Part shown: one piece after another, positions 1 to 64,000 of the stretch
Layout of the letters: each line of letters begins with the position of its first letter
Position numbering within the stretch: position 1 is the stretch's first letter
Source: Phormidium sp. FACHB-1136
GTDB lineage: Bacteria; Cyanobacteriota; Cyanobacteriia; Phormidesmidales; Phormidesmidaceae
Length of the DNA: 64,000 nucleotides
Reading direction: 5' to 3'
NCBI RefSeq assembly: GCF_014697375.1
Contig: NZ_JACJRS010000001.1
Span: forward strand, 1-64,000
Notes under the pieces: model-generated
The model's database searches: none
What the model was told of the DNA's origin: nothing
Seen by the model: the letters and a program-made list of their open reading frames with translations, nothing else
Program-made: the position numbers and the translations under genes

Positions 1-317
1 TTGAAGACTTTGAGCAGGATGGCCCTAAGATTCTTATCATTTTAGACAATGCAAGTATTCATAAAAAGGCAGAGATTCTAGAGAAGATAGCGAAGGAGAT
101 GCCCAACATTGTTTTAGAATTTCTGCCACCCTACAGTCCGGACTATAATTTAATCGAGTTAGTTTGGCACTCTGCAAAGGAATTCATTGCCAATCGTCTA
201 TTTGAGTCGATTGAGGATCTAGAAGCGCTTGTTCATAACCTGTTGAACGAAGGGCAGCTTGTCATCAAATGGGATCGCAAGATCAAAAACAAAGGAAACA
301 CAATCAATGCAATTTAA
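1..317 (+). pseudogene. IS630-type transposase, C-terminal part (5' end outside the window)
   Basis: The frame is open from base 3 and reads EDFEQDGPKILIILDNASIH, followed by the block LPPYSPDYNLIELVW. These are the second Asp and the Glu-containing end of the DDE catalytic core of IS630/Tc1-mariner-like transposases. The ATG at 99 is internal to the protein, not its start. The stop at 315-317 is followed at once by an HsdS remnant, which suggests the element inserted into a restriction-specificity gene. The stretch is clearly more AT-rich than the rest of the window, a sign of recent transfer. Whether the upstream half is intact cannot be seen. Confidence 0.85.
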
Positions 318-590
318 ATGCATATCAGCTTAGCCAGATTTTTTACTTCTGAACTTATATTTCAACAGTTTCAGAACGCACAAAGAGGCATAAAAAATAG
401 TCTCAGTCTGACAGATATTAAAAACGTAGTTCTTCCCCTCCCTCCCCTCGCCGAACAAAAACGTATCGTCGCCAAGGTCGATGAGTTAATGAAACTGTGC
501 GACCAGCTCGAAGCTAGTTTGCGGCGGCAACAGGAAACAGCCCAGGCTTTAGCGGCTTCGGCCCTATGCCTATTGGGAAGTGTTCGATGA
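318..590 (+). pseudogene. hsdS: Type I restriction-modification specificity subunit HsdS, C-terminal fragment
   Basis: The 90 residues match the end of an HsdS protein: the tail of a target-recognition domain (NSLSLTDIKNVVLPLPPLAE), then the conserved helix QKRIVAKVDELMKLCDQLEA and a Gln/Ala-rich end. A full HsdS has about 400 residues and two recognition domains, so only the last quarter remains. It starts directly after the transposase stop. No hsdM or hsdR is visible downstream, where the sequence passes into an unrelated Uma2 gene. It is most likely a dead remnant split by the insertion sequence. Confidence 0.8.
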
Positions 591-783
591 ACTCCAGGCC
601 AAACAGCGGGAACGGGGCGGACGCACCCTGACGCGGCGGCGGCTGGATGTGACCGACCGCGATGTGGAACGCCATCCCCCCAACCGGATTGACCAGTTCT
701 CGGTGGCGGAAGATCCGCAGGATTTACATATCCCCATCTCCGCTGACGACCAAGAACTAGGTCGAGAACAGTGCCTTATTGGC

Positions 784-1464
784 CTACTGGGGCGGGGCAA
801 GGGTAGCGATTTGCTGGCCAAACCAGGTGGCAACATGGGTGTTGCTGCCGTTGGCGAGGCGTTCGAGGGCTTCGGTGAGCCATGCGATGGGCAGATCCGC
901 CAGGGCTTGGGAGGTATCACAGGATTGATAGGTGCCGTTGCCCTGTCGCGCAAAGGCAAACACCCGTCGGCCCTGCACGTCGATCACCCAATATTCAGGG
1001 ATGCCCAGGGCGGCGTAGAGGTGCTTTTTCTCGTCTAAATCCGTGGCTAGGGTGGTGTCGGCAATTTCCCCCACCAGGGCGGGAATGGGGTGCTGGGTCA
1101 GGTCTATGCGGCGGGATTCCCCCGGCTGCCATTGGGGATAATCTGGCCCGATGTAGAGCACCAAATCCGGCGCACTGGCACGGGTTCCAGGCTGTTCTAA
1201 CAGGCAACGACCGAAGGAGCTAAACACCTGATCGGGATGCCGCATGGCCCAGACGAACAAAAAAGCCGTGAATAAATCGCTCACGGAAGCATGATTCATG
1301 CCCTCTGCGCCCATCAGTATCCACAACCATCCTTCGTTAAAGGCCAATCGGATTCGTTCGTTACTAGGATCATCCCGCAGGGCAAGGTAATCCTCCCAGG
1401 TGGTGGAGTGCCAAGTCTGGAGGGGGTGATCGCGAACCGTGGGGGCCGGAAAGGTTGCCGTCAT
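784..1464 (-). CDS. Uma2 family endonuclease-like protein (DUF820)
   Basis: About 226 residues from the chosen ATG (MTATFPAP). It has the restriction-nuclease-like fold signature of the Uma2/DUF820 family, which is greatly expanded in cyanobacteria: SAPDLVLYIG, a strand with LVGEIADTTLATDLDEKKHL, then YAALGIPEYWVIDVQGRRVF. The Asp of APDL, the Glu of VGEI and the downstream Lys are the expected metal-site residues. The frame stays open upstream to 1605, but the first 47 residues are not typical of the family and overlap the hairpin after fusA, so the internal ATG is preferred. The biological role of the family is unsettled; nuclease activity is inferred from the fold only. Confidence 0.8.
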   Translation of the reverse strand: MTATFPAPTVRDHPLQTWHSTTWEDYLALRDDPSNERIRLAFNEGWLWILMGAEGMNHASVSDLFTAFLFVWAMRHPDQVFSSFGRCLLEQPGTRASAPDLVLYIGPDYPQWQPGESRRIDLTQHPIPALVGEIADTTLATDLDEKKHLYAALGIPEYWVIDVQGRRVFAFARQGNGTYQSCDTSQALADLPIAWLTEALERLANGSNTHVATWFGQQIATLAPPQ

Positions 1465-1561
1465 GGCGATGACTTCAATAGCGCTGACTCTAAAGTAACA
1501 AAACGCCCTAGCCAAAGCCTGACCAGGGCGCAGAGATTCCGGAGACAAACAATCGGTAGAC

Positions 1562-1590
1562 AAAAGAGCGGCTGGAGTTGCCCCCAGCCG
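1562..1590 (-). terminator. Intrinsic terminator of fusA
   Basis: Read on the minus strand, 15 nt after the fusA stop there is a 7-bp stem CGGCTGG/CCAGCCG with an 8-nt loop, followed within three bases by TTTT. Position and strand fit fusA. Confidence 0.65.
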
Positions 1591-1604
1591 TTCGGTTGAT
1601 GACA

Positions 1605-3695
1605 TTAGGAGGCCGCTTGGCGTTCCTTGGCTTCCTTGATCACCGTTTCTGCCACGTTGGCGGGGCAGGGGGCATAGTGGGAGAACTCCATGGAGAACTG
1701 GCCGCGCCCGGAGGTCATCGTCCGCAGGTCGCCGATGTAGCCGAACATTTCGCTCAGGGGCACATCGGCCTTCACCCGCACCCCGGTGAGGGTGGGATCC
1801 TGGGACTTGATCATGCCGCGCCGACGGTTGAGGTCGCCGATCACGTCGCCCATGTAGTCTTCGGGGGTGAACACGTCCACCTTCATCACGGGTTCTAGCA
1901 GTTGGGGGCCAGCCTTGGGTAGAGACTGACGGTAGGCCGCTTTAGCCGCAATTTCAAAGGCAATGGCCGAGGAGTCTACGGGGTGGAAGCCGCCATCGGT
2001 GAGGGTGACTTTGAGGTCTACCACGGGGTAGCCCGCCAGCGGCCCTTTGTCGATGCTGGTTTCAAAGCCCTTTTGCACCGCAGGCCAGAATTCGCGGGGC
2101 ACGTTACCGCCCGTCACCTTAGACTCGAACACAAAGCCGCTGCCCACTTCACCGGGCTCGACAATGTAGTCGATCTTGGCGTACTGACCGGACCCCCCGG
2201 ACTGCTTCTTGTGAACATAGCCATCGGTCAGCACCTTGGTGATGGATTCGCGGTAGGCCACCTGGGGCTTGCCCACCTCCACTTCCACGCCGTGGGTGCG
2301 CTTGAGGATGTCCACCTTAATGTCGAGGTGCAGTTCGCCCATCCCCTTGAGGATAACTTCGCCGCTCTCTTCGTCAGTTTCCACCTGGAAGGAGGGGTCT
2401 TCCTGCACCATCTTGCTGATGGCCATACCCATTTTCTCGTTGTCGCCCTTCTTCTTGGGGGCCACCGCGATGGAGATCACCGGGTCGGGGAAGACCATCG
2501 GCTCTAGGGTGGCAGGGTTTTTGGGATCGGCGAGGGTGTGGCCCGTCTGCACGTTTTTCATGCCGATCAGGGCCACAATGTCGCCCGCCTGGGCCGATTC
2601 CACCTCTTCCCGGTCGTTGGCGTGCATTTCCACAATTCGGCTGATCCGCTCGGTCTTGCCCGTGGCGGTGTCGAGGATGGTGTCGCCCTTCTTGATTTGA
2701 CCCGAGTAGAGCCGGGTGAAGGTGAGGGCACCAAAGCGGTCGTCCATGATCTTGAAGGCCAGGGCGCGGAGGGGCTTCTCCGGATCCACATAGGCGAAAC
2801 CACCCGTGGGGTTACCTTCCAGGTCGATTTCGGGCTGGGGAGGCACTTCCGTGGGGCTGGGCAGATAATCAACGACGGCATCTAGCACCAGTTGCACGCC
2901 CTTGTTCTTAAAGGAAGAACCGCAGTAGGTGGGGAAGAAGGCCAGTTCGCGGGTGCCCTTGCGGATGCAGGACTTGATCTCATCGATGGTGAGTTCTTCG
3001 CCCTCGAGGTACTTTTCAAGAATCTCATCGTCTTGCTCAACGGCAAGCTCAACCATGGCATCCCGGTATTCTTCAACCTGATCCACCATGTCGGCGGGCA
3101 CGTCGGTGATGTCGTAGTTCTCCGGCTTGCCGGAATCATCCCACACCCAAGCCTTGCGGGTGAGCAGATCCACCACGCCCACAAAGTCATTCTCGGTGCC
3201 GATGGGCAGCACCATCACCAGGGGCTGAGCGGCCAGCACGTTTTTGACCTGCTCCACCACCTTGTAGAAGTTAGCCCCAATCCGGTCAAGCTTGTTGACG
3301 TAGATGATTCGGGCCACCTTGGAGTCGTTGGCGTAGCGCCAGTTGGTTTCCGACTGGGGTTCCACACCGCCGGAGCCACAGAACACGCCGATGCCACCGT
3401 CCAGCACCTTGAGGGAACGGTACACCTCAATGGTGAAGTCTACGTGGCCGGGGGTATCGATAACGTTGAACTGGTGGTCTTTCCAGAAGCAGGTCGTCGC
3501 TGCCGACTGAATCGTGATCCCCCGTTCTTGCTCCTGCTCCATGAAGTCGGTGGTGGCCGCACCGTCATGGACTTCACCAATTTTGTGGATTCTGCCAGTC
3601 AGGGCCAGGATACGTTCGGTGGTGGTGGTTTTTCCCGCGTCTACGTGGGCGAAAATACCAATATTTCGGTAACGGGTGAGATCTTTCGTGGGCAT
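1605..3695 (-). CDS. fusA: Elongation factor G (translational GTPase), stand-alone copy
   Basis: 696 residues, full length. EF-G drives tRNA-mRNA translocation on the ribosome at the cost of GTP. G motifs are intact: AHVDAGKTT (16-24), DTPGH (80-84) and NKLD (134-137), followed by domains II-V ending [17 protein letters not shown]. The ATG at 3695 has a GGAGAAG ribosome-binding site. The gene is not next to rpsL, rpsG or tuf. By sequence it resembles Synechocystis Slr1463, also outside the str operon, rather than the str-operon paralog. Cys106 and Cys243 sit where Slr1463 has the redox-sensitive Cys105/Cys242 pair. A hairpin terminator follows the stop. Confidence 0.96.
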
Positions 3696-4422
3696 AATAA
3701 CTGCTTCTCCGGATTCTGTGCGACAGGCCGCTGGCGACCACTGAACAGGGTTGACTCAGACGGGTTCTGGGTTGCCCTGGTAGCCATGTACAAGAGGGTT
3801 CTCTATCACGCGAGCATGACGACGAGTCTTGGGTGAGGCTGCGGTAACAACGCCTAGTATGAACTATTGTAAAACCCCTAGCCCCCTTCTTGGAATAGGC
3901 CAGGGAAACCAGGGGAATTTTACGCAAATCTGATCTAGCATAGCGGGATTATGGCTCCATCGGGTCTGGCCATCGGCGTGATTCCCCTAGCCGATGTAGG
4001 GAATTGTGGATATTTAACCGAAGGCTTTTGCCAACGCGCTAGGGGCGAAGCCTCCTGGGTAGAAGCCATGGTGTTGATGGTGTTGATGGGGACGGATGGT
4101 TGCGTTGCTGGTGTCCTCACTTGGCTGCCGATGGTTCTGGAACCTAACCTAGCCTGAGTATCCGGTAAGTCGTCAGGCGTTTGGCCCGCTACCCCACGGC
4201 TAAGGGGCTCAGCAAACACCCTGCCTGGGCTTGAAGAAATGTTATTGCCGATACAAATATCTAGTGATATGCTGAAACATTCGATCACATATCCATGAGT
4301 AACCCATAGCCCAAGGTAACGACGGGTTAAGCAAGCGTCATCTGTCGTTCCGGCTTATGTGTTGCTACAGCGCAGAGCACAAGCTTGCCGCTAGTCTTTT
4401 CCCGACGGATCTGGGCTAACGA
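3696..4422. other. Intergenic region upstream of fusA, no gene recognised
   Basis: About 730 bases between the divergently oriented fusA and rlpA-like genes. It should hold both promoters. Short open frames exist (for example 3951-4157, which includes a small GTGTTGAT-type duplication near 4070), but none has a plausible ribosome-binding site or recognisable product. I see no RNA gene. Confidence 0.5.
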
Positions 4423-5610
4423 GTGGTCTGGGCGTTGAATTCAGTACACGCGCCAATGACCCTATTTGGATTTTTCTGGGCGGCCCATCTACCCTCCACA
4501 CAGGCGATCAACTTTTCCCCTGTCCCCATTGCTCTCCTGGGAGATGTGGCAGGTTGGGTTGTGCCGTCCCACCCCGCCCCCCACCTTGCCACGGATCCCA
4601 TGGCGTTGGATCCGCTCGGCCCAGGCGAGGCTGTGGAACCCGCCTCCACGACCCCATTGCACAGTTTGGAGTCTCGGCCCCTGAAGAATTTGGGAGGGGC
4701 TGTGGACTGGCAACGGTGGAAAAACACCGCAGCGGTCACGGTCGTGGATATCTCCGCTACGGAAGATCTGGCCACCGCTCATCTAGAGCCCAATGACCTA
4801 GCCTCGATCTCCTGCCCAGCCGCTCATCCGAAACATGCCGGGGATCAACACCTAGCCCCCACAGCGGCGGCGACCACGTCAGAGGCGACCACGTCAGAGG
4901 CGACCACGTCAGACAGTACCGCTCCGAAAGGGGGCATAGCCGAGGATTCCTCCTTCGTGATTCAAGTCAAGGGGGTAGCCATTGGCCAGTTAGCGTCGGT
5001 GGAGGTGGCTGAGCAGGTGGCCGCCGATCTCCGACAGGCCATGCCCATTTTGGCCCAGCATCCCCAAGATCTCGCGCCCACCATGGAGGGCAATCGGGGC
5101 ATGGGCGAACTCCAGGATCACACCATTTTCTCCTTGTCTCCAGCGGCCCTAGGGGAAGAGGAATCCGTGGCCCTAACAACCGTCCAGTGGGTGAATAATC
5201 TGCGAATCGCCTTGGGAGCAGCGCCTCTCAACCCCGGCCAGGTACAGCGGGTCGCCTACGGGCTCGATCACACCTCCACCCAACTCCAGGGCACGGCTTC
5301 TTGGTATGGGCCATATTTCCACGGTCGCCAAACCGCCACGGGGGAAATCTTTGACCAAAATGCCCTCACCGCCGCCCACAAAACCCTGCCCTTCGACACC
5401 TACCTAGAGGTGCGCAACCTGCTGAACGGCAAAACCGTGGTGGTACGCATCAACGACCGTGGCCCCTATGTGGGCGAGCGATCCCTAGATTTGTCCTATG
5501 CGGCGGCCCGCTGCCTGGGCAGTGTACAGGTGGGCGTAATTCCCTACGAGGCCACCATTCTCACTCCGGGCGACCCCCAAACCTGGGAAGAAGCGGCGCT
5601 ACCGTTATAG
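4423..5610 (+). CDS. RlpA-like double-psi beta-barrel protein (septal ring/cell wall)
   Basis: 395 residues from a GTG that follows an in-frame stop at 4417-4419; the ATG at 4456 is the alternative start. The C-terminal ~100 residues (from about 289) form the DPBB domain of RlpA: GTASWYGPYFHGRQTATGE, then TYLEVRNLLNGKTVVVRIND and RGPYVGERSLDLSYAAA. RlpA proteins bind or cleave peptidoglycan denuded of stem peptides; whether this one is a lytic transglycosylase is not settled by sequence. The N-terminal ~280 residues are low-complexity and Ala/Pro/Thr-rich, without a convincing signal peptide. They contain three tandem 15-bp units at 4870-4914 encoding TSEATTSEATTSD. The annotated N-terminus is uncertain. 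Confidence 0.8.
   Translation: MVWALNSVHAPMTLFGFFWAAHLPSTQAINFSPVPIALLGDVAGWVVPSHPAPHLATDPMALDPLGPGEAVEPASTTPLHSLESRPLKNLGGAVDWQRWKNTAAVTVVDISATEDLATAHLEPNDLASISCPAAHPKHAGDQHLAPTAAATTSEATTSEATTSDSTAPKGGIAEDSSFVIQVKGVAIGQLASVEVAEQVAADLRQAMPILAQHPQDLAPTMEGNRGMGELQDHTIFSLSPAALGEEESVALTTVQWVNNLRIALGAAPLNPGQVQRVAYGLDHTSTQLQGTASWYGPYFHGRQTATGEIFDQNALTAAHKTLPFDTYLEVRNLLNGKTVVVRINDRGPYVGERSLDLSYAAARCLGSVQVGVIPYEATILTPGDPQTWEEAALPL
4870..4914 (+). repeat. Three tandem 15-bp units inside the rlpA-like gene
   Basis: Units GCGACCACGTCAGAG at 4870-4884 and 4885-4899 and a one-base variant at 4900-4914. The length is a multiple of three, so copy-number change would keep the frame and lengthen the Thr/Ser/Glu linker. 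Confidence 0.85.
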
Positions 5611-5680
5611 GAGAACTGTAGGATAGGCAGAGGATCCAGCCCCCTTGGGAGCGATCTCGGTCTCTACCCCTCAGCACCCT

Positions 5681-7096
5681 ATGAACCCCGTCGATCTTGC
5701 GTTTTTGCCCGCCACGGCCCAGGCCGAACTGATCCGCCAGCGCCAGGTGTCGCCCCTGGAACTGGTGGAGTTATACCTAAAACGCATTGAACGGCTGAAC
5801 CCAACCCTGGGAGCCTACGTGGCGGTGATGGCCGACCAAGCCCTGGCCGAGGCCAAGGCCAAAACCGAGCAGGTGATGACCACCGACCCCGCCGACCTGC
5901 CGCCCCTGTTTGGGGTGTCGGTATCGGTCAAAGACCTCAACTCGGTGGCGGGGGTGCCCTGCGCCTACGGTATTAAAGCGGCCTGCGACCGCATCGCCAG
6001 CCAGGACGACTACATTGTCACCAAGCTGCGGCAGGCGGGGCTGGTGATTCTGGGCAAAACCGCCACCTCCCAGATGGGGTCTCTGCCCTACACGGAACCG
6101 CCCGGATTTCCCCCAGCTCGGAACCCCTGGAACCTGGACTATACTCCCGGTGGTTCCAGTGGCGGCGGTGCATCGGCTTTGGCGGCGGGGTTGTGTGCCA
6201 TCAGCCAAGGCTCCGATGGCGGCGGTTCCCTGCGGGGGCCAGCCTTTTGCTGTGGCCTGGTGGGCATGAAGGCATCACGGGGCCGCGTCAGCTTTGCTCC
6301 CGTGGGAGAGCGGTTGAATGGTCTGGCGATCAACGGCCCCCTGGGGCGCACCACCGCCGATGCCGCCGCGTTGCTGGATGCCCTCAGCGGCTACGAACTG
6401 GGCGACCCCTACTGGTTGCCCGACCCCGACCCCAGCTTTTTGGCGGGTCTCTCGACACCACCGCCGCCCCTGCGGATTGGCTACGTCACCCGCCTAGACC
6501 CGATTGGTGAGGCCGATGCTGTCTGTCGGCAGGCGGTCTATGAAACGGTGCAGCGGGTGGAGGAACTGGGCCACACCGCCGAGGCGGTGACGTTTCCCAG
6601 CCTAGAGGATCTGATCGAACCCTTTACGGTGGTCTGGCAATGCATCCTGGCGGAGGCCGGAATTCCCTGGGTGGTGCTGGAGAAAATGAACCGCTGGCTC
6701 TACTGGCGGGCTTGGCGGATCAATAGTGGAGCCTACCTGCGGGCGGTGGCCAAGCTGCAACAGATCGCCCGCGATATCGTTCGCTTCTGTGCCCCCTACG
6801 ATGTGCTGATTCTGCCCGTCTACACCCACCAAACCATCCCGGTGGCGGCATGGAAGGCCCTCAAGTCGCCCCAAATTTTAGAAAACGTGATCCGCTGGGT
6901 GGCCCCCTGCCCGCCCTTTAACGCCAGCGGCCAACCCGCCCTGGCCATCCCCACCGGGTTCTCGCCCCTGGGGTTGCCCATGGGGGTGCAGTTGGTGGGG
7001 CGTCCCGCTGACGAAGCCACCCTCTTTGCCCTGGCCCACCAGATCGAAACCGCCTACCCCTGGCACCACCACCGCCCACCCCTGGCGGAACGGTAG
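5681..7096 (+). CDS. Amidase signature family enzyme (GatA-like hydrolase)
   Basis: 471 residues from the ATG of MNPVDLAFLP. The frame is open from 5645, but family members begin near this Met. The Ser-cis-Ser-Lys triad of the amidase signature family is present at family spacing: Lys84 in VSVKDLNSVAGV, Ser159 in TPGGSSGGGAS and Ser183 in DGGGSLRGPA. The C-terminal QPALAIPTGF and GVQLVGRPADE blocks are also typical. These enzymes hydrolyse amide bonds. There is no gatB or gatC nearby and the sequence is divergent from GatA, so it is probably a stand-alone amidase of unknown substrate rather than the tRNA amidotransferase subunit. Confidence 0.88.
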   Translation: MNPVDLAFLPATAQAELIRQRQVSPLELVELYLKRIERLNPTLGAYVAVMADQALAEAKAKTEQVMTTDPADLPPLFGVSVSVKDLNSVAGVPCAYGIKAACDRIASQDDYIVTKLRQAGLVILGKTATSQMGSLPYTEPPGFPPARNPWNLDYTPGGSSGGGASALAAGLCAISQGSDGGGSLRGPAFCCGLVGMKASRGRVSFAPVGERLNGLAINGPLGRTTADAAALLDALSGYELGDPYWLPDPDPSFLAGLSTPPPPLRIGYVTRLDPIGEADAVCRQAVYETVQRVEELGHTAEAVTFPSLEDLIEPFTVVWQCILAEAGIPWVVLEKMNRWLYWRAWRINSGAYLRAVAKLQQIARDIVRFCAPYDVLILPVYTHQTIPVAAWKALKSPQILENVIRWVAPCPPFNASGQPALAIPTGFSPLGLPMGVQLVGRPADEATLFALAHQIETAYPWHHHRPPLAER

Positions 7097-7174
7097 GACG
7101 GTGGAGACCTGCCATCCAGTCGGGCATCGTCCCGCTTTTGTGGCCCAGATCGCCCCACTGGCGCAATGTTTCGT

Positions 7175-7180
7175 TATAAT
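7175..7180 (+). promoter_or_regulatory. Perfect -10 hexamer TATAAT
   Basis: TATAAT lies between the amidase and the exported-protein gene. No good -35 element is seen 17 bp upstream. If used, its transcript would begin near 7187 and carry the hairpin at 7211-7250 in its leader. Confidence 0.35.
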
Positions 7181-7210
7181 GACATCAACACTTCTTAATA
7201 CTTCACCCCT

Positions 7211-7257
7211 GCGTGATCTGAGTCACTCTCTGCGTTGACTTAGGTCACGCTTATTTT
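7211..7257 (+). terminator. 15-bp hairpin followed by a U-rich run
   Basis: GCGTGATCTGAGTCA (7211-7225) pairs completely with TGACTTAGGTCACGC (7236-7250) if two G-U wobbles are allowed, which holds only for plus-strand RNA. TTATTTTG follows. It would terminate the amidase transcript, or act as a leader attenuator if the TATAAT at 7175 is a promoter. Confidence 0.6.
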
Positions 7258-7325
7258 GTCAGGAGGTCACTGCCTTCACGCCCCCTTTGCCGGATAGTAA
7301 AGGTATCGAGACGCAACCCCCTGCC

Positions 7326-7829
7326 ATGGCTACCCTGCTCTTTCCCTCCACTTCCGATCACGGTGCAGCCGCCCCTCGGCCCTCGCTGCCGCTACACCTG
7401 TCCCGCATTGCCACTGCCCTCGCGGCCCTAGTGGGTGTTTGGGCTATGGCCAGCCAAGAGGCTTCCAGCCAAATCCCTGGCCTTGCCGATGGCACCTATC
7501 TCTATGGCGAATCCCCCGTGGCAGAAACCGTGGGAGCCACCTACTTTGTGTTTGAGGTCTCCGGCACCAGTCTGACCGGGGCCGCCTACCAAATGTCGTC
7601 TTCTTTCGATTGTGTGCATGGCACCGTGACCGCCAATGCCCTGGATCTGACCCTTGTGGACGCCTACGACCAAACGGAATTTTCCCATCGCGTGGCCCTA
7701 ACACCCGGTGAAACCACGGTGGCAGGTCTGAATGGCGGTGCCCCCCTGCCCAACATCGAAGGCATGAGCCCCATCGCCCACCTCTCTCCCCTCGATCATG
7801 ACCTGCTTGCCACCTGTCAGGGGCGATAA
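7326..7829 (+). CDS. Conserved cyanobacterial exported protein of unknown function
   Basis: 167 residues from the ATG at 7326; the frame is open from 7287. A hydrophobic stretch (IATALAALVGVWAMASQEAS) acts as signal or anchor. The mature part begins GLADGTYLYGESPVAET and continues GATYFVFEVSGTSLTGAAYQ, MSSSFDCVHGTV and LDLTLVDAYDQ. From memory this matches a small conserved cyanobacterial secreted family. Two Cys residues (in FDCVHG and LATCQGR) could form a disulfide in the periplasm. I know of no assigned function. A terminator follows at 7875. Confidence 0.7.
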   Translation: MATLLFPSTSDHGAAAPRPSLPLHLSRIATALAALVGVWAMASQEASSQIPGLADGTYLYGESPVAETVGATYFVFEVSGTSLTGAAYQMSSSFDCVHGTVTANALDLTLVDAYDQTEFSHRVALTPGETTVAGLNGGAPLPNIEGMSPIAHLSPLDHDLLATCQGR

Positions 7830-7874
7830 AAACCCTTGGCGTTGGCGACCCCAATTTGCCATATCCACCCCTGG

Positions 7875-7901
7875 GGGCGAGGTTTCCTCGTCCTTTTTTT
7901 T
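7875..7901 (+). terminator. Intrinsic terminator made from a dispersed GGGCGAGG repeat
   Basis: GGGCGAGG, loop TTT, CCTCGTCC (eight pairs, one G-U), then eight T. It lies 46 nt after the exported-protein stop. The core is the same palindrome found at 33448, 35573 and 57349. Confidence 0.8.
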
Positions 7902-7944
7902 GCCATCCCCCCGTCTAAACTGGAGGTAAGCCAACTGGATTGAG

Positions 7945-8934
7945 CTACAGATCCAACGCTACCCAGACCTGTTGCAGCAGGGGTTGGGTGCCAACGCCGC
8001 TAACGGCGGAAATGCAGTGGATGGGGCGATTTAGCTCGGCTTCAAACTGCTGAACAAGGGCATCGAGGGTGGCCTCATCCAGGGCATCGATCTTATTGAG
8101 GGCGACGATCTGGGGCCGATCTCCCAGACCGTGACCATAGGCCATGAGTTCCTGCTGGATGGTGTGGTAATGGTCGAGGGGGTGTTCGGCGGTGGCGTCC
8201 ACCAGGTGCAGCAGCAGACGGGTGCGTTCGATGTGGCGCAGAAATTCGTGGCCCAGCCCTAGCCCCTGGTGAGCGCCTTCAATTAGACCGGGAATATCGG
8301 CAAATACGGTGCCATCCCCCGTGGGTCGTCGCACCACGCCGAGGTTGGGAATCAGGGTGGTGAAGGGATAGTCGGCAATTTTGGGCCGCGCCGCCGACAG
8401 GGACGCAATCAGGGTCGATTTTCCGGCGTTGGGCAGGCCAATGATGCCCACCTCCGCCAGCAGTTTTAGCTCCAGCCGCAGGCGTCGCTCTTCGCCAGGA
8501 AGTCCGGGCAGGGAATGTTCGGGGGCGCGTTGGCGGTTGCTGAGGAAGTGGCGGTTGCCCAGGCCGCCCTTGCCGCCCTTGGCCACACAGAGGATTTGTT
8601 CGGGGGCCACTAAATCCCCCAGCAGTTCGTCGGTGTCGGCGTCGTAGACCATGGTGCCGCAGGGGACGTCAAGCGTGAGGTCGTGACCACAGGCTCCGGT
8701 CATGTTTTTAGGGCCGCCCCGCTGGCCATCGTCGGCCTTGAATTGGTGGGCATAGCGAAAGTCCAGCAGGGTTTGTAGATTGGCCGTGGCCCTGAGGATG
8801 ATCGATCCGCCATGGCCCCCATTCCCCCCCGATGGCCCCCCGGCGGGCACATACTTTTCGCGACGGAAGGCCACAATGCCATCACCACCTTTTCCGGCAA
8901 TGACATCTACCTCAGCTTGATCAATAAATTGCAT
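7945..8934 (-). CDS. obgE: Obg/CgtA GTPase
   Basis: 329 residues. The N-terminal glycine-rich Obg fold ([33 protein letters not shown]) is followed by a G domain with G1 GLPNAGKST (166-173), G3 DIPG (213-216) and G4 NKID (280-283). Obg is a large-subunit ribosome assembly and stress-response GTPase. The C-terminal extension seen in some Obg proteins is absent, as in many cyanobacteria. The ATG at 8934 fits the invariant MQFIDxA start. Confidence 0.95.
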
Positions 8935-8981
8935 TGGGTCAGGGGGGTGGTGAAGAGGGGATGGAAGACTAAGGCTGCGGA

Positions 8982-9527
8982 CTAATTCGATGGGACAGGA
9001 GCGGTTTGGGATTGCTGCTGAATCTGCATGAGGGCGGCTCGAATTTGCTCCGCCAGGGTGTCGTTTTGAGGGTAGGCAGCGGTGATGGCGTCAAAACGCT
9101 CGTTACGGAGGCCGTTGGCCTGGACGATCTGGCTGGCCTGGTTGCAGTAGTTCACCACAATGGTGCGGACGTTGCTGCGTAGGTTGCGGGGCAGTTGGTT
9201 GAGGCTGTTGGTGTCGGTGCAGCGCAGGCTAATGCTATTGATGTCCACGTTGGTGCCCGTCAGGAGCGCCCGAATTTCGTTGTAGGCGGTGGTGCGGGGT
9301 TCCTCCATCTCGAGCACCGAGCGGGCATAACCCATGATCTCATCGGGGGAAACGTTGATGCCCTGAGCCCAGGCGGCGGCTCCCCATCGCACGGGGTTGT
9401 GCCCAGCCGTCGGCAAGGAAAGGGGCACGCCCTGAGCTAAGAGGGCGACACTGGCCAAAAAACCAGCGATCAAAGGGGATCGACTCCGCCGGAGGAGAAC
9501 TGTGGTCATGGATGTGGACTTACTCAT
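8982..9527 (-). CDS. DUF4168 domain exported protein
   Basis: 181 residues from the ATG of MSKSTSM; the ATG at 9509 is equally possible. After a basic leader and hydrophobic signal ([17 protein letters not shown]), the sequence [20 protein letters not shown] starts a helical domain ending [20 protein letters not shown], the pattern of DUF4168. Two Cys residues (SLRCTDTN and VNYCNQAS) may pair. Function is unknown; members are secreted or periplasmic helical proteins. The 48 nt between its stop and the obgE start would allow cotranscription. A tandem 14-bp repeat lies just upstream. Confidence 0.75.
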
Positions 9528-9540
9528 AGGGATATCTGAT

Positions 9541-9568
9541 GCTGTGATATCTAAGCTGTGATATCTAA
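9541..9568. repeat. Perfect tandem 14-bp repeat upstream of the DUF4168 gene
   Basis: GCTGTGATATCTAA occurs twice head to tail (9541-9554, 9555-9568), with a third GATATCT at 9531-9537. The repeat lies 14-41 bp upstream of the chosen start, in promoter or leader position. It may be a binding site array. Confidence 0.7.
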
Positions 9569-9646
9569 ACCGATGGGTTCTAACGGTCATACCTCAACGT
9601 TTTGCCTTGAATGGTGGGGCGGCGATTAAGTTCCCCTAGGGTAACG

Positions 9647-10636
9647 TTAGCTAACAGGGCGAAAAACACGGCATAGTTCAATCACCTTCGTTTGCAGGGT
9701 GGCTCGTTCATCCCGACCGAGTTTTAATTCAGATTCTAATTCTAGTAGCAAAGGCAAGCTCCGTTGCAATTGGGCTAGGGTAATGCCCCGGATCTCCTGG
9801 CGTAAAAAATAGATGCGCTTGGGGTTGGCAATTTCCGCAGCGGCAGCAATCTCCGCTTCGCTGGTGACCCGCTCCGCCTCCATCACCTTCAGCCACAGCC
9901 ACAGCCGAAACTGGCTGACCAGGGTGGCCACCATGCGCAGGGCGGGCTCGTTGCGGTTCAGCAGGTCTTCTACTAGGCTCAGGGCCGTTTGGGTATCGCC
10001 CTGTTTTGCGGCCTGGGCCAACTTGAGGCTGTTTTGGGTGGAAACCGTCACCAAATCGGCGGCGGCTTCGGGGGGGATGGGCCGCTGGGGATCGTTCCAA
10101 AACAGGGCCAGCTTTTCGAGTTCGATGTGGAGTTGGCGGGTGTCGTTGCCCACCGCTTCGGCCAGTAAGTCAATGGTTTTAGGGGTCAGATTGAGGGAGC
10201 GGGCCTTGGCTACAGTTTCTACCTGCTGACGAATTAAATCGGTCTTCCAGGGCGGAATTACCGCAAATTCTCGAATCTCCCCATGCTTTTTAAACAGCTT
10301 GTAAAACTTAGAACGGCCATCGGGCTTGGCGGCACTGGTCAACAACAACACCGACTCGCTGGGCAGACCGGGCAGGGTGCGCTCTAGTTCCGCCAGCACC
10401 TCATCGGGACAACGCTGGCCCAGGGCCGTATTTTGCAGCCACACCAGCCGCTTCCCCAGGCCAAAGGGCGGCGTCATCACCTGGTTGAGCGCCTGGATCG
10501 GGCCATTGGCCACCGAGGGCGGGAATACCTCATAGTTAAAGCTGGCCCAGGCTTCATCTAGGGTCTCTTGGCGCAGGGCTTGCACCGCCGCTTGCAGTTG
10601 AAAGTCGTCGTCGCCCCAGAAGAAATAGGCTGGCAT
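9647..10636 (-). CDS. holA: DNA polymerase III delta subunit
   Basis: 329 residues from the ATG of MPAYFFWGDDDFQLQAAVQA, the usual start of cyanobacterial HolA. The frame continues upstream to 10825, but that part is repeat-derived and not family-like. Delta opens the sliding clamp as part of the clamp loader. Family features include a degenerate N-terminal nucleotide-fold strand (YFFWGDDDF), KRLVWLQNTALGQR, LLLTSAAKPDGRSKFYKLF and the C-terminal collar helices with ALRMVATLVSQFRLWLW. The divergently oriented cobH lies close by; heptamer repeats sit in the leader. Confidence 0.9.
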   Translation of the reverse strand: MPAYFFWGDDDFQLQAAVQALRQETLDEAWASFNYEVFPPSVANGPIQALNQVMTPPFGLGKRLVWLQNTALGQRCPDEVLAELERTLPGLPSESVLLLTSAAKPDGRSKFYKLFKKHGEIREFAVIPPWKTDLIRQQVETVAKARSLNLTPKTIDLLAEAVGNDTRQLHIELEKLALFWNDPQRPIPPEAAADLVTVSTQNSLKLAQAAKQGDTQTALSLVEDLLNRNEPALRMVATLVSQFRLWLWLKVMEAERVTSEAEIAAAAEIANPKRIYFLRQEIRGITLAQLQRSLPLLLELESELKLGRDERATLQTKVIELCRVFRPVS

Positions 10637-10642
10637 AGGAAA

Positions 10643-10670
10643 TCGGGAGTCGGGAGTCGGGAGTCGGGAT
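10643..10670. repeat. Heptamer tandem repeat (GGGAGTC)n upstream of holA
   Basis: More than three consecutive GGGAGTC units just upstream of the holA start. The reverse complement, ACTCCCG, recurs inside the CocE gene near 45995-46015. This is the short tandemly repeated repetitive sequence type common in cyanobacteria. Confidence 0.8.
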
Positions 10671-10860
10671 TGCATAACGCTGTGGCGGGGCTGTACTGCT
10701 CTGAAGCCATGCCCCAGCAGACTTAGCCGTTGGAAGCTTGGGAAGCTATGGATTATGGGATGATGGGGGGCGGCTTGGGTAGGGGATGGTGGGTAATAAC
10801 GGGGCAGATGGGGCACAGAGTTCAATGCAATCGACTCAATCCATGGGTGGACTAGGTGCG

Positions 10861-11526
10861 ATGGCGAAGTTGTGGCAAAGCCCTATTTTAGAAGAAAGTT
10901 TTGGCTTGATTGACGCAGAATTTGGCCCCCATGCCTTCTCGCCGGAGGAGTATGCCGTGGTGCGGCGGGTAATTCACAGCACGGCGGATTTTGAATTTAA
11001 AGACCTGGTACGGTTTGACCATGGGGCGATCTCAGCAGGGCTAACGGCCCTAACCCAGGGTGCGCCGATTGTGGTGGATGTGACCATGGTGCGTCAGGGA
11101 GTGGTGGGTTTGGTGGAACGTACCTTTAAGAATCCCCTATGGACAGCGGTGAGCGAGGGGGATTCCCCACAACCGGGACGTACTCGCACGGAAACGGGGC
11201 TGCTGCGCTGTTTGGAAAAGGTCTCTGGCTCAACCCCTGGCCCAAACTCTGGCCTAACTTCTAGTTCAACCCCTGGGGCGGTGGTGGTGATTGGCAATGC
11301 CCCCACAGCGTTGATGGCTCTCTGTGAAGAAATGGAGGCGGGACGGGTGCAACCTGCACTGGTGATCGGGGCTCCGGTGGGGTTTGTGGCAGTGGAAGCT
11401 TCTAAACAGCGCTTGGCCCAGGTGGCGGTGCCCCAAATTCGGGTGGAGGGGCGCAAGGGTGGATCTTCGGTGGCGGCAGCGATTTTGAATGCCCTGCTGG
11501 TGTTGGCCTGGGAGCAACAGCCATGA
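10861..11526 (+). CDS. cobH: Precorrin-8X methylmutase (CobH/CbiC)
   Basis: 221 residues from the ATG of MAKLWQSPILEESF, the start that best fits family length; in-frame alternatives are ATG 10843, 10825 and 10786. CobH moves the C11 methyl group to C12 to form hydrogenobyrinic (or cobyrinic) acid in corrin synthesis. Diagnostic blocks are EEYAVVRRVIHSTADFEF with the catalytic His, APIVVDVTMVRQGV, VVIGNAPTALMALCE and PALVIGAPVGFV. A short Ser/Pro/Gly insertion (STPGPNSGLTSSSTPG) lies before VVVIGNAP. The gene overlaps cobL by 4 nt (ATGA). Confidence 0.93.
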   Translation: MAKLWQSPILEESFGLIDAEFGPHAFSPEEYAVVRRVIHSTADFEFKDLVRFDHGAISAGLTALTQGAPIVVDVTMVRQGVVGLVERTFKNPLWTAVSEGDSPQPGRTRTETGLLRCLEKVSGSTPGPNSGLTSSSTPGAVVVIGNAPTALMALCEEMEAGRVQPALVIGAPVGFVAVEASKQRLAQVAVPQIRVEGRKGGSSVAAAILNALLVLAWEQQP

Positions 11527-12842
11527 CGCCTATCCAGGTGATCGGTGTGGGACTAGAGGGGGGGGCTGGACTGTCCCCGACCCTACGGAAGTTGATTGAC
11601 CAAGCAACGGTGCTGGTGGGCAGTGAGCGCCAGTTGAGCTATTTTCCCAACGTGGCGGCGGAAACTTGGCCCCTGGGCAATCTTCAAGCCACCCTGGAAC
11701 GGCTGAGGCAATGGTTGGCGGCTCACGATCAGGATCAGAAGGGCGGCCAAGAAAAGGATCGCAGTCAAGCGGGGTCAGATCAGGGGTTGGGTGATCTGGC
11801 GGTGGTGCTGGCGTCGGGGGATCCGCTCTTTTTTGGCCTGGGGCGACTGCTTTTGGAAACCCTGCCCGCCGAGTGTTTGACCTTTCATCCCCACCCTAGT
11901 TCGGTACAGTTGGCCTTTAGCCGCCTCAAGCTGCCCTGGCAGGGGGCGACGGTGATCAGCGCCCACGGGCGGTCGATGGATGAATTGGTGGCGACCCTGC
12001 GGCGGGGGGATGACCTAATCGCCGTGCTGACGGATCCCGACCACAGCCCAGCGGCCATTGGTCGGCTAATTTTGGACTTAGGTTTGCCCCAGGGGTATGC
12101 CCTCTGGGTGTGCGAAAACCTGGGCGGCGAGGGGGAAGCGGTACATACCCTCACGCCGGAAACGGTTTTGGAAAAGTCCTTTGCAGCGCTGAATGTGGTT
12201 GTTCTACAACGGCAATCTCCCCCCGCCCCAGACCCTAGGACGTTGCCCTTGATCGGCCTACCCGATAGCGCCTTTGCCACCTTTGCCGACCGTCCCGGCC
12301 TGATGACCAAGCGGGATATTCGCATTCATATTCTGGCGGACTTGGCCCTGCAACCGGGGCAAACCCTGTGGGATATCGGGGCTGGAACAGGCTCTGTTAG
12401 CGTGGAAATCAACCGCTTCTGCCCTACCAGTTCGGTCTACGCCATTGAGAAAACCCTGGCCGGGTACCGCCTGATTCAGCAAAACCAGCAGCGCCTCGGC
12501 AATGGCAACCTGCACCCCATCCACGGCAGCGCCCCAGAGGCTCTAGCGGATCTACCCGACCCGGATCGCATCTTCATCGGCGGCAGCGGGGGCCATTTGC
12601 CGGATATCCTGGATACCTGCGCCCAGCGGTTGCGGCCCCAGGGACGGATCGTCCTGGCCGTGGCCACCTTGGAACACCTCAGCGCCACCCTAGCCTGGGC
12701 TAGACCACGGTCTCCCGAATGGTCGGTGACCCTCCGCCAGATCCAGATCCAGCATTCCGTCCAGGTTGGCCCCCTCACCCGCTGGCAACCCCTCACCCCG
12801 ATTACCCTCATCACCCTAGGCGTAGGGGGCATTCGCAGCTAG
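11523..12842 (+). CDS. cobL: Precorrin-6Y C5,15-methyltransferase, decarboxylating (CobL, CbiE-CbiT fusion)
   Basis: 439 residues. The N-terminal half is a tetrapyrrole methylase (VIGVGLEGGAGLSPTLRKLI, then VVLASGDPLFFGLG) like CbiE. The C-terminal half is a Rossmann methyltransferase like CbiT, with DIGAGTGSVSVEINRFCP as SAM motif I and FIGGSGGHLPDILD. Together they methylate C5 and C15 and decarboxylate the C12 acetate side chain of the corrin precursor. Start and stop overlap with cobH indicates translational coupling. A Gln/Asp-rich linker near residue 75 is not conserved in the family. Confidence 0.94.
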   Translation: MTPIQVIGVGLEGGAGLSPTLRKLIDQATVLVGSERQLSYFPNVAAETWPLGNLQATLERLRQWLAAHDQDQKGGQEKDRSQAGSDQGLGDLAVVLASGDPLFFGLGRLLLETLPAECLTFHPHPSSVQLAFSRLKLPWQGATVISAHGRSMDELVATLRRGDDLIAVLTDPDHSPAAIGRLILDLGLPQGYALWVCENLGGEGEAVHTLTPETVLEKSFAALNVVVLQRQSPPAPDPRTLPLIGLPDSAFATFADRPGLMTKRDIRIHILADLALQPGQTLWDIGAGTGSVSVEINRFCPTSSVYAIEKTLAGYRLIQQNQQRLGNGNLHPIHGSAPEALADLPDPDRIFIGGSGGHLPDILDTCAQRLRPQGRIVLAVATLEHLSATLAWARPRSPEWSVTLRQIQIQHSVQVGPLTRWQPLTPITLITLGVGGIRS

Positions 12843-12948
12843 GGGGCCCTTGGCGGTCGTTCAATCCCCTGCGCCAGCCGCAATGCACTATCCAATCAAG
12901 GGATCTGCTGGGCTTGGAGATTCAGAGGGAGCCGCTGGGCTTGAGGAT

Positions 12949-13839
12949 CTAGTGAAACCAGACGGTATAGCCCCAAATCCCCAGGCCCGTCAGCACCATC
13001 AGGCCCAGGGCAGGCAGTCCGGTGAGGGGTTGATCCGGCTTTCCGGCCAGGGCTGGAGCGGTGGGGGAGGGCTGGATGAGGTGCAGGGCATCGATCAGGG
13101 CAATGGCAAAAATCCAGCCCGTATGCAGCCCCCAGGCGAGGCTGAGATCTCCGGCCATGGCCCACCGGGCCAGCAGCAGCACGAGGCCCATCAGCCCCAA
13201 TCCCGGCAGCGAGGGCACCCCAGCAGGGCCATCCCACAACAAATGGGAAGTGGCGAAAATGGTGCTGGCCAAGATCGCGACCCCCACCCAGGGCAGGGCG
13301 GTCAGTAATCCGTTGACCAAAACGCCGCGAAAAATTAGTTCCTCTACCCAGCCAATGAAGAGGGTCAAGATCGGTAAGGCCAAAAGCAGGGCGGGGGGAG
13401 CGGCAGGGGGGGAATCTACCCCTGCGGGCCGCCATTGTCGCCAACCCAGGGCTAGCTGAACAGCAACGAGGATCACAACCCCCAACATCGCAACCCCTAG
13501 CCCAACCCCAAGGGGCGTCCAGGTACTCGATTGCCAGGTCACGCCATAGTTAGCCCAGGTCTCCCCATGGCCGTAGCGGCAGTAGATCTCAACGGCAGGG
13601 GGAGCAAGGAGATATAGAGGCAGTAAAAGCGGCAGTTTATGCTCTGGGGCGATGGGATAACGCCAGGGAATTTTGGCCAACCGGGCAATGCCCAAGGCAA
13701 CGGGCAACCAAAGCCCAATCCAACCTAAAAAAAAACGGTTAAACCCAGTATTGGGGGCATAGGGGGAGACTCCAAGTTTTCCACAGGTTTTCCACAGGGG
13801 ATAGCGGTTATGGTTCCCACTTGATTTGAACGGTTCCAA
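12949..13839 (-). CDS. CPBP-family intramembrane metalloprotease (Abi/CAAX-type)
   Basis: The core is membrane-spanning with the CPBP motif EELIFRGVLVNGLL (Glu-Glu...Arg) and the downstream FATSHLLWDG, whose His completes the metal site. Other segments such as LLLPLYLLAP and GVGLGVAMLGVVILVA are hydrophobic helices. Such proteins process prenylated or small peptides; the substrate is unknown. The start is unresolved: no ATG precedes the conserved FNRFFLGWIGLWLP, and the frame is open to 13950 but then runs through a terminator. The TTG at 13839 is a placeholder. A run of nine A at 13727-13735 (TTT TTT TTA codons) is a possible indel site. The gene is convergent with cobL. Confidence 0.7.
   Translation of the reverse strand: MEPFKSSGNHNRYPLWKTCGKLGVSPYAPNTGFNRFFLGWIGLWLPVALGIARLAKIPWRYPIAPEHKLPLLLPLYLLAPPAVEIYCRYGHGETWANYGVTWQSSTWTPLGVGLGVAMLGVVILVAVQLALGWRQWRPAGVDSPPAAPPALLLALPILTLFIGWVEELIFRGVLVNGLLTALPWVGVAILASTIFATSHLLWDGPAGVPSLPGLGLMGLVLLLARWAMAGDLSLAWGLHTGWIFAIALIDALHLIQPSPTAPALAGKPDQPLTGLPALGLMVLTGLGIWGYTVWFH
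13777..13796. promoter_or_regulatory. Two DnaA-box-like 9-mers, 11 bp apart
   Basis: TTTTCCACA at 13777-13785 and again at 13788-13796. This is the cyanobacterial DnaA box form and fits TTWTNCACA. The two boxes are in direct orientation on the same helix face. There is no dnaA, dnaN or AT-rich unwinding region nearby, so an origin is unlikely. Confidence 0.4.
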
Positions 13840-13884
13840 CCTGATCTGGACAGGAGGAACTACTGGCCCAATTTTACCTGCAGA

Positions 13885-13926
13885 AAAGCAGTTGGCCATC
13901 CATCCGATGGATAACCAACTGCTTTT
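13885..13926 (-). terminator. Bidirectional-type terminator downstream of cyAbrB
   Basis: AAAAGCAGTTGG and CCAACTGCTTTT flank ATCCATC/GATGGAT, giving a nearly complete 18-bp-per-arm inverted repeat with one CC/TA-type interruption. A-tract and T-tract at the ends would make it work on both strands. It lies about 100 nt after the cyAbrB stop on the minus strand. Confidence 0.8.
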
Positions 13927-14027
13927 GAGATGGGTACCAACGAGAGTCACCCCATCAACCGATCAAAAATCTGTGGCATGGGGTGAACCGTCGTTGGTCA
14001 GCGACAAAACTAACGTCAGAGGCTGAA

Positions 14028-14408
14028 CTACTCTTCTTCAGAGGTGCCGTCCATCTGCCTCAACTGAATGTGCTTGTAGCCCAACTTAATCTCAAACTCG
14101 TCTCCGGGCTTGAGACCCATTTCTTGGGTATAGGTGGAGCCAATCACAATTTGGCCGTTTTTATGGACACTGACCCGATAGGTCGGTTCGCGGCCACGGC
14201 CATCTTTGCCGCTGTCGGGATCTAAATTAATGCCCTTCGCCTCTAGTAGAGCATCGTAGAAGCCAGAGAGATTGACACGGGGTTGACCATCCTTAGTAAA
14301 GGCGTAGTAACCACATTCCTTGGCGGTTTCGCGCTTAGTCAGGTGATTCAGCTCTTTGACCTTTTGCAGCAGGGCTTTACCCGTGAGGGGAGTTGTTTTC
14401 TCTACCAT
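14028..14408 (-). CDS. cyAbrB transcriptional regulator (AbrB-like)
   Basis: 126 residues from ATG 14408; ATG 14417 adds three. It has the cyanobacterial AbrB pattern: PLTGKALLQKVKELNHLTKR, ETAKECGYYAF, then GRGREPTYRVSVHKNGQIVI and GSTYTQEMGLKPGDEFEIKL with GYKHIQLRQ. The DNA-binding AbrB fold is at the C-terminus, unlike Bacillus AbrB. In Synechocystis the two paralogs (Sll0359, Sll0822) influence nitrogen and carbon genes and hydrogenase. Assignment to one clade would need an alignment. It is followed by the terminator at 13885. Confidence 0.93.
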   Translation of the reverse strand: MVEKTTPLTGKALLQKVKELNHLTKRETAKECGYYAFTKDGQPRVNLSGFYDALLEAKGINLDPDSGKDGRGREPTYRVSVHKNGQIVIGSTYTQEMGLKPGDEFEIKLGYKHIQLRQMDGTSEEE

Positions 14409-15065
14409 TGTTACCATTGCTAGGAGAATTCCTTGTAGAAAAGTACGAGGCCAAGGCTAGCTTGACCACTTAGAGTGATGACACACAAGCGCCTACAGTG
14501 GCTTAGCGGCCTGACCTTTGGATGCGATCCTCAATATTTTTGAGGAGTCTGTTCCCATGAAAATATTATAGACATAGGGTAGAAATCTGTCATCTGATAA
14601 TGGAAAGTTTTGACGAGTTTTTCATTTAGCCTATTAGGATGATCCGAGTCTTAGAGGCGATGCTTTCTCCTTGCCTAGGGGGGCTAGCCGCTGCACCTTT
14701 AGCCTCTGTTTAAAGCTTTTGAGGGATCAGATACATGCCCCCACCCCGGATCGACATCTGGAAATTTTGCCGGATGACATCAAAAAGTCTCAGGATTTGT
14801 CCACCCTCTCTTGGGTATATCCCTGGTTTAGTCATGGTGATGGTGGTCTCAAGACACCTGGAGGATGGGCATTTTCTGGGTCAGGTCAAGGTGAAGTCGC
14901 GCAAGCCTAGAGCTTGATCTAGCGGTTGAAGCAAGGGCTGGATCTGGGGCTTACCGTGGTACTGAATAGGATGGGTTCTGAGGGGGATGGGCTGGTTTTA
15001 TGAGGTGAGGTGATGGGGGTATAGCGGCTGTATTCTGGCCCAGGGAATGGGTATTCAGCCCGATC
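14409..15065. other. Intergenic region between cyAbrB and acs, no gene recognised
   Basis: About 660 bases upstream of cyAbrB and downstream of acs. It contains AT-rich promoter-like sequence near 14555-14630 and small unconvincing frames such as 14671-14910. I see no conserved protein, tRNA or clear RNA structure before the acs terminator. Confidence 0.45.
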
Positions 15066-15103
15066 AAAAAGCAGACGGTGTCCTAGGAAGGACTTCCGTC
15101 TGC
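15066..15103 (-). terminator. Intrinsic terminator of acs
   Basis: On the minus strand, GCAGACGG pairs with CCGTCTGC, with a further inner GTCC/GGAC pairing, and TTTTT follows directly. It lies 76 nt after the acs stop. Confidence 0.88.
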
Positions 15104-15178
15104 GGGTGGATACGATAGTGGCTAGGGCTAGGATTGACCTGTCCCTTAGCCTGGTTTAAACCGAGTTTGGGAGGGATA

Positions 15179-17146
15179 CTAGCCTTCGCGCAACTGGTCT
15201 AGAACCGACTGATCTTCCATGGTGGAGGCATCTCCGGCGATGGCTTCGCCGCTGGCCAAATTCCGCAAAAAGCGGCGAATGATTTTACCAGAACGGGTCT
15301 TCGGTAGGGCATCGGCAAACTTGATTTCCCCTGGTCGGGCAATGATGCCAATTTCCTTGACGACATGATCCTTAAGTTCCTGTTTGAGGGCATCGCTGGG
15401 GGAATATTGCCCCTCTAGGGTGACAAAGGCAAAGATATCCTCGCCCTTAATCTCATCCTTGCGGCCCACCACGGCAGCTTCGGCCACGGCGGGGTGAGAC
15501 ACCAGGGCCGACTCAATTTCCATCGTTCCCAGACGGTGGCCGGAGACGCTGATCACGTCATCCACCCGACCCATCACCCAGAAGTAGCCATCTTCGTCTT
15601 TGCGGGCACCGTCGCCTGCGAAGTAGAGGTATTGGCCATCCTGGGGCGGGATGTGTTCCCAGTAGGTGCGGCGGTAGCGTTCGTCGTTGCCGTAGACGGT
15701 GCGCATCATGCTGGGCCAGGGGTGTTTGATCACCAGGTAGCCGCCTTCGTTGGGGGCAACGGGGTGGCCATCGAGATCCACCACATCGGCGATGATGCCG
15801 GGGAAGGGTAGGGTAGCGGAACCGGGTTTGGTGGCCACCGCACCGGGGATGGGCGTCACCATAAAGCCCCCGGTTTCGGTCTGCCACCAGGTATCCACAA
15901 TCGGGCATTGCTCGCCGCCGATGACGGTGTGGTACCACATCCAGGCTTCCGGGTTGATGGGTTCGCCCACGGTGCCCAGCAGCCGCAGGGAGGATAGATC
16001 CCGCGCCTTGGGTAGTTCGTCGCCCATTTTGATGAAGGCCCGGATGGCAGTGGGGGCGGTGTAGAAAATCGTCACCCCGTACTTTTCAATCACATCCCAA
16101 AAACAGCCGGGATTCGAGGGCCGGGGCACCCCTTCGTACATCACCGTGGTGGCCCCGTTGGACAGGGGGCCGTAGACAATGTAGCTGTGGCCCGTAATCC
16201 AGCCCACATCGGCGGTACACCAGTACACGTCGGTGTCTTTAATGTCGAAGGTCCACTTAAAGGTGGTGTGGGTATAGAGGTTGTAGCCGCCCGTGGTGTG
16301 GACGACCCCCTTGGGCTTACCCGTGGTGCCGCTGGTGTAGAGGATGAACAGCATATCCTCAGCGTCCATTTCCTCGGCGGGGCAGTGGGCATCGGCAGTG
16401 GCTTGTAGTTCGTGCCACCAGTGGTCGCGGCCTTCTGCCATGGTGACTTCGGCCTTGGTGCGCTGCACCACCAGGACGTTCTCCACGCTGGGCACGCCAT
16501 TGTCGGCTAGGGCGGCATCTACGGCGGATTTCAGCGCTATGGTTTTGTCCTTGCGGAAGCCCCCATCGGCGGTGATCACCAGCTTGGCTTCGGCATCGTT
16601 GAGGCGATCCTTCAGGGCTTCGGCACTAAAGCCCCCAAACACCACGGTGTGGGGTGCCCCAATGCGGGCACAGGCCAGCATGGCAATGGCGGCTTCGGGA
16701 ATCATTGGCATGTAGATGCCCACCCGGTCGCCCTTTTTCACCCCCAGGCCTTTGAGGACGTTCGCCACCTGGCACACTTCCCGGTGCAGTTGGGCGTAGG
16801 TGAGGGTGCGGCTGTCCCCCGGTTCCCCTTCCCAAATCAGGGCGGCTTTGTTGCGTCGCCAGGTGGTGAGGTGGCGATCTAAACAATTGTAAGAAATGTT
16901 GATTTTGCCGCCCACAAACCATTTGGCAAAGGGGGGCTGCCAATCCAGCGTCGTTTCCCAGGGCTTGAACCAATGGAGTTCCTGTTCGGCCAACTCTGCC
17001 CAAAACTTCGCGGGATCAGCAGCGGCCTTTTCGGCCAACGCTTTGTAGGCATCGAGACTGTTAATCGCCGCCGTATCGGTGAAGCTAGCGGGGGGCGAAA
17101 AAAGACGGCTTTCGTTGAGAACCGATTCAATCGTAGGTGAAGCCAT
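15179..17146 (-). CDS. acs: Acetyl-CoA synthetase (AMP-forming)
   Basis: 655 residues, the normal length. It activates acetate to acetyl-AMP and then acetyl-CoA. Motifs: the P-loop-like [11 protein letters not shown] (270-280), [10 protein letters not shown] for adenylate binding, [36 protein letters not shown], and the C-terminal SGKIIRR with Lys621, the lysine whose acetylation inactivates Acs in other bacteria. It is a single-gene unit with its own terminator. A 16-bp stretch in its 5' coding region (17026-17041) recurs exactly 300 bp upstream. Confidence 0.97.
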
Positions 17147-17515
17147 AACTAAAATACGTGCGAGTATGCTTGTGAGTATCCTTTGAAAACCATACGTTTC
17201 CGGGGGACGCTTTGGGAAATCTGTACGTTTTCTTTAACCTCTAGGAGGAGGATGTACCCATCGTTGGGGGTATGGATAGTTTAGGGCGTGAGCTGGGTAT
17301 GCTAAGACTAATCGGGGCCAAGCAACCTTTTCGGCCAACGCGAGTCTTAGCCACCATGGCCTGTTTGGTGCGGTGGATATGGGCCAGCCGAGGTTTCTCG
17401 CTACGGTAGCGATACCTTCCAAATCAGCGCTACTGTAACGGTGCAGTGATGTCTAAACCTTGAAAACTTCAACCTTCGTCGTTCCCGCCGCTGCGTTAGC
17501 CGCCCAGACCCGCCT
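17147..17515. other. Divergent promoter region between acs and a conserved small gene
   Basis: About 370 bases that should hold the acs promoter (minus) and that of the next gene (plus). Apart from a 16-bp copy of acs coding sequence at 17326-17341 I see no distinct element or gene. Confidence 0.4.
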
Positions 17516-17929
17516 ATGACTACGGTACAAGCCCCGGAACCCACCGGAAAATCCTCCCCCTTGGCCTCCCAGGAGGGCATCCTCAACAGCATTTTGGGGG
17601 TGGCCATTTTCGACCTCAACAGTCTGCCTAAGGAATATTACATTACTGCCGAAAATGACAATACCAACTGGGTGCAGTTGGTTTTCCAGGCACTAGGTCT
17701 AAAGTCCCTGCTAATGTCCTCCCTTAAGTTGGATGGCTTCTTGCATATTTCCATCGGCTTTAGCCAGCAAACCGCCATCGTGGTGCGGGGCAAGAACGAC
17801 TACATTGCCCTGCTGATGCGGGAACCCATTTTGTTTAAAGATGTCGAACAGGCCGATAAGTTTAGCCTATGGGTGCGTAGCTTCGAGCAAAAATTGCTGC
17901 GCCAGAATAGCCGCTTTATCCCCGCTTAA
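17516..17929 (+). CDS. Conserved cyanobacterial protein, possible roadblock/longin-like fold
   Basis: 137 residues. After a disordered leader (TVQAPEPTGKSSPLASQEG) comes NSILGVAIFDLNSLPKEYYI, TNWVQLVFQALGLKSLLMSS, LHISIGFSQQTAIVVRGKND and YIALLMREP. The order of helix and strands (a self-referring IFDL...LPKEY, then a long helix and a beta hairpin) resembles roadblock/LC7 domains, which dimerise and often bind small GTPases. This is an inference from pattern only. It is convergent with uraH and no operon partner is visible. Confidence 0.65.
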   Translation: MTTVQAPEPTGKSSPLASQEGILNSILGVAIFDLNSLPKEYYITAENDNTNWVQLVFQALGLKSLLMSSLKLDGFLHISIGFSQQTAIVVRGKNDYIALLMREPILFKDVEQADKFSLWVRSFEQKLLRQNSRFIPA

Positions 17930-18012
17930 AGTATGCCAACTCATAAAGCATCCAAGCTCAGCCCTCATCCCCCAACCCCTTCTCCCTCGGCATTGTGGAG
18001 GAGGAGGAGACC

Positions 18013-18372
18013 CTAGCTGCCCCGATAGGTGCTGTAGGACCAGGGAGACACCAGCAGCGGCACATGGTAGTGACTGGTGGGGTCGGCCACGGTGAAGCGG
18101 ATTGGGATTTGGTCGAGGAACGGCGGCTCGGATAGCGCGGCTTCGGTAGTGGCAAAGTAGGCGGCGACATCAAAGGTAATTTCGTAGGTACCCTTTTTCA
18201 GTTCTTCCCCGTCTAACAGGGGCTCACTGGTGCGGCCATCGCTGTTGGTTTCTACGGTTTTTAGTGCCGTCTTGATGTCTGCATCGTTATTAATGGCCCA
18301 GACTGTCAGCCGCAGCGAGGCGGCAGGTTTACCCAGGGCTGTATCAAGAACGTGGGTGGTAAGTCGGCCCAT
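18013..18372 (-). CDS. uraH: 5-hydroxyisourate hydrolase (transthyretin-like)
   Basis: 119 residues from the ATG of MGRLTTHVLDTALGKPA; the longer frame to 18405 adds residues not seen in the family. The signature HVLDTxxGxPA at the N-terminus, the SDGRTSEPLL loop, HYHVPLLVSPWSYSTYRGS and the invariant terminal YRGS identify a HIU hydrolase. The catalytic residues (His7, Arg of DGRT, His of HYHVPLL and the C-terminal tetrapeptide) are present. It converts 5-hydroxyisourate, the product of urate oxidation, to OHCU. An HpxO-like urate hydroxylase lies 30 kb away in this window. Confidence 0.93.
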   Translation of the reverse strand: MGRLTTHVLDTALGKPAASLRLTVWAINNDADIKTALKTVETNSDGRTSEPLLDGEELKKGTYEITFDVAAYFATTEAALSEPPFLDQIPIRFTVADPTSHYHVPLLVSPWSYSTYRGS

Positions 18373-18626
18373 TGTTATGGTGAAAGTTGCTAATCGTACA
18401 GTCAAAGCATATAGTAAGACGCTCTCTGGATGGGACGAAGACTATACATTCCTGAAAAATTGTCTTTAGTTTAGTGCTACCCTCATCCCGAACTATGGCG
18501 GATAATAGGAAACCTGTGACCTAACGCAACGCATAGAAAAACTCAAGGTTGCCCATAGATGGGGACGAGGTCTGCAAGGCGTTTTAGGATCACAGGTGTT
18601 GATGATGTCATTTTGCCGCCGCCGCC

Positions 18627-21600
18627 ATGTCCAACGCCTTCCTTGAACGCCTCCACAGCCCAGCGCATCCCGTCATTGTCTTTGACGGGGCCATGGGGAC
18701 GAACTTGCAGGTGCAAAACCTGACAGCGGAAGACTTTGGTGGCCCAGAGTATGAAGGCTGCAACGAGTATTTAGTGGTCACCAATCCCGCCGCTGTGGCC
18801 AAGGTGCATCGCGACTTTTTGGCCGCTGGGGCCGATGTGATTGAAACCGATACCTTTGGCGGCACCTCCATTGTGCTGGCGGAGTACGACCTCGCGGATC
18901 GGGCCTACGAGCTGAACAAAACCGCTGCGGAATTGGCTCGGAGTGTGGCTGACGAGTTCTCCACGCCTGAAAAGCCCCGGTTTGTGGCGGGTTCCATGGG
19001 GCCGGGGACGAAGCTGCCGACCTTGGGCCATATTGATTTCGACACGCTAAAAGATGCCTACGTGGAGCAGGCCCGTGGGCTAATCGACGGCGGCGTTGAC
19101 CTGATGCTGGTGGAAACCTGCCAGGACGTGCTGCAAATTAAAGCGGCCCTCAACAGCATCGAGGAAGCCTTTGTCGCCACGGGCAAGCGCCTGCCCCTGA
19201 TGGTGTCGGTAACCATGGAACAGCAGGGCACCATGCTAGTGGGTACCGAAATGGCGGCGGCCTTGGCGATTCTGGAACCCTACCCCATCGACATCCTCGG
19301 CCTCAACTGCGCCACTGGGCCAGATTTGATGAAGGATCACGTCAAGCACCTTTCTGAACAGTCGCCCTTTGCCATCTCCTGTATCCCCAATGCCGGACTG
19401 CCGGAAAACGTGGGGGGCCACGCGGTCTATCGCCTCACTCCGATGGAACTGCGGATGTCGCTGATGCACTTTGTGGAAGACCTGGGCGTGCAGGTCATCG
19501 GCGGCTGCTGCGGCACCCGTCCCGAACACATCGCCCAACTGGCGGAATTGGCCAAGGATTTGCGCCCCAAGGAACGGCCTGTGCGATCCCCCCTAGCCCC
19601 CCTTACGCAAGGGGGGAACCGAGCCGAGGCTACGACCGATGCCCCCCTTCCCAAGGGGGGTTGGGGGGATCCCCGTCCGGCCTTACATTACGTCCCTTCA
19701 GCCGCGTCAATCTACAGCACCCAGCCCTACGAGCAAGACAATTCCTTTTTGATTGTGGGCGAACGCCTCAACGCCAGCGGTTCCAAGAAATGCCGGGAAA
19801 TGCTGAACGCCGAGGACTGGGATGGCTTGGTGGCCCTGGCGCGGGCGCAGGTGAAGGAAGGTGCCCATGTCCTCGACGTGAACGTGGACTATGTGGGCCG
19901 CGACGGCGAACGGGACATGCAAGAGCTGGTCTCTCGCCTGGTGACAAACGTGACCCTGCCGCTGATGCTCGACTCCACCGAGTGGCAAAAAATGGAGGCA
20001 GGGTTGAAGGTGGCCGGGGGCAAGTGCATCCTCAACTCCACTAACTACGAGGACGGCGACGAGCGTTTCTTCAAAGTGCTGGAACTGGCTAAGAAATACG
20101 GGGCCGGAATTGTGGTCGGCACCATCGACGAAGACGGCATGGCCCGCACCGCCGAGAAGAAGTTTGCCATCGCCCAACGCGCCTACCGAGATGCCCTGGA
20201 ATACGGCATTCCCGCCCACGAACTTTTCTTTGATACCCTAGCCCTGCCCATTTCCACCGGGATTGAAGAAGACCGGGTCAACGGCAAAGAAACCCTCGAA
20301 TCGATTCGGATGATTACCGAAAACCTGCCCGGTTGCCACATCATGCTGGGGGTGTCGAACGTCTCCTTTGGTCTCAACCCTGCCGCACGGGTGACGCTCA
20401 ACTCGGTGTTTCTCCACGAGGCGATGCAGGTGGGGTTGGATGGCGCGATTGTGAGTGCCGCCAAAATCTTGCCCCTGGCCAAAATCGAGCCGGAGCATCA
20501 GCAGGTCTGCCGGGATCTGATCTACGACCGCCGCGAATTTGATGGCGACATCGTCACTTACGATCCCCTCACCAAGCTAACGACGCTGTTTGAAGGCAAG
20601 AGCCTCAAGAAAAAAGAGGCCATCGCCAAGGATCTGCCCATTGATGAACAGCTCAAACAGCACATCATCGACGGTGAACGCATCGGCCTAGAGGACGCCC
20701 TGGCCAAGGCGTTGGAAACCTACCCACCCCTAGAAATTATCAACACATTCCTTCTGGACGGCATGAAGGTGGTCGGCGAGTTGTTCGGCTCCGGCCAGAT
20801 GCAGTTGCCCTTTGTGCTGCAATCGGCCCAGACCATGAAAGCCGCCGTGGCCTATCTGGAACCCTTCATGGAAAAGGCCGACAGCGATGGCTCCGGCAAG
20901 GGCACTTTCATCATCGCCACGGTGAAGGGCGATGTGCACGACATCGGCAAAAATCTGGTGGACATCATCCTCTCCAACAATGGCTACAAGGTGATTAACC
21001 TCGGCATCAAACAGCCCGTAGAAGCCATCATCCAAGCCTACCGGGAGCACAACGCCGATTGCATCGCCATGAGTGGCCTGTTGGTGAAGTCCACGGCCTT
21101 CATGAAGGACAATCTCGAAACCTTCAACCAAGAGGGCATCACCGTCCCCGTCATCCTCGGCGGCGCGGCGTTGACCCCCAAATTTGTCCACAACGACTGC
21201 CAAAACACCTACAACGGCAAAGTGGTCTACGGCAAAGATGCCTTCTCTGACCTGCATTTCATGGACAAACTGATGCCCGCCAAGGCGGCGGGGAGTTGGG
21301 ATGATTTGAAGGGCTTTTTGGATGAAGAATCGGTAGAAAGCGAGGAAATTCAAAATTCAAAAGGCAAAGGGCAAAATTTGGAAACGGAGGCCGATCTTTC
21401 GACTGCCGATTCCCCACTCCCCACTCCCATCGACACCACCCGTTCTGAGGCGGTAGACCCTGCGATTCCTCGCCCCACACCGCCCTTCTGGGGTACCAAA
21501 GTCCTCACGCCAGCAGATATCGACCTAGAGGAGGTCTTTGGGTATCTGGATTTGCAGGCGCTATTTGTCGGTCAGTGGCAGTTCCGTAAGCCCCAGGAGC

Positions 21601-22322
21601 AATCCCGCGAGGAGTACGATGCCTTCTTGCAGGAAACCGTCCACCCGATTTTGGCGGATTGGAAACAGCGCATCCTGGCCGAAAACCTGCTCCATCCCCA
21701 GATTGTCTACGGCTACTTCCCCTGCTTGGCGGAAGGGAATTCGCTACACATCTACGATCCGGCGGTGGTTGAGGAAAGGCAAAAGGTAAAAGGCAAAGGG
21801 CAAAATTTCCCAGAACCCATCGCCACCTTCACTTTCCCGCGCCAAAAATCCCTGCGGCGGCTCTGCATTGCCGATTTCTTTTTGCCGAAGGAGATGGCGA
21901 AACCGGGTGAATTTGACGTGTTCCCCATGCAGGCAGTGACGGTGGGCGAAATTGCCACGGAATTTGCCCAAAAGCTGTTCCAGGCCGACCAATACACCGA
22001 CTACCTCTACTACTACGGCCTCTCGGTGCAGGTGGCAGAGGCCCTAGCAGAATGGAGCCACGCCCGCATTCGCCAAGAACTGGGCTTTGGGGATCTAGAA
22101 CCCGAAACCCTGCGCGAAATTCTACAACAGCGCTACCAAGGCTCCCGCTATAGCTTTGGTTATCCGGCCTGCCCCAACATGGCGGATCAGCCTGTCCAAC
22201 TCGACCTGCTGCAAACCGACCGCATCGGCATGACCATCGACGAAAGTGAGCAACTCTATCCCGAACAGTCCACCACGGCGATCATCGCCTACCACCCTGT
22301 GGCCAAGTACTTCAGTGCTTAA
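18627..22322 (+). CDS. metH: Cobalamin-dependent methionine synthase, with in-frame repeat insertions
   Basis: 1231 residues. Domain order: homocysteine-binding barrel with zinc cysteines Cys228 (GLNCATGP) and Cys294-Cys295 ([10 protein letters not shown]); pterin barrel starting [21 protein letters not shown]12 cap and B12-binding domain with [11 protein letters not shown] (Asp769, His771, Gly774); and the AdoMet activation domain with [14 protein letters not shown]. It remethylates homocysteine using methylcobalamin and methyl-THF. Three segments look inserted: about residues 320-350, 908-945 and 1050-1062. They are built from intergenic-type repeats and lie in the two inter-domain linkers and a loop of the activation domain. 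No cobalamin riboswitch was seen upstream. Confidence 0.96.
19584..19676. repeat. Palindromic repeat inserted in frame in metH (linker 1)
   Basis: Begins GATCCCCCC and ends GGGGGGATCCCC. It contains two hairpins, CCCCCCTT/AAGGGGGG at 19597-19616 and again at 19642-19660. It encodes the non-conserved Pro/Gly stretch [11 protein letters not shown]...[10 protein letters not shown] between the homocysteine and pterin domains. It is related to the CCCCCT...AGGGGG repeats near 33600 and 33715. Confidence 0.8.
21348..21440. repeat. AT-rich and CCCCACT repeat tract inserted in frame in metH (linker 2)
   Basis: An AATTCAAAATTCAAAA tract, then a 21-bp block (21359-21379) identical to one at 21788-21808, then a CCCCACTCCCC tract. 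It encodes [14 protein letters not shown]...DSPLPTP between the B12-binding and activation domains, where the family has only a short linker. Confidence 0.8.
21775..21811. repeat. Third in-frame repeat insertion in metH
   Basis: AGGCAAAAGGTAAAAGGC leads into the block shared with 21359-21379 (21 identical bases). It encodes [12 protein letters not shown] inside the activation domain, between VVE and [10 protein letters not shown]. Confidence 0.8.
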
Positions 22323-22442
22323 CAACCAGGGGTGGGGATAGATCCCTAGGCTCTATGGCAGACAGCCCTAGATCTGTCACGGATTCTGAGTCCGGCTGGC
22401 TCATCCTCGGTTCTGGTGAGCAGACCTCGCCACTACGGGATG

Positions 22443-22472
22443 AAAAAAAAGCCACCTGCCGTAACAGGTGGC
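22443..22472 (-). terminator. Intrinsic terminator of the porin gene
   Basis: Minus-strand stem GCCACCTG/CAGGTGGC with a 6-nt loop, followed by eight T, 28 nt after the porin stop. Confidence 0.93.
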
Positions 22473-22499
22473 TCAGAGGGAACTCAGAGACAACGCAAC

Positions 22500-24509
22500 T
22501 TAGAAGGAAATCTGACCCTGGAGGTTAAACAGGAAGATATCGGGGTTGGTGCTGAAGTTGTTGGCGTTCATGATCCAATAGAAGGAGGGCATGACCGCCA
22601 GGTTGCGGTTGATGGGGTAGCGGTAGGACACCTCCACCTCCTGCTGGGTGCCGCCGTTGCCGCCACCCGACACCAGGAATTGACGCCCCCCAGTCACGTC
22701 GTAGGGGATCAGGTAGGATACCGTTCCCAAGGCTCCTGGCTTGAACAGGTCGGGGAAGGCAACCCCCAGTTGGAAGGACTGGCCGTTGACATCGCCAATC
22801 CTGGCCCGCGTGGCGGCGTCCGTAAGTTTAACGCTGCCGTAGCTGTAGCGGCCAAACAGTCCCAGCCAAGTCCAGGGTGTCCAGTCGAAGTTGACCAGGA
22901 AGGTATCAGCGGGGGCATTGGTGACTGAACCGTTAGCCCCGTTATCCGCGAAGCCGTAGATGGGTTCGCCTGCGGTGCCGCCCACCATGGCAACTCCATT
23001 AAAGGTTGTGGGCATTAGGTTAGAGCGAGTATACAAGAACCGCAGGTTGAGGTTGTTAACGGGCCGCAGTCCAATTTGCCCCGTCAGGGTGGTGGTGCCG
23101 CCAAACAGACCCACAGAGGGATCGCTGGCGGGACGCAGACCGGGTAGGAATTCGTTATTTTCCGCCAAGTAGCCGACCCGCACATCCATCCAGTCAGCAA
23201 CATTCCACACCGCCACTGCTCCGGCCCCCCGGTCGATGGTGTTGACCTGGGTGCCGCCACTGGAGTTAAAGCTGTTAGCTCCGGTGAGGAAGAAGGTATA
23301 GCGGTTGTTGTCGAAGTAGCTATACCAGTTGATCCGGGGGCCAACCTCCAGGGTGAGGCTATCGCCCACGGGGAACATGTAGCTCAGTTCGCGCAGGATG
23401 ACATCAAAGTTGCCGACTGGGTTTTGAAAGGTGAACGGTGCACCAAAGGTATTGAACAAGCCCGCCGAGGCATAGAAATTACCTGGGGCCGTTCCCGCCC
23501 CCGCCGCCAGTTGGATCTTGAGCCGATCTGACCCGGTGAAGGAGGTGTCCATGTTAATCCAGGTCAACCCTCCAGCCGTAGTGGCGGCATCATTGGTGAT
23601 CGTGCGAACGACCGGGGCCAGGGTGACCGGGTCGCGGGCAGGAACAAAGACGCTTACCCCCTCTGCCAAAATGTTGCCGTTGGAGAAGCCGTCGCCAATG
23701 CTCATGAAGGCGGAACCGCGCAGTTTGGTTTGGGTGGAAAACTGCTGTGCCCGGAGGGAGGCGGTCTCGGCTTCTAGGGCATCCACTCGGCCTCGCAGAG
23801 CGGCCAGTTCGGTGGAAAATTCCTCCTGCAAGCGGCGAATGGCCTCAAGGTCCTCAACGGAGACATCGCCTAGGGTGCTGACTAGCACATCTAAACAGGC
23901 ATTGAGGCCCGCTGCAAACTCGTAGCGGGTGAGGCTGCGTTGTCCTCGGAAGGTGCGATCTGGGTAACCCACGAGACATTGGTAGTTGTCCACCAGGTTA
24001 CTGAGGGCTTGATAGGCCCAGTCACTAGGCGCAACATCTGAGAAATCCGTCACCCGAAGCCCCTGGGCCAGGTCAGCGGCCCTGGGTTCCACCCGGCCAT
24101 CGTTGCCCAGGGCGGTTTCTAGGTCAGTCACCAGGAACATGGGCGTGGCTTCTGCGTCAGAGGCAATAGTTTCCTCCGTTGCGTCCTCCGTGGCTACAGC
24201 CGCCGTAGCATCGACCGTTGCCTCCGAGGTAGCCTCGACCGCAGGCGTCAACGTTTCGGCCAGCAGGATGGTTTCCGTGGCCACCGCTGTCCCCAACCCT
24301 ACGTCTAGGGAAGGTTCCGCCACCGCAACCACCTCGCTAACCCCAAGGGTGGGTAGGGTTTGGGACGAGGGTTCTCGTTCCGCTACCTCCTCAGCGGCGG
24401 TGGCAGGCAAAGCCGCCATCACCAGCAAAACGGTCGCCAGCCAGCCAGATCCACGGCTCGCCCAAGCCAAGAATCGGCTTGAAAGACCCAACGTTTTAAG
24501 GTTCAACAT
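22500..24509 (-). CDS. SLH-domain outer-membrane porin (OprB / iron-uptake porin family)
   Basis: 669 residues. A signal peptide (WLATVLLVMAALPATAAEE) is followed by an Ala/Thr/Glu-rich spacer, one SLH domain (VTDFSDVAPSDWAYQALSNL ... LTRYEFAAGLNACLD), a short coiled coil (LEAIRRLQEEFSTELAALRG) and a beta-barrel ending in FNLQGQISF with a terminal Phe. This is the standard cyanobacterial porin layout: SLH binds peptidoglycan-linked polymer and the barrel allows solute or iron passage. The ATG at 24509 has the ribosome-binding site GUGUGAGGAG, fully complementary to the Yfr1 small RNA motif. It is followed by a strong terminator and is monocistronic. Confidence 0.94.
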   Translation of the reverse strand: MLNLKTLGLSSRFLAWASRGSGWLATVLLVMAALPATAAEEVAEREPSSQTLPTLGVSEVVAVAEPSLDVGLGTAVATETILLAETLTPAVEATSEATVDATAAVATEDATEETIASDAEATPMFLVTDLETALGNDGRVEPRAADLAQGLRVTDFSDVAPSDWAYQALSNLVDNYQCLVGYPDRTFRGQRSLTRYEFAAGLNACLDVLVSTLGDVSVEDLEAIRRLQEEFSTELAALRGRVDALEAETASLRAQQFSTQTKLRGSAFMSIGDGFSNGNILAEGVSVFVPARDPVTLAPVVRTITNDAATTAGGLTWINMDTSFTGSDRLKIQLAAGAGTAPGNFYASAGLFNTFGAPFTFQNPVGNFDVILRELSYMFPVGDSLTLEVGPRINWYSYFDNNRYTFFLTGANSFNSSGGTQVNTIDRGAGAVAVWNVADWMDVRVGYLAENNEFLPGLRPASDPSVGLFGGTTTLTGQIGLRPVNNLNLRFLYTRSNLMPTTFNGVAMVGGTAGEPIYGFADNGANGSVTNAPADTFLVNFDWTPWTWLGLFGRYSYGSVKLTDAATRARIGDVNGQSFQLGVAFPDLFKPGALGTVSYLIPYDVTGGRQFLVSGGGNGGTQQEVEVSYRYPINRNLAVMPSFYWIMNANNFSTNPDIFLFNLQGQISF

Positions 24510-24513
24510 CGTT

Positions 24514-24524
24514 ACTCCTCACAC
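24514..24524 (-). promoter_or_regulatory. Predicted Yfr1 small-RNA target overlapping the porin Shine-Dalgarno
   Basis: The porin mRNA reads GUGUGAGGAGU here, the perfect 11-nt complement of the Yfr1 core motif ACUCCUCACAC. It includes the AGGAG ribosome-binding site, 6 nt before the ATG. In Prochlorococcus MED4, Yfr1 is known to block translation of som porins by pairing in their 5' regions. Confidence 0.7.
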
Positions 24525-24802
24525 CAATAGATGGTTAAACACACCACGGGTGAAGCGCCTTTGACGCGCTTCGTCATGCCCAGCGATTCCCTAGCTCCCA
24601 GTGGCGGATAGACGGCCCCTGACCTCCGATAGCGGATCTGGTCGGGATGTCATTCCACCCATGGGGAAACGAGGGGGCTTGCCAGGACAACTCACGGAAA
24701 ACCAGGGGTCAGTTGAGGGAATGTCGATGGCTAAGGTTGTGATCGCCACTCAACTGCCCTGACTTCCAAGCTTTAAAGGTTTAAGGCAACCTCAGACTGG
24801 GC

Positions 24803-26326
24803 CTAGGAATCCGCCTCGGCTTCGGCGATGGCCTCTCGGTAGGAGGGCACCTTGGGCCGACCGGGCAGGATAGTATTCAGCACAATGGCCGCTAGTCCTC
24901 CGGTGGAAATTCCTGAGGAGAAGACGTTTTTGATCAGCAGGGGCTTACCGTCAAAGATTTCGGGGTGATACACCACACCTAGTCCCAGGGCCAGGGAAAT
25001 GGCCACCAAAATGATGGAGCGCCGATCAAGTCCGGTGGAGGCCACAATATTGAGCCCTGCCACGGCGATGGAACCAAACATAATCAGGGTAGCTCCACCC
25101 AGTACGGGCTGGGGAATCGCCTGGAACACACCGCCTACAATGGGGACGAGGCCCAGAACGGCAAAAATTCCTGCCACATAGAAGCCCACATAGCGGCTGG
25201 CCACTCCGGTCATTTGAATGACGCCGTTGTTTTGGCTGAAGGTGGTGTTGGGAAAGGTGTTCAGCAGGGCGGCAATGGCCGAGTTAACACCATCCCCCAA
25301 GACCCCGCCCTTGATGCGGCGGAAGTAGATGGGGCCTTTGACGGGCTCCCCGGAAACGGCGGAGGTGGCCGTGAGGTCACCGATGGTTTCGACGGCGGTA
25401 ATCAAATACAGAATGATGAACGGAGCGAAGGCCGCAAAGTTAAAATCAAAACCAAACCGTAGGGGAACAGGGAAGCGGAAAAGTGGCAACTGGCTGAGGT
25501 TGCTGAAGTTAACCAGGCCCAAGAAAAAGGCAATGACATAACCGATGATCAGCCCAATGGCAATGGCTCCCATGCGCAGAATGCGGTTGTTGGAAAGGGT
25601 CAGCAGCGTCACAATCGACAGCACCAAAAAGCCTAGAACTAGGTTTTGGGTACTACCAAAGGCATCCGCTGCCCTAAAGGTCACACCATCCACGGTTACC
25701 TGACTCAAACCCGCATTTTCAGGCTGGGCGAAAATGCCGCTAATCCGTTTGGCGGGCCCGCCCCCAGCTAGGCTGAAAATCCCGGTTTTAATCAGGCTGA
25801 GGCCGATGATCATCACCACTGTTCCGGCGACCAGGGGAGTAATAATTTCCTGGGCCAAGTGTAAGAAGCGGCTGAGGATGATTTCCACCGAGGATCCGAA
25901 GAAGCAAACCCCAAAAATCAGCGCTAGGGCCTGTTCCGGGGTAGCACCGCCGTTGATCGCTGCCGTACCCACACCGATGATGGGGCCAAGGAAGGCAAAG
26001 CTAGTGCCCTGCAAACTCAGCAAGCCAGAGCCCACGGGGCCAATCCGCTTGCACTGAATGAAGGTACACAGCCCGCTGGCAAACAGCGACATACTGATGA
26101 TAAAGCTGGTGCTGGTGGGCTCGACACCGAGGGCGGCGCAGATCAGCAGCGGCGGCGTAATAATCCCCACAAAAGAGGCCAAAACGTGCTGCATGGCCAC
26201 AAAGGCCGCTTCCCCCACCGGGGGCTTATCCATCAATCCGTAAAGAATACCCGTATCGTATTCAACAACATCACTGGTAGGGTCTGTGGCAACGGGGCCA
26301 GAACCCTCGTAATCGTCCTGTGTCAT
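24803..26326 (-). CDS. NCS2 nucleobase:cation symporter (uracil-xanthine permease family)
   Basis: 507 residues with about 12-14 membrane helices. NCS2 signatures: AFVAMQHVLASFVGIITPPL with the helix-1 Gln-His pair, VETIGDLTATS carrying the conserved helix-8 Glu, and FSQNNGVIQMTGVASRYVGF, the QNNGxxxxTG motif of the XanQ/UraA branch. It imports purine or pyrimidine bases with protons or sodium. The ending QMTG and the purine genes in this window favour xanthine or urate over uracil, but specificity cannot be read with certainty. It is oriented in the same direction as the downstream porin, 293 nt away. Confidence 0.9.
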   Translation of the reverse strand: MTQDDYEGSGPVATDPTSDVVEYDTGILYGLMDKPPVGEAAFVAMQHVLASFVGIITPPLLICAALGVEPTSTSFIISMSLFASGLCTFIQCKRIGPVGSGLLSLQGTSFAFLGPIIGVGTAAINGGATPEQALALIFGVCFFGSSVEIILSRFLHLAQEIITPLVAGTVVMIIGLSLIKTGIFSLAGGGPAKRISGIFAQPENAGLSQVTVDGVTFRAADAFGSTQNLVLGFLVLSIVTLLTLSNNRILRMGAIAIGLIIGYVIAFFLGLVNFSNLSQLPLFRFPVPLRFGFDFNFAAFAPFIILYLITAVETIGDLTATSAVSGEPVKGPIYFRRIKGGVLGDGVNSAIAALLNTFPNTTFSQNNGVIQMTGVASRYVGFYVAGIFAVLGLVPIVGGVFQAIPQPVLGGATLIMFGSIAVAGLNIVASTGLDRRSIILVAISLALGLGVVYHPEIFDGKPLLIKNVFSSGISTGGLAAIVLNTILPGRPKVPSYREAIAEAEADS

Positions 26327-26596
26327 GCATCCTCCGAAGTCATCATGGTACTGAAGTGATTTACTAAAACGGCTAGGAGCCCCATCCGCCCCCTAACGCA
26401 CCCAAGAATGGCAAGCGTTGAAGAGTTTTTTTGTGTTGGGCATTACAAAAAATCGGTTCTTGAGGGCTATCTGGCCATTTCTCCTGGCGACACATCCGTC
26501 TTGAGACAGAGATTGATGATCTTTCCCATGAAGGAAACTGCGCCCATGGGCGAGGCGATCTCCAGGGAAATGACCTTAGCCCCATGCCTCGGTACA

Positions 26597-26606
26597 CTGT
26601 ATACAG
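26597..26606. promoter_or_regulatory. Palindrome CTGTATACAG
   Basis: Perfect 10-bp palindrome sharing the core TGTATACA with ATTGTATACAAT upstream of the hpxO-like gene (47862-47873). A possible -10 (TATAGC) follows within 12 bp. It is a candidate operator. Confidence 0.4.
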
Positions 26607-26609
26607 ACT

Positions 26610-26701
26610 TATAGCGAACCCCCTGGCAAGATTCTGTAGCTGCGAGTACAGGCGGGATCCACCATGGCCCTATCTCCAGGGAACAGGGCCATGGTGGTTT
26701 T
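26610..26701 (+). ncRNA. Candidate small RNA or leader attenuator ending in a strong terminator
   Basis: CCACCATGGCCCT (26659-26671) pairs perfectly with AGGGCCATGGTGG (26685-26697) and is followed by TTTT. No plus-strand gene lies upstream to be terminated: the neighbour is the divergent permease. The simplest readings are a ~90-nt RNA starting after the CTGTATACAG palindrome, or an attenuator in a long leader of the gene at 26850. The 5' end is a guess. Confidence 0.4.
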
Positions 26702-26849
26702 CCCGAAATGGTATTGCAGCGAACACTGGTCCCCTCCCGCTGGGGCTAGGATGTTTGGCTGAATCCGTCAGCCCTACCGAATTGCTGATTGGTGGGGCGA
26801 GCGCTGAACTGTTGCTGTCCCGATATTCTGTCGTTCTGGTGTTCGCCCC

Positions 26850-27764
26850 ATGCTCCGCGTTGTGTTTAGCTTGCTGATGGCCATGGTCGCCCTAGGGTGG
26901 GGCTGGGTCGATCCCAGTTGGGCCGACAAGGTGGCCACGCCCCTCGTGTTTAACGATCCTCCGGCCCTAACGGCGGTGCTGTCCCTCTACGAAACCACCC
27001 CCGGAAATCAGGCCGACGTGGCTAAAGTCTTGCTCAAAAGCAGCCGTTCTTTCTATAAGCCCATCGCTGGGTTTGAGTCCTTGGCGCTCTTCAACAGCAC
27101 CGATGGCACCCGCATTGCCTCCCTCACCCTGTGGCAAGATACCGCTAGTTACGAGGCTTTCCAGGCCTCCCTCACCACCGCCGAGGAGGAGGATTACACC
27201 AAGTACTACGAAAAATTTGTCAAGGAACGACCGGGGGGCAGCGCCAGTCTTTTGGAACCGCCCGATCCCCTCCTCACCGCCACGCTGACGGTGGATCGAG
27301 TGGTGGCTCCCCCTAGCTTGATGCCGATTACGGTGGTGGAAAATGCCCTGGTGCAAATCACGGGGTTAGGGGCAAAAACCGCTGATCAGCAGGCGATCCT
27401 ATCTGCCGTGGCCCAAAACAGCCTGGATGCCTTGCCCAGCCTCTACCCTGCCCCCCGCACCGCCCTGCTGTTTAGCAGTACCGAGGCTCCCTATCTGGCC
27501 TTAGTTGCCAACTGGGGCTACGGTGAGGAATTTAGCGATATCAGCCAAGTTCCGGCAATTCCGATGACCCTACCGCCCCCCACCCCAGCGCCAGATCTAG
27601 ACATTGCCCCTGGGGAAGACCTCGCCTCGGAAACGTCGCCCCAGATCGAATCCGAGGCCACCGAGACCGATCCAACCGACTGGCTCAGCCAAGATGATCA
27701 CCTCTATCAACTGGTGAAGGTGGTGGCTCCGAAGGTCAACAAGTACGAGGCGAACAAGTATTAA
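26850..27764 (+). CDS. Exported protein with two ABM-like (ferredoxin-like) domains
   Basis: 304 residues. The Sec signal peptide (MLRVVFSLLMAMVALGWGWV ... SWA) is followed by two related segments. AVLSLYETTPGNQADVAKVL ... FESLALFNSTDGTRIASLTL is one; VENALVQITGLGAKTADQQA ... RTALLFSSTEAPYLALVANW is the other. Each has the strand-helix-strand pattern with TLWQDTASYEAF typical of antibiotic-biosynthesis-monooxygenase-type dimeric alpha-beta barrels. A Pro/Glu/Thr-rich tail ends KVNKYEANKY. The role is unknown; heme or small-molecule handling in the periplasm would be speculation. Confidence 0.6.
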   Translation: MLRVVFSLLMAMVALGWGWVDPSWADKVATPLVFNDPPALTAVLSLYETTPGNQADVAKVLLKSSRSFYKPIAGFESLALFNSTDGTRIASLTLWQDTASYEAFQASLTTAEEEDYTKYYEKFVKERPGGSASLLEPPDPLLTATLTVDRVVAPPSLMPITVVENALVQITGLGAKTADQQAILSAVAQNSLDALPSLYPAPRTALLFSSTEAPYLALVANWGYGEEFSDISQVPAIPMTLPPPTPAPDLDIAPGEDLASETSPQIESEATETDPTDWLSQDDHLYQLVKVVAPKVNKYEANKY

Positions 27765-27916
27765 GTCAGTATTTCAAGACAATTGGTCATCTGTGCTACC
27801 ACGTTGTCCTAGGCAACCTCGGATGATACCCCTAGCCCCACGATAGATCTGGTTCAATTCTTGAATTTGATCGAGTAAATGCCTCACCCCTGGAGTCGAT
27901 TCCAGAAATCGTGAGC

Positions 27917-28759
27917 ATGGCCTCAGTGAGTTGTCCTGCCTTTGCCTTCTCCAAGTCTATGGTTGCTACCTCTCCCTCAAAATCTGATTTTAGTTTGGGT
28001 CAATATCTCCTCAGCGATGGCCCCGCTGGCTTTATGCTGAGCTGGGTGGCTGGGTTTGTGGATACCTCCGCCTTCATTATTTTGTTTGGTATTTTCACGG
28101 CCCATGTCACGGGCAACATTGCCCTCGCCGGATATGAATTTGTCCAGGCCGATGAAGAGTCCACCATCACCCACTTGCTGATGTTTCCCGCCTTTATGGT
28201 GGCGGTGGCGGCGACCTCCCTCCTAGCCCGCTATGCCCGCCATAAACAGTGGCCCGTCTTTGCGGTTTTGCTCACCGCCGAAGCCCTAGCGCTAACTGTC
28301 TTTCTATGGGTGGGAGTGAGTTTGTCCCCCTACCTCATTTTTAATGTGCAGGAAGAATACATCTTGCCCATTGGCATTGCCGGGGTGGTGGCTATGGCCA
28401 TCCAAAACGCCATTATGAAGGAAGCCAAGGGCGTGTTTAAAAGCTACATCCCCACTACGGTGATGACCGGAAATACCACTCAACTCACCATTGATTTGGT
28501 GCAGGTCGCCCTTTCTAAAATGGCCCCAGATACGGACGAAAAGGCCGCCCTTGCCGCCGAAGAAGCGAAAGAACGCATGGGGCGCGTAATTCCGATTATC
28601 ATTGGCTTTGCCCTAGGTGGCCTTGCTGCCACCTATTTTGTTTTGATTTCAGAAACATGGTGGAGCTTAGTTTTGCCTACAATTGTCATATCGTTTATGG
28701 CGGTGGTTGCCTTTACCGAACATGCCAAAGCGGCCAGAGATAACGCTTCGGAAGGATAA
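27917..28759 (+). CDS. DUF1275 (YoaK-like) membrane protein
   Basis: 280 residues from ATG 27917; an in-frame GTG lies two codons upstream. About six membrane helices. The family signature is clear: LSWVAGFVDTSAFIILFGIF, TAHVTGNIALAG, then AIQNAIMKEAKGVFKSYIPT with TTVMTGNTTQLTIDL. DUF1275 proteins are integral membrane proteins of unknown function. The next gene begins 50 nt downstream on the same strand, so the two may be cotranscribed and share the terminator at 29448. Confidence 0.85.
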   Translation: MASVSCPAFAFSKSMVATSPSKSDFSLGQYLLSDGPAGFMLSWVAGFVDTSAFIILFGIFTAHVTGNIALAGYEFVQADEESTITHLLMFPAFMVAVAATSLLARYARHKQWPVFAVLLTAEALALTVFLWVGVSLSPYLIFNVQEEYILPIGIAGVVAMAIQNAIMKEAKGVFKSYIPTTVMTGNTTQLTIDLVQVALSKMAPDTDEKAALAAEEAKERMGRVIPIIIGFALGGLAATYFVLISETWWSLVLPTIVISFMAVVAFTEHAKAARDNASEG

Positions 28760-28808
28760 ATCAGTGCCTAGGCAATTCAGTGTTTTTTGATACGGAGAGA
28801 ACTTCAGT

Positions 28809-29417
28809 ATGTTGCGGACATTATTAGCGGTTGTGGTTTCTACTCTCCTAGCGGTGATGGTGGCTATCAGCCCCGCCCAGGCCAAATCAGCGGCACTGCC
28901 GTGGCTGCAAGGGATGGATCTTACCACCGACCAGCAGGAACTGATGGAGCAGTTGGAATCCCAATACATTCCCCAAATTGAGGCCATTCTTTTCCCTGAC
29001 CAGCGGGAAAAGTTTGAGCAGGCCATTGAAGGCGGTTATAGCCTGCGCAAAGCCTTTAAATCCATGGCCCTGACCAAGGAACAAAAATCCGAACTCTCGT
29101 TGGCGATGAAGTCCGTGCCCACCCAAGAGTTGTTCGCAGCCCTCACCCCAGAGCAAAAGAAAGAAGTCTTCATGAAGAAGAAAGAACTCTTCATGCCTAC
29201 CCCGGAGGAAATTGTCGAGAAAATTGAAGCGGGGATGAAAGCCAAGGAGAAATTTGCCCCCGATGCCCCCGGTTCAGAGATGGCCCCCACCGCCGAAGAA
29301 ATTGGCGAAAAAATTAAGCTTGGCTTAGCCAAGAAAAAGGAATTCATGCCCACCATGGAGGAGATTAAGGAAAAAATTTCCGCCAAGATGGAAAGCGCCA
29401 TGGAAACCGAAGAGTAA
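28809..29417 (+). CDS. Exported helical LTxxQ-like repeat protein
   Basis: 202 residues. Signal peptide MLRTLLAVVVSTLLAVMVAI ... AQA. The first part has LTxxQ-type helices (LTTDQQELMEQLE, LTKEQKSEL, LTPEQKKEV), the pattern of Spy/CpxP periplasmic chaperones. The second part is three charged ~28-residue repeats on the theme FMPTPEEIVEKIEAGMKAKE, then SEMAPTAEEIGEKIKLGLAK and EFMPTMEEIKEKISAKMESA. All is predicted helical. Function is not known; an envelope chaperone or metal sensor role is only suggested by the LTxxQ resemblance. Confidence 0.6.
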   Translation: MLRTLLAVVVSTLLAVMVAISPAQAKSAALPWLQGMDLTTDQQELMEQLESQYIPQIEAILFPDQREKFEQAIEGGYSLRKAFKSMALTKEQKSELSLAMKSVPTQELFAALTPEQKKEVFMKKKELFMPTPEEIVEKIEAGMKAKEKFAPDAPGSEMAPTAEEIGEKIKLGLAKKKEFMPTMEEIKEKISAKMESAMETEE

Positions 29418-29447
29418 CCTACGCTTCACCCAGCCATTGTGCCTTTG

Positions 29448-29477
29448 CCTGCTTGGCCCAGCCCTAGCAGGTTTTTT
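29448..29477 (+). terminator. Intrinsic terminator of the DUF1275/LTxxQ unit
   Basis: CCTGCT/AGCAGG stem, 12-nt loop, then six T, 31 nt after the stop of the helical repeat protein. Confidence 0.75.
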
Positions 29478-29483
29478 GTGCCC

Positions 29484-30914
29484 TTAGGCATGGGCCTCGG
29501 CATAGCGGTCGATTTGGTCAAATAGGGCAACCAGATGATCGGCGGTGGTGAAGGGGTTGAGCAACACCGCCTTCAGCCAGCGCTGTCCTTGCCACAGCGG
29601 CAGGGAGAGAAAAACCTCGGCCTCTGCTAACAGAAACCGCTGAAGGCCAGCATTCCAGCCGTCCCAGGTGTCGGCGGGACGCTGGGGGGGACAGCCCCGA
29701 AAGCAGACGAGGTTCAGGTCTGGCTGCGTGGCTAGGGTGAGGTAGGGGCGCTGGCGAATCTGATCCACCATGACCGCTGCTAGGTGATAGCCGTGATCCA
29801 CCAGGGCCGCACAGCCCGCCTTGCCCAGGTGTTGCAACGACAACCACAACTTCAGCACATCGGGATGGCGGGTGCCCTGTATGGAGATTTCCCCCAGGTT
29901 CACCCAATCCGCTTCGCTGTTCATGTAGGGGGCCGGAATGCGAAAGTGGCGATGGAGCAGCCCGAGGTCGCGGAACATCACCGAGGCGCAGGTTTTGGTC
30001 ACATACAGCCACTTTTGGGGGTTAAAAGTGACCGAATCGGCCCCCTCAATGCCCGCTAACCGATGGCGATGGGCCGGAGCAAAGGCCAAGGCTCCTCCGT
30101 AGGCGGCATCCACATGGAACCACAGATCATGGGCTTGGGCGAGGCGCTGAAGGTCGGGTAAGGGGTCAATGTTGCCCGTGACGGTCGTGCCCGCTGTAGC
30201 GACCACCGCAAAGGGGTGTTTTCCCTCGGCCAAGGCGTTATGGATAGCGGATTCTAGCGCTTTCATCTCCATGCGTCCTTGGGTGCTGGGCACTAAAACC
30301 ACGCCCTCTAGGCCCAACCCCAGTACCATGGCCGCCTTTTGAATCGAGGTATGGGCCATCTCGGAGGCGAAGATCACCGGAGTGGCCTGTCCCGCCAGCC
30401 CTCCCTGCAAACAGCCTAGTTTCACGTTGCGGGCTACGGTGAGCGCTTGCAGATTGGCGAGGGTGCCCCCATTCACCAGTAGCCCCCCAGCCCGATCTCC
30501 CAGGCCAAAGAACTGGGCGATCTCCGCCATCAGCAACGGCTCCAGCCGCGACAACAGGGGCGACATTTCCACGCTCAGCATATTGTTGTTCAATGCCGCC
30601 GCTACCCAGTCTCCCAGAATGGACACCGTGGTCGGCAGGGGATCCATATGGCCCAAATAGCCGGGATGGGCTGGGTTCATCGCCCCCGCCATCATCGCTT
30701 TGAGACCATCCATCAGGGTCGCCAAGTCCCCCGGCTGATCAGGGATAGCGCGGTAGACCAAGCCAGACCCCGACGGCAGGGGAACGTGATCGCCTGCCGC
30801 CGTGAGGTAATCGACGATGCCCTGGGCCACGCTGTGAACCAGCGCCTCCATGACTTCCCGGTTGTGGCCGTGGGGGTGGACAAAGGCATGGGCAGGCAGC
30901 CCAACTGGAAGCAT
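29484..30914 (-). CDS. Group II PLP-dependent decarboxylase (2,4-diaminobutyrate/aromatic amino acid type)
   Basis: 476 residues. PLP-binding features: Lys301 in SVTFNPQKWLYV, Asp269 in WFHVDAAYGG, the NGGTLANLQAL phosphate loop (from 148) and AGTTVTGNIDPL. The N-terminal HPGYLGHMDPLPT matches substrate-side residues of this fold. It removes an alpha-carboxyl group from an amino acid; the substrate cannot be decided from sequence, with L-2,4-diaminobutyrate, tyrosine and glutamate-like substrates all occurring in the family. There is no siderophore or polyamine gene next to it. It is convergent with the LTxxQ gene. Confidence 0.88.
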   Translation of the reverse strand: MLPVGLPAHAFVHPHGHNREVMEALVHSVAQGIVDYLTAAGDHVPLPSGSGLVYRAIPDQPGDLATLMDGLKAMMAGAMNPAHPGYLGHMDPLPTTVSILGDWVAAALNNNMLSVEMSPLLSRLEPLLMAEIAQFFGLGDRAGGLLVNGGTLANLQALTVARNVKLGCLQGGLAGQATPVIFASEMAHTSIQKAAMVLGLGLEGVVLVPSTQGRMEMKALESAIHNALAEGKHPFAVVATAGTTVTGNIDPLPDLQRLAQAHDLWFHVDAAYGGALAFAPAHRHRLAGIEGADSVTFNPQKWLYVTKTCASVMFRDLGLLHRHFRIPAPYMNSEADWVNLGEISIQGTRHPDVLKLWLSLQHLGKAGCAALVDHGYHLAAVMVDQIRQRPYLTLATQPDLNLVCFRGCPPQRPADTWDGWNAGLQRFLLAEAEVFLSLPLWQGQRWLKAVLLNPFTTADHLVALFDQIDRYAEAHA

Positions 30915-30981
30915 GGCGCATCTCTCCTCTGGTGAGCATTACTCAATAGCATCTCACCTTCAGCGGCGGCACGGCCCTAAC

Positions 30982-31842
30982 TCACATCAGCGAAGACAGG
31001 GATCGTCGCTGTCGGAGATCGAGGGTGTGGGCAAGGCTGTCCTCCTCCCAGTCGAGGGGGTGGGCTTCGTCTGGGGGCAAGACTTCCGGTTGGGGAACGA
31101 GGTGATCGGCCTGAGTTTCTATGGCGTTGACCCCTATGTTGGTGTTGGTCGTGGCGGCGGCTTCTGCATCGACCTTGGCCCCGGTGGGGTTGGGCGCAAT
31201 CGGGGGGCGATCCTTGTCGCGTACCGCTGCCCTGGTCGGGGTGGCGGAGTCTGCCTCCGCCTCAACCATCGTGGGGGGTAGGGTATCCTTCACCGCCTGG
31301 GCTCCCTTCACAATCACGGCATCGCGCTGGGGAGAATAGGGCTGCAAACGCTTTGGCCCCGTGGCCGCTTTGGCCTTGGCCTTGACCCGCCGCACCCGTC
31401 GTTGGGGTGGTCGTCGGGTAGCCGCCTTCGCTCGCTGGCTAATCACCACACTGCCGAGGGCGCAGAGCCCCACCAAACTGCTCAGCCCCCAGAGCGTAAC
31501 CTGGGTTCGAGGGTGGGAACGGACGGCAGATTCGTTGCCCCTGGGTTCGGACCTGTCGCTGGCCCCTAGGGGGGACGAAGATTCGTTGGAGTCCTCAGAG
31601 GATAAGGCGGAGGATCGGGAGGCAGGCGCTTTGGTTCCCTTGCCGGGATCGGTAAACAGGAGCCGATGGGACGCCACCGCCGCCAAGCAAACCGTCACCA
31701 ACCACAGACTGCCCAGCAGCACCAAGGGGCGATGGGACAACAAACGCAGCCAAAATAAACGCGAACTGGGAACGGGCGCTTGGGTGGCGGAGAAAAGCGC
31801 CTCTGGGCGGGGGGGGGGATGCTTTCCAGGATCTCGCACCAT
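30982..31842 (-). CDS. Membrane protein with two helices and long disordered regions, unknown
   Basis: 286 residues from ATG 31842; a TTG at 31875 would add eleven. Two transmembrane segments (PLVLLGSLWLVTVCLAAVAS and LWGLSSLVGLCALGSVVI) are separated by a Ser/Asp/Glu-rich loop. A very basic stretch (RRPPQRRVRRVKAKAKAATG) follows directly after the second helix, on the likely cytoplasmic side. The acidic C-terminus ends RQRRSLSSLM. I do not recognise the family; FWLRLLSHRPLVLLG looks conserved in cyanobacteria. Confidence 0.55.
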   Translation of the reverse strand: MVRDPGKHPPPRPEALFSATQAPVPSSRLFWLRLLSHRPLVLLGSLWLVTVCLAAVASHRLLFTDPGKGTKAPASRSSALSSEDSNESSSPLGASDRSEPRGNESAVRSHPRTQVTLWGLSSLVGLCALGSVVISQRAKAATRRPPQRRVRRVKAKAKAATGPKRLQPYSPQRDAVIVKGAQAVKDTLPPTMVEAEADSATPTRAAVRDKDRPPIAPNPTGAKVDAEAAATTNTNIGVNAIETQADHLVPQPEVLPPDEAHPLDWEEDSLAHTLDLRQRRSLSSLM

Positions 31843-32142
31843 GATGACTGACCTAGGATCTAACGGGTCGCCCAAGCCTCTGCACCGAGTCGCGACCCTA
31901 AACTGGATACCAGGATAGCGAGGGACAGGGAATGTGGTGTCATTTTGTCATAAATTCCCCTAGGTCGCCAGTTTGAGCACAATTTGGCAGGACAACGGAA
32001 TCATCGCCTGTCATGATGAGGCCAAACTGGACTGCAACGGGAACAAGCGACCCTGGGGCGGCTTCTTAGGGCTAGGCGTCACCCTTATTTGACTATTTGA
32101 CCCTGAACCTGGAACCTTGTTAATACGGAGCAACGACTGGCC

Positions 32143-33414
32143 ATGACAACCCCTCTCATCTCTACGCTTCCCCATCGTTTCAACCCGCTGGCCTTGAGCA
32201 CCCTAGCTGGGGCAACCCTGGCTGGGGTGACCCTGGCTGGGTTAGCCCTACCCGCCTCGGCCCAAACGGCAGAGTTTAGCGATGTCAGTGCCAGCTATTG
32301 GGCTAGACCGTTCATTGAAAGCCTAGCGGCCCAGGGCATCATTGCTGGGTTCCCGGATGGCACCTTCAAGCCCGATCAACCCGTGACCCGATCCCAGTTT
32401 GCCGCCATTGTGCGCAATGCCTTTAACCAGCCCCTGACCCGCTCGGCCCCTGGCTTTAGCGATGTGCCTACCAACTATTGGGGCTACAGCGCCATTGCCA
32501 ACGCCTACGGTCAAGGCTTCATGTCGGGCTATCCCGGCAATGTGTTCCAGCCGGAGCAACAAATTCCCCGTGTGCAAGCGTTGGTGGCCCTCGCGAATGG
32601 TCTCACCTTCAGCCCCAGCGGTTCGGTGAACGAGGTGTTGGGGGTCTTTCGCGATGCCAGCCAAATTCCCGACTATGGCCGTAGCCCCGTGGCCGCTGCC
32701 ACCGAGCGCAAAATGGTGGTGAACTATCCCAACGTGGATACCCTCCGCCCCCAGGGCAATGCCACCCGTGCCGATGTCGCCGCCTTTGTCTATCAAGCCA
32801 TGGTGGCCCAGGGCCGAATGCCCAACCTCCAAGCTGGGATGAGTGCCACCAACTACATTGTGGGCTTTAGCGCTACGGGCACTCCCACCACACCCACCGT
32901 GGTCTCTGGAACGGTGCCTCGCGGTACCCAACTGGCGGTGCGCTACCCCGGCAACGGTGATATTGATATCGTCGTCGCCCCCGGCCAAACCGTGGCCACC
33001 AGTTTCCAAACCACCCAGCCTGTTCTCAATGCCCAGGGCCAGATTCTCGTACCTGTGGGTAGCACCGTGCAGGGCCGTATTGTACCCGTCAACATTGTGG
33101 GGGCCCAGATTACCGCCGCGAAGTTCGTGGCCGATAGCCTCACGGTGAGCAACCGTACCTACGCCATCAGTGCCGAATCGAGCGCCGTGGCCGCCACCCA
33201 AAACGTCAGCAACACCGACCTCCAGGGGGCCGTCATCACCGCTGCCGCCGAGTCCATCCTCACCTCCATCACCGGAAACCGCACCATTGGTAGCATTGTC
33301 GGCAGCATCCTCACCGGGGATTCAGGCACCGCTACAGCCAGCAATGCGGTCGTCGTCATCCGCCCCAGCGCCCTAGATATCACCGTACAGGCGGACTTCA
33401 CGGTCAACAACTAA
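32143..33414 (+). CDS. SLH-domain envelope protein
   Basis: 423 residues. Signal peptide with a repeated leader (LAGATLAGVTLAGLALPASA), then three SLH units: FSDVSASYWARPFIESLAAQ ... TRSQFAAIVRNA, FSDVPTNYWGYSAIANAYGQ ... and a third ending TRADVAAFVYQAMVAQG. The C-terminal ~200 residues are beta-rich (GTQLAVRYPGNGDIDIVVAP, GQILVPVGSTVQGRIVPV) and may form an exposed domain. SLH domains anchor proteins to peptidoglycan-linked polysaccharide. It is monocistronic and a 107-bp dispersed repeat begins at its stop codon. Confidence 0.88.
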   Translation: MTTPLISTLPHRFNPLALSTLAGATLAGVTLAGLALPASAQTAEFSDVSASYWARPFIESLAAQGIIAGFPDGTFKPDQPVTRSQFAAIVRNAFNQPLTRSAPGFSDVPTNYWGYSAIANAYGQGFMSGYPGNVFQPEQQIPRVQALVALANGLTFSPSGSVNEVLGVFRDASQIPDYGRSPVAAATERKMVVNYPNVDTLRPQGNATRADVAAFVYQAMVAQGRMPNLQAGMSATNYIVGFSATGTPTTPTVVSGTVPRGTQLAVRYPGNGDIDIVVAPGQTVATSFQTTQPVLNAQGQILVPVGSTVQGRIVPVNIVGAQITAAKFVADSLTVSNRTYAISAESSAVAATQNVSNTDLQGAVITAAAESILTSITGNRTIGSIVGSILTGDSGTATASNAVVVIRPSALDITVQADFTVNN

Positions 33415-33520
33415 TACTAAATCCGACCTGTTTACCCCCGGTACCCAGCGGGCGAGGCTTTCTCGCCCGCTATAGTTTTCGCGGTTAGAAACCGGGGTTA
33501 TCTAACTCGGATTGGGTATA
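33414..33520. repeat. 107-bp MITE-like repeat, copy 1
   Basis: Ends ATACTAAATCCGA and TCGGATTGGGTATA are inverted repeats of one another, and the inner hairpin is GCGGGCGAG/CTCGCCCGC. A second copy of the same length lies at 49119-49225, also directly after a coding region. It has no coding capacity. Confidence 0.75.
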
Positions 33521-33996
33521 CCCCTAGCTTCAGTGCGGGTCAAGTTCAGTGGGCTACTACGTACACAGATCTTGCTGCTAGTCGCAAAATCCTGGACGAT
33601 CCCCCTAAATCCCCCCTAAAAAGGGGGACTTTGACGCCGTGCCCCTTTTTCTCCTTATAAGGGCTACTACATACACAGATCTCGTTGCCACTGGTCAAAG
33701 GCTGGGAGATCCCCCTAAGTCCCCCTTTGAAAAGGGGGACTTTGACTCCGGTTCCCCCCTTTTCAAGGGGACTAGGGGGGATCAATTGATCTGGCTGGAC
33801 AATTTTCCAGGCCATTGGGTTGTTGACTACGGCAACGAGTGCCCCATTCTTTGTAGTCATGATCCGCCAAAGATCCTGCGATGCAGCCCGGTTGCCAATG
33901 TAGGCATCGCCAGAATCATCTTAAAATTAAGGCCGCAGGGTGGCATTGCCCACCATCTACTTCAGCGATTGATGATACTCCAGGGAAATATTGACG
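33521..33996. other. Repeat-rich intergenic stretch
   Basis: Apart from the tandem repeat at 33551-33770 I see no gene. The ORF-like frames here are built from repeat sequence. Confidence 0.5.
33551..33770. repeat. Two tandem copies of a ~110-bp dispersed repeat
   Basis: GGGCTACTAC[G/A]TACACAGATCT opens units at 33551 and 33661. Each continues into GATCCCCCTAA and a CCCCCT...AGGGGGACTTTGAC hairpin. An inverted third copy lies near 50008-50069. Confidence 0.8.
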
Positions 33997-35496
33997 ATGA
34001 TCCATCCAGGCCAAACCGCAACGCGAACGGCGCTACGGTCATTCTGGCGACCTTGCGGCTGGGGATTGGTGGTGGCTCTGGGGCTGTTGGGTGGTGGGCT
34101 TCCGGTGCAGGCGGCGCTGTGTCCGGCCCAGTTGGCGGAACGGCTGGATGCGGAGCTTAGCCAAGCGCCCCTGGATTCCGCCCAGGTGGGGATGGTAGTG
34201 CAAACCCAAGGGGCCAGTTCCCCGCAGCGGCGCACCCTATATGCCAAGCAGCCCAACGCCTTATTTACCCCTGCCTCTAATGTCAAGGTGCTGACCTCGG
34301 CGGCGGCGTTGCATCGGTTGGGGCCAAGCTATCGGCTGCGGACATCGGTCTATGGATCGGTCAACCCTGGGGGCTTAGCAACGGTGCGGGTGGTGGGGCG
34401 TGGCGATCCCACCTTTGGGGCCAACCAAATGACGGCCCTCGCGTCCCAACTGCGGCGGGCGGGGGTGACCCAAATCAACCGTTTGGTGCTGGACGACAGC
34501 TACTTTCCCGGCTGGGCCACCAACCCCACCTGGGAATGGGAGGATGCCCAGTTCTACTTTGCGGTGCCCGTGAATGGGCTGATTTTCAACAAAAATGCCG
34601 TTCCGGTGCAGGTGACTCCGGGCCAAGTGGGGCAACCCCTCATGCTAACTGGGCTGGAGGCGTTGCCTGTTCCTTGGCCTTTGGTCAACCACAGCCGCAC
34701 GGTGGCGTCGGGAGCCCAGGTCACTCCGGTTTCTCTACAGCGCAATGGCCATTCCCTTAATCTGTATCTCACGGGCCAAATGCCCGCCGATGCCGCCCCT
34801 GGCACCTATACCCTGGGGGTGCTCAACCCCGCCGACCAGTTTGCCGCTGCTTTGCAATCGGCCCTTGTTAGCCAGAATATCCCCACTGCCCAGGTAGATG
34901 TGGCCCAGATCCCATCGCCTAGCCTGGGGCCAGAACTCGCCGCAGTGGAATCGCCAACCTTGGCGGAACTGCTGGTACCTACCAACCGCGACAGCGACAA
35001 TCTCTATGCCGAAGTGCTGTTGAAAACCCTGGGCGTGGCGGGGGCAACGGTGCCTCCGGCGGATGCCAGTCGGGTGGGGGCCGAGGCGGTGAAGACGGCA
35101 CTCACCGACCTGGGCGTGAATGCCGAACCCCTCCGCCTTGCCGATGGATCGGGCCTGTCGCGCCACAATTTGGTCAGCCCTAATGCCGTGGCGGATACCC
35201 TGCAAGCCATGGCCATCCATCCCCAGGCCGCCGTGTTTCGGAACTCCTTGGCCGTGGCAGGAGAAAGCGGCACCCTACGCCATCGCCTTGTCGGGACGCC
35301 CCTGGCTGGACGGGTACAGGGGAAATCGGGGGCGCTCACGGGTAACGTGGCCCTGGCGGGCTATGTGCAGCCCCCCAACTACGACCCGCTGGTGGTGAGC
35401 GTGGTGATCAACCATTCCAACCAACACGCCAGGGTGCTGCGGGCCAAAATTGACGAATGGCTGCTGCTGATGGCCCAACTTTCATCAGACTGCTAG
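33997..35496 (+). CDS. dacB: D-alanyl-D-alanine carboxypeptidase/endopeptidase (PBP4, peptidase S13)
   Basis: 499 residues from ATG 33997; an in-frame TTG is two codons earlier. The signal peptide is GLVVALGLLGGGLPVQAA. Penicillin-binding motifs are the active-site SxxK in FTPASNVKVLTS, SxN as RDSDNLYAEVLL, and KSG in VQGKSGALTGN in place of the usual KTG. The long insertion between SxxK and SxN is typical of S13. It trims or cleaves D-Ala-linked peptide cross-links in peptidoglycan in the periplasm. It is flanked upstream by repeat DNA and convergent with hemE downstream. Confidence 0.92.
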   Translation: MIHPGQTATRTALRSFWRPCGWGLVVALGLLGGGLPVQAALCPAQLAERLDAELSQAPLDSAQVGMVVQTQGASSPQRRTLYAKQPNALFTPASNVKVLTSAAALHRLGPSYRLRTSVYGSVNPGGLATVRVVGRGDPTFGANQMTALASQLRRAGVTQINRLVLDDSYFPGWATNPTWEWEDAQFYFAVPVNGLIFNKNAVPVQVTPGQVGQPLMLTGLEALPVPWPLVNHSRTVASGAQVTPVSLQRNGHSLNLYLTGQMPADAAPGTYTLGVLNPADQFAAALQSALVSQNIPTAQVDVAQIPSPSLGPELAAVESPTLAELLVPTNRDSDNLYAEVLLKTLGVAGATVPPADASRVGAEAVKTALTDLGVNAEPLRLADGSGLSRHNLVSPNAVADTLQAMAIHPQAAVFRNSLAVAGESGTLRHRLVGTPLAGRVQGKSGALTGNVALAGYVQPPNYDPLVVSVVINHSNQHARVLRAKIDEWLLLMAQLSSDC

Positions 35497-35572
35497 GGCG
35501 GTGGCAAGCCAGAACCCTATTCCATCCCATCAGAATCAGGGTTCATCCGATGGGCTTGCCTCTGAGTTGCGT

Positions 35573-35591
35573 GGGCGAGGAGACCTCGCCC
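35573..35591. repeat. GGGCGAGG palindrome immediately after hemE
   Basis: GGGCGAGG, loop AGA, CCTCGCCC, then CTACCG, 7 nt beyond the hemE stop. Same family as 7875, 33448 and 57349. It may serve as a 3' processing or terminating hairpin for hemE, though no U-tract follows on the minus strand. Confidence 0.7.
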
Positions 35592-35598
35592 CTACCGT

Positions 35599-36660
35599 CT
35601 AGACCGTTGCCAGGAGTTTGTCTACGTTTTTGGCGGTTTCAAAGAAGTAGGCGGCGTTTTCTTCGGGGGTACCGGGGAGAATGCCGTGGCCCAGGTTGAG
35701 GATATGGCCGCGATTTCCGGCTTTCTTGATGGTGTCGAGGATGCGCTCGCGGATGAGTTCCTTGGAGCCAAACAGAATCGCTGGGTCAACATTACCCTGC
35801 ACCGCGATCTTGGGGCCAAGGCGGCGACGGGCTTCGGCCATGTCCACCGTCCAATCCACGCTGACGATGTCCACGCCGGACTCGCCCATCAGGTCAAAAA
35901 TGCCAGCGCTGCCGCTGATGTAGAGAATCAGAGGGGTGTCGGGGTGGGTTTGCTTCACCTGCTGCACCACCCGCTGCTGGTAGGGCAGGGCGAAGGTGCG
36001 GTAGTCCATGGGGCTGAGCTGTCCGGCCCAGGAATCAAAAAGCTGCACCACCTGGGCACCACAGTCGATCTGGTAGCGCACGTAGGTGGCGATGTTGTCA
36101 GCCAGTTTGCCCAGCAGGGTGTGCAGCATGGCGGGTTCGCTGAAGGCCATGCCCTTGATGTTGGTGTAGCTCTTGGAGGTCTTGCCTTCCACCGCGTAGG
36201 CGGCCAGCGTCCAAGGCGATCCCACAAAGCCCAGCACAGCGGCGGCGTTGCCCACTTCCTGGCGCAGGGTTTGCAGAATGGTGCGAATGTAGGGCAGGGC
36301 GGTTTCGGGGTCTAGCTCATGCACCGCATCGATTTGGGCCTGGGTGCGGATGGGCGGGTCGATGATCGGGCCTTTGCTCTCGATGATGTCGAAGGGAATG
36401 CCCATCCCCGGCAGCGGCGTCAAAATATCCGAGAACATGATCACGCCATCGGGACGGAAGGCGCGCCAAGGCTGAAGGGAAATTTCAATAGCCAGATCGG
36501 CGTTCTCCGAGCGCTCCCGGAAGGAGGGATACTTATCGCGCAGGTCACGGTATACCTTCATATAGCGCCCTGCCTGACGCATCATCCACACGGGGGGACG
36601 ATCCAGCACTTCGTGGCGGGCGGCGCGGAGCAATAAAGGTACCTGATTCGCTGCGGTCAT
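35599..36660 (-). CDS. hemE: Uroporphyrinogen III decarboxylase
   Basis: 353 residues, family length. The N-terminal signature [20 protein letters not shown] carries the substrate-binding Arg residues. [16 protein letters not shown] holds the catalytic Asp, and [20 protein letters not shown], the Tyr of [20 protein letters not shown] and the C-terminal [18 protein letters not shown] follow. It decarboxylates the four acetate side chains of uroporphyrinogen III to coproporphyrinogen III, on the way to heme and chlorophyll. It is monocistronic; the upstream 225 nt contain its promoter and the guaA terminator. Confidence 0.97.
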
Positions 36661-36840
36661 TGAAGCGTCACCAATTTACAAGAACGGTTTACAAGGGGGA
36701 TTTGCAAAGGCGATTTTAAGCGCAAAGGCTAGCTTATCATTCTGCGATGCCCTTCCATAGGGCGAGGGTTTCAGCGAATTTGGTTGTTACATTTATACAT
36801 ATTCTTAGCCCGCTTCCGCCTCCAATTACCTGCCCAGATC

Positions 36841-36864
36841 AAAACAAGGGGCTTAAGCCCCTTG
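36841..36864 (-). terminator. Intrinsic terminator of guaA
   Basis: Minus-strand stem CAAGGGGC/GCCCCTTG with a 4-nt loop TTAA, followed by TTTT, 21 nt after the guaA stop. Confidence 0.85.
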
Positions 36865-36885
36865 CCTGCTCAACGGGTGTCAGCC

Positions 36886-38499
36886 CTATTCCCACTCGAT
36901 GGTTCCAGGCGGCTTGGAGGTGATGTCGTACACCACCCGGTTAACGCCTTCCACTTCGTTGACGATGCGGTTGGAGATGGTTTCTAGCAGGTCGTAGGGC
37001 ACCCGCGACCAGTCGGCGGTCATGCCGTCTTCGCTGCTGACCAGGCGCAGCACAATTGGGTAGGCGTAGGTGCGTTGGTCGCCCATTACCCCGACGCTGC
37101 GGACGGGCAGCAACACCGCAAAGGCCTGCCAGAAGTCGTGGTACATCCCCTGTTTGCTGATCTCATCCCGCACCACAAAGTCGGCGTTGCGGAGGATTTC
37201 CAGCCGCTCTTCGGTGATTTCGCCGATGATGCGAATGGCCAAACCGGGGCCAGGGAAGGGGTGTCGGCGGACAATTTCTTCCGGTAGGCCAATGTTGCGA
37301 CCGACTTTGCGGACTTCATCTTTGAACAGTTTCCGCAGGGGTTCCACCAGCTTGAACTGAAGATCCTTCGGCAGACCACCGACGTTGTGGTGGCTCTTGA
37401 TCTTCACCGCCACCCGCTCCCCGGTTTTGGGGTCTACATTGGTATCGGCGGATTCGATCACGTCGGGATAGAGCGTGCCCTGGGCTAGGTAGTCGAAGGG
37501 GCCGAGGCGGTTAGATTCTTCCTCAAACACGCGGATGAATTCGTGGCCGATGCGCTTGCGTTTTTCTTCGGGATCGGTGACACCCTGCACAATATTGAGG
37601 AACCGTTCCCGTGCCTTGATGTGTTCCACGGGAATGTGGAACTGCTCCTGGAACAGCTTCACCAGGCGCTCCGGTTCGCCCTTGCGCATAAAGCCCTGGT
37701 CGATGAACATACAGGTGAGTTGATCCCCAATGGCCTCGTGGAGCAAAAAGGCTAGGGTGGAGGAATCCACCCCGCCGGAGAGGGCCAGCAGCACCCGCTT
37801 ATCGCCCACTCGCGCCCGGACTTCCCGAATCGCCTCTTCCACAAAGGCTTCCGTTGTCCAGGTGGGGTGGCAACCGCAAATGTGATAGACAAAGTTGCGA
37901 ATCAGGGCAATGCCGCCGAGGGAATGCACCACCTCCGGGTGGAACTGCACACCGTAGAGCTTGCGCTGGTGGTCGGCAATGGCGGCGCAGGAGGTGTTGT
38001 CGGTGTGGGCGAGGACTTCAAAGCCGTTCGGTAGCTGGGTGACCGAGTCGCCGTGGCTCATCCACATGGTGGTGTTGTCTTCCACGTTGGTGAGCAGGTC
38101 GGTGGGGTCGTCGATGAACAGGCCCGCCTTGCCGTACTCGCCTCGCTCCGCCCGTTCCACCTGTCCACCCAATTGCTGCACCATGAGCTGCATCCCATAG
38201 CACACGCCCAACACAGGGATGCCCAGTTCCCAAATGGCAGGGTCGCAGTGGGGCGCTCCGGTGTCATACACCGAACTGGGGCCACCGGACAGGATGATGC
38301 CCTTGGGGTTGAGCTGCTTGAGTTGTTCGGCGGTGGTGCGGTAGGAGAGCACCTCAGAATACACCTCGGTTTCGCGGATGCGGCGGGCAATTAGCTCAGA
38401 ATATTGGGAGCCAAAGTCCAAAATCACCAGCATTTGGCGGTTCACCTCTGGCAGAGAGGCATCGTCGAGGCGGGTGGTAGAGTCGGTTTGAAGGGTCAC
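36886..38499 (-). CDS. guaA: GMP synthase (glutamine-hydrolysing)
   Basis: 537 residues from a GTG. The class I glutamine amidotransferase domain comes first: [18 protein letters not shown], oxyanion [11 protein letters not shown], nucleophile Cys in [11 protein letters not shown], and YGVQFHPEV with the catalytic His. It is followed by the ATP pyrophosphatase domain ([17 protein letters not shown]-loop) and the C-terminal dimerisation domain ending KPPGTIEWE. It aminates XMP to GMP. cbiD follows upstream in the same orientation, with 200 nt between. A clear terminator closes the gene. Confidence 0.97.
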
Positions 38500-38699
38500 G
38501 GGGTGTTAATCCTGTAGGTTGACGACGGGGGTGACGAAAGGGCCAAAGCTCAAGGGCGCAGGGGCAAAGTGAGGGGGATTTTCAGGTGCCAACGTCCTAA
38601 CAGCGAAGCAATCAAGCCAAGGATTTCAAGGCGCAAGCTGAGGAATGTAATCCGCAGCAAGCGAAGGATGTAAAGGGAGATTGGTAAAAAATAATCCTC

Positions 38700-39818
38700 T
38701 CAGTCTAACAAAACTTGCTGAAATAACGCCTGCCCAATGGTGCTGGTGGCAACAATCTGGCGCTGACGGTTGAACAGCATGGCCCCCACCCTCAGCCCTT
38801 GCCCCGTGTGGGCGTTGACGTAGGCCGATGCCCGTGCGTCAATCCGTTCTGCCAAACCCTGATACACCTGAGCGGCCAAGGCCTGATCGTGATCCCGCAG
38901 GAGGGTCAGCCCCGCTTCCACGGTTTCTGCATGAAAAATCGCCTGGGTGATGGCCAACGGCACCCCCGCCGCCGCGCAGTGGGCCGCTAAAATTTCCTGT
39001 CGCCCATCGGCCACATGGTGATGGGTGTGAAAAATGCCCCCCGCTAGCTTAATTAACTTGCCGTGGTAGCCCAGCAGCAGCACACCTTCCACGGCCAACT
39101 GCCCCGCCTCCACCAGCAGCGGCCCCAGCCAGTTGGCGGTTTTCACCCGACAATCAGGATTCATCCCCAGCTTGACAGCCAAATCCAGCCCGTTTTCCCC
39201 CACACAAAACACCAGGTGGCGATGCTGATCGGCTTTGTCTCGTAACCATTCCCGCGACTGTTCCAACTGTCCCGGCGCACTCAACGGTTCTGAAATCCCA
39301 GAGGTGCCCAGCAATGACAGCCCCTCCACCACCCCAAAGGCCGCATTGGAGGTGCGCTCCGCCAAGGCCCGACCCTCCGGCAAAATAATCGTCACCCGCA
39401 GGGTTTTCCCGTCGGGGATCAACGGCGTCAGATTATGGGTGATCACTGTTTTGGCGTAGCGATAGATGGCCGGAGCATCGCCCTGGTTCACCTGGCGACC
39501 GATGCCCTCGCCGCCTTCGAGGTGAATCACGTCGGTCTGGTCAGCCTCTCCCCAGGCCACCACCGACCACAGGGGCGTATGGCGGGTCAGGTCGAGGTTA
39601 TCCCCCGGATCGCTGTGGGTGATGGCCAACACCGACCCATCGGGCAGGGGGGCCAACTGGGCAATGGGAATCTCGGCTTCCTGGGCGGGCTGCACCAAAT
39701 CTAGCGTCACCGCCGAGGGGGAATCCGTGGGGGCAATCAACCGCCGCAGCGCCGCCACCGCCCCAGCACAGGCAAAAACGGGCAGCGTGTAACCAGAACG
39801 AGGAAGGAGGTTGCTCAA
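38700..39818 (-). CDS. cbiD: Cobalt-precorrin-5B C1-methyltransferase (CbiD)
   Basis: 372 residues from a TTG. Family blocks: RSGYTLPVFACAGAVAALRR, VIHLEGGEGIGRQVNQGD, GRALAERTSNAAFGVVEGLS, LLGTSGISEPLS, GYHGKLIKLAGGIFHTHHHV and AYVNAHTGQGLRVGAMLFNR. CbiD methylates C1 in the anaerobic corrin route. No ATG is in frame. A six-codon frame (39835 to 39815) begins with ATG and ends TGA overlapping the TTG; one extra A in its run of five would join it to cbiD as MKAEKTLSNLL. This points to coupling, a real slip site or a base error. Confidence 0.92.
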   Translation of the reverse strand: MSNLLPRSGYTLPVFACAGAVAALRRLIAPTDSPSAVTLDLVQPAQEAEIPIAQLAPLPDGSVLAITHSDPGDNLDLTRHTPLWSVVAWGEADQTDVIHLEGGEGIGRQVNQGDAPAIYRYAKTVITHNLTPLIPDGKTLRVTIILPEGRALAERTSNAAFGVVEGLSLLGTSGISEPLSAPGQLEQSREWLRDKADQHRHLVFCVGENGLDLAVKLGMNPDCRVKTANWLGPLLVEAGQLAVEGVLLLGYHGKLIKLAGGIFHTHHHVADGRQEILAAHCAAAGVPLAITQAIFHAETVEAGLTLLRDHDQALAAQVYQGLAERIDARASAYVNAHTGQGLRVGAMLFNRQRQIVATSTIGQALFQQVLLD

Positions 39819-39940
39819 CGTTTTTCGGCCTTCATTACCTTAACTTTAGCCACCCTGGTTGCACCTCTAGAGGGCAGCAATCGAAGGTGAAGCGATATAG
39901 TCCTTCTGGGTGGTTCTTCTGGGGTCTGCATCCATGCTTC

Positions 39941-40942
39941 CTATGGTATGTGGCTAGGGGATGCGGAGGTTATCTGTTGTCGTATGCGTTCAGACAGGGG
40001 CCGTCCGGTGCCGCCTCGGCGCACCATAATCAACTCAGCCGTGATGCTGACGGCAATTTCTTCTGGGGTGAGGGCTTCGATGTCGAGGCCAATGGGGCCA
40101 TAGATATTTGCAAAACTAGCACGGGGCAGGCCCGATTGTTCGAGGGTTTGGTAGACCTGGCGGACGCGCTTTTCGCTGCCGATCATGCCGATGTAGGTGC
40201 AGGGGATGGGGCGGCGCACAAGCTGAGTGAGGGCTTCTAGGTCGTAGGTATAACCGCGTGTAACCAAGGCGGCGTACAGGTTTTGGTGCTTGGCTAGGGT
40301 GGCCAGGGCAGGCTCAATCGGTTGCGCCAGCCGATAGAGGGCCTGGGGATAGAGCCGCTCGTTGGCCCAGTCGGGGCGGTCGTCTTGCACGGCAATGGCA
40401 AACCCGGCAAGGTAGGCCACCTTGGCCAGTTGCACCCCCACATGGCCTGCCCCCACAATCAGCAGCAGGGGCGGCGGTTGCAGGGTATCTACAAAGGCAG
40501 CGGCAGGGTCAAGGTTGACGGGCGTTTCGCTGAGGTAGGGTGCTGCGTTGCCATCTAGGGGCGTCACCAAGGTGACGGCTTGCCCTGCCTGAAGCCGCTG
40601 CACAAGGGTTGTCGCCAGCGCTAGGGCCTCCTCTCCCTGCCAGCGCTCTAGCCACACCTGCATGAACCCGCCACAAACCCCCTGGGTCGTGCGATTCGGT
40701 GCGCCCGTCAGGTCAATGTCTACCCGCTGGGGCTCGCCCGTTTGCAGCACGACCTGGGCCTGGGCCAGCACCTTGGCCTCCCCCGCACCGCCGCCGATGG
40801 TGTTAAAGGCTTGGCCCTGGGCATCCACCACCAGCCGCGCCCCCACCTCGCGAGGCACAGACCCGCGCACGCTGACGACGGTTGCCAGGACGGCAGGGCC
40901 ATAGGTCAACGCCTGAGCCAATTGTTGAAAGCAGGTGATCAT
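39941..40942 (-). CDS. xdhC: XdhC/CoxI family molybdenum-cofactor chaperone
   Basis: 333 residues. The N-terminal domain has LATVVSVRGSVPREVGARLV and FNTIGGGAGEAKVLAQAQ, and GVCGGFMQVWLE with the conserved Cys-Gly-Gly. The C-terminal Rossmann domain has LLIVGAGHVGVQLAKVAYLA, VQDDRPDWANERLYPQ and YIGMIGSEKRVRQVYQ. XdhC binds, sulfurates with its partner and inserts molybdenum cofactor into xanthine dehydrogenase-type enzymes. No xdhA or xdhB lies in the window. Together with the HpxO-like enzyme, UraH and the permease, it suggests that hypoxanthine or xanthine is oxidised to urate. Confidence 0.88.
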   Translation of the reverse strand: MITCFQQLAQALTYGPAVLATVVSVRGSVPREVGARLVVDAQGQAFNTIGGGAGEAKVLAQAQVVLQTGEPQRVDIDLTGAPNRTTQGVCGGFMQVWLERWQGEEALALATTLVQRLQAGQAVTLVTPLDGNAAPYLSETPVNLDPAAAFVDTLQPPPLLLIVGAGHVGVQLAKVAYLAGFAIAVQDDRPDWANERLYPQALYRLAQPIEPALATLAKHQNLYAALVTRGYTYDLEALTQLVRRPIPCTYIGMIGSEKRVRQVYQTLEQSGLPRASFANIYGPIGLDIEALTPEEIAVSITAELIMVRRGGTGRPLSERIRQQITSASPSHIP

Positions 40943-41177
40943 CGCCGCAAGCGCTCAGATGTGTCCTTAATCTACAGCAATCTACCTAAAATCAACCGTT
41001 ACACCGCCTACAGCCAACCTCTAACCACCCCAACGGCAGGGGGGGAGACTCCTCCGACGGAACCTATGGGCCGATCCGTCCTCCACAAATCGACATTTAT
41101 GCCCCTATGTGGCCCCCAGGTTGCTACAGTCGATAGGCACGTTTGGTGATAGGCCAATAGACGAATAGGACAACGGC

Positions 41178-42545
41178 ATGGACGGGTGGCGACAGGGCGA
41201 TACGTTGGATTTAACCATTACCGATCTCACCAGCAGCGGCGATGGGCTGGGGCGCTGGCAAGAGCGGGTGGTGTTTGTGCCCGACACGGTGCCAGGGGAT
41301 GAGGTGCGGGTGCGGCTGGTACAGGCCAAGCCCACCTTTGCACGGGGGCAGGTGAAGCAGTTGATTAGTCCCTCGCCGGATCGGGTGCGGGCGGCCTGCA
41401 TTGTGGCGGATAAGTGCGGCGGCTGCCAGTGGCAAACCGTCAGCTACGAGGCCCAGCTTGCCGCCAAACAGCAGCAGGTAACTGATGCCCTGGTTCGCAT
41501 TGGCAAGTTTGATGCTCCCAATGTGCTGCCGATTCTGGGCACCGAAGCGCCCCTGGGCTACCGCAACAAAGCCACCTATCCCCTGGCCCGTTCGCCGGAG
41601 GGTAACGTGAAGGCGGGCTATTTCCGCAAAGGCAGCCACAAGCTGGTGAACCTCAACCAGTGCCCGGTGCAGGATGAACGGCTGAACCCCCTACTGGCGG
41701 AGATCAAGAAGGACATCAAAGAACGGGGCTGGTCGATCTACAACGAAGACCGCCACCAGGGCCGACTGCGCCATTTGGGTCTGCGGGTGGGGCGGCGCAC
41801 GGGGCAGATGTTGCTCACCCTGGTTTCTACGGCTCCCAATTTGAAGGACATCGAACTCCAGGCCCAGGAATGGATGGAGCGCTACCCCGACCTGGTGGGG
41901 GTGTGCGTTAACCTCAACCCCGACAAAACCAACGCCATCTTTGGGGCCGAAACCCTGGTCATCGACGGCGTGCCCTACATCGAAGAAGTCTTTGCCGACC
42001 TGCGTTTCCGCATCCACGCCACTACCTTTTTCCAGGTCAACACCGAACAGGCGGAGGGCATCCTTCAGGTCATCTTGAACGAACTGAAGCTGGCCGGAAC
42101 CGAAACCATTATTGATGCCTACTGCGGTGTGGGCACTCTAACGCTGCCCCTCGCCAAGGTGGCCAAACGCTGCGTGGGCCTAGAGGTGCAGACCGAGGCC
42201 GTCGAACAAGCCCTGGCCAATGCGGGCCTCAACGGCATCGACAATGTGGAATTTCGGGCTGGCGACGTGGGCGAAACCCTGATCACCGCCGCCGAAAATC
42301 TGGCCGACCCGCTGGACATTGTGGTGCTCGATCCTCCCCGCAAGGGCTGTGACCGAGCTGTCCTCGATGCCCTGATAGCCCTCAAGCCCCCCCGCATCGT
42401 CTACATGAGCTGCGACCCCGCCACCCTCGCCCGCGACCTCAAAATCCTCCGTGAAGAAGGCGGCTATACGCTTACCCAGGCCCAACCCGCCGACTTCTTC
42501 CCCCAAACCCCCCATGTGGAATGCGTCGCCTTTTTAGTGGCGTAA
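41178..42545 (+). CDS. rlmD: 23S rRNA (uracil-C5)-methyltransferase RlmD/RumA-like
   Basis: 455 residues. An N-terminal TRAM domain (about 1-60) is followed by a four-cysteine iron-sulfur cluster site: Cys74, Cys80 and Cys83 in ACIVADKCGGCQWQ and Cys162 in NLNQCPVQDERL. The methyltransferase domain has TIIDAYCGVGTLTLPLAKVA (SAM motif I), VLDPPRKGCDRAVLDALIAL and the nucleophile region IVYMSCDPATLARDLKIL. It methylates a uracil in 23S rRNA, U1939 in E. coli numbering for RlmD; the exact base is inferred. The next gene starts 18 nt downstream. Confidence 0.92.
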   Translation: MDGWRQGDTLDLTITDLTSSGDGLGRWQERVVFVPDTVPGDEVRVRLVQAKPTFARGQVKQLISPSPDRVRAACIVADKCGGCQWQTVSYEAQLAAKQQQVTDALVRIGKFDAPNVLPILGTEAPLGYRNKATYPLARSPEGNVKAGYFRKGSHKLVNLNQCPVQDERLNPLLAEIKKDIKERGWSIYNEDRHQGRLRHLGLRVGRRTGQMLLTLVSTAPNLKDIELQAQEWMERYPDLVGVCVNLNPDKTNAIFGAETLVIDGVPYIEEVFADLRFRIHATTFFQVNTEQAEGILQVILNELKLAGTETIIDAYCGVGTLTLPLAKVAKRCVGLEVQTEAVEQALANAGLNGIDNVEFRAGDVGETLITAAENLADPLDIVVLDPPRKGCDRAVLDALIALKPPRIVYMSCDPATLARDLKILREEGGYTLTQAQPADFFPQTPHVECVAFLVA

Positions 42546-42563
42546 TTTTCAAAGGAGTTGCCC

Positions 42564-43196
42564 ATGCTCAAGGGTATATTCGAGCGTTCGCCGCGCCAGC
42601 AGTGGTGTGCCATGAGTGACCCACAATACGATGCCTTTCTGAAAGCCTGCCTGCCGCTCGAAAAGCCAGGAGAAGCCGCCTACCGCCTTGCCCGTAGCTG
42701 GCACCTGGATGGCGCAGAGTATCGAGACATCATCCAACCAATCCCGGTCGGGACTGAGATTCGCACGGTCGGGGGCAAGCTCGTCACTCGTCCCCTGAAG
42801 ATTTCCAACCAAATATCTACCCAACTGCACCCAGACGATGATGCGGCCCTACTCAAGGAATCTGATCGCCATGGTCAATCGCCCTCTGAGACTATCCGCC
42901 AATGGCTGACCTGCGCGGCCCAGATGCCCCCGGTCGGCCCAGCTATAGAAACGCCGGATGACCTGATAAACTGGGCGGCATCGCATCACGGTAACAACAG
43001 AATCTTGCTTGAGGCATTGATAGCAGAAGACCTCTATGGCCGAATCAGCTACACCCAGATTGTGAATTTCATCTGGAAGCTTAACGGCGACGGTAGGGCA
43101 ACCCTATACGATGCTGATAGCTACAAAGGTTTCAAGCGCATTAAGTTCCCAAAAGGAAGATTTGTATGGGTACAGTTCCAAAGCCAACGAACCTAG
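42564..43196 (+). CDS. Unrecognised protein with a central ribbon-helix-helix-like segment
   Basis: 210 residues from ATG 42564, chosen because AAAGGAG lies 6 nt upstream. I do not recognise a full-length family. The middle (KISNQISTQLHPDDDAALLK, then ESDRHGQSPSETIRQWL) fits the strand-helix-helix pattern of Arc/MetJ-type DNA-binding proteins. The N-terminal part mentions nothing known, and the C-terminal ~90 residues (DDLINWAASHHGNNRILLEA ... IKFPKGRFVWVQFQ) look globular. The gene follows rlmD closely and is followed by a dispersed repeat, an accessory-like setting. A DNA-binding role is inference only. Confidence 0.6.
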   Translation: MLKGIFERSPRQQWCAMSDPQYDAFLKACLPLEKPGEAAYRLARSWHLDGAEYRDIIQPIPVGTEIRTVGGKLVTRPLKISNQISTQLHPDDDAALLKESDRHGQSPSETIRQWLTCAAQMPPVGPAIETPDDLINWAASHHGNNRILLEALIAEDLYGRISYTQIVNFIWKLNGDGRATLYDADSYKGFKRIKFPKGRFVWVQFQSQRT

Positions 43197-43197
43197 T

Positions 43198-43320
43198 GCA
43201 GTGTCAAGACTAAGCTTAGGGCTTCGACAGGCTCAGCCCGAACGTGTCGTTTACGGTCGTCCTGAGCTTGTCGAAGGACTTTGCGGATATCTGCAACCCT
43301 AAAATAACCCTGACAAACCA
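43198..43320. repeat. TTCGACAGGCTCAG-type dispersed repeat, copy 1
   Basis: GCAGTGTCAAG..., GGGCTTCGACAGGCTCAGCC and CGAACGTG are shared with 56033-56086. This copy also has the inverted arm CCTGAGCTTGTCGAAGG, making a long imperfect hairpin, and the tag TGACAAACCACTAG seen at the other copy. Non-coding. Confidence 0.75.
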
Positions 43321-43462
43321 CTAGCCTCCTACGCCCTCCTCGTCGAAGATGCACGCCTCAAGGTACGCTATTTACCTATCTTCAGCGCTACACATCACGA
43401 TTAAAAGACGTGGGATTTGCTCGTTTCCCTGTCGAAATTAGGTTGTTCCTTCCCAAATTCCT

Positions 43463-44524
43463 ATGAAGCTCAGCACCATCGCCGAAAACATTCGGATTGC
43501 CGCCGCCACCAGCCTAGAAGCCAACCCCAGTCACGATCCCGACATTGCCGGGGTCGCCGCTGTGGATGAGGCCGTTGCCGGAACGCTGAGCTACATCGAA
43601 GGGGACAAATTTGCCCAGTTTGTGGCCACTACCGGGGCCAGCGCCCTGATTTTGCCCCAAAACGAAGCCCTCCAAGCCCAGGCCACCGAGCGGGGCATCG
43701 CCTGGATTAGCACTGCCGATCCGCGTCTGGCCTTTGCCCGTGCCATTGCCCTGTTCTATCAGCCCTATCGCCCCGCTCCCGGCATTCACCCCAGCGCAGT
43801 GATCGACCCCAGCGCCACCTACGGCGAGAACGTTTCCATCGGGGCCAATGTGGTGATTTCGGCGGGCGTTCACCTGGGGAACGACGTGTGCATCCATCCC
43901 AACGTGGTGATTTACCCAGGGGTGCGGGTGGGGGATCGCACCGTCCTTCATGCCAACTGCACGATTCAAGAACGCAGCCAAATCGGGGCCGACTGTACCA
44001 TACACAGCGGTGCGGTAATTGGGGCCGAGGGCTTTGGCTTTGTGCCCACCGCCGAGGGCTGGGAAAAAATGGAGCAATCCGGCTACGTGGTGATTGAGGA
44101 CGGCGTCCGCATCGGCGGCAACACCTGCATCGACCGTCCTGCCGTGGGCGTCACCCGCATCGGGCGCGGCACCAAGCTGGATAACCTAATTCAAATTGCC
44201 CACGGTTGCCAGGTGGGCGAGGCCGTGGTGATGGCCTCCCAGGTGGGCATGGCCGGGGGTGTGAAGGTCGGCAATCGAGTGATTTTGGCCGGACAGGTGG
44301 GCATCGCCAACCAAGCCACCATCGGCGATGGGGCCATCGCCACCGCCAAGGCGGGCATCCACAACGACATTGAACCAGGGGAAATTGTGACGGGTATTCC
44401 CGCCCTGCCCCACAAGGTGTTCCTCAAGGCGTCCGCCATCTATCGCCGCCTACCAGAAATGTACAAATCTCTGCAAAAGCTGCAACGGGCCTTTGAGGCC
44501 GCGAATTCCAAGCCTCCTCAGTAG
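43463..44524 (+). CDS. lpxD: UDP-3-O-acylglucosamine N-acyltransferase
   Basis: 353 residues. An N-terminal uridine-binding domain (about 1-105) is followed by left-handed beta-helix hexapeptide repeats ([20 protein letters not shown] onward) and a C-terminal helix ([18 protein letters not shown]). The catalytic His is His247 in [14 protein letters not shown], and [14 protein letters not shown] is a family block. It adds the second acyl chain to the lipid A precursor. Cyanobacteria have LpxA, LpxB, LpxC and LpxD but make a simplified lipid A. It is a single gene here, and the upstream region carries a dispersed repeat. Confidence 0.95.
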
Positions 44525-44586
44525 ATTGCCACGCCATTGAGGCGACTATCCCCATCGCCCATCTATGGGCCACCTATCAGCAACGA

Positions 44587-45720
44587 TTAATCAATGTGAA
44601 TCATCATCAGCGACATATCGTCGCTGGCGGTCGCGTTGACTTGGCGGTGCATCACCGATTGCAGAATGTAGTCCACACTTTTTTCGCGGCGAGCGACGGT
44701 GAGCAGGTCAATAAAGGCATCAAGGCCCAGGTATTGGTCGTTGTTTTGCAGCACCTCGTAGAGGCCATCGCTAAAGAGGTACAGGCTGCTGTTGGGGGGC
44801 ACTTGGCAGCGCTGCCACTTATATTTGGCGTCGGGCATCATGCCAATGGGCATTCCAGGGGTGCGGAGGCGCAGGGTGCTTACAGTGCCGTCGTCGCCCA
44901 CGGAGATCATCACCGCCGGGGGATGCCCCGCGCTGGCATAGAGCAGTTGGCGGTTGACGCAGTTCAGCACACCGTACCAAATGGTGAAGTACTTCTGGTT
45001 TTGATCGCCCATGGGAAAGGTTTCGTTGAGGGCACGGAGTACTTTTTCGGGACGATAGAAGCTGACATCTGGCAAGGATTGAGCCCGCAGCACGTTCAGC
45101 ACGGAGGTAGACAGCAGGGCCGACCCCAACCCATGGCCAGAGACATCCAGCAGGTACATGACTAGGTAATCTGGATCGAGCCAGTAGTAGTCGTAGCAGT
45201 CGCCACCGAGCTGTTGGGAGGGACAAAAGCGCGCCTGAACGGGAATTTTTCCGGTTTGGTCGGGGGGCAGCAACGAGCGCACGTAGCTTTCGGCCTCAGC
45301 GAGTTCGGCCTCCATTCTCTGGGTTTGCTGGCGCAGGTCTTGGGTGAGTTGGTAGAGCCGCAGTCCGGCCCGCACACGGGCATTGAGCTCGTTAATGTCT
45401 ACGGGCTTGGATAGTAAATCGTCGGCCCCCATTTCTAACCCAGTGACTCGGTCAGCGCTGCTGTAGCGGGAGGTAAGCAATAGTAACGAAGCAATATAAA
45501 GGGTAGGATGACGCTTGAGGCTGTAGCAAAAGGTCAGCCCGTCGATTTCCCCTGGAATATTCCAGTCGCAGATGATCACGCCGGGGAGTAGCTTCTCCGC
45601 CAGAGCCAGCCCCTCTTTGCCATTGCGTGCTGTCGTGACCTTGTATCCCTGGGCCACCAAGGCGTTGACCAAGAACTGCTCGGTGTCAACATCGTGTTCA
45701 ATGATCAAAATATCGGTCAT
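44587..45720 (-). CDS. Response regulator with PP2C/SpoIIE-type phosphatase output
   Basis: 377 residues. A receiver domain (1-125) has the acidic pair EHD, the phospho-acceptor Asp in VIICDWNIPG, Thr in LLLLTSRYSS and Lys in DLLSKPVDI. A coiled coil (QDLRQQTQRMEAELAEAESY) leads into a PP2C-type Ser/Thr phosphatase of the SpoIIE/RsbU group: QLGGDCYDYYWLDPDYLVMY, DVSGHGLGSALLS, ASAGHPPAVMI, LYLFSDGLYE and SDDMSLMMI, all with their metal-binding Asp residues. It probably dephosphorylates an anti-sigma-antagonist (STAS) protein on a phosphorelay signal; neither partner is adjacent. Confidence 0.93.
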   Translation of the reverse strand: MTDILIIEHDVDTEQFLVNALVAQGYKVTTARNGKEGLALAEKLLPGVIICDWNIPGEIDGLTFCYSLKRHPTLYIASLLLLTSRYSSADRVTGLEMGADDLLSKPVDINELNARVRAGLRLYQLTQDLRQQTQRMEAELAEAESYVRSLLPPDQTGKIPVQARFCPSQQLGGDCYDYYWLDPDYLVMYLLDVSGHGLGSALLSTSVLNVLRAQSLPDVSFYRPEKVLRALNETFPMGDQNQKYFTIWYGVLNCVNRQLLYASAGHPPAVMISVGDDGTVSTLRLRTPGMPIGMMPDAKYKWQRCQVPPNSSLYLFSDGLYEVLQNNDQYLGLDAFIDLLTVARREKSVDYILQSVMHRQVNATASDDMSLMMIHID

Positions 45721-45914
45721 AGGCTCTCTAGGGCTACACCCTGGGGCGGCAGAAGAACGCGGCCAAGCAGGACGAGGGTAGAACGGCGGGGGATACAGTT
45801 TAGGTTTACTGCGCTACTCGCATCATTCAGGCATCTTTCACAGTCTATCCCTCATTCTTGCCTTAGATCCGGGTGGCCTTGACCGAAGCCCTTGTAACAT
45901 TTCAATCGCTAACC

Positions 45915-47678
45915 ATGGGGCCATACGCTGTTTGTCCAAAGCAAGTCCTCTCCCTCACCCTGCCAGGGGCACCTCCACTGGCCCCCTCCTCACTCCCAAC
46001 TCCCGACTCCCGACTCTCCCCTCTCCCCTCTCCCCTCTCCCCTCCCCCCATCACCCTAGACGCCGATGTCTACTACCCCGATGGGCCAGGGCCGTTTCCT
46101 GTTCTGCTAATGCGGCAACCCTACGGGCGATCCATTGCCTCCACGGTGGTTTATGCCCATCCCACTTGGTACGCCAGCCATGGCTACATTGTGGTTATCC
46201 AGGACGTGCGGGGGCGGGGAAGTTCCAGCGGCGACTTTCGCCTATTTGAGCACGAGGCTGAGGATGGTGCTGCCACGGTGGAATGGGTGGCCAATCTGCC
46301 AAAAAGCAGTGGTGAGGTGGGCATGTATGGCTTTTCCTACCAGGGCATGACCCAACTCTACGCGGCCACCCACCGCCCAGAACCGCTGAAGGTGTTGGCC
46401 CCCGCCATGGTGGGCTACGACCTTTATGCCGACTGGGCCTACGAAAATGGGGCGTTGCTGTTGCAGGCTGGGCTGGGCTGGGCTTTTCAACTGGCCGCAG
46501 AAACCGCCCGACGGTCTGGCGATGCCGCCGCCTACCAAGCCCTCTACCAAGCCGGACACCACCTACCCCTGGATGGGCCTGTGCCCGCCGACCCCGCCCT
46601 GCTGCACGATCTCGCTCCAGATTCCTTCTTCCACGACTGGCGCAACCATCCCCACCCCGATGCCTACTGGCAATCCCTTCAGCCCGATTTGACCGGGGTG
46701 GATTTGCCCATGCTACACATTGGTGGCTGGTTCGATCCCTACCTGCGCGGCACCCTGCGTTTGTATCAGCACATGCAGGCCCAAGGTAACGCCCAACAGA
46801 ACGCCCACCAACACCTGTGGATTGGCCCCTGGGGGCACCTGCCCTGGAGCCGTCGGGTGGGGATGAGGGACTTTGGGCCAGCGGCAGAAAATCCAGTGGA
46901 TCGGCTGCAATTGCGCTGGTTTAACCAGTTTTTGAAAGGTCGAGATGAGGGCTTTGGTCAAACAGCCTCCGTGCGCCTGTTTGATATGGGCACAAACCGC
47001 TGGCAAGACTGGCCCCATTGGCCCCAGCCCGCCCCCACCCCCTACTTGTTGACCAGCACCGGACTGGCGGGAATGCGCCCCGACGATGGCCACCTGTGGC
47101 CCGATGCCGCCCCCCTAGATCCGGGCTACGACGTGATTGTCCATGACCCCTGGCGACCCGTCCCCTCTCTAGGTGGCCACAGCGGTGTGCCCTCCGGCAG
47201 CTTTGATCGTGCCGCTATCGATGGTCGCAGCGATGTGTTGACCTACAGCACCCCGCCCCTCACCGCACCGCTTCAGGTTGCCGGAACCCCTAGCCTTACC
47301 CTATACCTCACTGCCGATGCTCCCAGTGTGGATATCAGCGCTGTATTGTCCGAGGTCTATCCCGATGGCCGAGTCTTTAACCTGACCCAGGGCTACGGTC
47401 GATTTGACCTTTCCGATCTCCCTGCGCCTCTGGGAAGTAAGGCTCCCCATCCGGTTACGCTACCCTTGCAACCCACCCATTTCACCCTGCCCCAGGGCCA
47501 CGCCCTCCGCCTGAGCCTCGCCACCGCTGCCTTCCCCGCTTATCCGGTCAACAGTGGCACCGGGGCCAACGGCAACCCTGTGCCCCAAATCGACCATCGC
47601 CTCATCACCCTGGCCCTGTGGCATGGACAGGGAACGGCTTCCTGTCTCCATTTGCCGATTGGGCCTGTGGTGCCATAG
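45915..47678 (+). CDS. CocE/NonD family X-Pro dipeptidyl-peptidase-type hydrolase
   Basis: 587 residues from ATG 45915; an in-frame GTG at 45873 adds fourteen. Alpha/beta-hydrolase core: DVYYPDGPGPFPVLLMRQPY, VVIQDVRGRGSSSGDFRLF, nucleophile Ser in MYGFSYQGMTQLYAA (GxSYxG), then catalytic Asp (HIGGWFDPYLRGTLRLY) and His (HLWIGPWGHLPW). A C-terminal jelly-roll domain follows. Family members cleave acyl, ester or X-Pro peptide bonds. The N-terminus is interrupted by a repeat-encoded insertion (SSLPTPDSRLSPLPSPLSPP) before the first core strand. The substrate is unknown. Confidence 0.88.
   Translation: MGPYAVCPKQVLSLTLPGAPPLAPSSLPTPDSRLSPLPSPLSPPPITLDADVYYPDGPGPFPVLLMRQPYGRSIASTVVYAHPTWYASHGYIVVIQDVRGRGSSSGDFRLFEHEAEDGAATVEWVANLPKSSGEVGMYGFSYQGMTQLYAATHRPEPLKVLAPAMVGYDLYADWAYENGALLLQAGLGWAFQLAAETARRSGDAAAYQALYQAGHHLPLDGPVPADPALLHDLAPDSFFHDWRNHPHPDAYWQSLQPDLTGVDLPMLHIGGWFDPYLRGTLRLYQHMQAQGNAQQNAHQHLWIGPWGHLPWSRRVGMRDFGPAAENPVDRLQLRWFNQFLKGRDEGFGQTASVRLFDMGTNRWQDWPHWPQPAPTPYLLTSTGLAGMRPDDGHLWPDAAPLDPGYDVIVHDPWRPVPSLGGHSGVPSGSFDRAAIDGRSDVLTYSTPPLTAPLQVAGTPSLTLYLTADAPSVDISAVLSEVYPDGRVFNLTQGYGRFDLSDLPAPLGSKAPHPVTLPLQPTHFTLPQGHALRLSLATAAFPAYPVNSGTGANGNPVPQIDHRLITLALWHGQGTASCLHLPIGPVVP
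45985..46048. repeat. Heptamer/CTCCCCT repeat tract in frame within the CocE gene
   Basis: ACTCCCGACTCCCGACTC followed by four TCTCCCC units. The first part is the reverse complement of the repeat upstream of holA (10643-10670). It encodes only Ser/Pro/Leu/Thr and lies just before the conserved catalytic domain. Confidence 0.82.
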
Positions 47679-47775
47679 CCCAAGGAAATATCGCAGAAAC
47701 TCTCGAGTGGCTTTCCTACCCTAGCGGATGCCGACTACCCTAGTGGGTAACGATTGGATGGAAGAACACAGAGCC

Positions 47776-47804
47776 AATGATTAGCCAACGATTGGCCAAT
47801 CATT
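47776..47804. promoter_or_regulatory. Near-perfect 13-bp inverted repeat between cocE and hpxO
   Basis: AATGATTAGCCAA and TTGGCCAATCATT with loop CGA (12 of 13 match). It lacks a U-tract, so it may be a weak terminator for cocE or an operator upstream of hpxO. Confidence 0.45.
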
Positions 47805-47861
47805 TCAGGTGAACCGGGGGTTGGAGGCCAGCGCACACACGAGTGCTAGGGCACACACTGA

Positions 47862-47873
47862 ATTGTATACAAT
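47862..47873. promoter_or_regulatory. Operator-like palindrome ATTGTATACAAT upstream of hpxO
   Basis: A perfect 12-bp palindrome 70 bp before the hpxO start, containing a -10-like TACAAT. It shares the TGTATACA core with 26597-26606 near the permease. The form resembles binding sites of GntR-family repressors; no regulator gene is adjacent. Confidence 0.5.
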
Positions 47874-47943
47874 GGGCTTGGTACGTCGAAACAGCGCCAG
47901 CACGGTCTTCAGTGCGGATATATCACGGTTAGGAGAGGCTTAG

Positions 47944-49107
47944 ATGTACAAGTTGAAAGTGGTCATTGTGGGAGCCGGAATTGGCGGGTTAACCACAGGC
48001 ATTGCCATGAAACAGGCGGGTTACCAGGTCGAGGTGTATGATCGGGTGACGGAGCTGCGCCCTGCTGGAGCGGGGATTTCCCTGTGGTCAAATGGGGTGA
48101 AGGTTCTGAACCGCTTAGGCTTGGGCGAAAAGCTGGCGGCCATTGGCGGCGAAATGAACGCCATGGAATACCGCAGCCACACCGATGAACAACTCAGCTA
48201 TGTGGATCTCCATCCCCTGTTTGAGCAGGTGGGACAGCGGCCCTACCCCGTGGCCAGGGCCGACCTCCAAGCCATGCTCTTAGAGGAATTTGGCCCCGAA
48301 CATGTCCATCTGAGGATGCCCTGTGTGGCGGTGGAGCAGGACGACCAATCTGCCACCGCCATTTTTGAAAACGGCCACCGAGCCACCGGAGATTTAGTGA
48401 TTGGGGCTGATGGCGTTCACTCCGCCGTACGCGCCCATGTGCTGGGACGGTCGGTATCCCGTCGTTATGCCCGCTATGTGAACTGGAACGGCCTCATTCC
48501 TGCTGATCCGTCCCTCTGCGCTAAGGATCGTTGGGTGATCTACGTGGGCGAGAGCAAACGCGCCTCCATGATGCCCGTGGGTGGCGACCGCTTCTATTTC
48601 TTCTTTGGTGCGCCTATGGTGGAGGGCACCCAGGTTGATCCGGCCCATCGCCGCGACGAACTAGCCGACATTTTCAAAGGCTGGCCCACCGCTGTGCAAG
48701 GGTTGATCGACGCCATCGACCCCACCACCACCAACCGCCTGGAAATTGGCGACATCGACCCCCTAGAGCGCCTGGTGCGGGGGCGCATTGCCCTACTGGG
48801 AGATTCGGCCCACGCCACCACCCCAACCCTCGGCCAGGGGGGCTGTCAGGCCATTGAAGGTGCTGAGGTGCTCACCCGCTACCTCCTTACCACCAATATC
48901 AGTGTGCCCGATGCCCTCCACCGCTACGAAAAGGCCCGCAAAGACCGCACCGCCGATCTGATTCTGAAGGCCCGCAAGCGCAGCAGCGTGATCTATGGCC
49001 ACGAACCCTCTGCCACCCAGCAGTGGTATCGCGATCTCAAGCAAGAACCACCCGAATCGGTGATTAATGCTCTGGCCAAGGTGATTCTAACCGGGCCGAT
49101 GGGCTGA
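47944..49107 (+). CDS. hpxO: FAD-dependent urate hydroxylase, HpxO-like
   Basis: 387 residues with an AGGAGAGG ribosome-binding site. Class A flavin monooxygenase: VVIVGAGIGGLTTGIAMKQA (FAD Rossmann), VIGADGVHSAVRAHVLG (DG motif) and IALLGDSAHATTP (second FAD motif). Segments closely recall Klebsiella HpxO: YVNWNGLI, VGESKRASMMPVGG, RFYFFFGAP, LKARKRSSVIYG, and WYRDL...VINALAKVILTGPMG. Arg206 and Tyr218 match the HpxO active-site Arg204 and Tyr216 as I recall them. The position of Asp293 appears to be Thr295 here. HpxO turns urate into 5-hydroxyisourate, the substrate of UraH, also in this window. Confidence 0.78.
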   Translation: MYKLKVVIVGAGIGGLTTGIAMKQAGYQVEVYDRVTELRPAGAGISLWSNGVKVLNRLGLGEKLAAIGGEMNAMEYRSHTDEQLSYVDLHPLFEQVGQRPYPVARADLQAMLLEEFGPEHVHLRMPCVAVEQDDQSATAIFENGHRATGDLVIGADGVHSAVRAHVLGRSVSRRYARYVNWNGLIPADPSLCAKDRWVIYVGESKRASMMPVGGDRFYFFFGAPMVEGTQVDPAHRRDELADIFKGWPTAVQGLIDAIDPTTTNRLEIGDIDPLERLVRGRIALLGDSAHATTPTLGQGGCQAIEGAEVLTRYLLTTNISVPDALHRYEKARKDRTADLILKARKRSSVIYGHEPSATQQWYRDLKQEPPESVINALAKVILTGPMG

Positions 49108-49118
49108 TGCCTGCGGCT

Positions 49119-49225
49119 TATACCAAATCCGACCCGTCCACCCCCGACATCTAGCGGGCGAGGAGATTTTGCCCCTAACGTTTGTGCGGTTAGGAATCGG
49201 GGTTTTCTAACTTGGTTTTGGTATA
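49119..49225. repeat. 107-bp MITE-like repeat, copy 2
   Basis: Begins TATACCAAATCCGAC and ends GGTTTTGGTATA, terminal inverted repeats as in copy 1 (33414-33520). The inside also aligns: CCCCCG, AGCGGGCGAGG, GCGGTTAG.AA and CGGGGTT.TCTAAC. It starts 12 nt after the hpxO stop. A lone left end (ATACCAATCCG) is at about 51944. Confidence 0.75.
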
Positions 49226-49269
49226 GCCCTAGGCTATTTCTAGGCCATCGATTCAGCCACCAGACACCC

Positions 49270-49303
49270 AAAAAACGCCCACGCTCGTAAAAGCATGGGC
49301 GTT
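49270..49303 (-). terminator. Intrinsic terminator of the DUF4278 gene
   Basis: Minus-strand AACGCCCATGC pairs with GCGTGGGCGTT and TTTT follows, 28 nt after the stop. Confidence 0.8.
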
Positions 49304-49331
49304 GAGGAAGGGCGCTAAGGGCCAAAGACCG

Positions 49332-49796
49332 TTAGCTCATAGCGGTGCTGCTACGGTCGTAGGCGGCAAAATCGTGGGGGCGCTTGCCTTGAATGTGGCT
49401 TTCGTACTGGATGGCTTCATCCATCGGCAGACCGACTTCAGCGGCGAGACGCACCATCATGCCCTGTTCGCGCTTGCGGCTACGCTGGTGACGACGAATA
49501 AACAGGTTCCGGGCCAGTTCAGGAATACCGCTGGCACCGACATCAGCCATGGCCACGGGTGCTACCACGGCGGGTGCTACCACCACAGTTTCCGGTGCTG
49601 CCACGGGAGTCGTTGTACCCGTGTGGTAAGGCACACCCCGCCAGGTGAGGTCAGACGCAGGTTGGGCAGGGGGCTCGGCCACGGCACGAAAGGCCACCGC
49701 TGCCCCACGATAGGTTCCGGTATCAAAGGTCTCCCCCATCTTGGGCATGGGGTTGGGAGTATAGTCGTAGCTGACGCCGCGATAGGTCAATTTCAT
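49332..49796 (-). CDS. DUF4278 domain protein
   Basis: 154 residues. It starts with the DUF4278 signature MKLTYRGVSYDYTPNPMPKM, followed by TYRGAAVAFR and a second copy of the strand, LTWRGVPYHTG. The middle is Pro/Ala/Val-rich and the C-terminus is basic and helical (NLFIRRHQRSRKREQGMMVR ... MDEAIQYESHIQG). DUF4278 proteins are small cyanobacterial proteins of unknown function, often stress-induced. It is monocistronic, with its own terminator. Confidence 0.8.
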   Translation of the reverse strand: MKLTYRGVSYDYTPNPMPKMGETFDTGTYRGAAVAFRAVAEPPAQPASDLTWRGVPYHTGTTTPVAAPETVVVAPAVVAPVAMADVGASGIPELARNLFIRRHQRSRKREQGMMVRLAAEVGLPMDEAIQYESHIQGKRPHDFAAYDRSSTAMS

Positions 49797-50007
49797 GGTG
49801 TCGCCTCCTAGAAGCGAATGGCGTTTAGAGGCGCGTTCCTTCGGGAAGATCCCTACTTCCGTCTCTTCACTGGCTTGACGTGTAGATAACCAGGCAGAAG
49901 AGATGAACGATTTCTGTCTATGTCTGTATCATAGGCTACGGTTTTAACTGAATCTGTTTTTTTGACAAATCTACATAACCTGCGTTCAGGTTAAGCCAAA
50001 GACGACA

Positions 50008-50069
50008 AGGGGGATCTCCCAGCCTTTTGCCAGTGGCAACGAGATCTGTGTACTTATTAGTAGTCCAAT
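50008..50069. repeat. Inverted copy of the 33551/33661 dispersed repeat
   Basis: Reads AGGGGGATCTCCCAGCC, then CCAGTGGCAACGAGATCTGT and TAGTAGTCC, the reverse complement of the start of the 33661 unit with few differences. Confidence 0.8.
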
Positions 50070-50154
50070 CTGGGAGAGGGACTTTGCAGGATCTCTCCGG
50101 ATCTCCTCATCCCTGATCAACCTTAATTTTCTAGATCGAAAATCGGCCAAGTTG

Positions 50155-50185
50155 GGGCAATGGATTACGGTGTGATCCATTGCCC
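50155..50185 (+). promoter_or_regulatory. Perfect 11-bp stem-loop in the bicA leader
   Basis: GGGCAATGGAT (50155-50165) and ATCCATTGCCC (50175-50185) with loop TACGGTGTG, ending 37 nt before the chosen bicA ATG. It overlaps the first codons of the longest open frame (50160), another reason to prefer the later start. It could be an RNA hairpin or a protein-binding palindrome. Confidence 0.5.
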
Positions 50186-50222
50186 TTTATCATTCCAGGC
50201 GTTTGCCGTGTCTATCCCCCTA

Positions 50223-51902
50223 ATGAATTCCCTAACCCTACGCCACTGGCGGGGGGACTTGTTTGGCGGCATTACGGCGGCCATTGTGGCCCTGCCTCTG
50301 GCCTTGGCCTTTGGGGTGTCCTCTGGGGCGGGGGCCACTGCCGGACTCTACGGCGCGATTTTTACTGGTTTTTTTGCGGCCCTGTTTGGGGGCACCCCCA
50401 CCCAAATCTCTGGCCCCACTGGCCCCATGACCGTGGTGATTACCACCGTCGTCACTAGCCTAGTGGCCCGCTACCCCGATACCGGGCTGGCCATGGCCTT
50501 TACGGTGGTGATGATCGGTGGGGTGCTGCAAATTCTCTTTGGCCTCATGCGGCTGGGGCAATACATCACCCTGTTGCCCTACACGGTGATTTCTGGTTTT
50601 ATGTCCGGCATTGGGGTGATCATCATTTTGCTGCAACTGCCGCCGCTACTGGGCCACGAAGCCTCCGGTGGGGTGATTGGTACCCTCCAGCAATTGCCCG
50701 AATTTCTGAGCCAGCCGAACGGAGTAGCCCTGGGTTTGGGCCTGCTCACCCTGGCCATTGTGTTTGCCATCCCACCCCGGCTAAACCGAGTCCTACCCGC
50801 GCCGCTGGTGGCCTTGGTGGTGGCAACGCTGTTGTCGGTGGTAGCCTTTGGGCAGGCGGATTTACCTCGCATTGGCGAGATTCCCACCGGATTTCCCAGC
50901 CTCAAGTTCCCGACCTTTACCCTGCGCGAACTGGATGACATGCTGCGCTACGGGCTGATGCTGGGGGTCTTGGGGGCGATTGATTCCCTGCTCACCTCCC
51001 TGGTGGCGGACAGCATTTCCCGCACCCAGCACGATTCTGACAAGGAACTGATCGGCCAGGGCATTGGCAATCTGGTGTCGGGCCTGTTTGGCGGGTTGCC
51101 CGGTGCCGGGGCCACCATGCGTACCGTGGTGAATGTGCAGGCGGGAGGCAAAACGCCGCTCTCTGGGATAATCCATGCCCTGGTGCTGCTGCTGGTGCTG
51201 TTTTGGGCTGGGCCACTGACGGCCCAAATTCCCAATGCCGTGCTGGCGGGGCTGCTGCTGAAGGTGGGCGTTGATATTTTAGACTGGGGCTTTATTAAAC
51301 GAGCGCCCCGCATCTCTCTCAAGGGCACCGGAATTATGTACCTGGTGCTGTTTCTGACGGTGTTTATTGACCTGATTACAGCGGTGCTGGTGGGGGCCTT
51401 TGTGGCCAATGTGCTCACCATCAAGCGCCTCACCGATGTGCAAAGCAGCCGCATCAAAGCCATCACCGACGACACCGACGACACCGACCTATCCCCCCAA
51501 GAAAAAGAAATTCTGGCTCAGTCTAGGGGCGATATTTTGCTGTTTCAACTGGGGGGGCCGATGAGCTTTGGGGCGGCCAAAAGCATTTCCCGTCGCCTCT
51601 CCTTCGTCAAAAACTACCAAGCCCTGGTGTTGGATTTGGGTGACGTGCCCACCCTTGGTGTGACCGCCGCCCTAGCGATTGAATCCATCGTGCAAGACTC
51701 CATCAAGCGGGATCGTCAGGTGTGGATTGTCGTTAAACCGGGCCAGGTGAAGGATCGCCTCGCCACCCTTGAACTCGACCGCTTTGTGCGCCAGCGTCAG
51801 CCCTCGGACAGCACACCCCCCCCAGCGATTTACCACGTGGATAATCGAATGCAGGCCCTACAAGCGGCCCTGGCGACCCTGACCCCCAAAGCTCTGGTTT
51901 AG
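50223..51902 (+). CDS. bicA: SulP/SLC26 anion transporter, BicA-type bicarbonate transporter
   Basis: 559 residues from ATG 50223; this start matches BicA, which begins a few residues before the RGDxFGG block. There are about 12-14 helices with HWRGDLFGGITAAIVALPLA, FGGTPTQISGPTGPMTVV, LLPYTVISGFMSGIGVIIIL, GAIDSLLTSLVADSISRTQH (the Asp of the sodium/bicarbonate site) and LFGGLPGAGATMRTVVNVQA. A C-terminal STAS domain follows (ILLFQLGGPMSFGAAKSISR ... GVTAALAIESIVQDS). In BicA of Synechococcus PCC 7002 the residue after TLIS is Glu; here it is Gly. Sodium-dependent bicarbonate uptake is likely; sulfate cannot be excluded. Confidence 0.88.
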   Translation: MNSLTLRHWRGDLFGGITAAIVALPLALAFGVSSGAGATAGLYGAIFTGFFAALFGGTPTQISGPTGPMTVVITTVVTSLVARYPDTGLAMAFTVVMIGGVLQILFGLMRLGQYITLLPYTVISGFMSGIGVIIILLQLPPLLGHEASGGVIGTLQQLPEFLSQPNGVALGLGLLTLAIVFAIPPRLNRVLPAPLVALVVATLLSVVAFGQADLPRIGEIPTGFPSLKFPTFTLRELDDMLRYGLMLGVLGAIDSLLTSLVADSISRTQHDSDKELIGQGIGNLVSGLFGGLPGAGATMRTVVNVQAGGKTPLSGIIHALVLLLVLFWAGPLTAQIPNAVLAGLLLKVGVDILDWGFIKRAPRISLKGTGIMYLVLFLTVFIDLITAVLVGAFVANVLTIKRLTDVQSSRIKAITDDTDDTDLSPQEKEILAQSRGDILLFQLGGPMSFGAAKSISRRLSFVKNYQALVLDLGDVPTLGVTAALAIESIVQDSIKRDRQVWIVVKPGQVKDRLATLELDRFVRQRQPSDSTPPPAIYHVDNRMQALQAALATLTPKALV

Positions 51903-52124
51903 CCACCTCCGGTCTTGGCCATGGATCGTGCGGTCAACCGCTCATACCAATCCGCCTTGGAAGCCCCCAACTCCCTGCCCGACCCACCAACCGTAGGGGC
52001 GAGGTTTCCTTTCCCTTACAATAGACACCAGGGGGTGGGTGATTGCTCGCCACCAGCGGCCCAGATGATAAAAAACCAGATATCCTAAAGCATCGTCAGG
52101 CTTCTCTCCGCCAAGGGTTAGGGT

Positions 52125-54299
52125 ATGGAGTATTGGGAATTTCTACTGCAACAGGAGGGGGATAACCATTGGTTGCCCCTGGATACGGCGCAGATGGAAA
52201 TTTTGGAGGGCCGCTATCGCATCATGGCCCACACCAGCGCGGCCCATACCCCGGTACGAGTGCAGATTAGTCAGCGGTTGTTGGATCAAGACCCACCCAA
52301 ACGACGCAGTTTTAAACGCCAGGGCCAAACCAATGCCGATGGCTTGATGGTGGTGATTCCCTTTACACGACTTCAGGCGGGCACTTGGGATATTCGCTGT
52401 TCCAGTGTGCCGACGGAGGTGGAGGCTGCCGATCAAAGTCCTCCTGCCGACGCTGCCGTTCCTGCTCCTGATCTGGCTTGGGCCTATAGTGTGCAACTTC
52501 AGGTCTTGCCGCCGGGAGTAGGGGATGACGAGGTGTGGACGTTGCCCCCTGAAGACGACGTTGCCACGGCGGCTATGGCGTCGAGCCCTCCACCCGTCAA
52601 CATTCCCACGGGATCGACACCCCAGATCGCCCGTCCCCCGATTGACCTAGATCGCACTGCCGCTGCCCTGGATGAGGCTCAGTCGGATCTGGCGACGGGG
52701 GATGCCCTGCAAGGGTGGCTGCACCGCCTTCACCTGACCCAAACGGCGCTGCTGGGCCAGGAAGGGGCCGAGGTTGACCTAACGGGCCACATCACGGGCA
52801 CCAAGGCGGGGGAACCCTGTGCGGGCATGGCGTTGGTGGTGCGGCTGGTGGATCCTCAAACGGCAACGGCGGTGGCGCTGACTCCGTTTTCTGTGGGATC
52901 GGCGACCCTGCCAACGGATATCCACCTAGCGCTGACGGTTCCTAACGGGTTGCAGACGCGGCTGCTGCTGGGGGAATTGGCCCTGGTACAGGCTACGGCC
53001 ACGACGGTGGTGGTGCTGGCCCTGCAACGGTTTACCCTCACCGTGGATCTAGCGGCCCTGTTTGATACGATTGCCAACCAGGCCGAGGCCGAAACCGACT
53101 ACATTCTCGATTTTGCCGGAGGGAGTGGGGCGGGGCAGACCGTGTCCGGTGAGCCCAGGGAAGAAACCATCCCCAGTCGTCCGTTGGATTTGCCCCAGGG
53201 GCCACCCCGGTCGATGCCTGGGTTTACCCTGCCCCGCGATGGCTTTAGGCTACCGCCCAAACTTTACGAACCCTCCCCCCATGAGGCCAGTGCCAAACAG
53301 CCCACCCTGCCGCCCTTTGGGACGACTATCCGTCGCTCCCAGCCCAGGCCTCTGTCTGGGTTAAGCGCAGACTCAATCCCGTCATCGGAGTCAGCCCCAT
53401 CACCAAGGCAACCAGATGCGCCTGATGAAGGGGAGAATCGCCCGGAGGAGAGGCCGCAGACGGTGCCCCCTGCGCCGCCGATGGAGGACGTGCCGCCGGG
53501 TTCATCCCCTGATTCCCCAGAATCGCCTCGTCCGGCCCTGAGTTTGCCGCCCCTGTCCCCCCCGCCTGCGACCAACCCTGCCCCAAAATCCTCCCAGGGC
53601 AAATCGGCGGTGCCATTGCTGCCCTCCCACGAAGCCGCAGGGTTTCGGGATCTGAAGCTGCAAGATCGGTTTTGGTCACGTCTCAACGAGATGGCGGTGT
53701 CGATTCAGCAGGAATCGATGCAGCGGCGCAACGCCCAGGGCACCGATCCCCATCGTGTCGCCGCCCCTAGTGCCACCGATGCCACCCTAGCGGATACCGT
53801 CCAAGGCACGGAACTCGGCCCCTTTGCCGGGGAGGTGGTGATTTACGAAGACGAGGATGAAACCTTGAGAGGGCGGCTGTCTCCTACGGCGGCGATGGAT
53901 GGGGCACAGGGATCGGAGGAGACGACGGCGGAACCGCTGGCACCGCCGATTCCGGACTTGGAGGTGCCCAGCGGCGATCTGACGGCTGGGGAGACGGTGC
54001 TGCTGACCCTGCGGGTTCCCTTCCATCCCAATCGGCTATACCTGAAGGTTTGGATCACCGATCCCCAAACCCGCAGCCTGGTGGATGAGCCGCGCCAGGT
54101 GATGAACCTCCGCCCCAATGGCCACGGTCAACTGGAGGGATCGATCCAAGTGATGGTACCCCTGGGCTGTCTGGAGGCAGAGTTTGAATCCATCGCGGTG
54201 GATATGATCACTCAGCAGGAAAGCTATAAGGCCACCGTGCGCCGATCCATTGTGCCAGCGGGGCTGACCACACCGGAACCCGATGATCTAGATTTTTAG
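52125..54299 (+). CDS. Large cyanobacterial protein of unknown function with Pro-rich middle
   Basis: 724 residues. The N-terminal ~130 residues (MEYWEFLLQQEGDNHWLPLD, GRYRIMAHTSAAHTPVRVQI, GLMVVIPFTRLQAGTWDIRC) look like a folded beta domain that is conserved in cyanobacteria as far as I recall. A second beta segment runs about 215-310 (VDLTGHITGTKAGEPCAGMA, a carboxypeptidase-regulatory-like pattern). Residues ~350-490 are Pro/Ser/Asp-rich and disordered. A C-terminal beta domain (VLLTLRVPFHPNRLYLKVWI) resembles an Ig-like fold. No signal peptide or catalytic motif. A structural or scaffold role is guesswork. Confidence 0.6.
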   Translation: MEYWEFLLQQEGDNHWLPLDTAQMEILEGRYRIMAHTSAAHTPVRVQISQRLLDQDPPKRRSFKRQGQTNADGLMVVIPFTRLQAGTWDIRCSSVPTEVEAADQSPPADAAVPAPDLAWAYSVQLQVLPPGVGDDEVWTLPPEDDVATAAMASSPPPVNIPTGSTPQIARPPIDLDRTAAALDEAQSDLATGDALQGWLHRLHLTQTALLGQEGAEVDLTGHITGTKAGEPCAGMALVVRLVDPQTATAVALTPFSVGSATLPTDIHLALTVPNGLQTRLLLGELALVQATATTVVVLALQRFTLTVDLAALFDTIANQAEAETDYILDFAGGSGAGQTVSGEPREETIPSRPLDLPQGPPRSMPGFTLPRDGFRLPPKLYEPSPHEASAKQPTLPPFGTTIRRSQPRPLSGLSADSIPSSESAPSPRQPDAPDEGENRPEERPQTVPPAPPMEDVPPGSSPDSPESPRPALSLPPLSPPPATNPAPKSSQGKSAVPLLPSHEAAGFRDLKLQDRFWSRLNEMAVSIQQESMQRRNAQGTDPHRVAAPSATDATLADTVQGTELGPFAGEVVIYEDEDETLRGRLSPTAAMDGAQGSEETTAEPLAPPIPDLEVPSGDLTAGETVLLTLRVPFHPNRLYLKVWITDPQTRSLVDEPRQVMNLRPNGHGQLEGSIQVMVPLGCLEAEFESIAVDMITQQESYKATVRRSIVPAGLTTPEPDDLDF

Positions 54300-54648
54300 C
54301 GTACCGGGCCAAGGTAACGGTTGTGTAATGCAACAAATTCACCCTGCATTGCAACGAATCCTTAGAAAACCTTGCGATCTTGACGCCTAGTTGCAACGAA
54401 GACCCTACAATAATTTCGGCTTTCCGGCCCTGCTCGCTACAACGCCCCCTTGGCTAAGGTCAATCTGTGGATTTGGCCAGCAGTTTTTGCTCGCCATAGC
54501 CCTTGAGTTGCAGCGTTAGGGAGTCTATGAGTCGTTCTGGTCTTTGGCTCAAAACGGCGACCGTTGCCGTCTAGGGATGCCAGGATGCCAATTTTATGCC
54601 CTACTCAGGCGACAACTTTCACCACATCACAATTTTAGGACGGGTGAC
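54300..54648. other. Promoter region of the SLH-DUF3747 gene
   Basis: 349 bases with three phased TGCAACRAA repeats and a TACAAT -10-like hexamer; no other gene recognised. Confidence 0.5.
54329..54400. promoter_or_regulatory. Three direct repeats TGCAAC(A/G)AA phased by 21 bp
   Basis: Repeats at 54329-54337, 54350-54358 and 54392-54400, start-to-start 21 and 42 bp, that is two and four helical turns. The last lies between TTGACG (54380-54385) and TACAAT (54406-54411). They look like cooperative activator or repressor sites for the SLH-DUF3747 gene. Confidence 0.5.
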
Positions 54649-55989
54649 ATGAACCGATTGACAACACTTCGTGCCGCTGCCCTCACGGCAGCAACCTTAG
54701 GCATTTTGGGTGGCATGGGGCCAGGGATGGCCACCTCCCAACCCACCATGCAGCCGATGGGGCCATCGATGGGGAATCTCCTAGCCCAGACCTTCGGCAA
54801 TACTCCCGTTAACGAGGCCAACTTTTTAGTAGTGGCGGCTCCGGGTAGTGTGTCCCAGCCCTACCGCTTGATCATCGTCGAGCAAATCTCCAACAACCGG
54901 GCCTGCTGGAGCATTCCCAACGCCAATGCACGGCCTACGGAAATTAACGCCCTCTGGAACACCTTTGACTTTACGGGGGTGTGCCGTTTGCAGCGCGACA
55001 GCAATGGCTATGCGGTGCGGCTGGCGGGGCAGGATGTCAACGGAGCCCGCTTTGAGGTCAACAACCGCAATGGGGATCTGCTGCTGCAATTTGCCCCTAG
55101 CACCACCTCCCGCGACCGGGTGACCATTGGCCGCACAGGGGGCGTTAGCTCCACTGGGTTCACCCAAATTCACCTGAATCCGGGTTGGTCGCTCACCAAG
55201 CGCACCTTTGAGGGGCAGATTGTCAGTTCTCACCTGGTCTATTTCACCAACGACCTCACCCTGGCCCAACTGATGGAGGGTGAAACGGGCGGTGGCACGG
55301 TAACGCCTCCGGTGACGCCCCCGCCAACCGTTACGCTACCCTTCACCGACATTCGCGGCAACCGCTATGCCAATGAAATTGCGCGGGCAGCGGAACTAGG
55401 CACCATGTCGGGCTTCCCCGATGGTCGCTTCCAGCCCACCAGCCCCCTCACCCGTGAGCAAGCGGTTTCGGTGATGATGGAAACGGCGGCCCGCATCTTG
55501 CCGACCAGCGTGATTGCTGAACTGCCCACCGCTGTCTTCGGTGCGCCCTTCCCAGACGTAGCGGCCAACCGCTGGAGTGCGGTGAAAATTCAGCAGGCTA
55601 AACAGTTGGGCATTGTGACCGGAGATGCCGGAACCGGACGCTTCCGCCCCACCGACAACGTATCACGGGCCGAGTTGATGGCCATGAGCCACAAATTGGC
55701 GCTGCTGCGGGTGGATGTTGGTGCGGCAGATGAGACGGGCACCCCTGTCCCTGGGTCGGGCCAGGTGCAGCGCGGCATCGTTCCCAACGTTCCCAACCCG
55801 CCCGTCTTCTCTGACATCAGCGGTCACTGGGCCGAGCGGGTGATTCGCGATATGGCCGGGTTCTGCGCCCTTGCCACCCCTCTCAATGAAACGGGTACTG
55901 CCTTTGCCCCCAATGCCAACGCCCTGCGGGATTACACCGCTGCGGTGTCGGTGCGGGCCATCGATTGCCCCGCTGGTCGCCCTCAGTAG
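54649..55989 (+). CDS. DUF3747 and SLH-domain envelope protein
   Basis: 446 residues from the ATG of MNRLTTLRAAALTAATLGIL, a normal signal peptide; the upstream extension to 54544 is unlikely. The N-terminal DUF3747 domain is beta-rich (ANFLVVAAPGSVSQPYRLII, NNRACWSIPNANARPTEINA, TGFTQIHLNPGWSLTKRTFE). A Thr/Pro linker leads to three SLH units: FTDIRGNRYANEIARAAELG ... TREQAVSVMMETAA; FPDVAANRWSAVKIQQAKQL ... SRAELMAMSHKLA; and FSDISGHWAERVIRDMAGFC. It is probably a cell-surface protein bound to the peptidoglycan-associated polymer. Confidence 0.88.
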   Translation: MNRLTTLRAAALTAATLGILGGMGPGMATSQPTMQPMGPSMGNLLAQTFGNTPVNEANFLVVAAPGSVSQPYRLIIVEQISNNRACWSIPNANARPTEINALWNTFDFTGVCRLQRDSNGYAVRLAGQDVNGARFEVNNRNGDLLLQFAPSTTSRDRVTIGRTGGVSSTGFTQIHLNPGWSLTKRTFEGQIVSSHLVYFTNDLTLAQLMEGETGGGTVTPPVTPPPTVTLPFTDIRGNRYANEIARAAELGTMSGFPDGRFQPTSPLTREQAVSVMMETAARILPTSVIAELPTAVFGAPFPDVAANRWSAVKIQQAKQLGIVTGDAGTGRFRPTDNVSRAELMAMSHKLALLRVDVGAADETGTPVPGSGQVQRGIVPNVPNPPVFSDISGHWAERVIRDMAGFCALATPLNETGTAFAPNANALRDYTAAVSVRAIDCPAGRPQ

Positions 55990-56032
55990 GCTGCAACGCC
56001 CCTAGGCTAAATCGCCGAGACGACAGCCTAGG

Positions 56033-56098
56033 GCAGTGTCAAGGCTAAGAATTAGGGCTTCGACAGGCTCAGCCCGAACGTGCCGTTGACAAACCACT
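56033..56098. repeat. TTCGACAGGCTCAG-type dispersed repeat, copy 2
   Basis: Shares GCAGTGTCAAG, TTAGGGCTTCGACAGGCTC, AGCCCGAACGTG and TGACAAACCACTAG with 43198-43320. Confidence 0.78.
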
Positions 56099-56099
56099 A

Positions 56100-56130
56100 G
56101 TCCCCCAGTTTGTCGAAGAAACTGGGGGAC
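56100..56130. terminator. Strong hairpin between convergent genes
   Basis: GTCCCCCAGTTT and AAACTGGGGGAC form a 12-bp stem with a 7-nt loop GTCGAAG, between the SLH-DUF3747 gene and the START-like gene. No U-tract on either side, so termination is probable only from position. Confidence 0.5.
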
Positions 56131-56151
56131 TACTTGATCAGGGCGACTGGT

Positions 56152-56736
56152 TTAGCGAGATCCTGGCGTTATCCGGTGGCGGCGTTCCATTTCCTGCCGA
56201 ATGGCCTGGATGGTTTCGACTAGGCTGCTTTCAAACAGGGTGTAGAACATGGCCTTAAACGGCCCTACATCGGCTTCGGCGTGGACTTGCTGAGACACCA
56301 ACCGCAACGGACTGGCACGGGTGGGTGGGGTGGCCTCATCTAAGCGCCAGTGGCCATACATATGCTTCAAGTTGCCCTGAACCAACCGAAAGCTAATCTG
56401 CTGCTGGGAAATTTCTAGGTTTTCGGTGCGGACGACAGATTCGAGGGTGGAGAGCAAAATGCGCCGCCGATCTACCTGTTCCACAATGGTGCGGGGGCCA
56501 TCGGCTTCAATGACCTGGCTTTTGGCCACCGTGGGCAGAAAGCGGGCAAAGTTGCCGTAGTCCGTCAGCACTGCCCAGGCCGTTGCCCAATCCGCAGTGG
56601 TGGTTGCCATCACCTCATACTGCCCTTGCCCACCCCACAGCAACACCTCGCGCCGAGACAGCTTGGCCCAATCGGCGGTAGACAGCCGAGCCAGATAGGT
56701 TTCGGCAGGTAGCACCTGGCGAGATAATAGCGACAT
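56152..56736 (-). CDS. START/SRPBCC-type cyclase-dehydrase family protein
   Basis: 194 residues from the ATG of MSLLSRQVLPAETYL; fourteen extra codons upstream would run into the divergent promoter. The fold pattern is clear: VMATTTADWATAWAVLTDYG, NFARFLPTVAKSQVIEADGP, VEQVDRRRILLSTLESVVRT, ISFRLVQGNLKHMYGHWRLD and a long C-terminal helix FYTLFESSLVETIQAIRQEM. This is the coenzyme-Q-binding COQ10-like/polyketide cyclase 2 group, which binds a lipid or polyketide in a cavity. The ligand is unknown. It starts 40 bp from a divergent HugZ-like gene. Confidence 0.8.
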   Translation of the reverse strand: MSLLSRQVLPAETYLARLSTADWAKLSRREVLLWGGQGQYEVMATTTADWATAWAVLTDYGNFARFLPTVAKSQVIEADGPRTIVEQVDRRRILLSTLESVVRTENLEISQQQISFRLVQGNLKHMYGHWRLDEATPPTRASPLRLVSQQVHAEADVGPFKAMFYTLFESSLVETIQAIRQEMERRHRITPGSR

Positions 56737-56776
56737 AATGCAGAAACCCGTGTAACGTCTCGTAGCTGGAATTCCC

Positions 56777-57271
56777 ATGGCCCGTTTTGAAACCGCCCAA
56801 GCGGCCTACCAGGCGCTTCCTAAACATGTCCAAAGCCTGATGTTGAGTACCGTCAACGCCGATGGCACCCCCCACGCCAGCTATGCCCCCTTCGTGATGG
56901 ACGATACCTACCAGATATACCTACTGACTAGTGGCCTATCCGCCCATACTCCTAATCTCTTAAGAACTGGGCAGGCCAGTGTCCTCATTATTGAAGACGA
57001 AAGCCAGACTCAGCAAGTTTTCGCCCGCCAGCGCCTCACCTACGACTGCCACGTTGCTCCCATCGACCGCCAGAGTGATCGCTGGGAACCCCTGATGGCC
57101 CAGTTTGAGGCCCGCTTTGGGGAAATCATTGCCATGCTACGCCAGCTTCAGGACTTTCAACTGTTTCATCTCAGCCCCCAAGGTGGACGATTCATTATGG
57201 GCTTTGGGGCTGCCTATGGGGTTGATCCTAACAACCTTAGCCAACTTCAGGAAGGGGCCATTACCGGATAA
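56777..57271 (+). CDS. HugZ/HutZ-like FMN-binding split-barrel protein
   Basis: 164 residues. Split-barrel (pyridoxamine-phosphate-oxidase-like) pattern: QSLMLSTVNADGTPHASYAP, YLLTSGLSAHTPNLLRTGQA, SVLIIEDESQTQQVFARQRL, then RFGEIIAMLRQLQDFQLFHL and GRFIMGFGAAYGVDPNNLSQ. The last block is the heme-utilisation HugZ signature region. HugZ and HutZ bind heme and degrade it. A similar function is plausible but the C-terminal His needed in Helicobacter HugZ is not evident. Divergent from the START-like gene. Confidence 0.75.
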   Translation: MARFETAQAAYQALPKHVQSLMLSTVNADGTPHASYAPFVMDDTYQIYLLTSGLSAHTPNLLRTGQASVLIIEDESQTQQVFARQRLTYDCHVAPIDRQSDRWEPLMAQFEARFGEIIAMLRQLQDFQLFHLSPQGGRFIMGFGAAYGVDPNNLSQLQEGAITG

Positions 57272-57348
57272 AGGACGCTTGCCCCCGGAGACGGCCTTCG
57301 CGGAGTAATGCAATGCATCGGTTGATGGGTAGATGCCCCCAGGCGAAA

Positions 57349-57367
57349 GGGCGAGGAGACCTCTCCC
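57349..57367. repeat. GGGCGAGG palindrome immediately after the cysteine desulfurase
   Basis: GGGCGAGG, AGA, then CCTCTCCC and CTACGG, 11 nt beyond the stop of the minus-strand gene, the same arrangement as after hemE. Confidence 0.7.
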
Positions 57368-57378
57368 CTACGGTTTAC

Positions 57379-58545
57379 CTAGGCAACAACCTGGGCCGAC
57401 CGTAGCGCCTTGATGGTGGCGATCACCCCATCGGCCACCTGTTCAATTTCGTCGGCGGTGGTGAAGCGGCCCAGGCCAAACCGTAGGGTGGCGTAGGCGA
57501 GGTCATCGCTGTGGCCGAGGGCTTTAAGGACGTGGGAGGGTTTGCGGCTGGCGGAACTACAGGCCGACCCGGAGGAGATCGCCACCAAGGGGCGTAGGCC
57601 CAACAGCAGGGCTTGGCCATCCACTGCTTCGATGCTGAGGTTGAGATTGCCCGGTAGGCGCTGGCTAGAGTGGCCGTTGAGGACAATGCCATCGCAGACC
57701 TGCAACCTGGCCCAGAGATAATCCCGCAGCCCCTTGAGACGGGCTGTTTCTGCCGCCATTTCTGCTAGACCCAGTTCCACGGCCTTAGCAAAACCGACGA
57801 TCTGGGGGGTGTAGAGGGTGCCAGAACGCATTCCCCGTTCGTGGCCACCGCCGTGCTGTTGGGGGGCGAGGGCCACCCTGGGGTTGCGCCGTCGCACGTA
57901 GAGGGCACCAATGCCCTTGGGGCCATAGACCTTGTGGGCCGTGAGGGACATCAGATCCACCTGCATGGCCTGGACATCGAGAGGTACCTTGCCGATGGCC
58001 TGGGCGGCATCGCTGTGGAAAAGAACGCCCCGATCTCGGCAGCGCTGGCCAATCTCAGCGAGAGGTTGCAGCACACCGATTTCGTTATTCGCCGCCATCA
58101 CCGAAACCAGGATCGTGTCGTCCCGTAGGGTCGCCTCCAAGGCATCCAGATCGATCAAACCGTTGGGCTGAACGGGTAAAACCGTGACCTCAAAGCCCAG
58201 GCTGGCCAGGTAGGTGCAAGGATCGAGTACAGCGTTATGCTCGGTTTGCACCGTGATGATGTGCCGTCCCCGTTCCAAGTAGGCTTCGGCCACGCCCTTA
58301 ATGGCCAGGTTGTTGGCCTCCGTGGCCCCGCTGGTAAAGATGATTTCCTCTGGGCTGGCGTTAATGGCGGCGGCTAGGCCGTCGCGGGCTTGTTTCACCG
58401 CTGTCTCGGCCTCCCAACCATAGATATGGCTGTTGCTGGCGGCATTGCCAAACTGGTGGGTAAAAAAAGGAATCATCGCCTCCAGCACCCGTGGATCCAC
58501 CGGAGTGGTGGCATGGCAATCGAGATAGATGGGTCGCTGGGTCAT
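57379..58545 (-). CDS. Cysteine desulfurase (NifS/IscS class I)
   Basis: 388 residues from the ATG of MTQRPIYLDCHATTPVDPRV, preceded by GGAG; the frame upstream to 58686 is not family-like. PLP Lys205 lies in SLTAHKVYGPKGIG, with HSDAAQAIGK and SGATEANNLAIKG for cofactor binding. Catalytic Cys329 is in SSGSACSSASRKPSHVLKAL, the long class I loop. It supplies sulfur from cysteine for iron-sulfur clusters and thio-cofactors. No iscU, nifU or sufE is adjacent. IscS versus NifS naming cannot be settled without alignment. Confidence 0.93.
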   Translation of the reverse strand: MTQRPIYLDCHATTPVDPRVLEAMIPFFTHQFGNAASNSHIYGWEAETAVKQARDGLAAAINASPEEIIFTSGATEANNLAIKGVAEAYLERGRHIITVQTEHNAVLDPCTYLASLGFEVTVLPVQPNGLIDLDALEATLRDDTILVSVMAANNEIGVLQPLAEIGQRCRDRGVLFHSDAAQAIGKVPLDVQAMQVDLMSLTAHKVYGPKGIGALYVRRRNPRVALAPQQHGGGHERGMRSGTLYTPQIVGFAKAVELGLAEMAAETARLKGLRDYLWARLQVCDGIVLNGHSSQRLPGNLNLSIEAVDGQALLLGLRPLVAISSGSACSSASRKPSHVLKALGHSDDLAYATLRFGLGRFTTADEIEQVADGVIATIKALRSAQVVA

Positions 58546-58769
58546 GGCTGTTACTCCTTCTTTCACCAGGATGTCACCCCGTCTTCCCGATGATATAGCG
58601 GTTTTTATCGGGAAAACGGACTCGCTAGGTCTTGAGCCCCTAAGTTGACCTTGTCCCCCAGGGCGAACGTTAATCCAGGGCTTCAAAGACAGATAGTTCT
58701 GGAAAGTTCTGAATTATTCAGGGTAGACTAAGCCCTAGGCTTCAGGGGCAGAGAGCAGGTGTCGAATCC

Positions 58770-61700
58770 ATGGATTTTGACGATATTGCTGGGTTGATAA
58801 ACCAGGTGGCCCTAGAGCAGATTGGGCGACCCCTGAAGGATGTAGAACGCTTGGTCTTGAAAGGGGCTTGGTATAACCAAACCTATGGATCCATTGCCGA
58901 GCAGGCGGTGGGCTATTCCGAAGATTATCTCAAGAAGGATGTGGGGCCAAAACTCTGGCATCTGTTGTCGGCCTTGGTGGATACCCAGAACCGGGGTATT
59001 AAGGTCACGAAGCGTAACTTACAAAATGTGCTGCGAACTTGGGCTAAGCAACGACAGGCTTCCCAAGGCAACGACGGGGCAGCGGTGTTGTCTGGGGCTG
59101 GGGTGGCTGGCGAGGTATCGACCGTGGTGCAGGTGGTGCGGTCGGCCCCGGCGGTTGAAGTGGCCGATTTCTGTGGCCGGGAGGAGGACTTAGCCACCCT
59201 CACCCAATGGCTGACCGGGGAGGGACTCGCCGATGGCCCCTGTCGGCTAGTGTGGCTGTGGGGCTTACCGGGATTGGGCAAAACCGCCCTAGCGGGGCAA
59301 ATCCTCCATCGCCTTGGCCCCACGATGGATCGCTGTGGCTACCTAGACCTGACCCATCACTCAACCGATGAAGCGGTCGTTTCGGCCCTGGCAACCTGGT
59401 TGGCCCCTAGCGAACCCCCACCCACCGCCACCCCAATCGATTGGCTGATAGATCGGCTGGGGCGACAGCGTTGCCTGTTGGTGTTGGATCATTTAGACCT
59501 GTGCTTTGATCCGCAACATCTGGCGGGCCAATACCAACCGGGCCGCGAGGCCATTCAGCAACTCCTCCACCGCTGGGCCACGGAGGCCCACCCCGGCCAC
59601 GTCGTTGTGATCAGCCGCGAACTTCCGGCGGATCGGTTTCAATGGTTGGGGCCACGGGCGAGGGAATATCCCCTCCAACCCCTCACCCTAGCCGATACCC
59701 AAGCGCTGCTGCTACGTCAGGGGGCGATCCCTGCCCCCGCCGACCAGTGGGCCGATTTGTGGCAACGCTACGGGGGCTATCCACTGCTGCTGCGCCATTT
59801 GGCCACCACCCTCCGCAGTCTGTATCAGGGCCAGTTGTCGCCCCTATTGGCCCAGCCCAAACCCGCCCTTCCCGACTCCCTGCGGCATTCCTGGCAGGAG
59901 GTGTTGCAACGGCTGACCCCTGGCGAACAAGCGCTGCTGTATTGGTTGGCCCTGGCCCAATCCCCCATGGCCCTAGAGGATTTGCAATCCGCCCTGCCGA
60001 GCTATCCCGGCCCAGCGGCCTTGCAATCCTTGGTGAGTCGATCCCTCTGCCAAACCCAGGCTCTCCCGCCCACCGCCAGCGCTTCGCCCTGCACCCAGCT
60101 TGATCTGCCGCCCCTGCTGCGCACCCTGGTGACGGATCACCTGCTCGACCAGTTGGAAGCTGAACTACTGGCAGGGGACTTTCACTGGCTCCAGCGCCTC
60201 CCCCTGGTGACCATGACGGCCCAGGAATCGGTGCAGGCCACCCAACGCGCTACCCTAGTCAACCCTCTGGCCCAGCGACTACGGCAGCACTTTCCCCAGC
60301 CAACGGACTTGGTGCAGGCTTGCCATCAACAGATCCGCACCCTGCGGCAACAGCACCGTGGTCAACCGGGGTTTGGGGCGGCCAACTGGTTGCACCTCTG
60401 CCAAGCCTTGGGGGTCAGCGTTAGTGGGGTCGATTTTTCGGATTTAGCCCTGTGGCAGGCCGATCTGCGACAGGTGAGTTTGCAGGGGGCCAACCTCAGC
60501 CAGGTGGACTTTCGCGACACCCAGTTTGCCACCGCCCTAGGCCGTAATCCCCAGGTGGCCTTTTGCCCCGGTTCCCCAGCTAAGGGTCACGCTGGGCGGA
60601 TGGTGACGGGCGATCAGGAGGGGCGTTTGCTGGTGTGGGAGGTGACTTCGGGGCGATTGGTGCAGGTGATGGATGAGGGGGAAGACCGGGCGGTGCAGTC
60701 CCTCGCCGTGAGCCCTGATGGCGACACCCTGGCCGTGGGCAGCGATGGGGGCGAAATTTGGCTGTGGCCCATGGCGGCCATGGCCCGTTCCGATGCCCTC
60801 TCTGGCCATGGGGCGGCGGTGCAGGCGGTGGCCTTCAGCAACGATGGGGCTTGGCTGGCCTCCGGAGACCGCCAGGGGGAACTGCGCCTGTGGGAGGTGG
60901 CTTCGGGGCGCTGCTGGGCCTGCTGGAGGGAGCATCGGGGAGCCATCCACAGTCTGGCCTTCAATGGATCGGGGGATCGTCTGATTAGCGGCAGCGACGA
61001 CCAAACCACCTGTCTGTGGGATCTCTCCGAGGCCCGCCTGATGACGGTGTTTCAGGCTCCGGCCACGGCCACCATCCGCGCCGCTGGGTTTCTGTCCGAT
61101 CCCAACGATCCCGACCTACCCGCGATGCCCTTTGCGGCGGGCTACGACGATCCTTGCCTCACCCTTTGGGATGTGCAAACAGGCCGACCCTGCTGGATGC
61201 GGCCCGCCGATGTGCGCACGTTACCCGCCCTCAGCCTCAGCCCCGATGGTCGATATTTGGCCTGTAGCTGTCAGGATTTTAGTGTGGTGGTGTGGGATAT
61301 CGCCAGCCGATCCCGATGTTATACCCTACCGCCAGCGGATTCTCCCGTGTGGTTGCTGGCCTTTAGCCCCGATAGCCGCTATTTAGTGACGGGTAGCGAC
61401 TATCGGCTACACCTATGGCAAACGGGCAGCGGCACCGAACTGCGTCGTTTCCTTAGCCAAGCCCACCCCGTCAACCATGTTGCGGTGGGTGCTGGAGGAA
61501 GTCCTATCCTCACGGGGCACAGCGACCACCGACTGCGGCTGTGGTGCCACCAGGGCGGGATTGCCCCCAGCCATCCCCAGTCGATTGGCGACCTCTCCAG
61601 CGATCCCCTCCAGACCATCGCCCTCAGCCCCGACGGCCAGTGGTGCGCCCGCGCCAGCACCGACCATACCCTGGCCCTATGGCACAGCGCCACCGGACAG

Positions 61701-62465
61701 CGCCAGTGGGTTACCCATGGCCCCATTCACCTGATCGCCTTTAGCCCCGACAGCCAGCACCTCGCCAGCGTTGGCCCCGACCACACCCTAGCCCTGTGGG
61801 CGGTGGAGAGCGGCCAACGGCTACGGGAATGGGAAGGGGAAGGGGAAGGGAGACAGCCCAGAACGCCCCCCTCAACGCTCGCCTTTAGCCCCGATGGCCA
61901 ATCGATCATTAGCGGCAGTCGGGACGGCACCCTTGCGGTTTGGTGGCTCGATGCCGCCACCTCAGCCCCTCTCCTGCTGACAGGCCACCAGCGCCCAGTA
62001 CATGCTGTGGCCCTGAGTGCCGATGGCCAATCCCTCATCAGCGCCAGCCATGATGGTACGGTGCGCTCTTGGAATTTGCCCCAGGGCCGGAGCCTGGGTC
62101 TGTGGTCGCCGCCGGAGGGCCATTGGGTACACAGCGTCACCTTTGATGCCAGCGGCACATCCCTGGCCATCACCAGCCACACCACCGATGTCGCCGTTTG
62201 GGAGGTGTCTACTAACCGCCTGCGCCACACCCTACGAGGGCATAGCCAACCCCTGTGGACGGCCCTGGTGAGCCCCGACCGGGAGCATCTCGTGACGACT
62301 AGCCAAGACTCGGAAATTCGTCTGTGGAATCTCACCCTCGGCAGCCTCCAACAGAGCTTCCACCCCGACCGCCCCTACGCCGGAGTCAATATCCGAGGAG
62401 CTACGGGCCTCTCTGCCTCCGAAGGGGCCATGCTGAAGTCCCTTGGGGCCATCGTGAGTTATTGA
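58770..62465 (+). CDS. STAND NTPase: vMAP-type HTH, NB-ARC ATPase, pentapeptide-like segment, WD40 repeats
   Basis: 1231 residues. The N-terminal ~95 residues (VERLVLKGAWYNQTYGSIAE ... YSEDYLKKDVGPKLWHLLS) match the HTH-like N-terminal domain of vWA-MoxR-associated proteins. The NB-ARC domain has Walker A GLPGLGKT (165-172) and Walker B LLVLD (236-240). After a helical region, ADLRQVSLQGANLSQVDFRD is pentapeptide-like. From about 590 to the end runs a series of a dozen or so WD40 repeats (LWDL, LWEV, VWEV endings). Such STAND proteins act as ligand-triggered switches in signalling or anti-phage defence; no effector domain is visible. A GGGGAA repeat insertion sits near 61825. Confidence 0.88.
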   Translation: MDFDDIAGLINQVALEQIGRPLKDVERLVLKGAWYNQTYGSIAEQAVGYSEDYLKKDVGPKLWHLLSALVDTQNRGIKVTKRNLQNVLRTWAKQRQASQGNDGAAVLSGAGVAGEVSTVVQVVRSAPAVEVADFCGREEDLATLTQWLTGEGLADGPCRLVWLWGLPGLGKTALAGQILHRLGPTMDRCGYLDLTHHSTDEAVVSALATWLAPSEPPPTATPIDWLIDRLGRQRCLLVLDHLDLCFDPQHLAGQYQPGREAIQQLLHRWATEAHPGHVVVISRELPADRFQWLGPRAREYPLQPLTLADTQALLLRQGAIPAPADQWADLWQRYGGYPLLLRHLATTLRSLYQGQLSPLLAQPKPALPDSLRHSWQEVLQRLTPGEQALLYWLALAQSPMALEDLQSALPSYPGPAALQSLVSRSLCQTQALPPTASASPCTQLDLPPLLRTLVTDHLLDQLEAELLAGDFHWLQRLPLVTMTAQESVQATQRATLVNPLAQRLRQHFPQPTDLVQACHQQIRTLRQQHRGQPGFGAANWLHLCQALGVSVSGVDFSDLALWQADLRQVSLQGANLSQVDFRDTQFATALGRNPQVAFCPGSPAKGHAGRMVTGDQEGRLLVWEVTSGRLVQVMDEGEDRAVQSLAVSPDGDTLAVGSDGGEIWLWPMAAMARSDALSGHGAAVQAVAFSNDGAWLASGDRQGELRLWEVASGRCWACWREHRGAIHSLAFNGSGDRLISGSDDQTTCLWDLSEARLMTVFQAPATATIRAAGFLSDPNDPDLPAMPFAAGYDDPCLTLWDVQTGRPCWMRPADVRTLPALSLSPDGRYLACSCQDFSVVVWDIASRSRCYTLPPADSPVWLLAFSPDSRYLVTGSDYRLHLWQTGSGTELRRFLSQAHPVNHVAVGAGGSPILTGHSDHRLRLWCHQGGIAPSHPQSIGDLSSDPLQTIALSPDGQWCARASTDHTLALWHSATGQRQWVTHGPIHLIAFSPDSQHLASVGPDHTLALWAVESGQRLREWEGEGEGRQPRTPPSTLAFSPDGQSIISGSRDGTLAVWWLDAATSAPLLLTGHQRPVHAVALSADGQSLISASHDGTVRSWNLPQGRSLGLWSPPEGHWVHSVTFDASGTSLAITSHTTDVAVWEVSTNRLRHTLRGHSQPLWTALVSPDREHLVTTSQDSEIRLWNLTLGSLQQSFHPDRPYAGVNIRGATGLSASEGAMLKSLGAIVSY
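61824..61850. repeat. GGGGAA hexamer tract inside the WD40 region
   Basis: GGGAATGGGAAGGGGAAGGG and one more unit, in frame, encode the loop REWEGEGEGRQ between two WD40 blades. Confidence 0.75.
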
Positions 62466-62478
62466 TGAGGGCTCCGGA

Positions 62479-63336
62479 TCAGTGATGGAAACCCATGGCC
62501 AGCAAGGGCAGCAGGGCCGGGGTAACCCCCAGAATAACTAGGCCCAGCGGGCTGTCGTCCGTCTCAGGGATGGGTTTTAGGAGGGCGTCTACCCGTTGCT
62601 CTAGGCGATCCAGTTCATCGGGGCCACTAAAGCCCACCAGCGACGCAGGAACAGCGGATTGACCTAGTGCCGCTTGGCGAGCAATCCTGACCAGCAGTTC
62701 CGCCACCGCCAGGGGGTGAGCCTGCTGAACAGCCCAGCGATCCGCCCGAATTTCCCGCAACAGCAACAGTTCTTGCCAGAGGGCTTGGGTGTTGGGAAGC
62801 CAGATCGTCAGCCGTCGCACCAGACCCAGCAGCCAAAAACACAGGGGATCGTGATAGTGGGCGTGGGCCTGTTCGTGGGCTAAAATCACCGCCTGTTCCT
62901 GACTGGAGAGCTGATCGAACCAGCCACGACTGACCATCAGGACGGGTCGCCAAAAGCCCACCTGGGCGGCTAGGGGTGTTTCGGTATCAATGAACCGAGC
63001 CGGGACGCCTTGGGGGAGATCCACCCAGGGATATCGCTGCCAAAACCAAGTGGCCCATCCCGCCTGGAGTAAGCCTTGGAGGCCAATCAGCAGTGCCCCA
63101 GCGAGGCCCATTTGGCTGATGCGACAGCCCAGCGGCCCCACCGCCCAGCCCAGCATAGTGCCGTGGTGCCCCATACTCAAAATGGCGATGGCCGTGGAAA
63201 CCAGCAACAGAAGGGGGCCAGTGAGCACCAGCACCGCCCGCCACCAGCGTTGCCACCAGGATCCAACTCCCGGTTTCCACCCCCAGCGCACCGCCGCCGC
63301 TACAACCACCGCCCCCGCAATCAACCCTAGATGCAT
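62479..63336 (-). CDS. M56-family membrane metalloprotease (BlaR1/PetP-like)
   Basis: 285 residues. Hydrophobic helices near 35-55, 75-95 and 165-180. The zinc motif is HEQAH (His154, Glu155, His158) in VILAHEQAHAHYHDP, with a third ligand region REIRADRWAV (Glu195, Asp199). There is no large extracellular sensor domain as in BlaR1, so it is the short type. Its start overlaps the BlaI-type repressor gene by 10 nt. In Synechocystis the analogous pair PetR (BlaI type) and PetP (M56 type) controls the copper switch between plastocyanin and cytochrome c6. Confidence 0.87.
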   Translation of the reverse strand: MHLGLIAGAVVVAAAVRWGWKPGVGSWWQRWWRAVLVLTGPLLLLVSTAIAILSMGHHGTMLGWAVGPLGCRISQMGLAGALLIGLQGLLQAGWATWFWQRYPWVDLPQGVPARFIDTETPLAAQVGFWRPVLMVSRGWFDQLSSQEQAVILAHEQAHAHYHDPLCFWLLGLVRRLTIWLPNTQALWQELLLLREIRADRWAVQQAHPLAVAELLVRIARQAALGQSAVPASLVGFSGPDELDRLEQRVDALLKPIPETDDSPLGLVILGVTPALLPLLAMGFHH

Positions 63337-63782
63337 GGATCGTCTCCCCCTTGGGCATCGCGCATTGATCGAATCCGACGAGCAATGGCGTCTAGGCGAT
63401 CTAGGGCACTGGTATCGAGGCTGTCAGCAAAGGCGGCAACAATCTCCGGGTTGCTAATCGCCAAAAACTCCTCAAGTTGGCGGTGGGATTGCAGCATGGT
63501 CGCTTCCTGTTGGTTTACCTGGGGGTGCCACACATAGCCCTTACGCCCCTTGCCCAGCCGAGCTACCCCCATCGGTTCGCGCCGCACCCAGCCTTTGTTG
63601 GCCAGCCGTTGCAATACGGTCGTCACCGTGGCCTGACTCAGATCCCGGTCGGGATCGGCCAGAATCTCATCCAGAAGTTCCTTCACCGTGGCCGATCCCC
63701 GCTGCCAGAGCATCGCGAGGATTTCCTGCTCTAGGGGGCCAAGGGCAAGCTGACGGGGACGATAGCGGGGTAGGGGAGCCAT
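63327..63782 (-). CDS. BlaI/MecI/CopY-family repressor (PetR-like)
   Basis: 151 residues from the ATG of MAPLPRYRPRQLALGPLEQE; the frame is open to 63962, but the family begins near here. The winged-helix domain is LEQEILAMLWQRGSATVKEL ... LSQATVTTVLQRLANKGWVR. The C-terminal half (NQQEATMLQSHRQLEEFLAI ... DRLDAIARRIRSM) is the dimerisation helix region where M56 proteases cleave such repressors. It is translationally coupled with the downstream protease gene. By arrangement it may be PetR, which represses petJ and activates petE; neither target lies in the window. Confidence 0.87.
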   Translation of the reverse strand: MAPLPRYRPRQLALGPLEQEILAMLWQRGSATVKELLDEILADPDRDLSQATVTTVLQRLANKGWVRREPMGVARLGKGRKGYVWHPQVNQQEATMLQSHRQLEEFLAISNPEIVAAFADSLDTSALDRLDAIARRIRSMRDAQGGDDPCI

Positions 63783-64000
63783 AGCGGATCGAGGGGCAAG
63801 GGAGATAGGGAGAACTGCACGGACAAGATACCCCCAGTCTAGCGAACGGTGACACCCCTCAGAACCGCCCCAGGGGCCAACCGAGACCATGACCTGACGG
63901 AGAGCGGTCAAGCTGTCTCGCGGATCTGCCCCCCTGCACCCGCCTGAACCGAAGGAGAGCATCGGTTGGGCCTGGGCCTGGGCTGATCGGCCTGTAACCG

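Follow-up and report, generated by a model that had tools for sequence, protein, structure and literature searches.

The SLH-OprB porin gene on the minus strand at 22500..24509 of the window (the whole 64,000-nt stretch of DNA that was analysed) raises the question of whether its ribosome-binding site also serves to dock the sRNA Yfr1. A sequence-only reading had proposed that this site is complementary to the Yfr1 motif over its full length, directly before the porin ATG and across the Shine-Dalgarno sequence, and both the position and the match were borne out. The minus-strand leader reads CTATTGGTGTGAGGAGTAACGATG and contains the 11-mer GUGUGAGGAGU at 24514-24524, and the ATG start codon (24507..24509, minus strand) of the 669-aa open reading frame lies 4 nt past it. 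The site, GTGTGAGGAGT (24514..24524, minus strand), is the exact complement, at 11/11 positions, of ACTCCTCACAC in the yfr1 gene of this genome, and it overlaps the AGGAG of the Shine-Dalgarno sequence at 24515-24519 (minus strand). The predicted fold of the porin leader pairs the site in part, so that the mRNA may not be freely accessible there. Approximately 45 nt before the porin start codon, the leader contains a perfect 7-bp hairpin (GAAGCGC-GTCAAAG-GCGCTTC, 24552-24572, minus strand) that is not followed by a run of T.

The assignment of the gene as an SLH-OprB porin was likewise upheld. A profile search gave matches to Pfam OprB (3.9e-24) and SLH (3.2e-7), both above cut-off, and the NCBIfam model NF033921 por_somb was matched at 4.9e-85 with 286 bits compared with a cut-off of 100. 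In the protein an SLH domain precedes the OprB barrel, and the match to the Som subfamily model places it in the SomB-type 'iron uptake porin' family; its nearest named relatives are of the Nodosilinea/Leptolyngbya type. No further copy of the 11-mer was found in the whole 64,000-nt window with one mismatch allowed. The earlier claim that the other two SLH genes lack the motif therefore stood in that there was no second match, but it erred in the number of genes, just one other SLH gene being found, a DUF3747-SLH gene at 54544-55989. In another part of the window, a glutamine riboswitch (RF01739, 54.9 bits, 49830-49911, minus strand) is followed, after a gap of 33 nt, by an open reading frame of 154 aa at 49332-49796 (minus strand). 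The C-terminal 62 residues of this frame resemble the glutamine synthetase inactivation factor IF7A model with 61 bits, below the cut-off of 70, and the riboswitch and the frame together resemble the known cyanobacterial gifB (IF17) arrangement.

A covariance-model scan of the same genome found yfr1 (RF01116, 56.4 bits compared with a gathering score of 38) at C189:46400-46466 on the plus strand, directly upstream of trxA. The usual location of the gene is between guaB and trxA (PMC6778093). In the 67-nt RNA as defined by Rfam, the motif ACUCCUCACAC lies between two hairpins and was predicted to be unpaired with a probability of 1.0 at 11/11 positions, in agreement with the unpaired state that had been ascribed to it. 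In a predicted fold with 13 nt of additional 3' sequence the motif is partly paired, so that its state would depend on the true 3' end. The genome scan also gave one copy only of Yfr2/Cyano-1 (RF01701, 41.7 bits compared with a cut-off of 41) at C2:13989-14058 on the minus strand (L148), Cyano-1 being the same RNA as Yfr2 (PMC8400943). This Yfr2-type RNA bears GTGTGAGGAGCG, a near-complete copy of the porin ribosome-binding site that fits the expectation for a sponge of Yfr1, and GUGUGAGGAG is common to it and the porin site.

Because shuffled versions of the window gave a mean of 0.76 matches to the 11-mer with one mismatch, the window alone leaves room for a chance match. Chance is excluded by the genome context, because in 5.98 Mb the 11-mer occurs only twice, once at the window porin and once opposite yfr1, on its other strand. 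A search for the 10-mer GTGTGAGGAG followed by an ATG 2-14 nt further on gave five genomic sites, namely at three SLH-OprB porins, at the Yfr2-type RNA, and at one gene that resembles an HsdS subunit by sequence. The other two porins form a tandem pair on contig C185 with GGUGUGAGGAG at the equivalent position, so that in this genome 3/3 SLH-OprB porins have GGTGTGAGGAG at the ribosome-binding site. The motif matches did not include a fourth gene, which resembles OprB only weakly (26 bits). The predicted duplexes with the Yfr1 core were ranked for 580 genes from an 800-kb sample, approximately 13% of the genome. The window porin, which had been expected near the top, ranked first with a predicted -24.9 kcal/mol, compared with a mean of -12.0 and an s.d. 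of 3.6 for the sample; third and fourth place went to the tandem porins. Several other top scores in this ranking stem from internal GTG codons, which are doubtful as starts.

The complementarity beyond AGGAG proved to be conserved in orthologous and paralogous porins, as the sequence-only reading had anticipated, and more so than AGGAG itself. Across 15 same-genus orthologues (the window's own sequence counted), GGUGUGAGG / GGTGTGAGG is invariant, compared with mostly 30-80% agreement in the flanks, and the positions past AGGA, i.e. the 3' part of the Shine-Dalgarno sequence, vary. For a far comparison, the ≤20 nt before any in-frame start were searched at 80 named cyanobacterial porin loci and 312 neighbouring open reading frames. 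GTGTGAG was present in 35/80 porin leaders compared with 6/312 neighbours, and GTGTGAGGA in 21/80 compared with 0/312. The corresponding Fisher values of 1e-21 and 3e-16 ignore kinship and overstate independence because the porin leaders are related sequences. With no prior motif given, GTGTGAG was the most frequent of all 7-mers in the 80 porin leaders, and among picocyanobacteria that have yfr1, 32 of 43 porin loci contained exact GTGTGAGGA. Because the Yfr1-specific bases outlast the Shine-Dalgarno sequence in the orthologues as well as in the far porins, selection acts on them, beyond the Shine-Dalgarno sequence alone. Judged from this conservation, the porin ribosome-binding site appears to be a real, evolutionarily conserved Yfr1 docking site.

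In 117 genomes of the phylum, GTGTGAGGAG with an ATG 2-14 nt downstream gave 112 matches, compared with approximately 26 for a reversed control pattern. The figure of 112 is the count after yfr1 itself was taken out; many matches of the form GTGTGAGGAGTGAACGGAAACATG represented the opposite strand of yfr1 and were removed. At least 24 of the 112 perfect sites precede one of the 154 OprB genes listed, which are a subset of the OprB matches. Other sites precede murC, glmM and hpnH, as well as genes for alanine racemase, M23 peptidases, SpoIID-like proteins and Era, the latter names being taken from sequence reading only. These gene classes agree with what has been published on the Nostoc regulon, which is one of the cell envelope. 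Perfect Yfr1-complementary ribosome-binding sites were seen for glmM (L034, L125) and hpnH (L055, L094) in more than one cyanobacterial genus; family models confirmed L034 and L094, and L125 and L055 were assigned by resemblance. Neither gene was found as a Yfr1 target in the consulted portions of the main text of PMC6778093 and PMC6974561. A small recurring outer-membrane-like protein is likewise preceded by a Yfr1 site. At L033, L050, L054, L107, L111, and L121, in several cyanobacterial genomes, a perfect site stands before the gene of a protein that is approximately 164 aa long, has a signal peptide and looks like an outer-membrane protein, and the one member that was tested gave no Pfam match.

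It is very unlikely that the site is a strong Shine-Dalgarno sequence only, with the extra Yfr1 match due to chance or to a translation-enhancing context. AGGAG is a normal Shine-Dalgarno core that occurs in 42/312 neighbouring genes, and GTGAGGAG...ATG alone is found 20 times in the genome, in many cases away from genes. However, the GTGTG half, which lies outside the Shine-Dalgarno sequence, is better conserved than the Shine-Dalgarno half: many porin leaders retain GGTGTGAG while AGGAG has decayed, for example to GGTGTGAGTGTTATG or GGTGTGAAGGAATG, and picocyanobacteria retain GTGTGAGGACC. AAGGAG, the commoner extension of AGGAG, was present in 0/80 porin leaders compared with 14/312 neighbours. 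The plain Shine-Dalgarno explanation was rejected because GTGTG outlasts AGGAG. All that speaks for a DNA- or protein-binding element, such as part of a promoter or the site of an RNA-binding protein that precedes the start codon by coincidence, is the conservation of a short sequence. Yet GGTGTGAGG stands a few nucleotides from the start codon in unrelated genes (porins, murC, glmM, hpnH, and alanine racemase), points one way only, and is identical to the Yfr1 complement, and such an element is scarcely credible here.

A further alternative is that the partner of the site is, more than Yfr1 itself, a Yfr10-like sRNA that shares the motif. In Prochlorococcus MED4, Yfr10 has the motif and some targets in common with Yfr1, and SS120 has Yfr10 in place of Yfr1 (PMC6778093). 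With a strict Rfam filter, yfr1 was not found in a small number of picocyanobacterial genera, although their genomes are near-complete. The expectation that the porin site is always lost where yfr1 is absent failed, as most porins in these genera retain GTGTGAGG or TGTGAGGA and Yfr10-like hairpins are present. In several of the genera, intergenic elements carry CACTCCTCACAC in a short stem that is followed by a terminator, and these elements match Yfr10 as it has been described (PMC6778093). A conserved GGGCGCTGCTCGTTGAGGGCGCCC-type terminator was seen in the Yfr10-like elements at L369, L377, L381, L388, L390, L391, and L394, and some genomes have two elements. The one exception is a picocyanobacterium (G175) in which the two porin leaders that were looked at show an ordinary AAGGAG and lack the Yfr1 site, and in its guaB-trxA interval (L368, 1417-1720) CACTCCTCACAC persists with no recognised Yfr1 structure; a joint decay of the Yfr1 structure and the porin sites is possible in this one genome. 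In the genome of the window, the full 11-nt complement resides in yfr1 only, which argues against a Yfr10-like RNA as the principal partner and makes this alternative extremely unlikely.

The preferred reading is that the leader of the window porin mRNA is an antisense target of the trans-acting sRNA Yfr1, with pairing over the Shine-Dalgarno sequence lowering porin synthesis and Yfr2 relieving the effect; we assign it a probability of roughly 0.9. The unpaired ACUCCUCACAC between the two Yfr1 hairpins would pair with GUGUGAGGAGU over the Shine-Dalgarno sequence, and Yfr1 bound there would keep the 30S subunit off, so that initiation would be blocked and porin synthesis reduced. The Yfr2-type RNA of the same genome would compete by soaking up Yfr1 and thereby relieve the repression. 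This reading builds on what was shown here: that the genome has the target site, yfr1 and a competitor RNA, that pairing is predicted, and that the site is conserved in evolution. By extension from the work on MED4 and Nostoc 7120, the pairing would take place in the cell, Yfr1 very probably blocks translation of the window porin, and Yfr2 would counteract the repression.

A broader proposal, for and against which the chances are evenly balanced, is that SLH-OprB porins throughout the phylum have inherited a Yfr1 site as part of their ribosome-binding site, and that this site is kept more strictly than the Shine-Dalgarno sequence, has been taken over by Yfr10-like RNAs where yfr1 was lost, and recurs at envelope-synthesis targets (glmM, hpnH). 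The results give comparative support to Yfr1 control of outer-membrane porins as a general cyanobacterial trait that is maintained through selection on the pairing bases and is not peculiar to Prochlorococcus or Nostoc. With the simple signature GGTGTGAGGA directly before ATG, any cyanobacterial genome could be searched for its Yfr1 regulon. The genera without a recognisable yfr1 are natural test cases.

That Yfr1 inhibits som porins in MED4, as the sequence-only reading had stated, is published: Yfr1 represses the two som porins PMM1119 and PMM1121 in an E. coli reporter system, and Yfr2 relieves the repression (PMC6778093, PMC6974561). The window case has in common with that system the sRNA, the SLH-OprB/Som family and a site at the start of the mRNA, but it concerns another organism with a 6 Mb genome, has an unbroken 11-nt match and is known here from sequence. 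In Nostoc sp. PCC 7120, ten Yfr1 targets, the porins alr0834 and alr4550 among them, were repressed in an E. coli reporter system and confirmed by Yfr1 mutants; the targets in this organism comprise cell-wall genes (murC, mraY, and alanine racemase) as well as porins, and the homology of alr0834 to the MED4 targets was pointed out (PMC6974561). The site for the conserved Yfr1 motif just before the start codon is alike in the two cases, and the porin and cell-wall gene classes recur in the phylum-wide matches, whereas the lineage differs and the window target is assigned by sequence and conservation only. MicF and MicC are trans-acting sRNAs that pair over the ribosome-binding region of porin mRNAs. 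Compared with these enterobacterial regulators of OmpF and OmpC, the window case works alike, but the RNAs are unrelated and it is not a member of that group; the analogy between Yfr1 and the enterobacterial porin sRNAs was drawn in PMC6974561. Judged from its match to the SomB-type model, the window porin is of the SLH-OprB/Som family, like the known targets, and does not represent a different target class. Yfr1-porin repression is known from MED4 and Nostoc 7120, and the window porin is a well-supported further example, not a new type of system. The suggestion that the Yfr1-porin link is ancient was right, yet its wide occurrence was already implied because repression had been demonstrated in Prochlorococcus MED4 and, with alr0834 and alr4550, in Nostoc 7120 (PMC6974561). 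What the sequence comparisons add is the breadth of the Yfr1-porin link and the finding that conservation falls on the Yfr1-specific bases.
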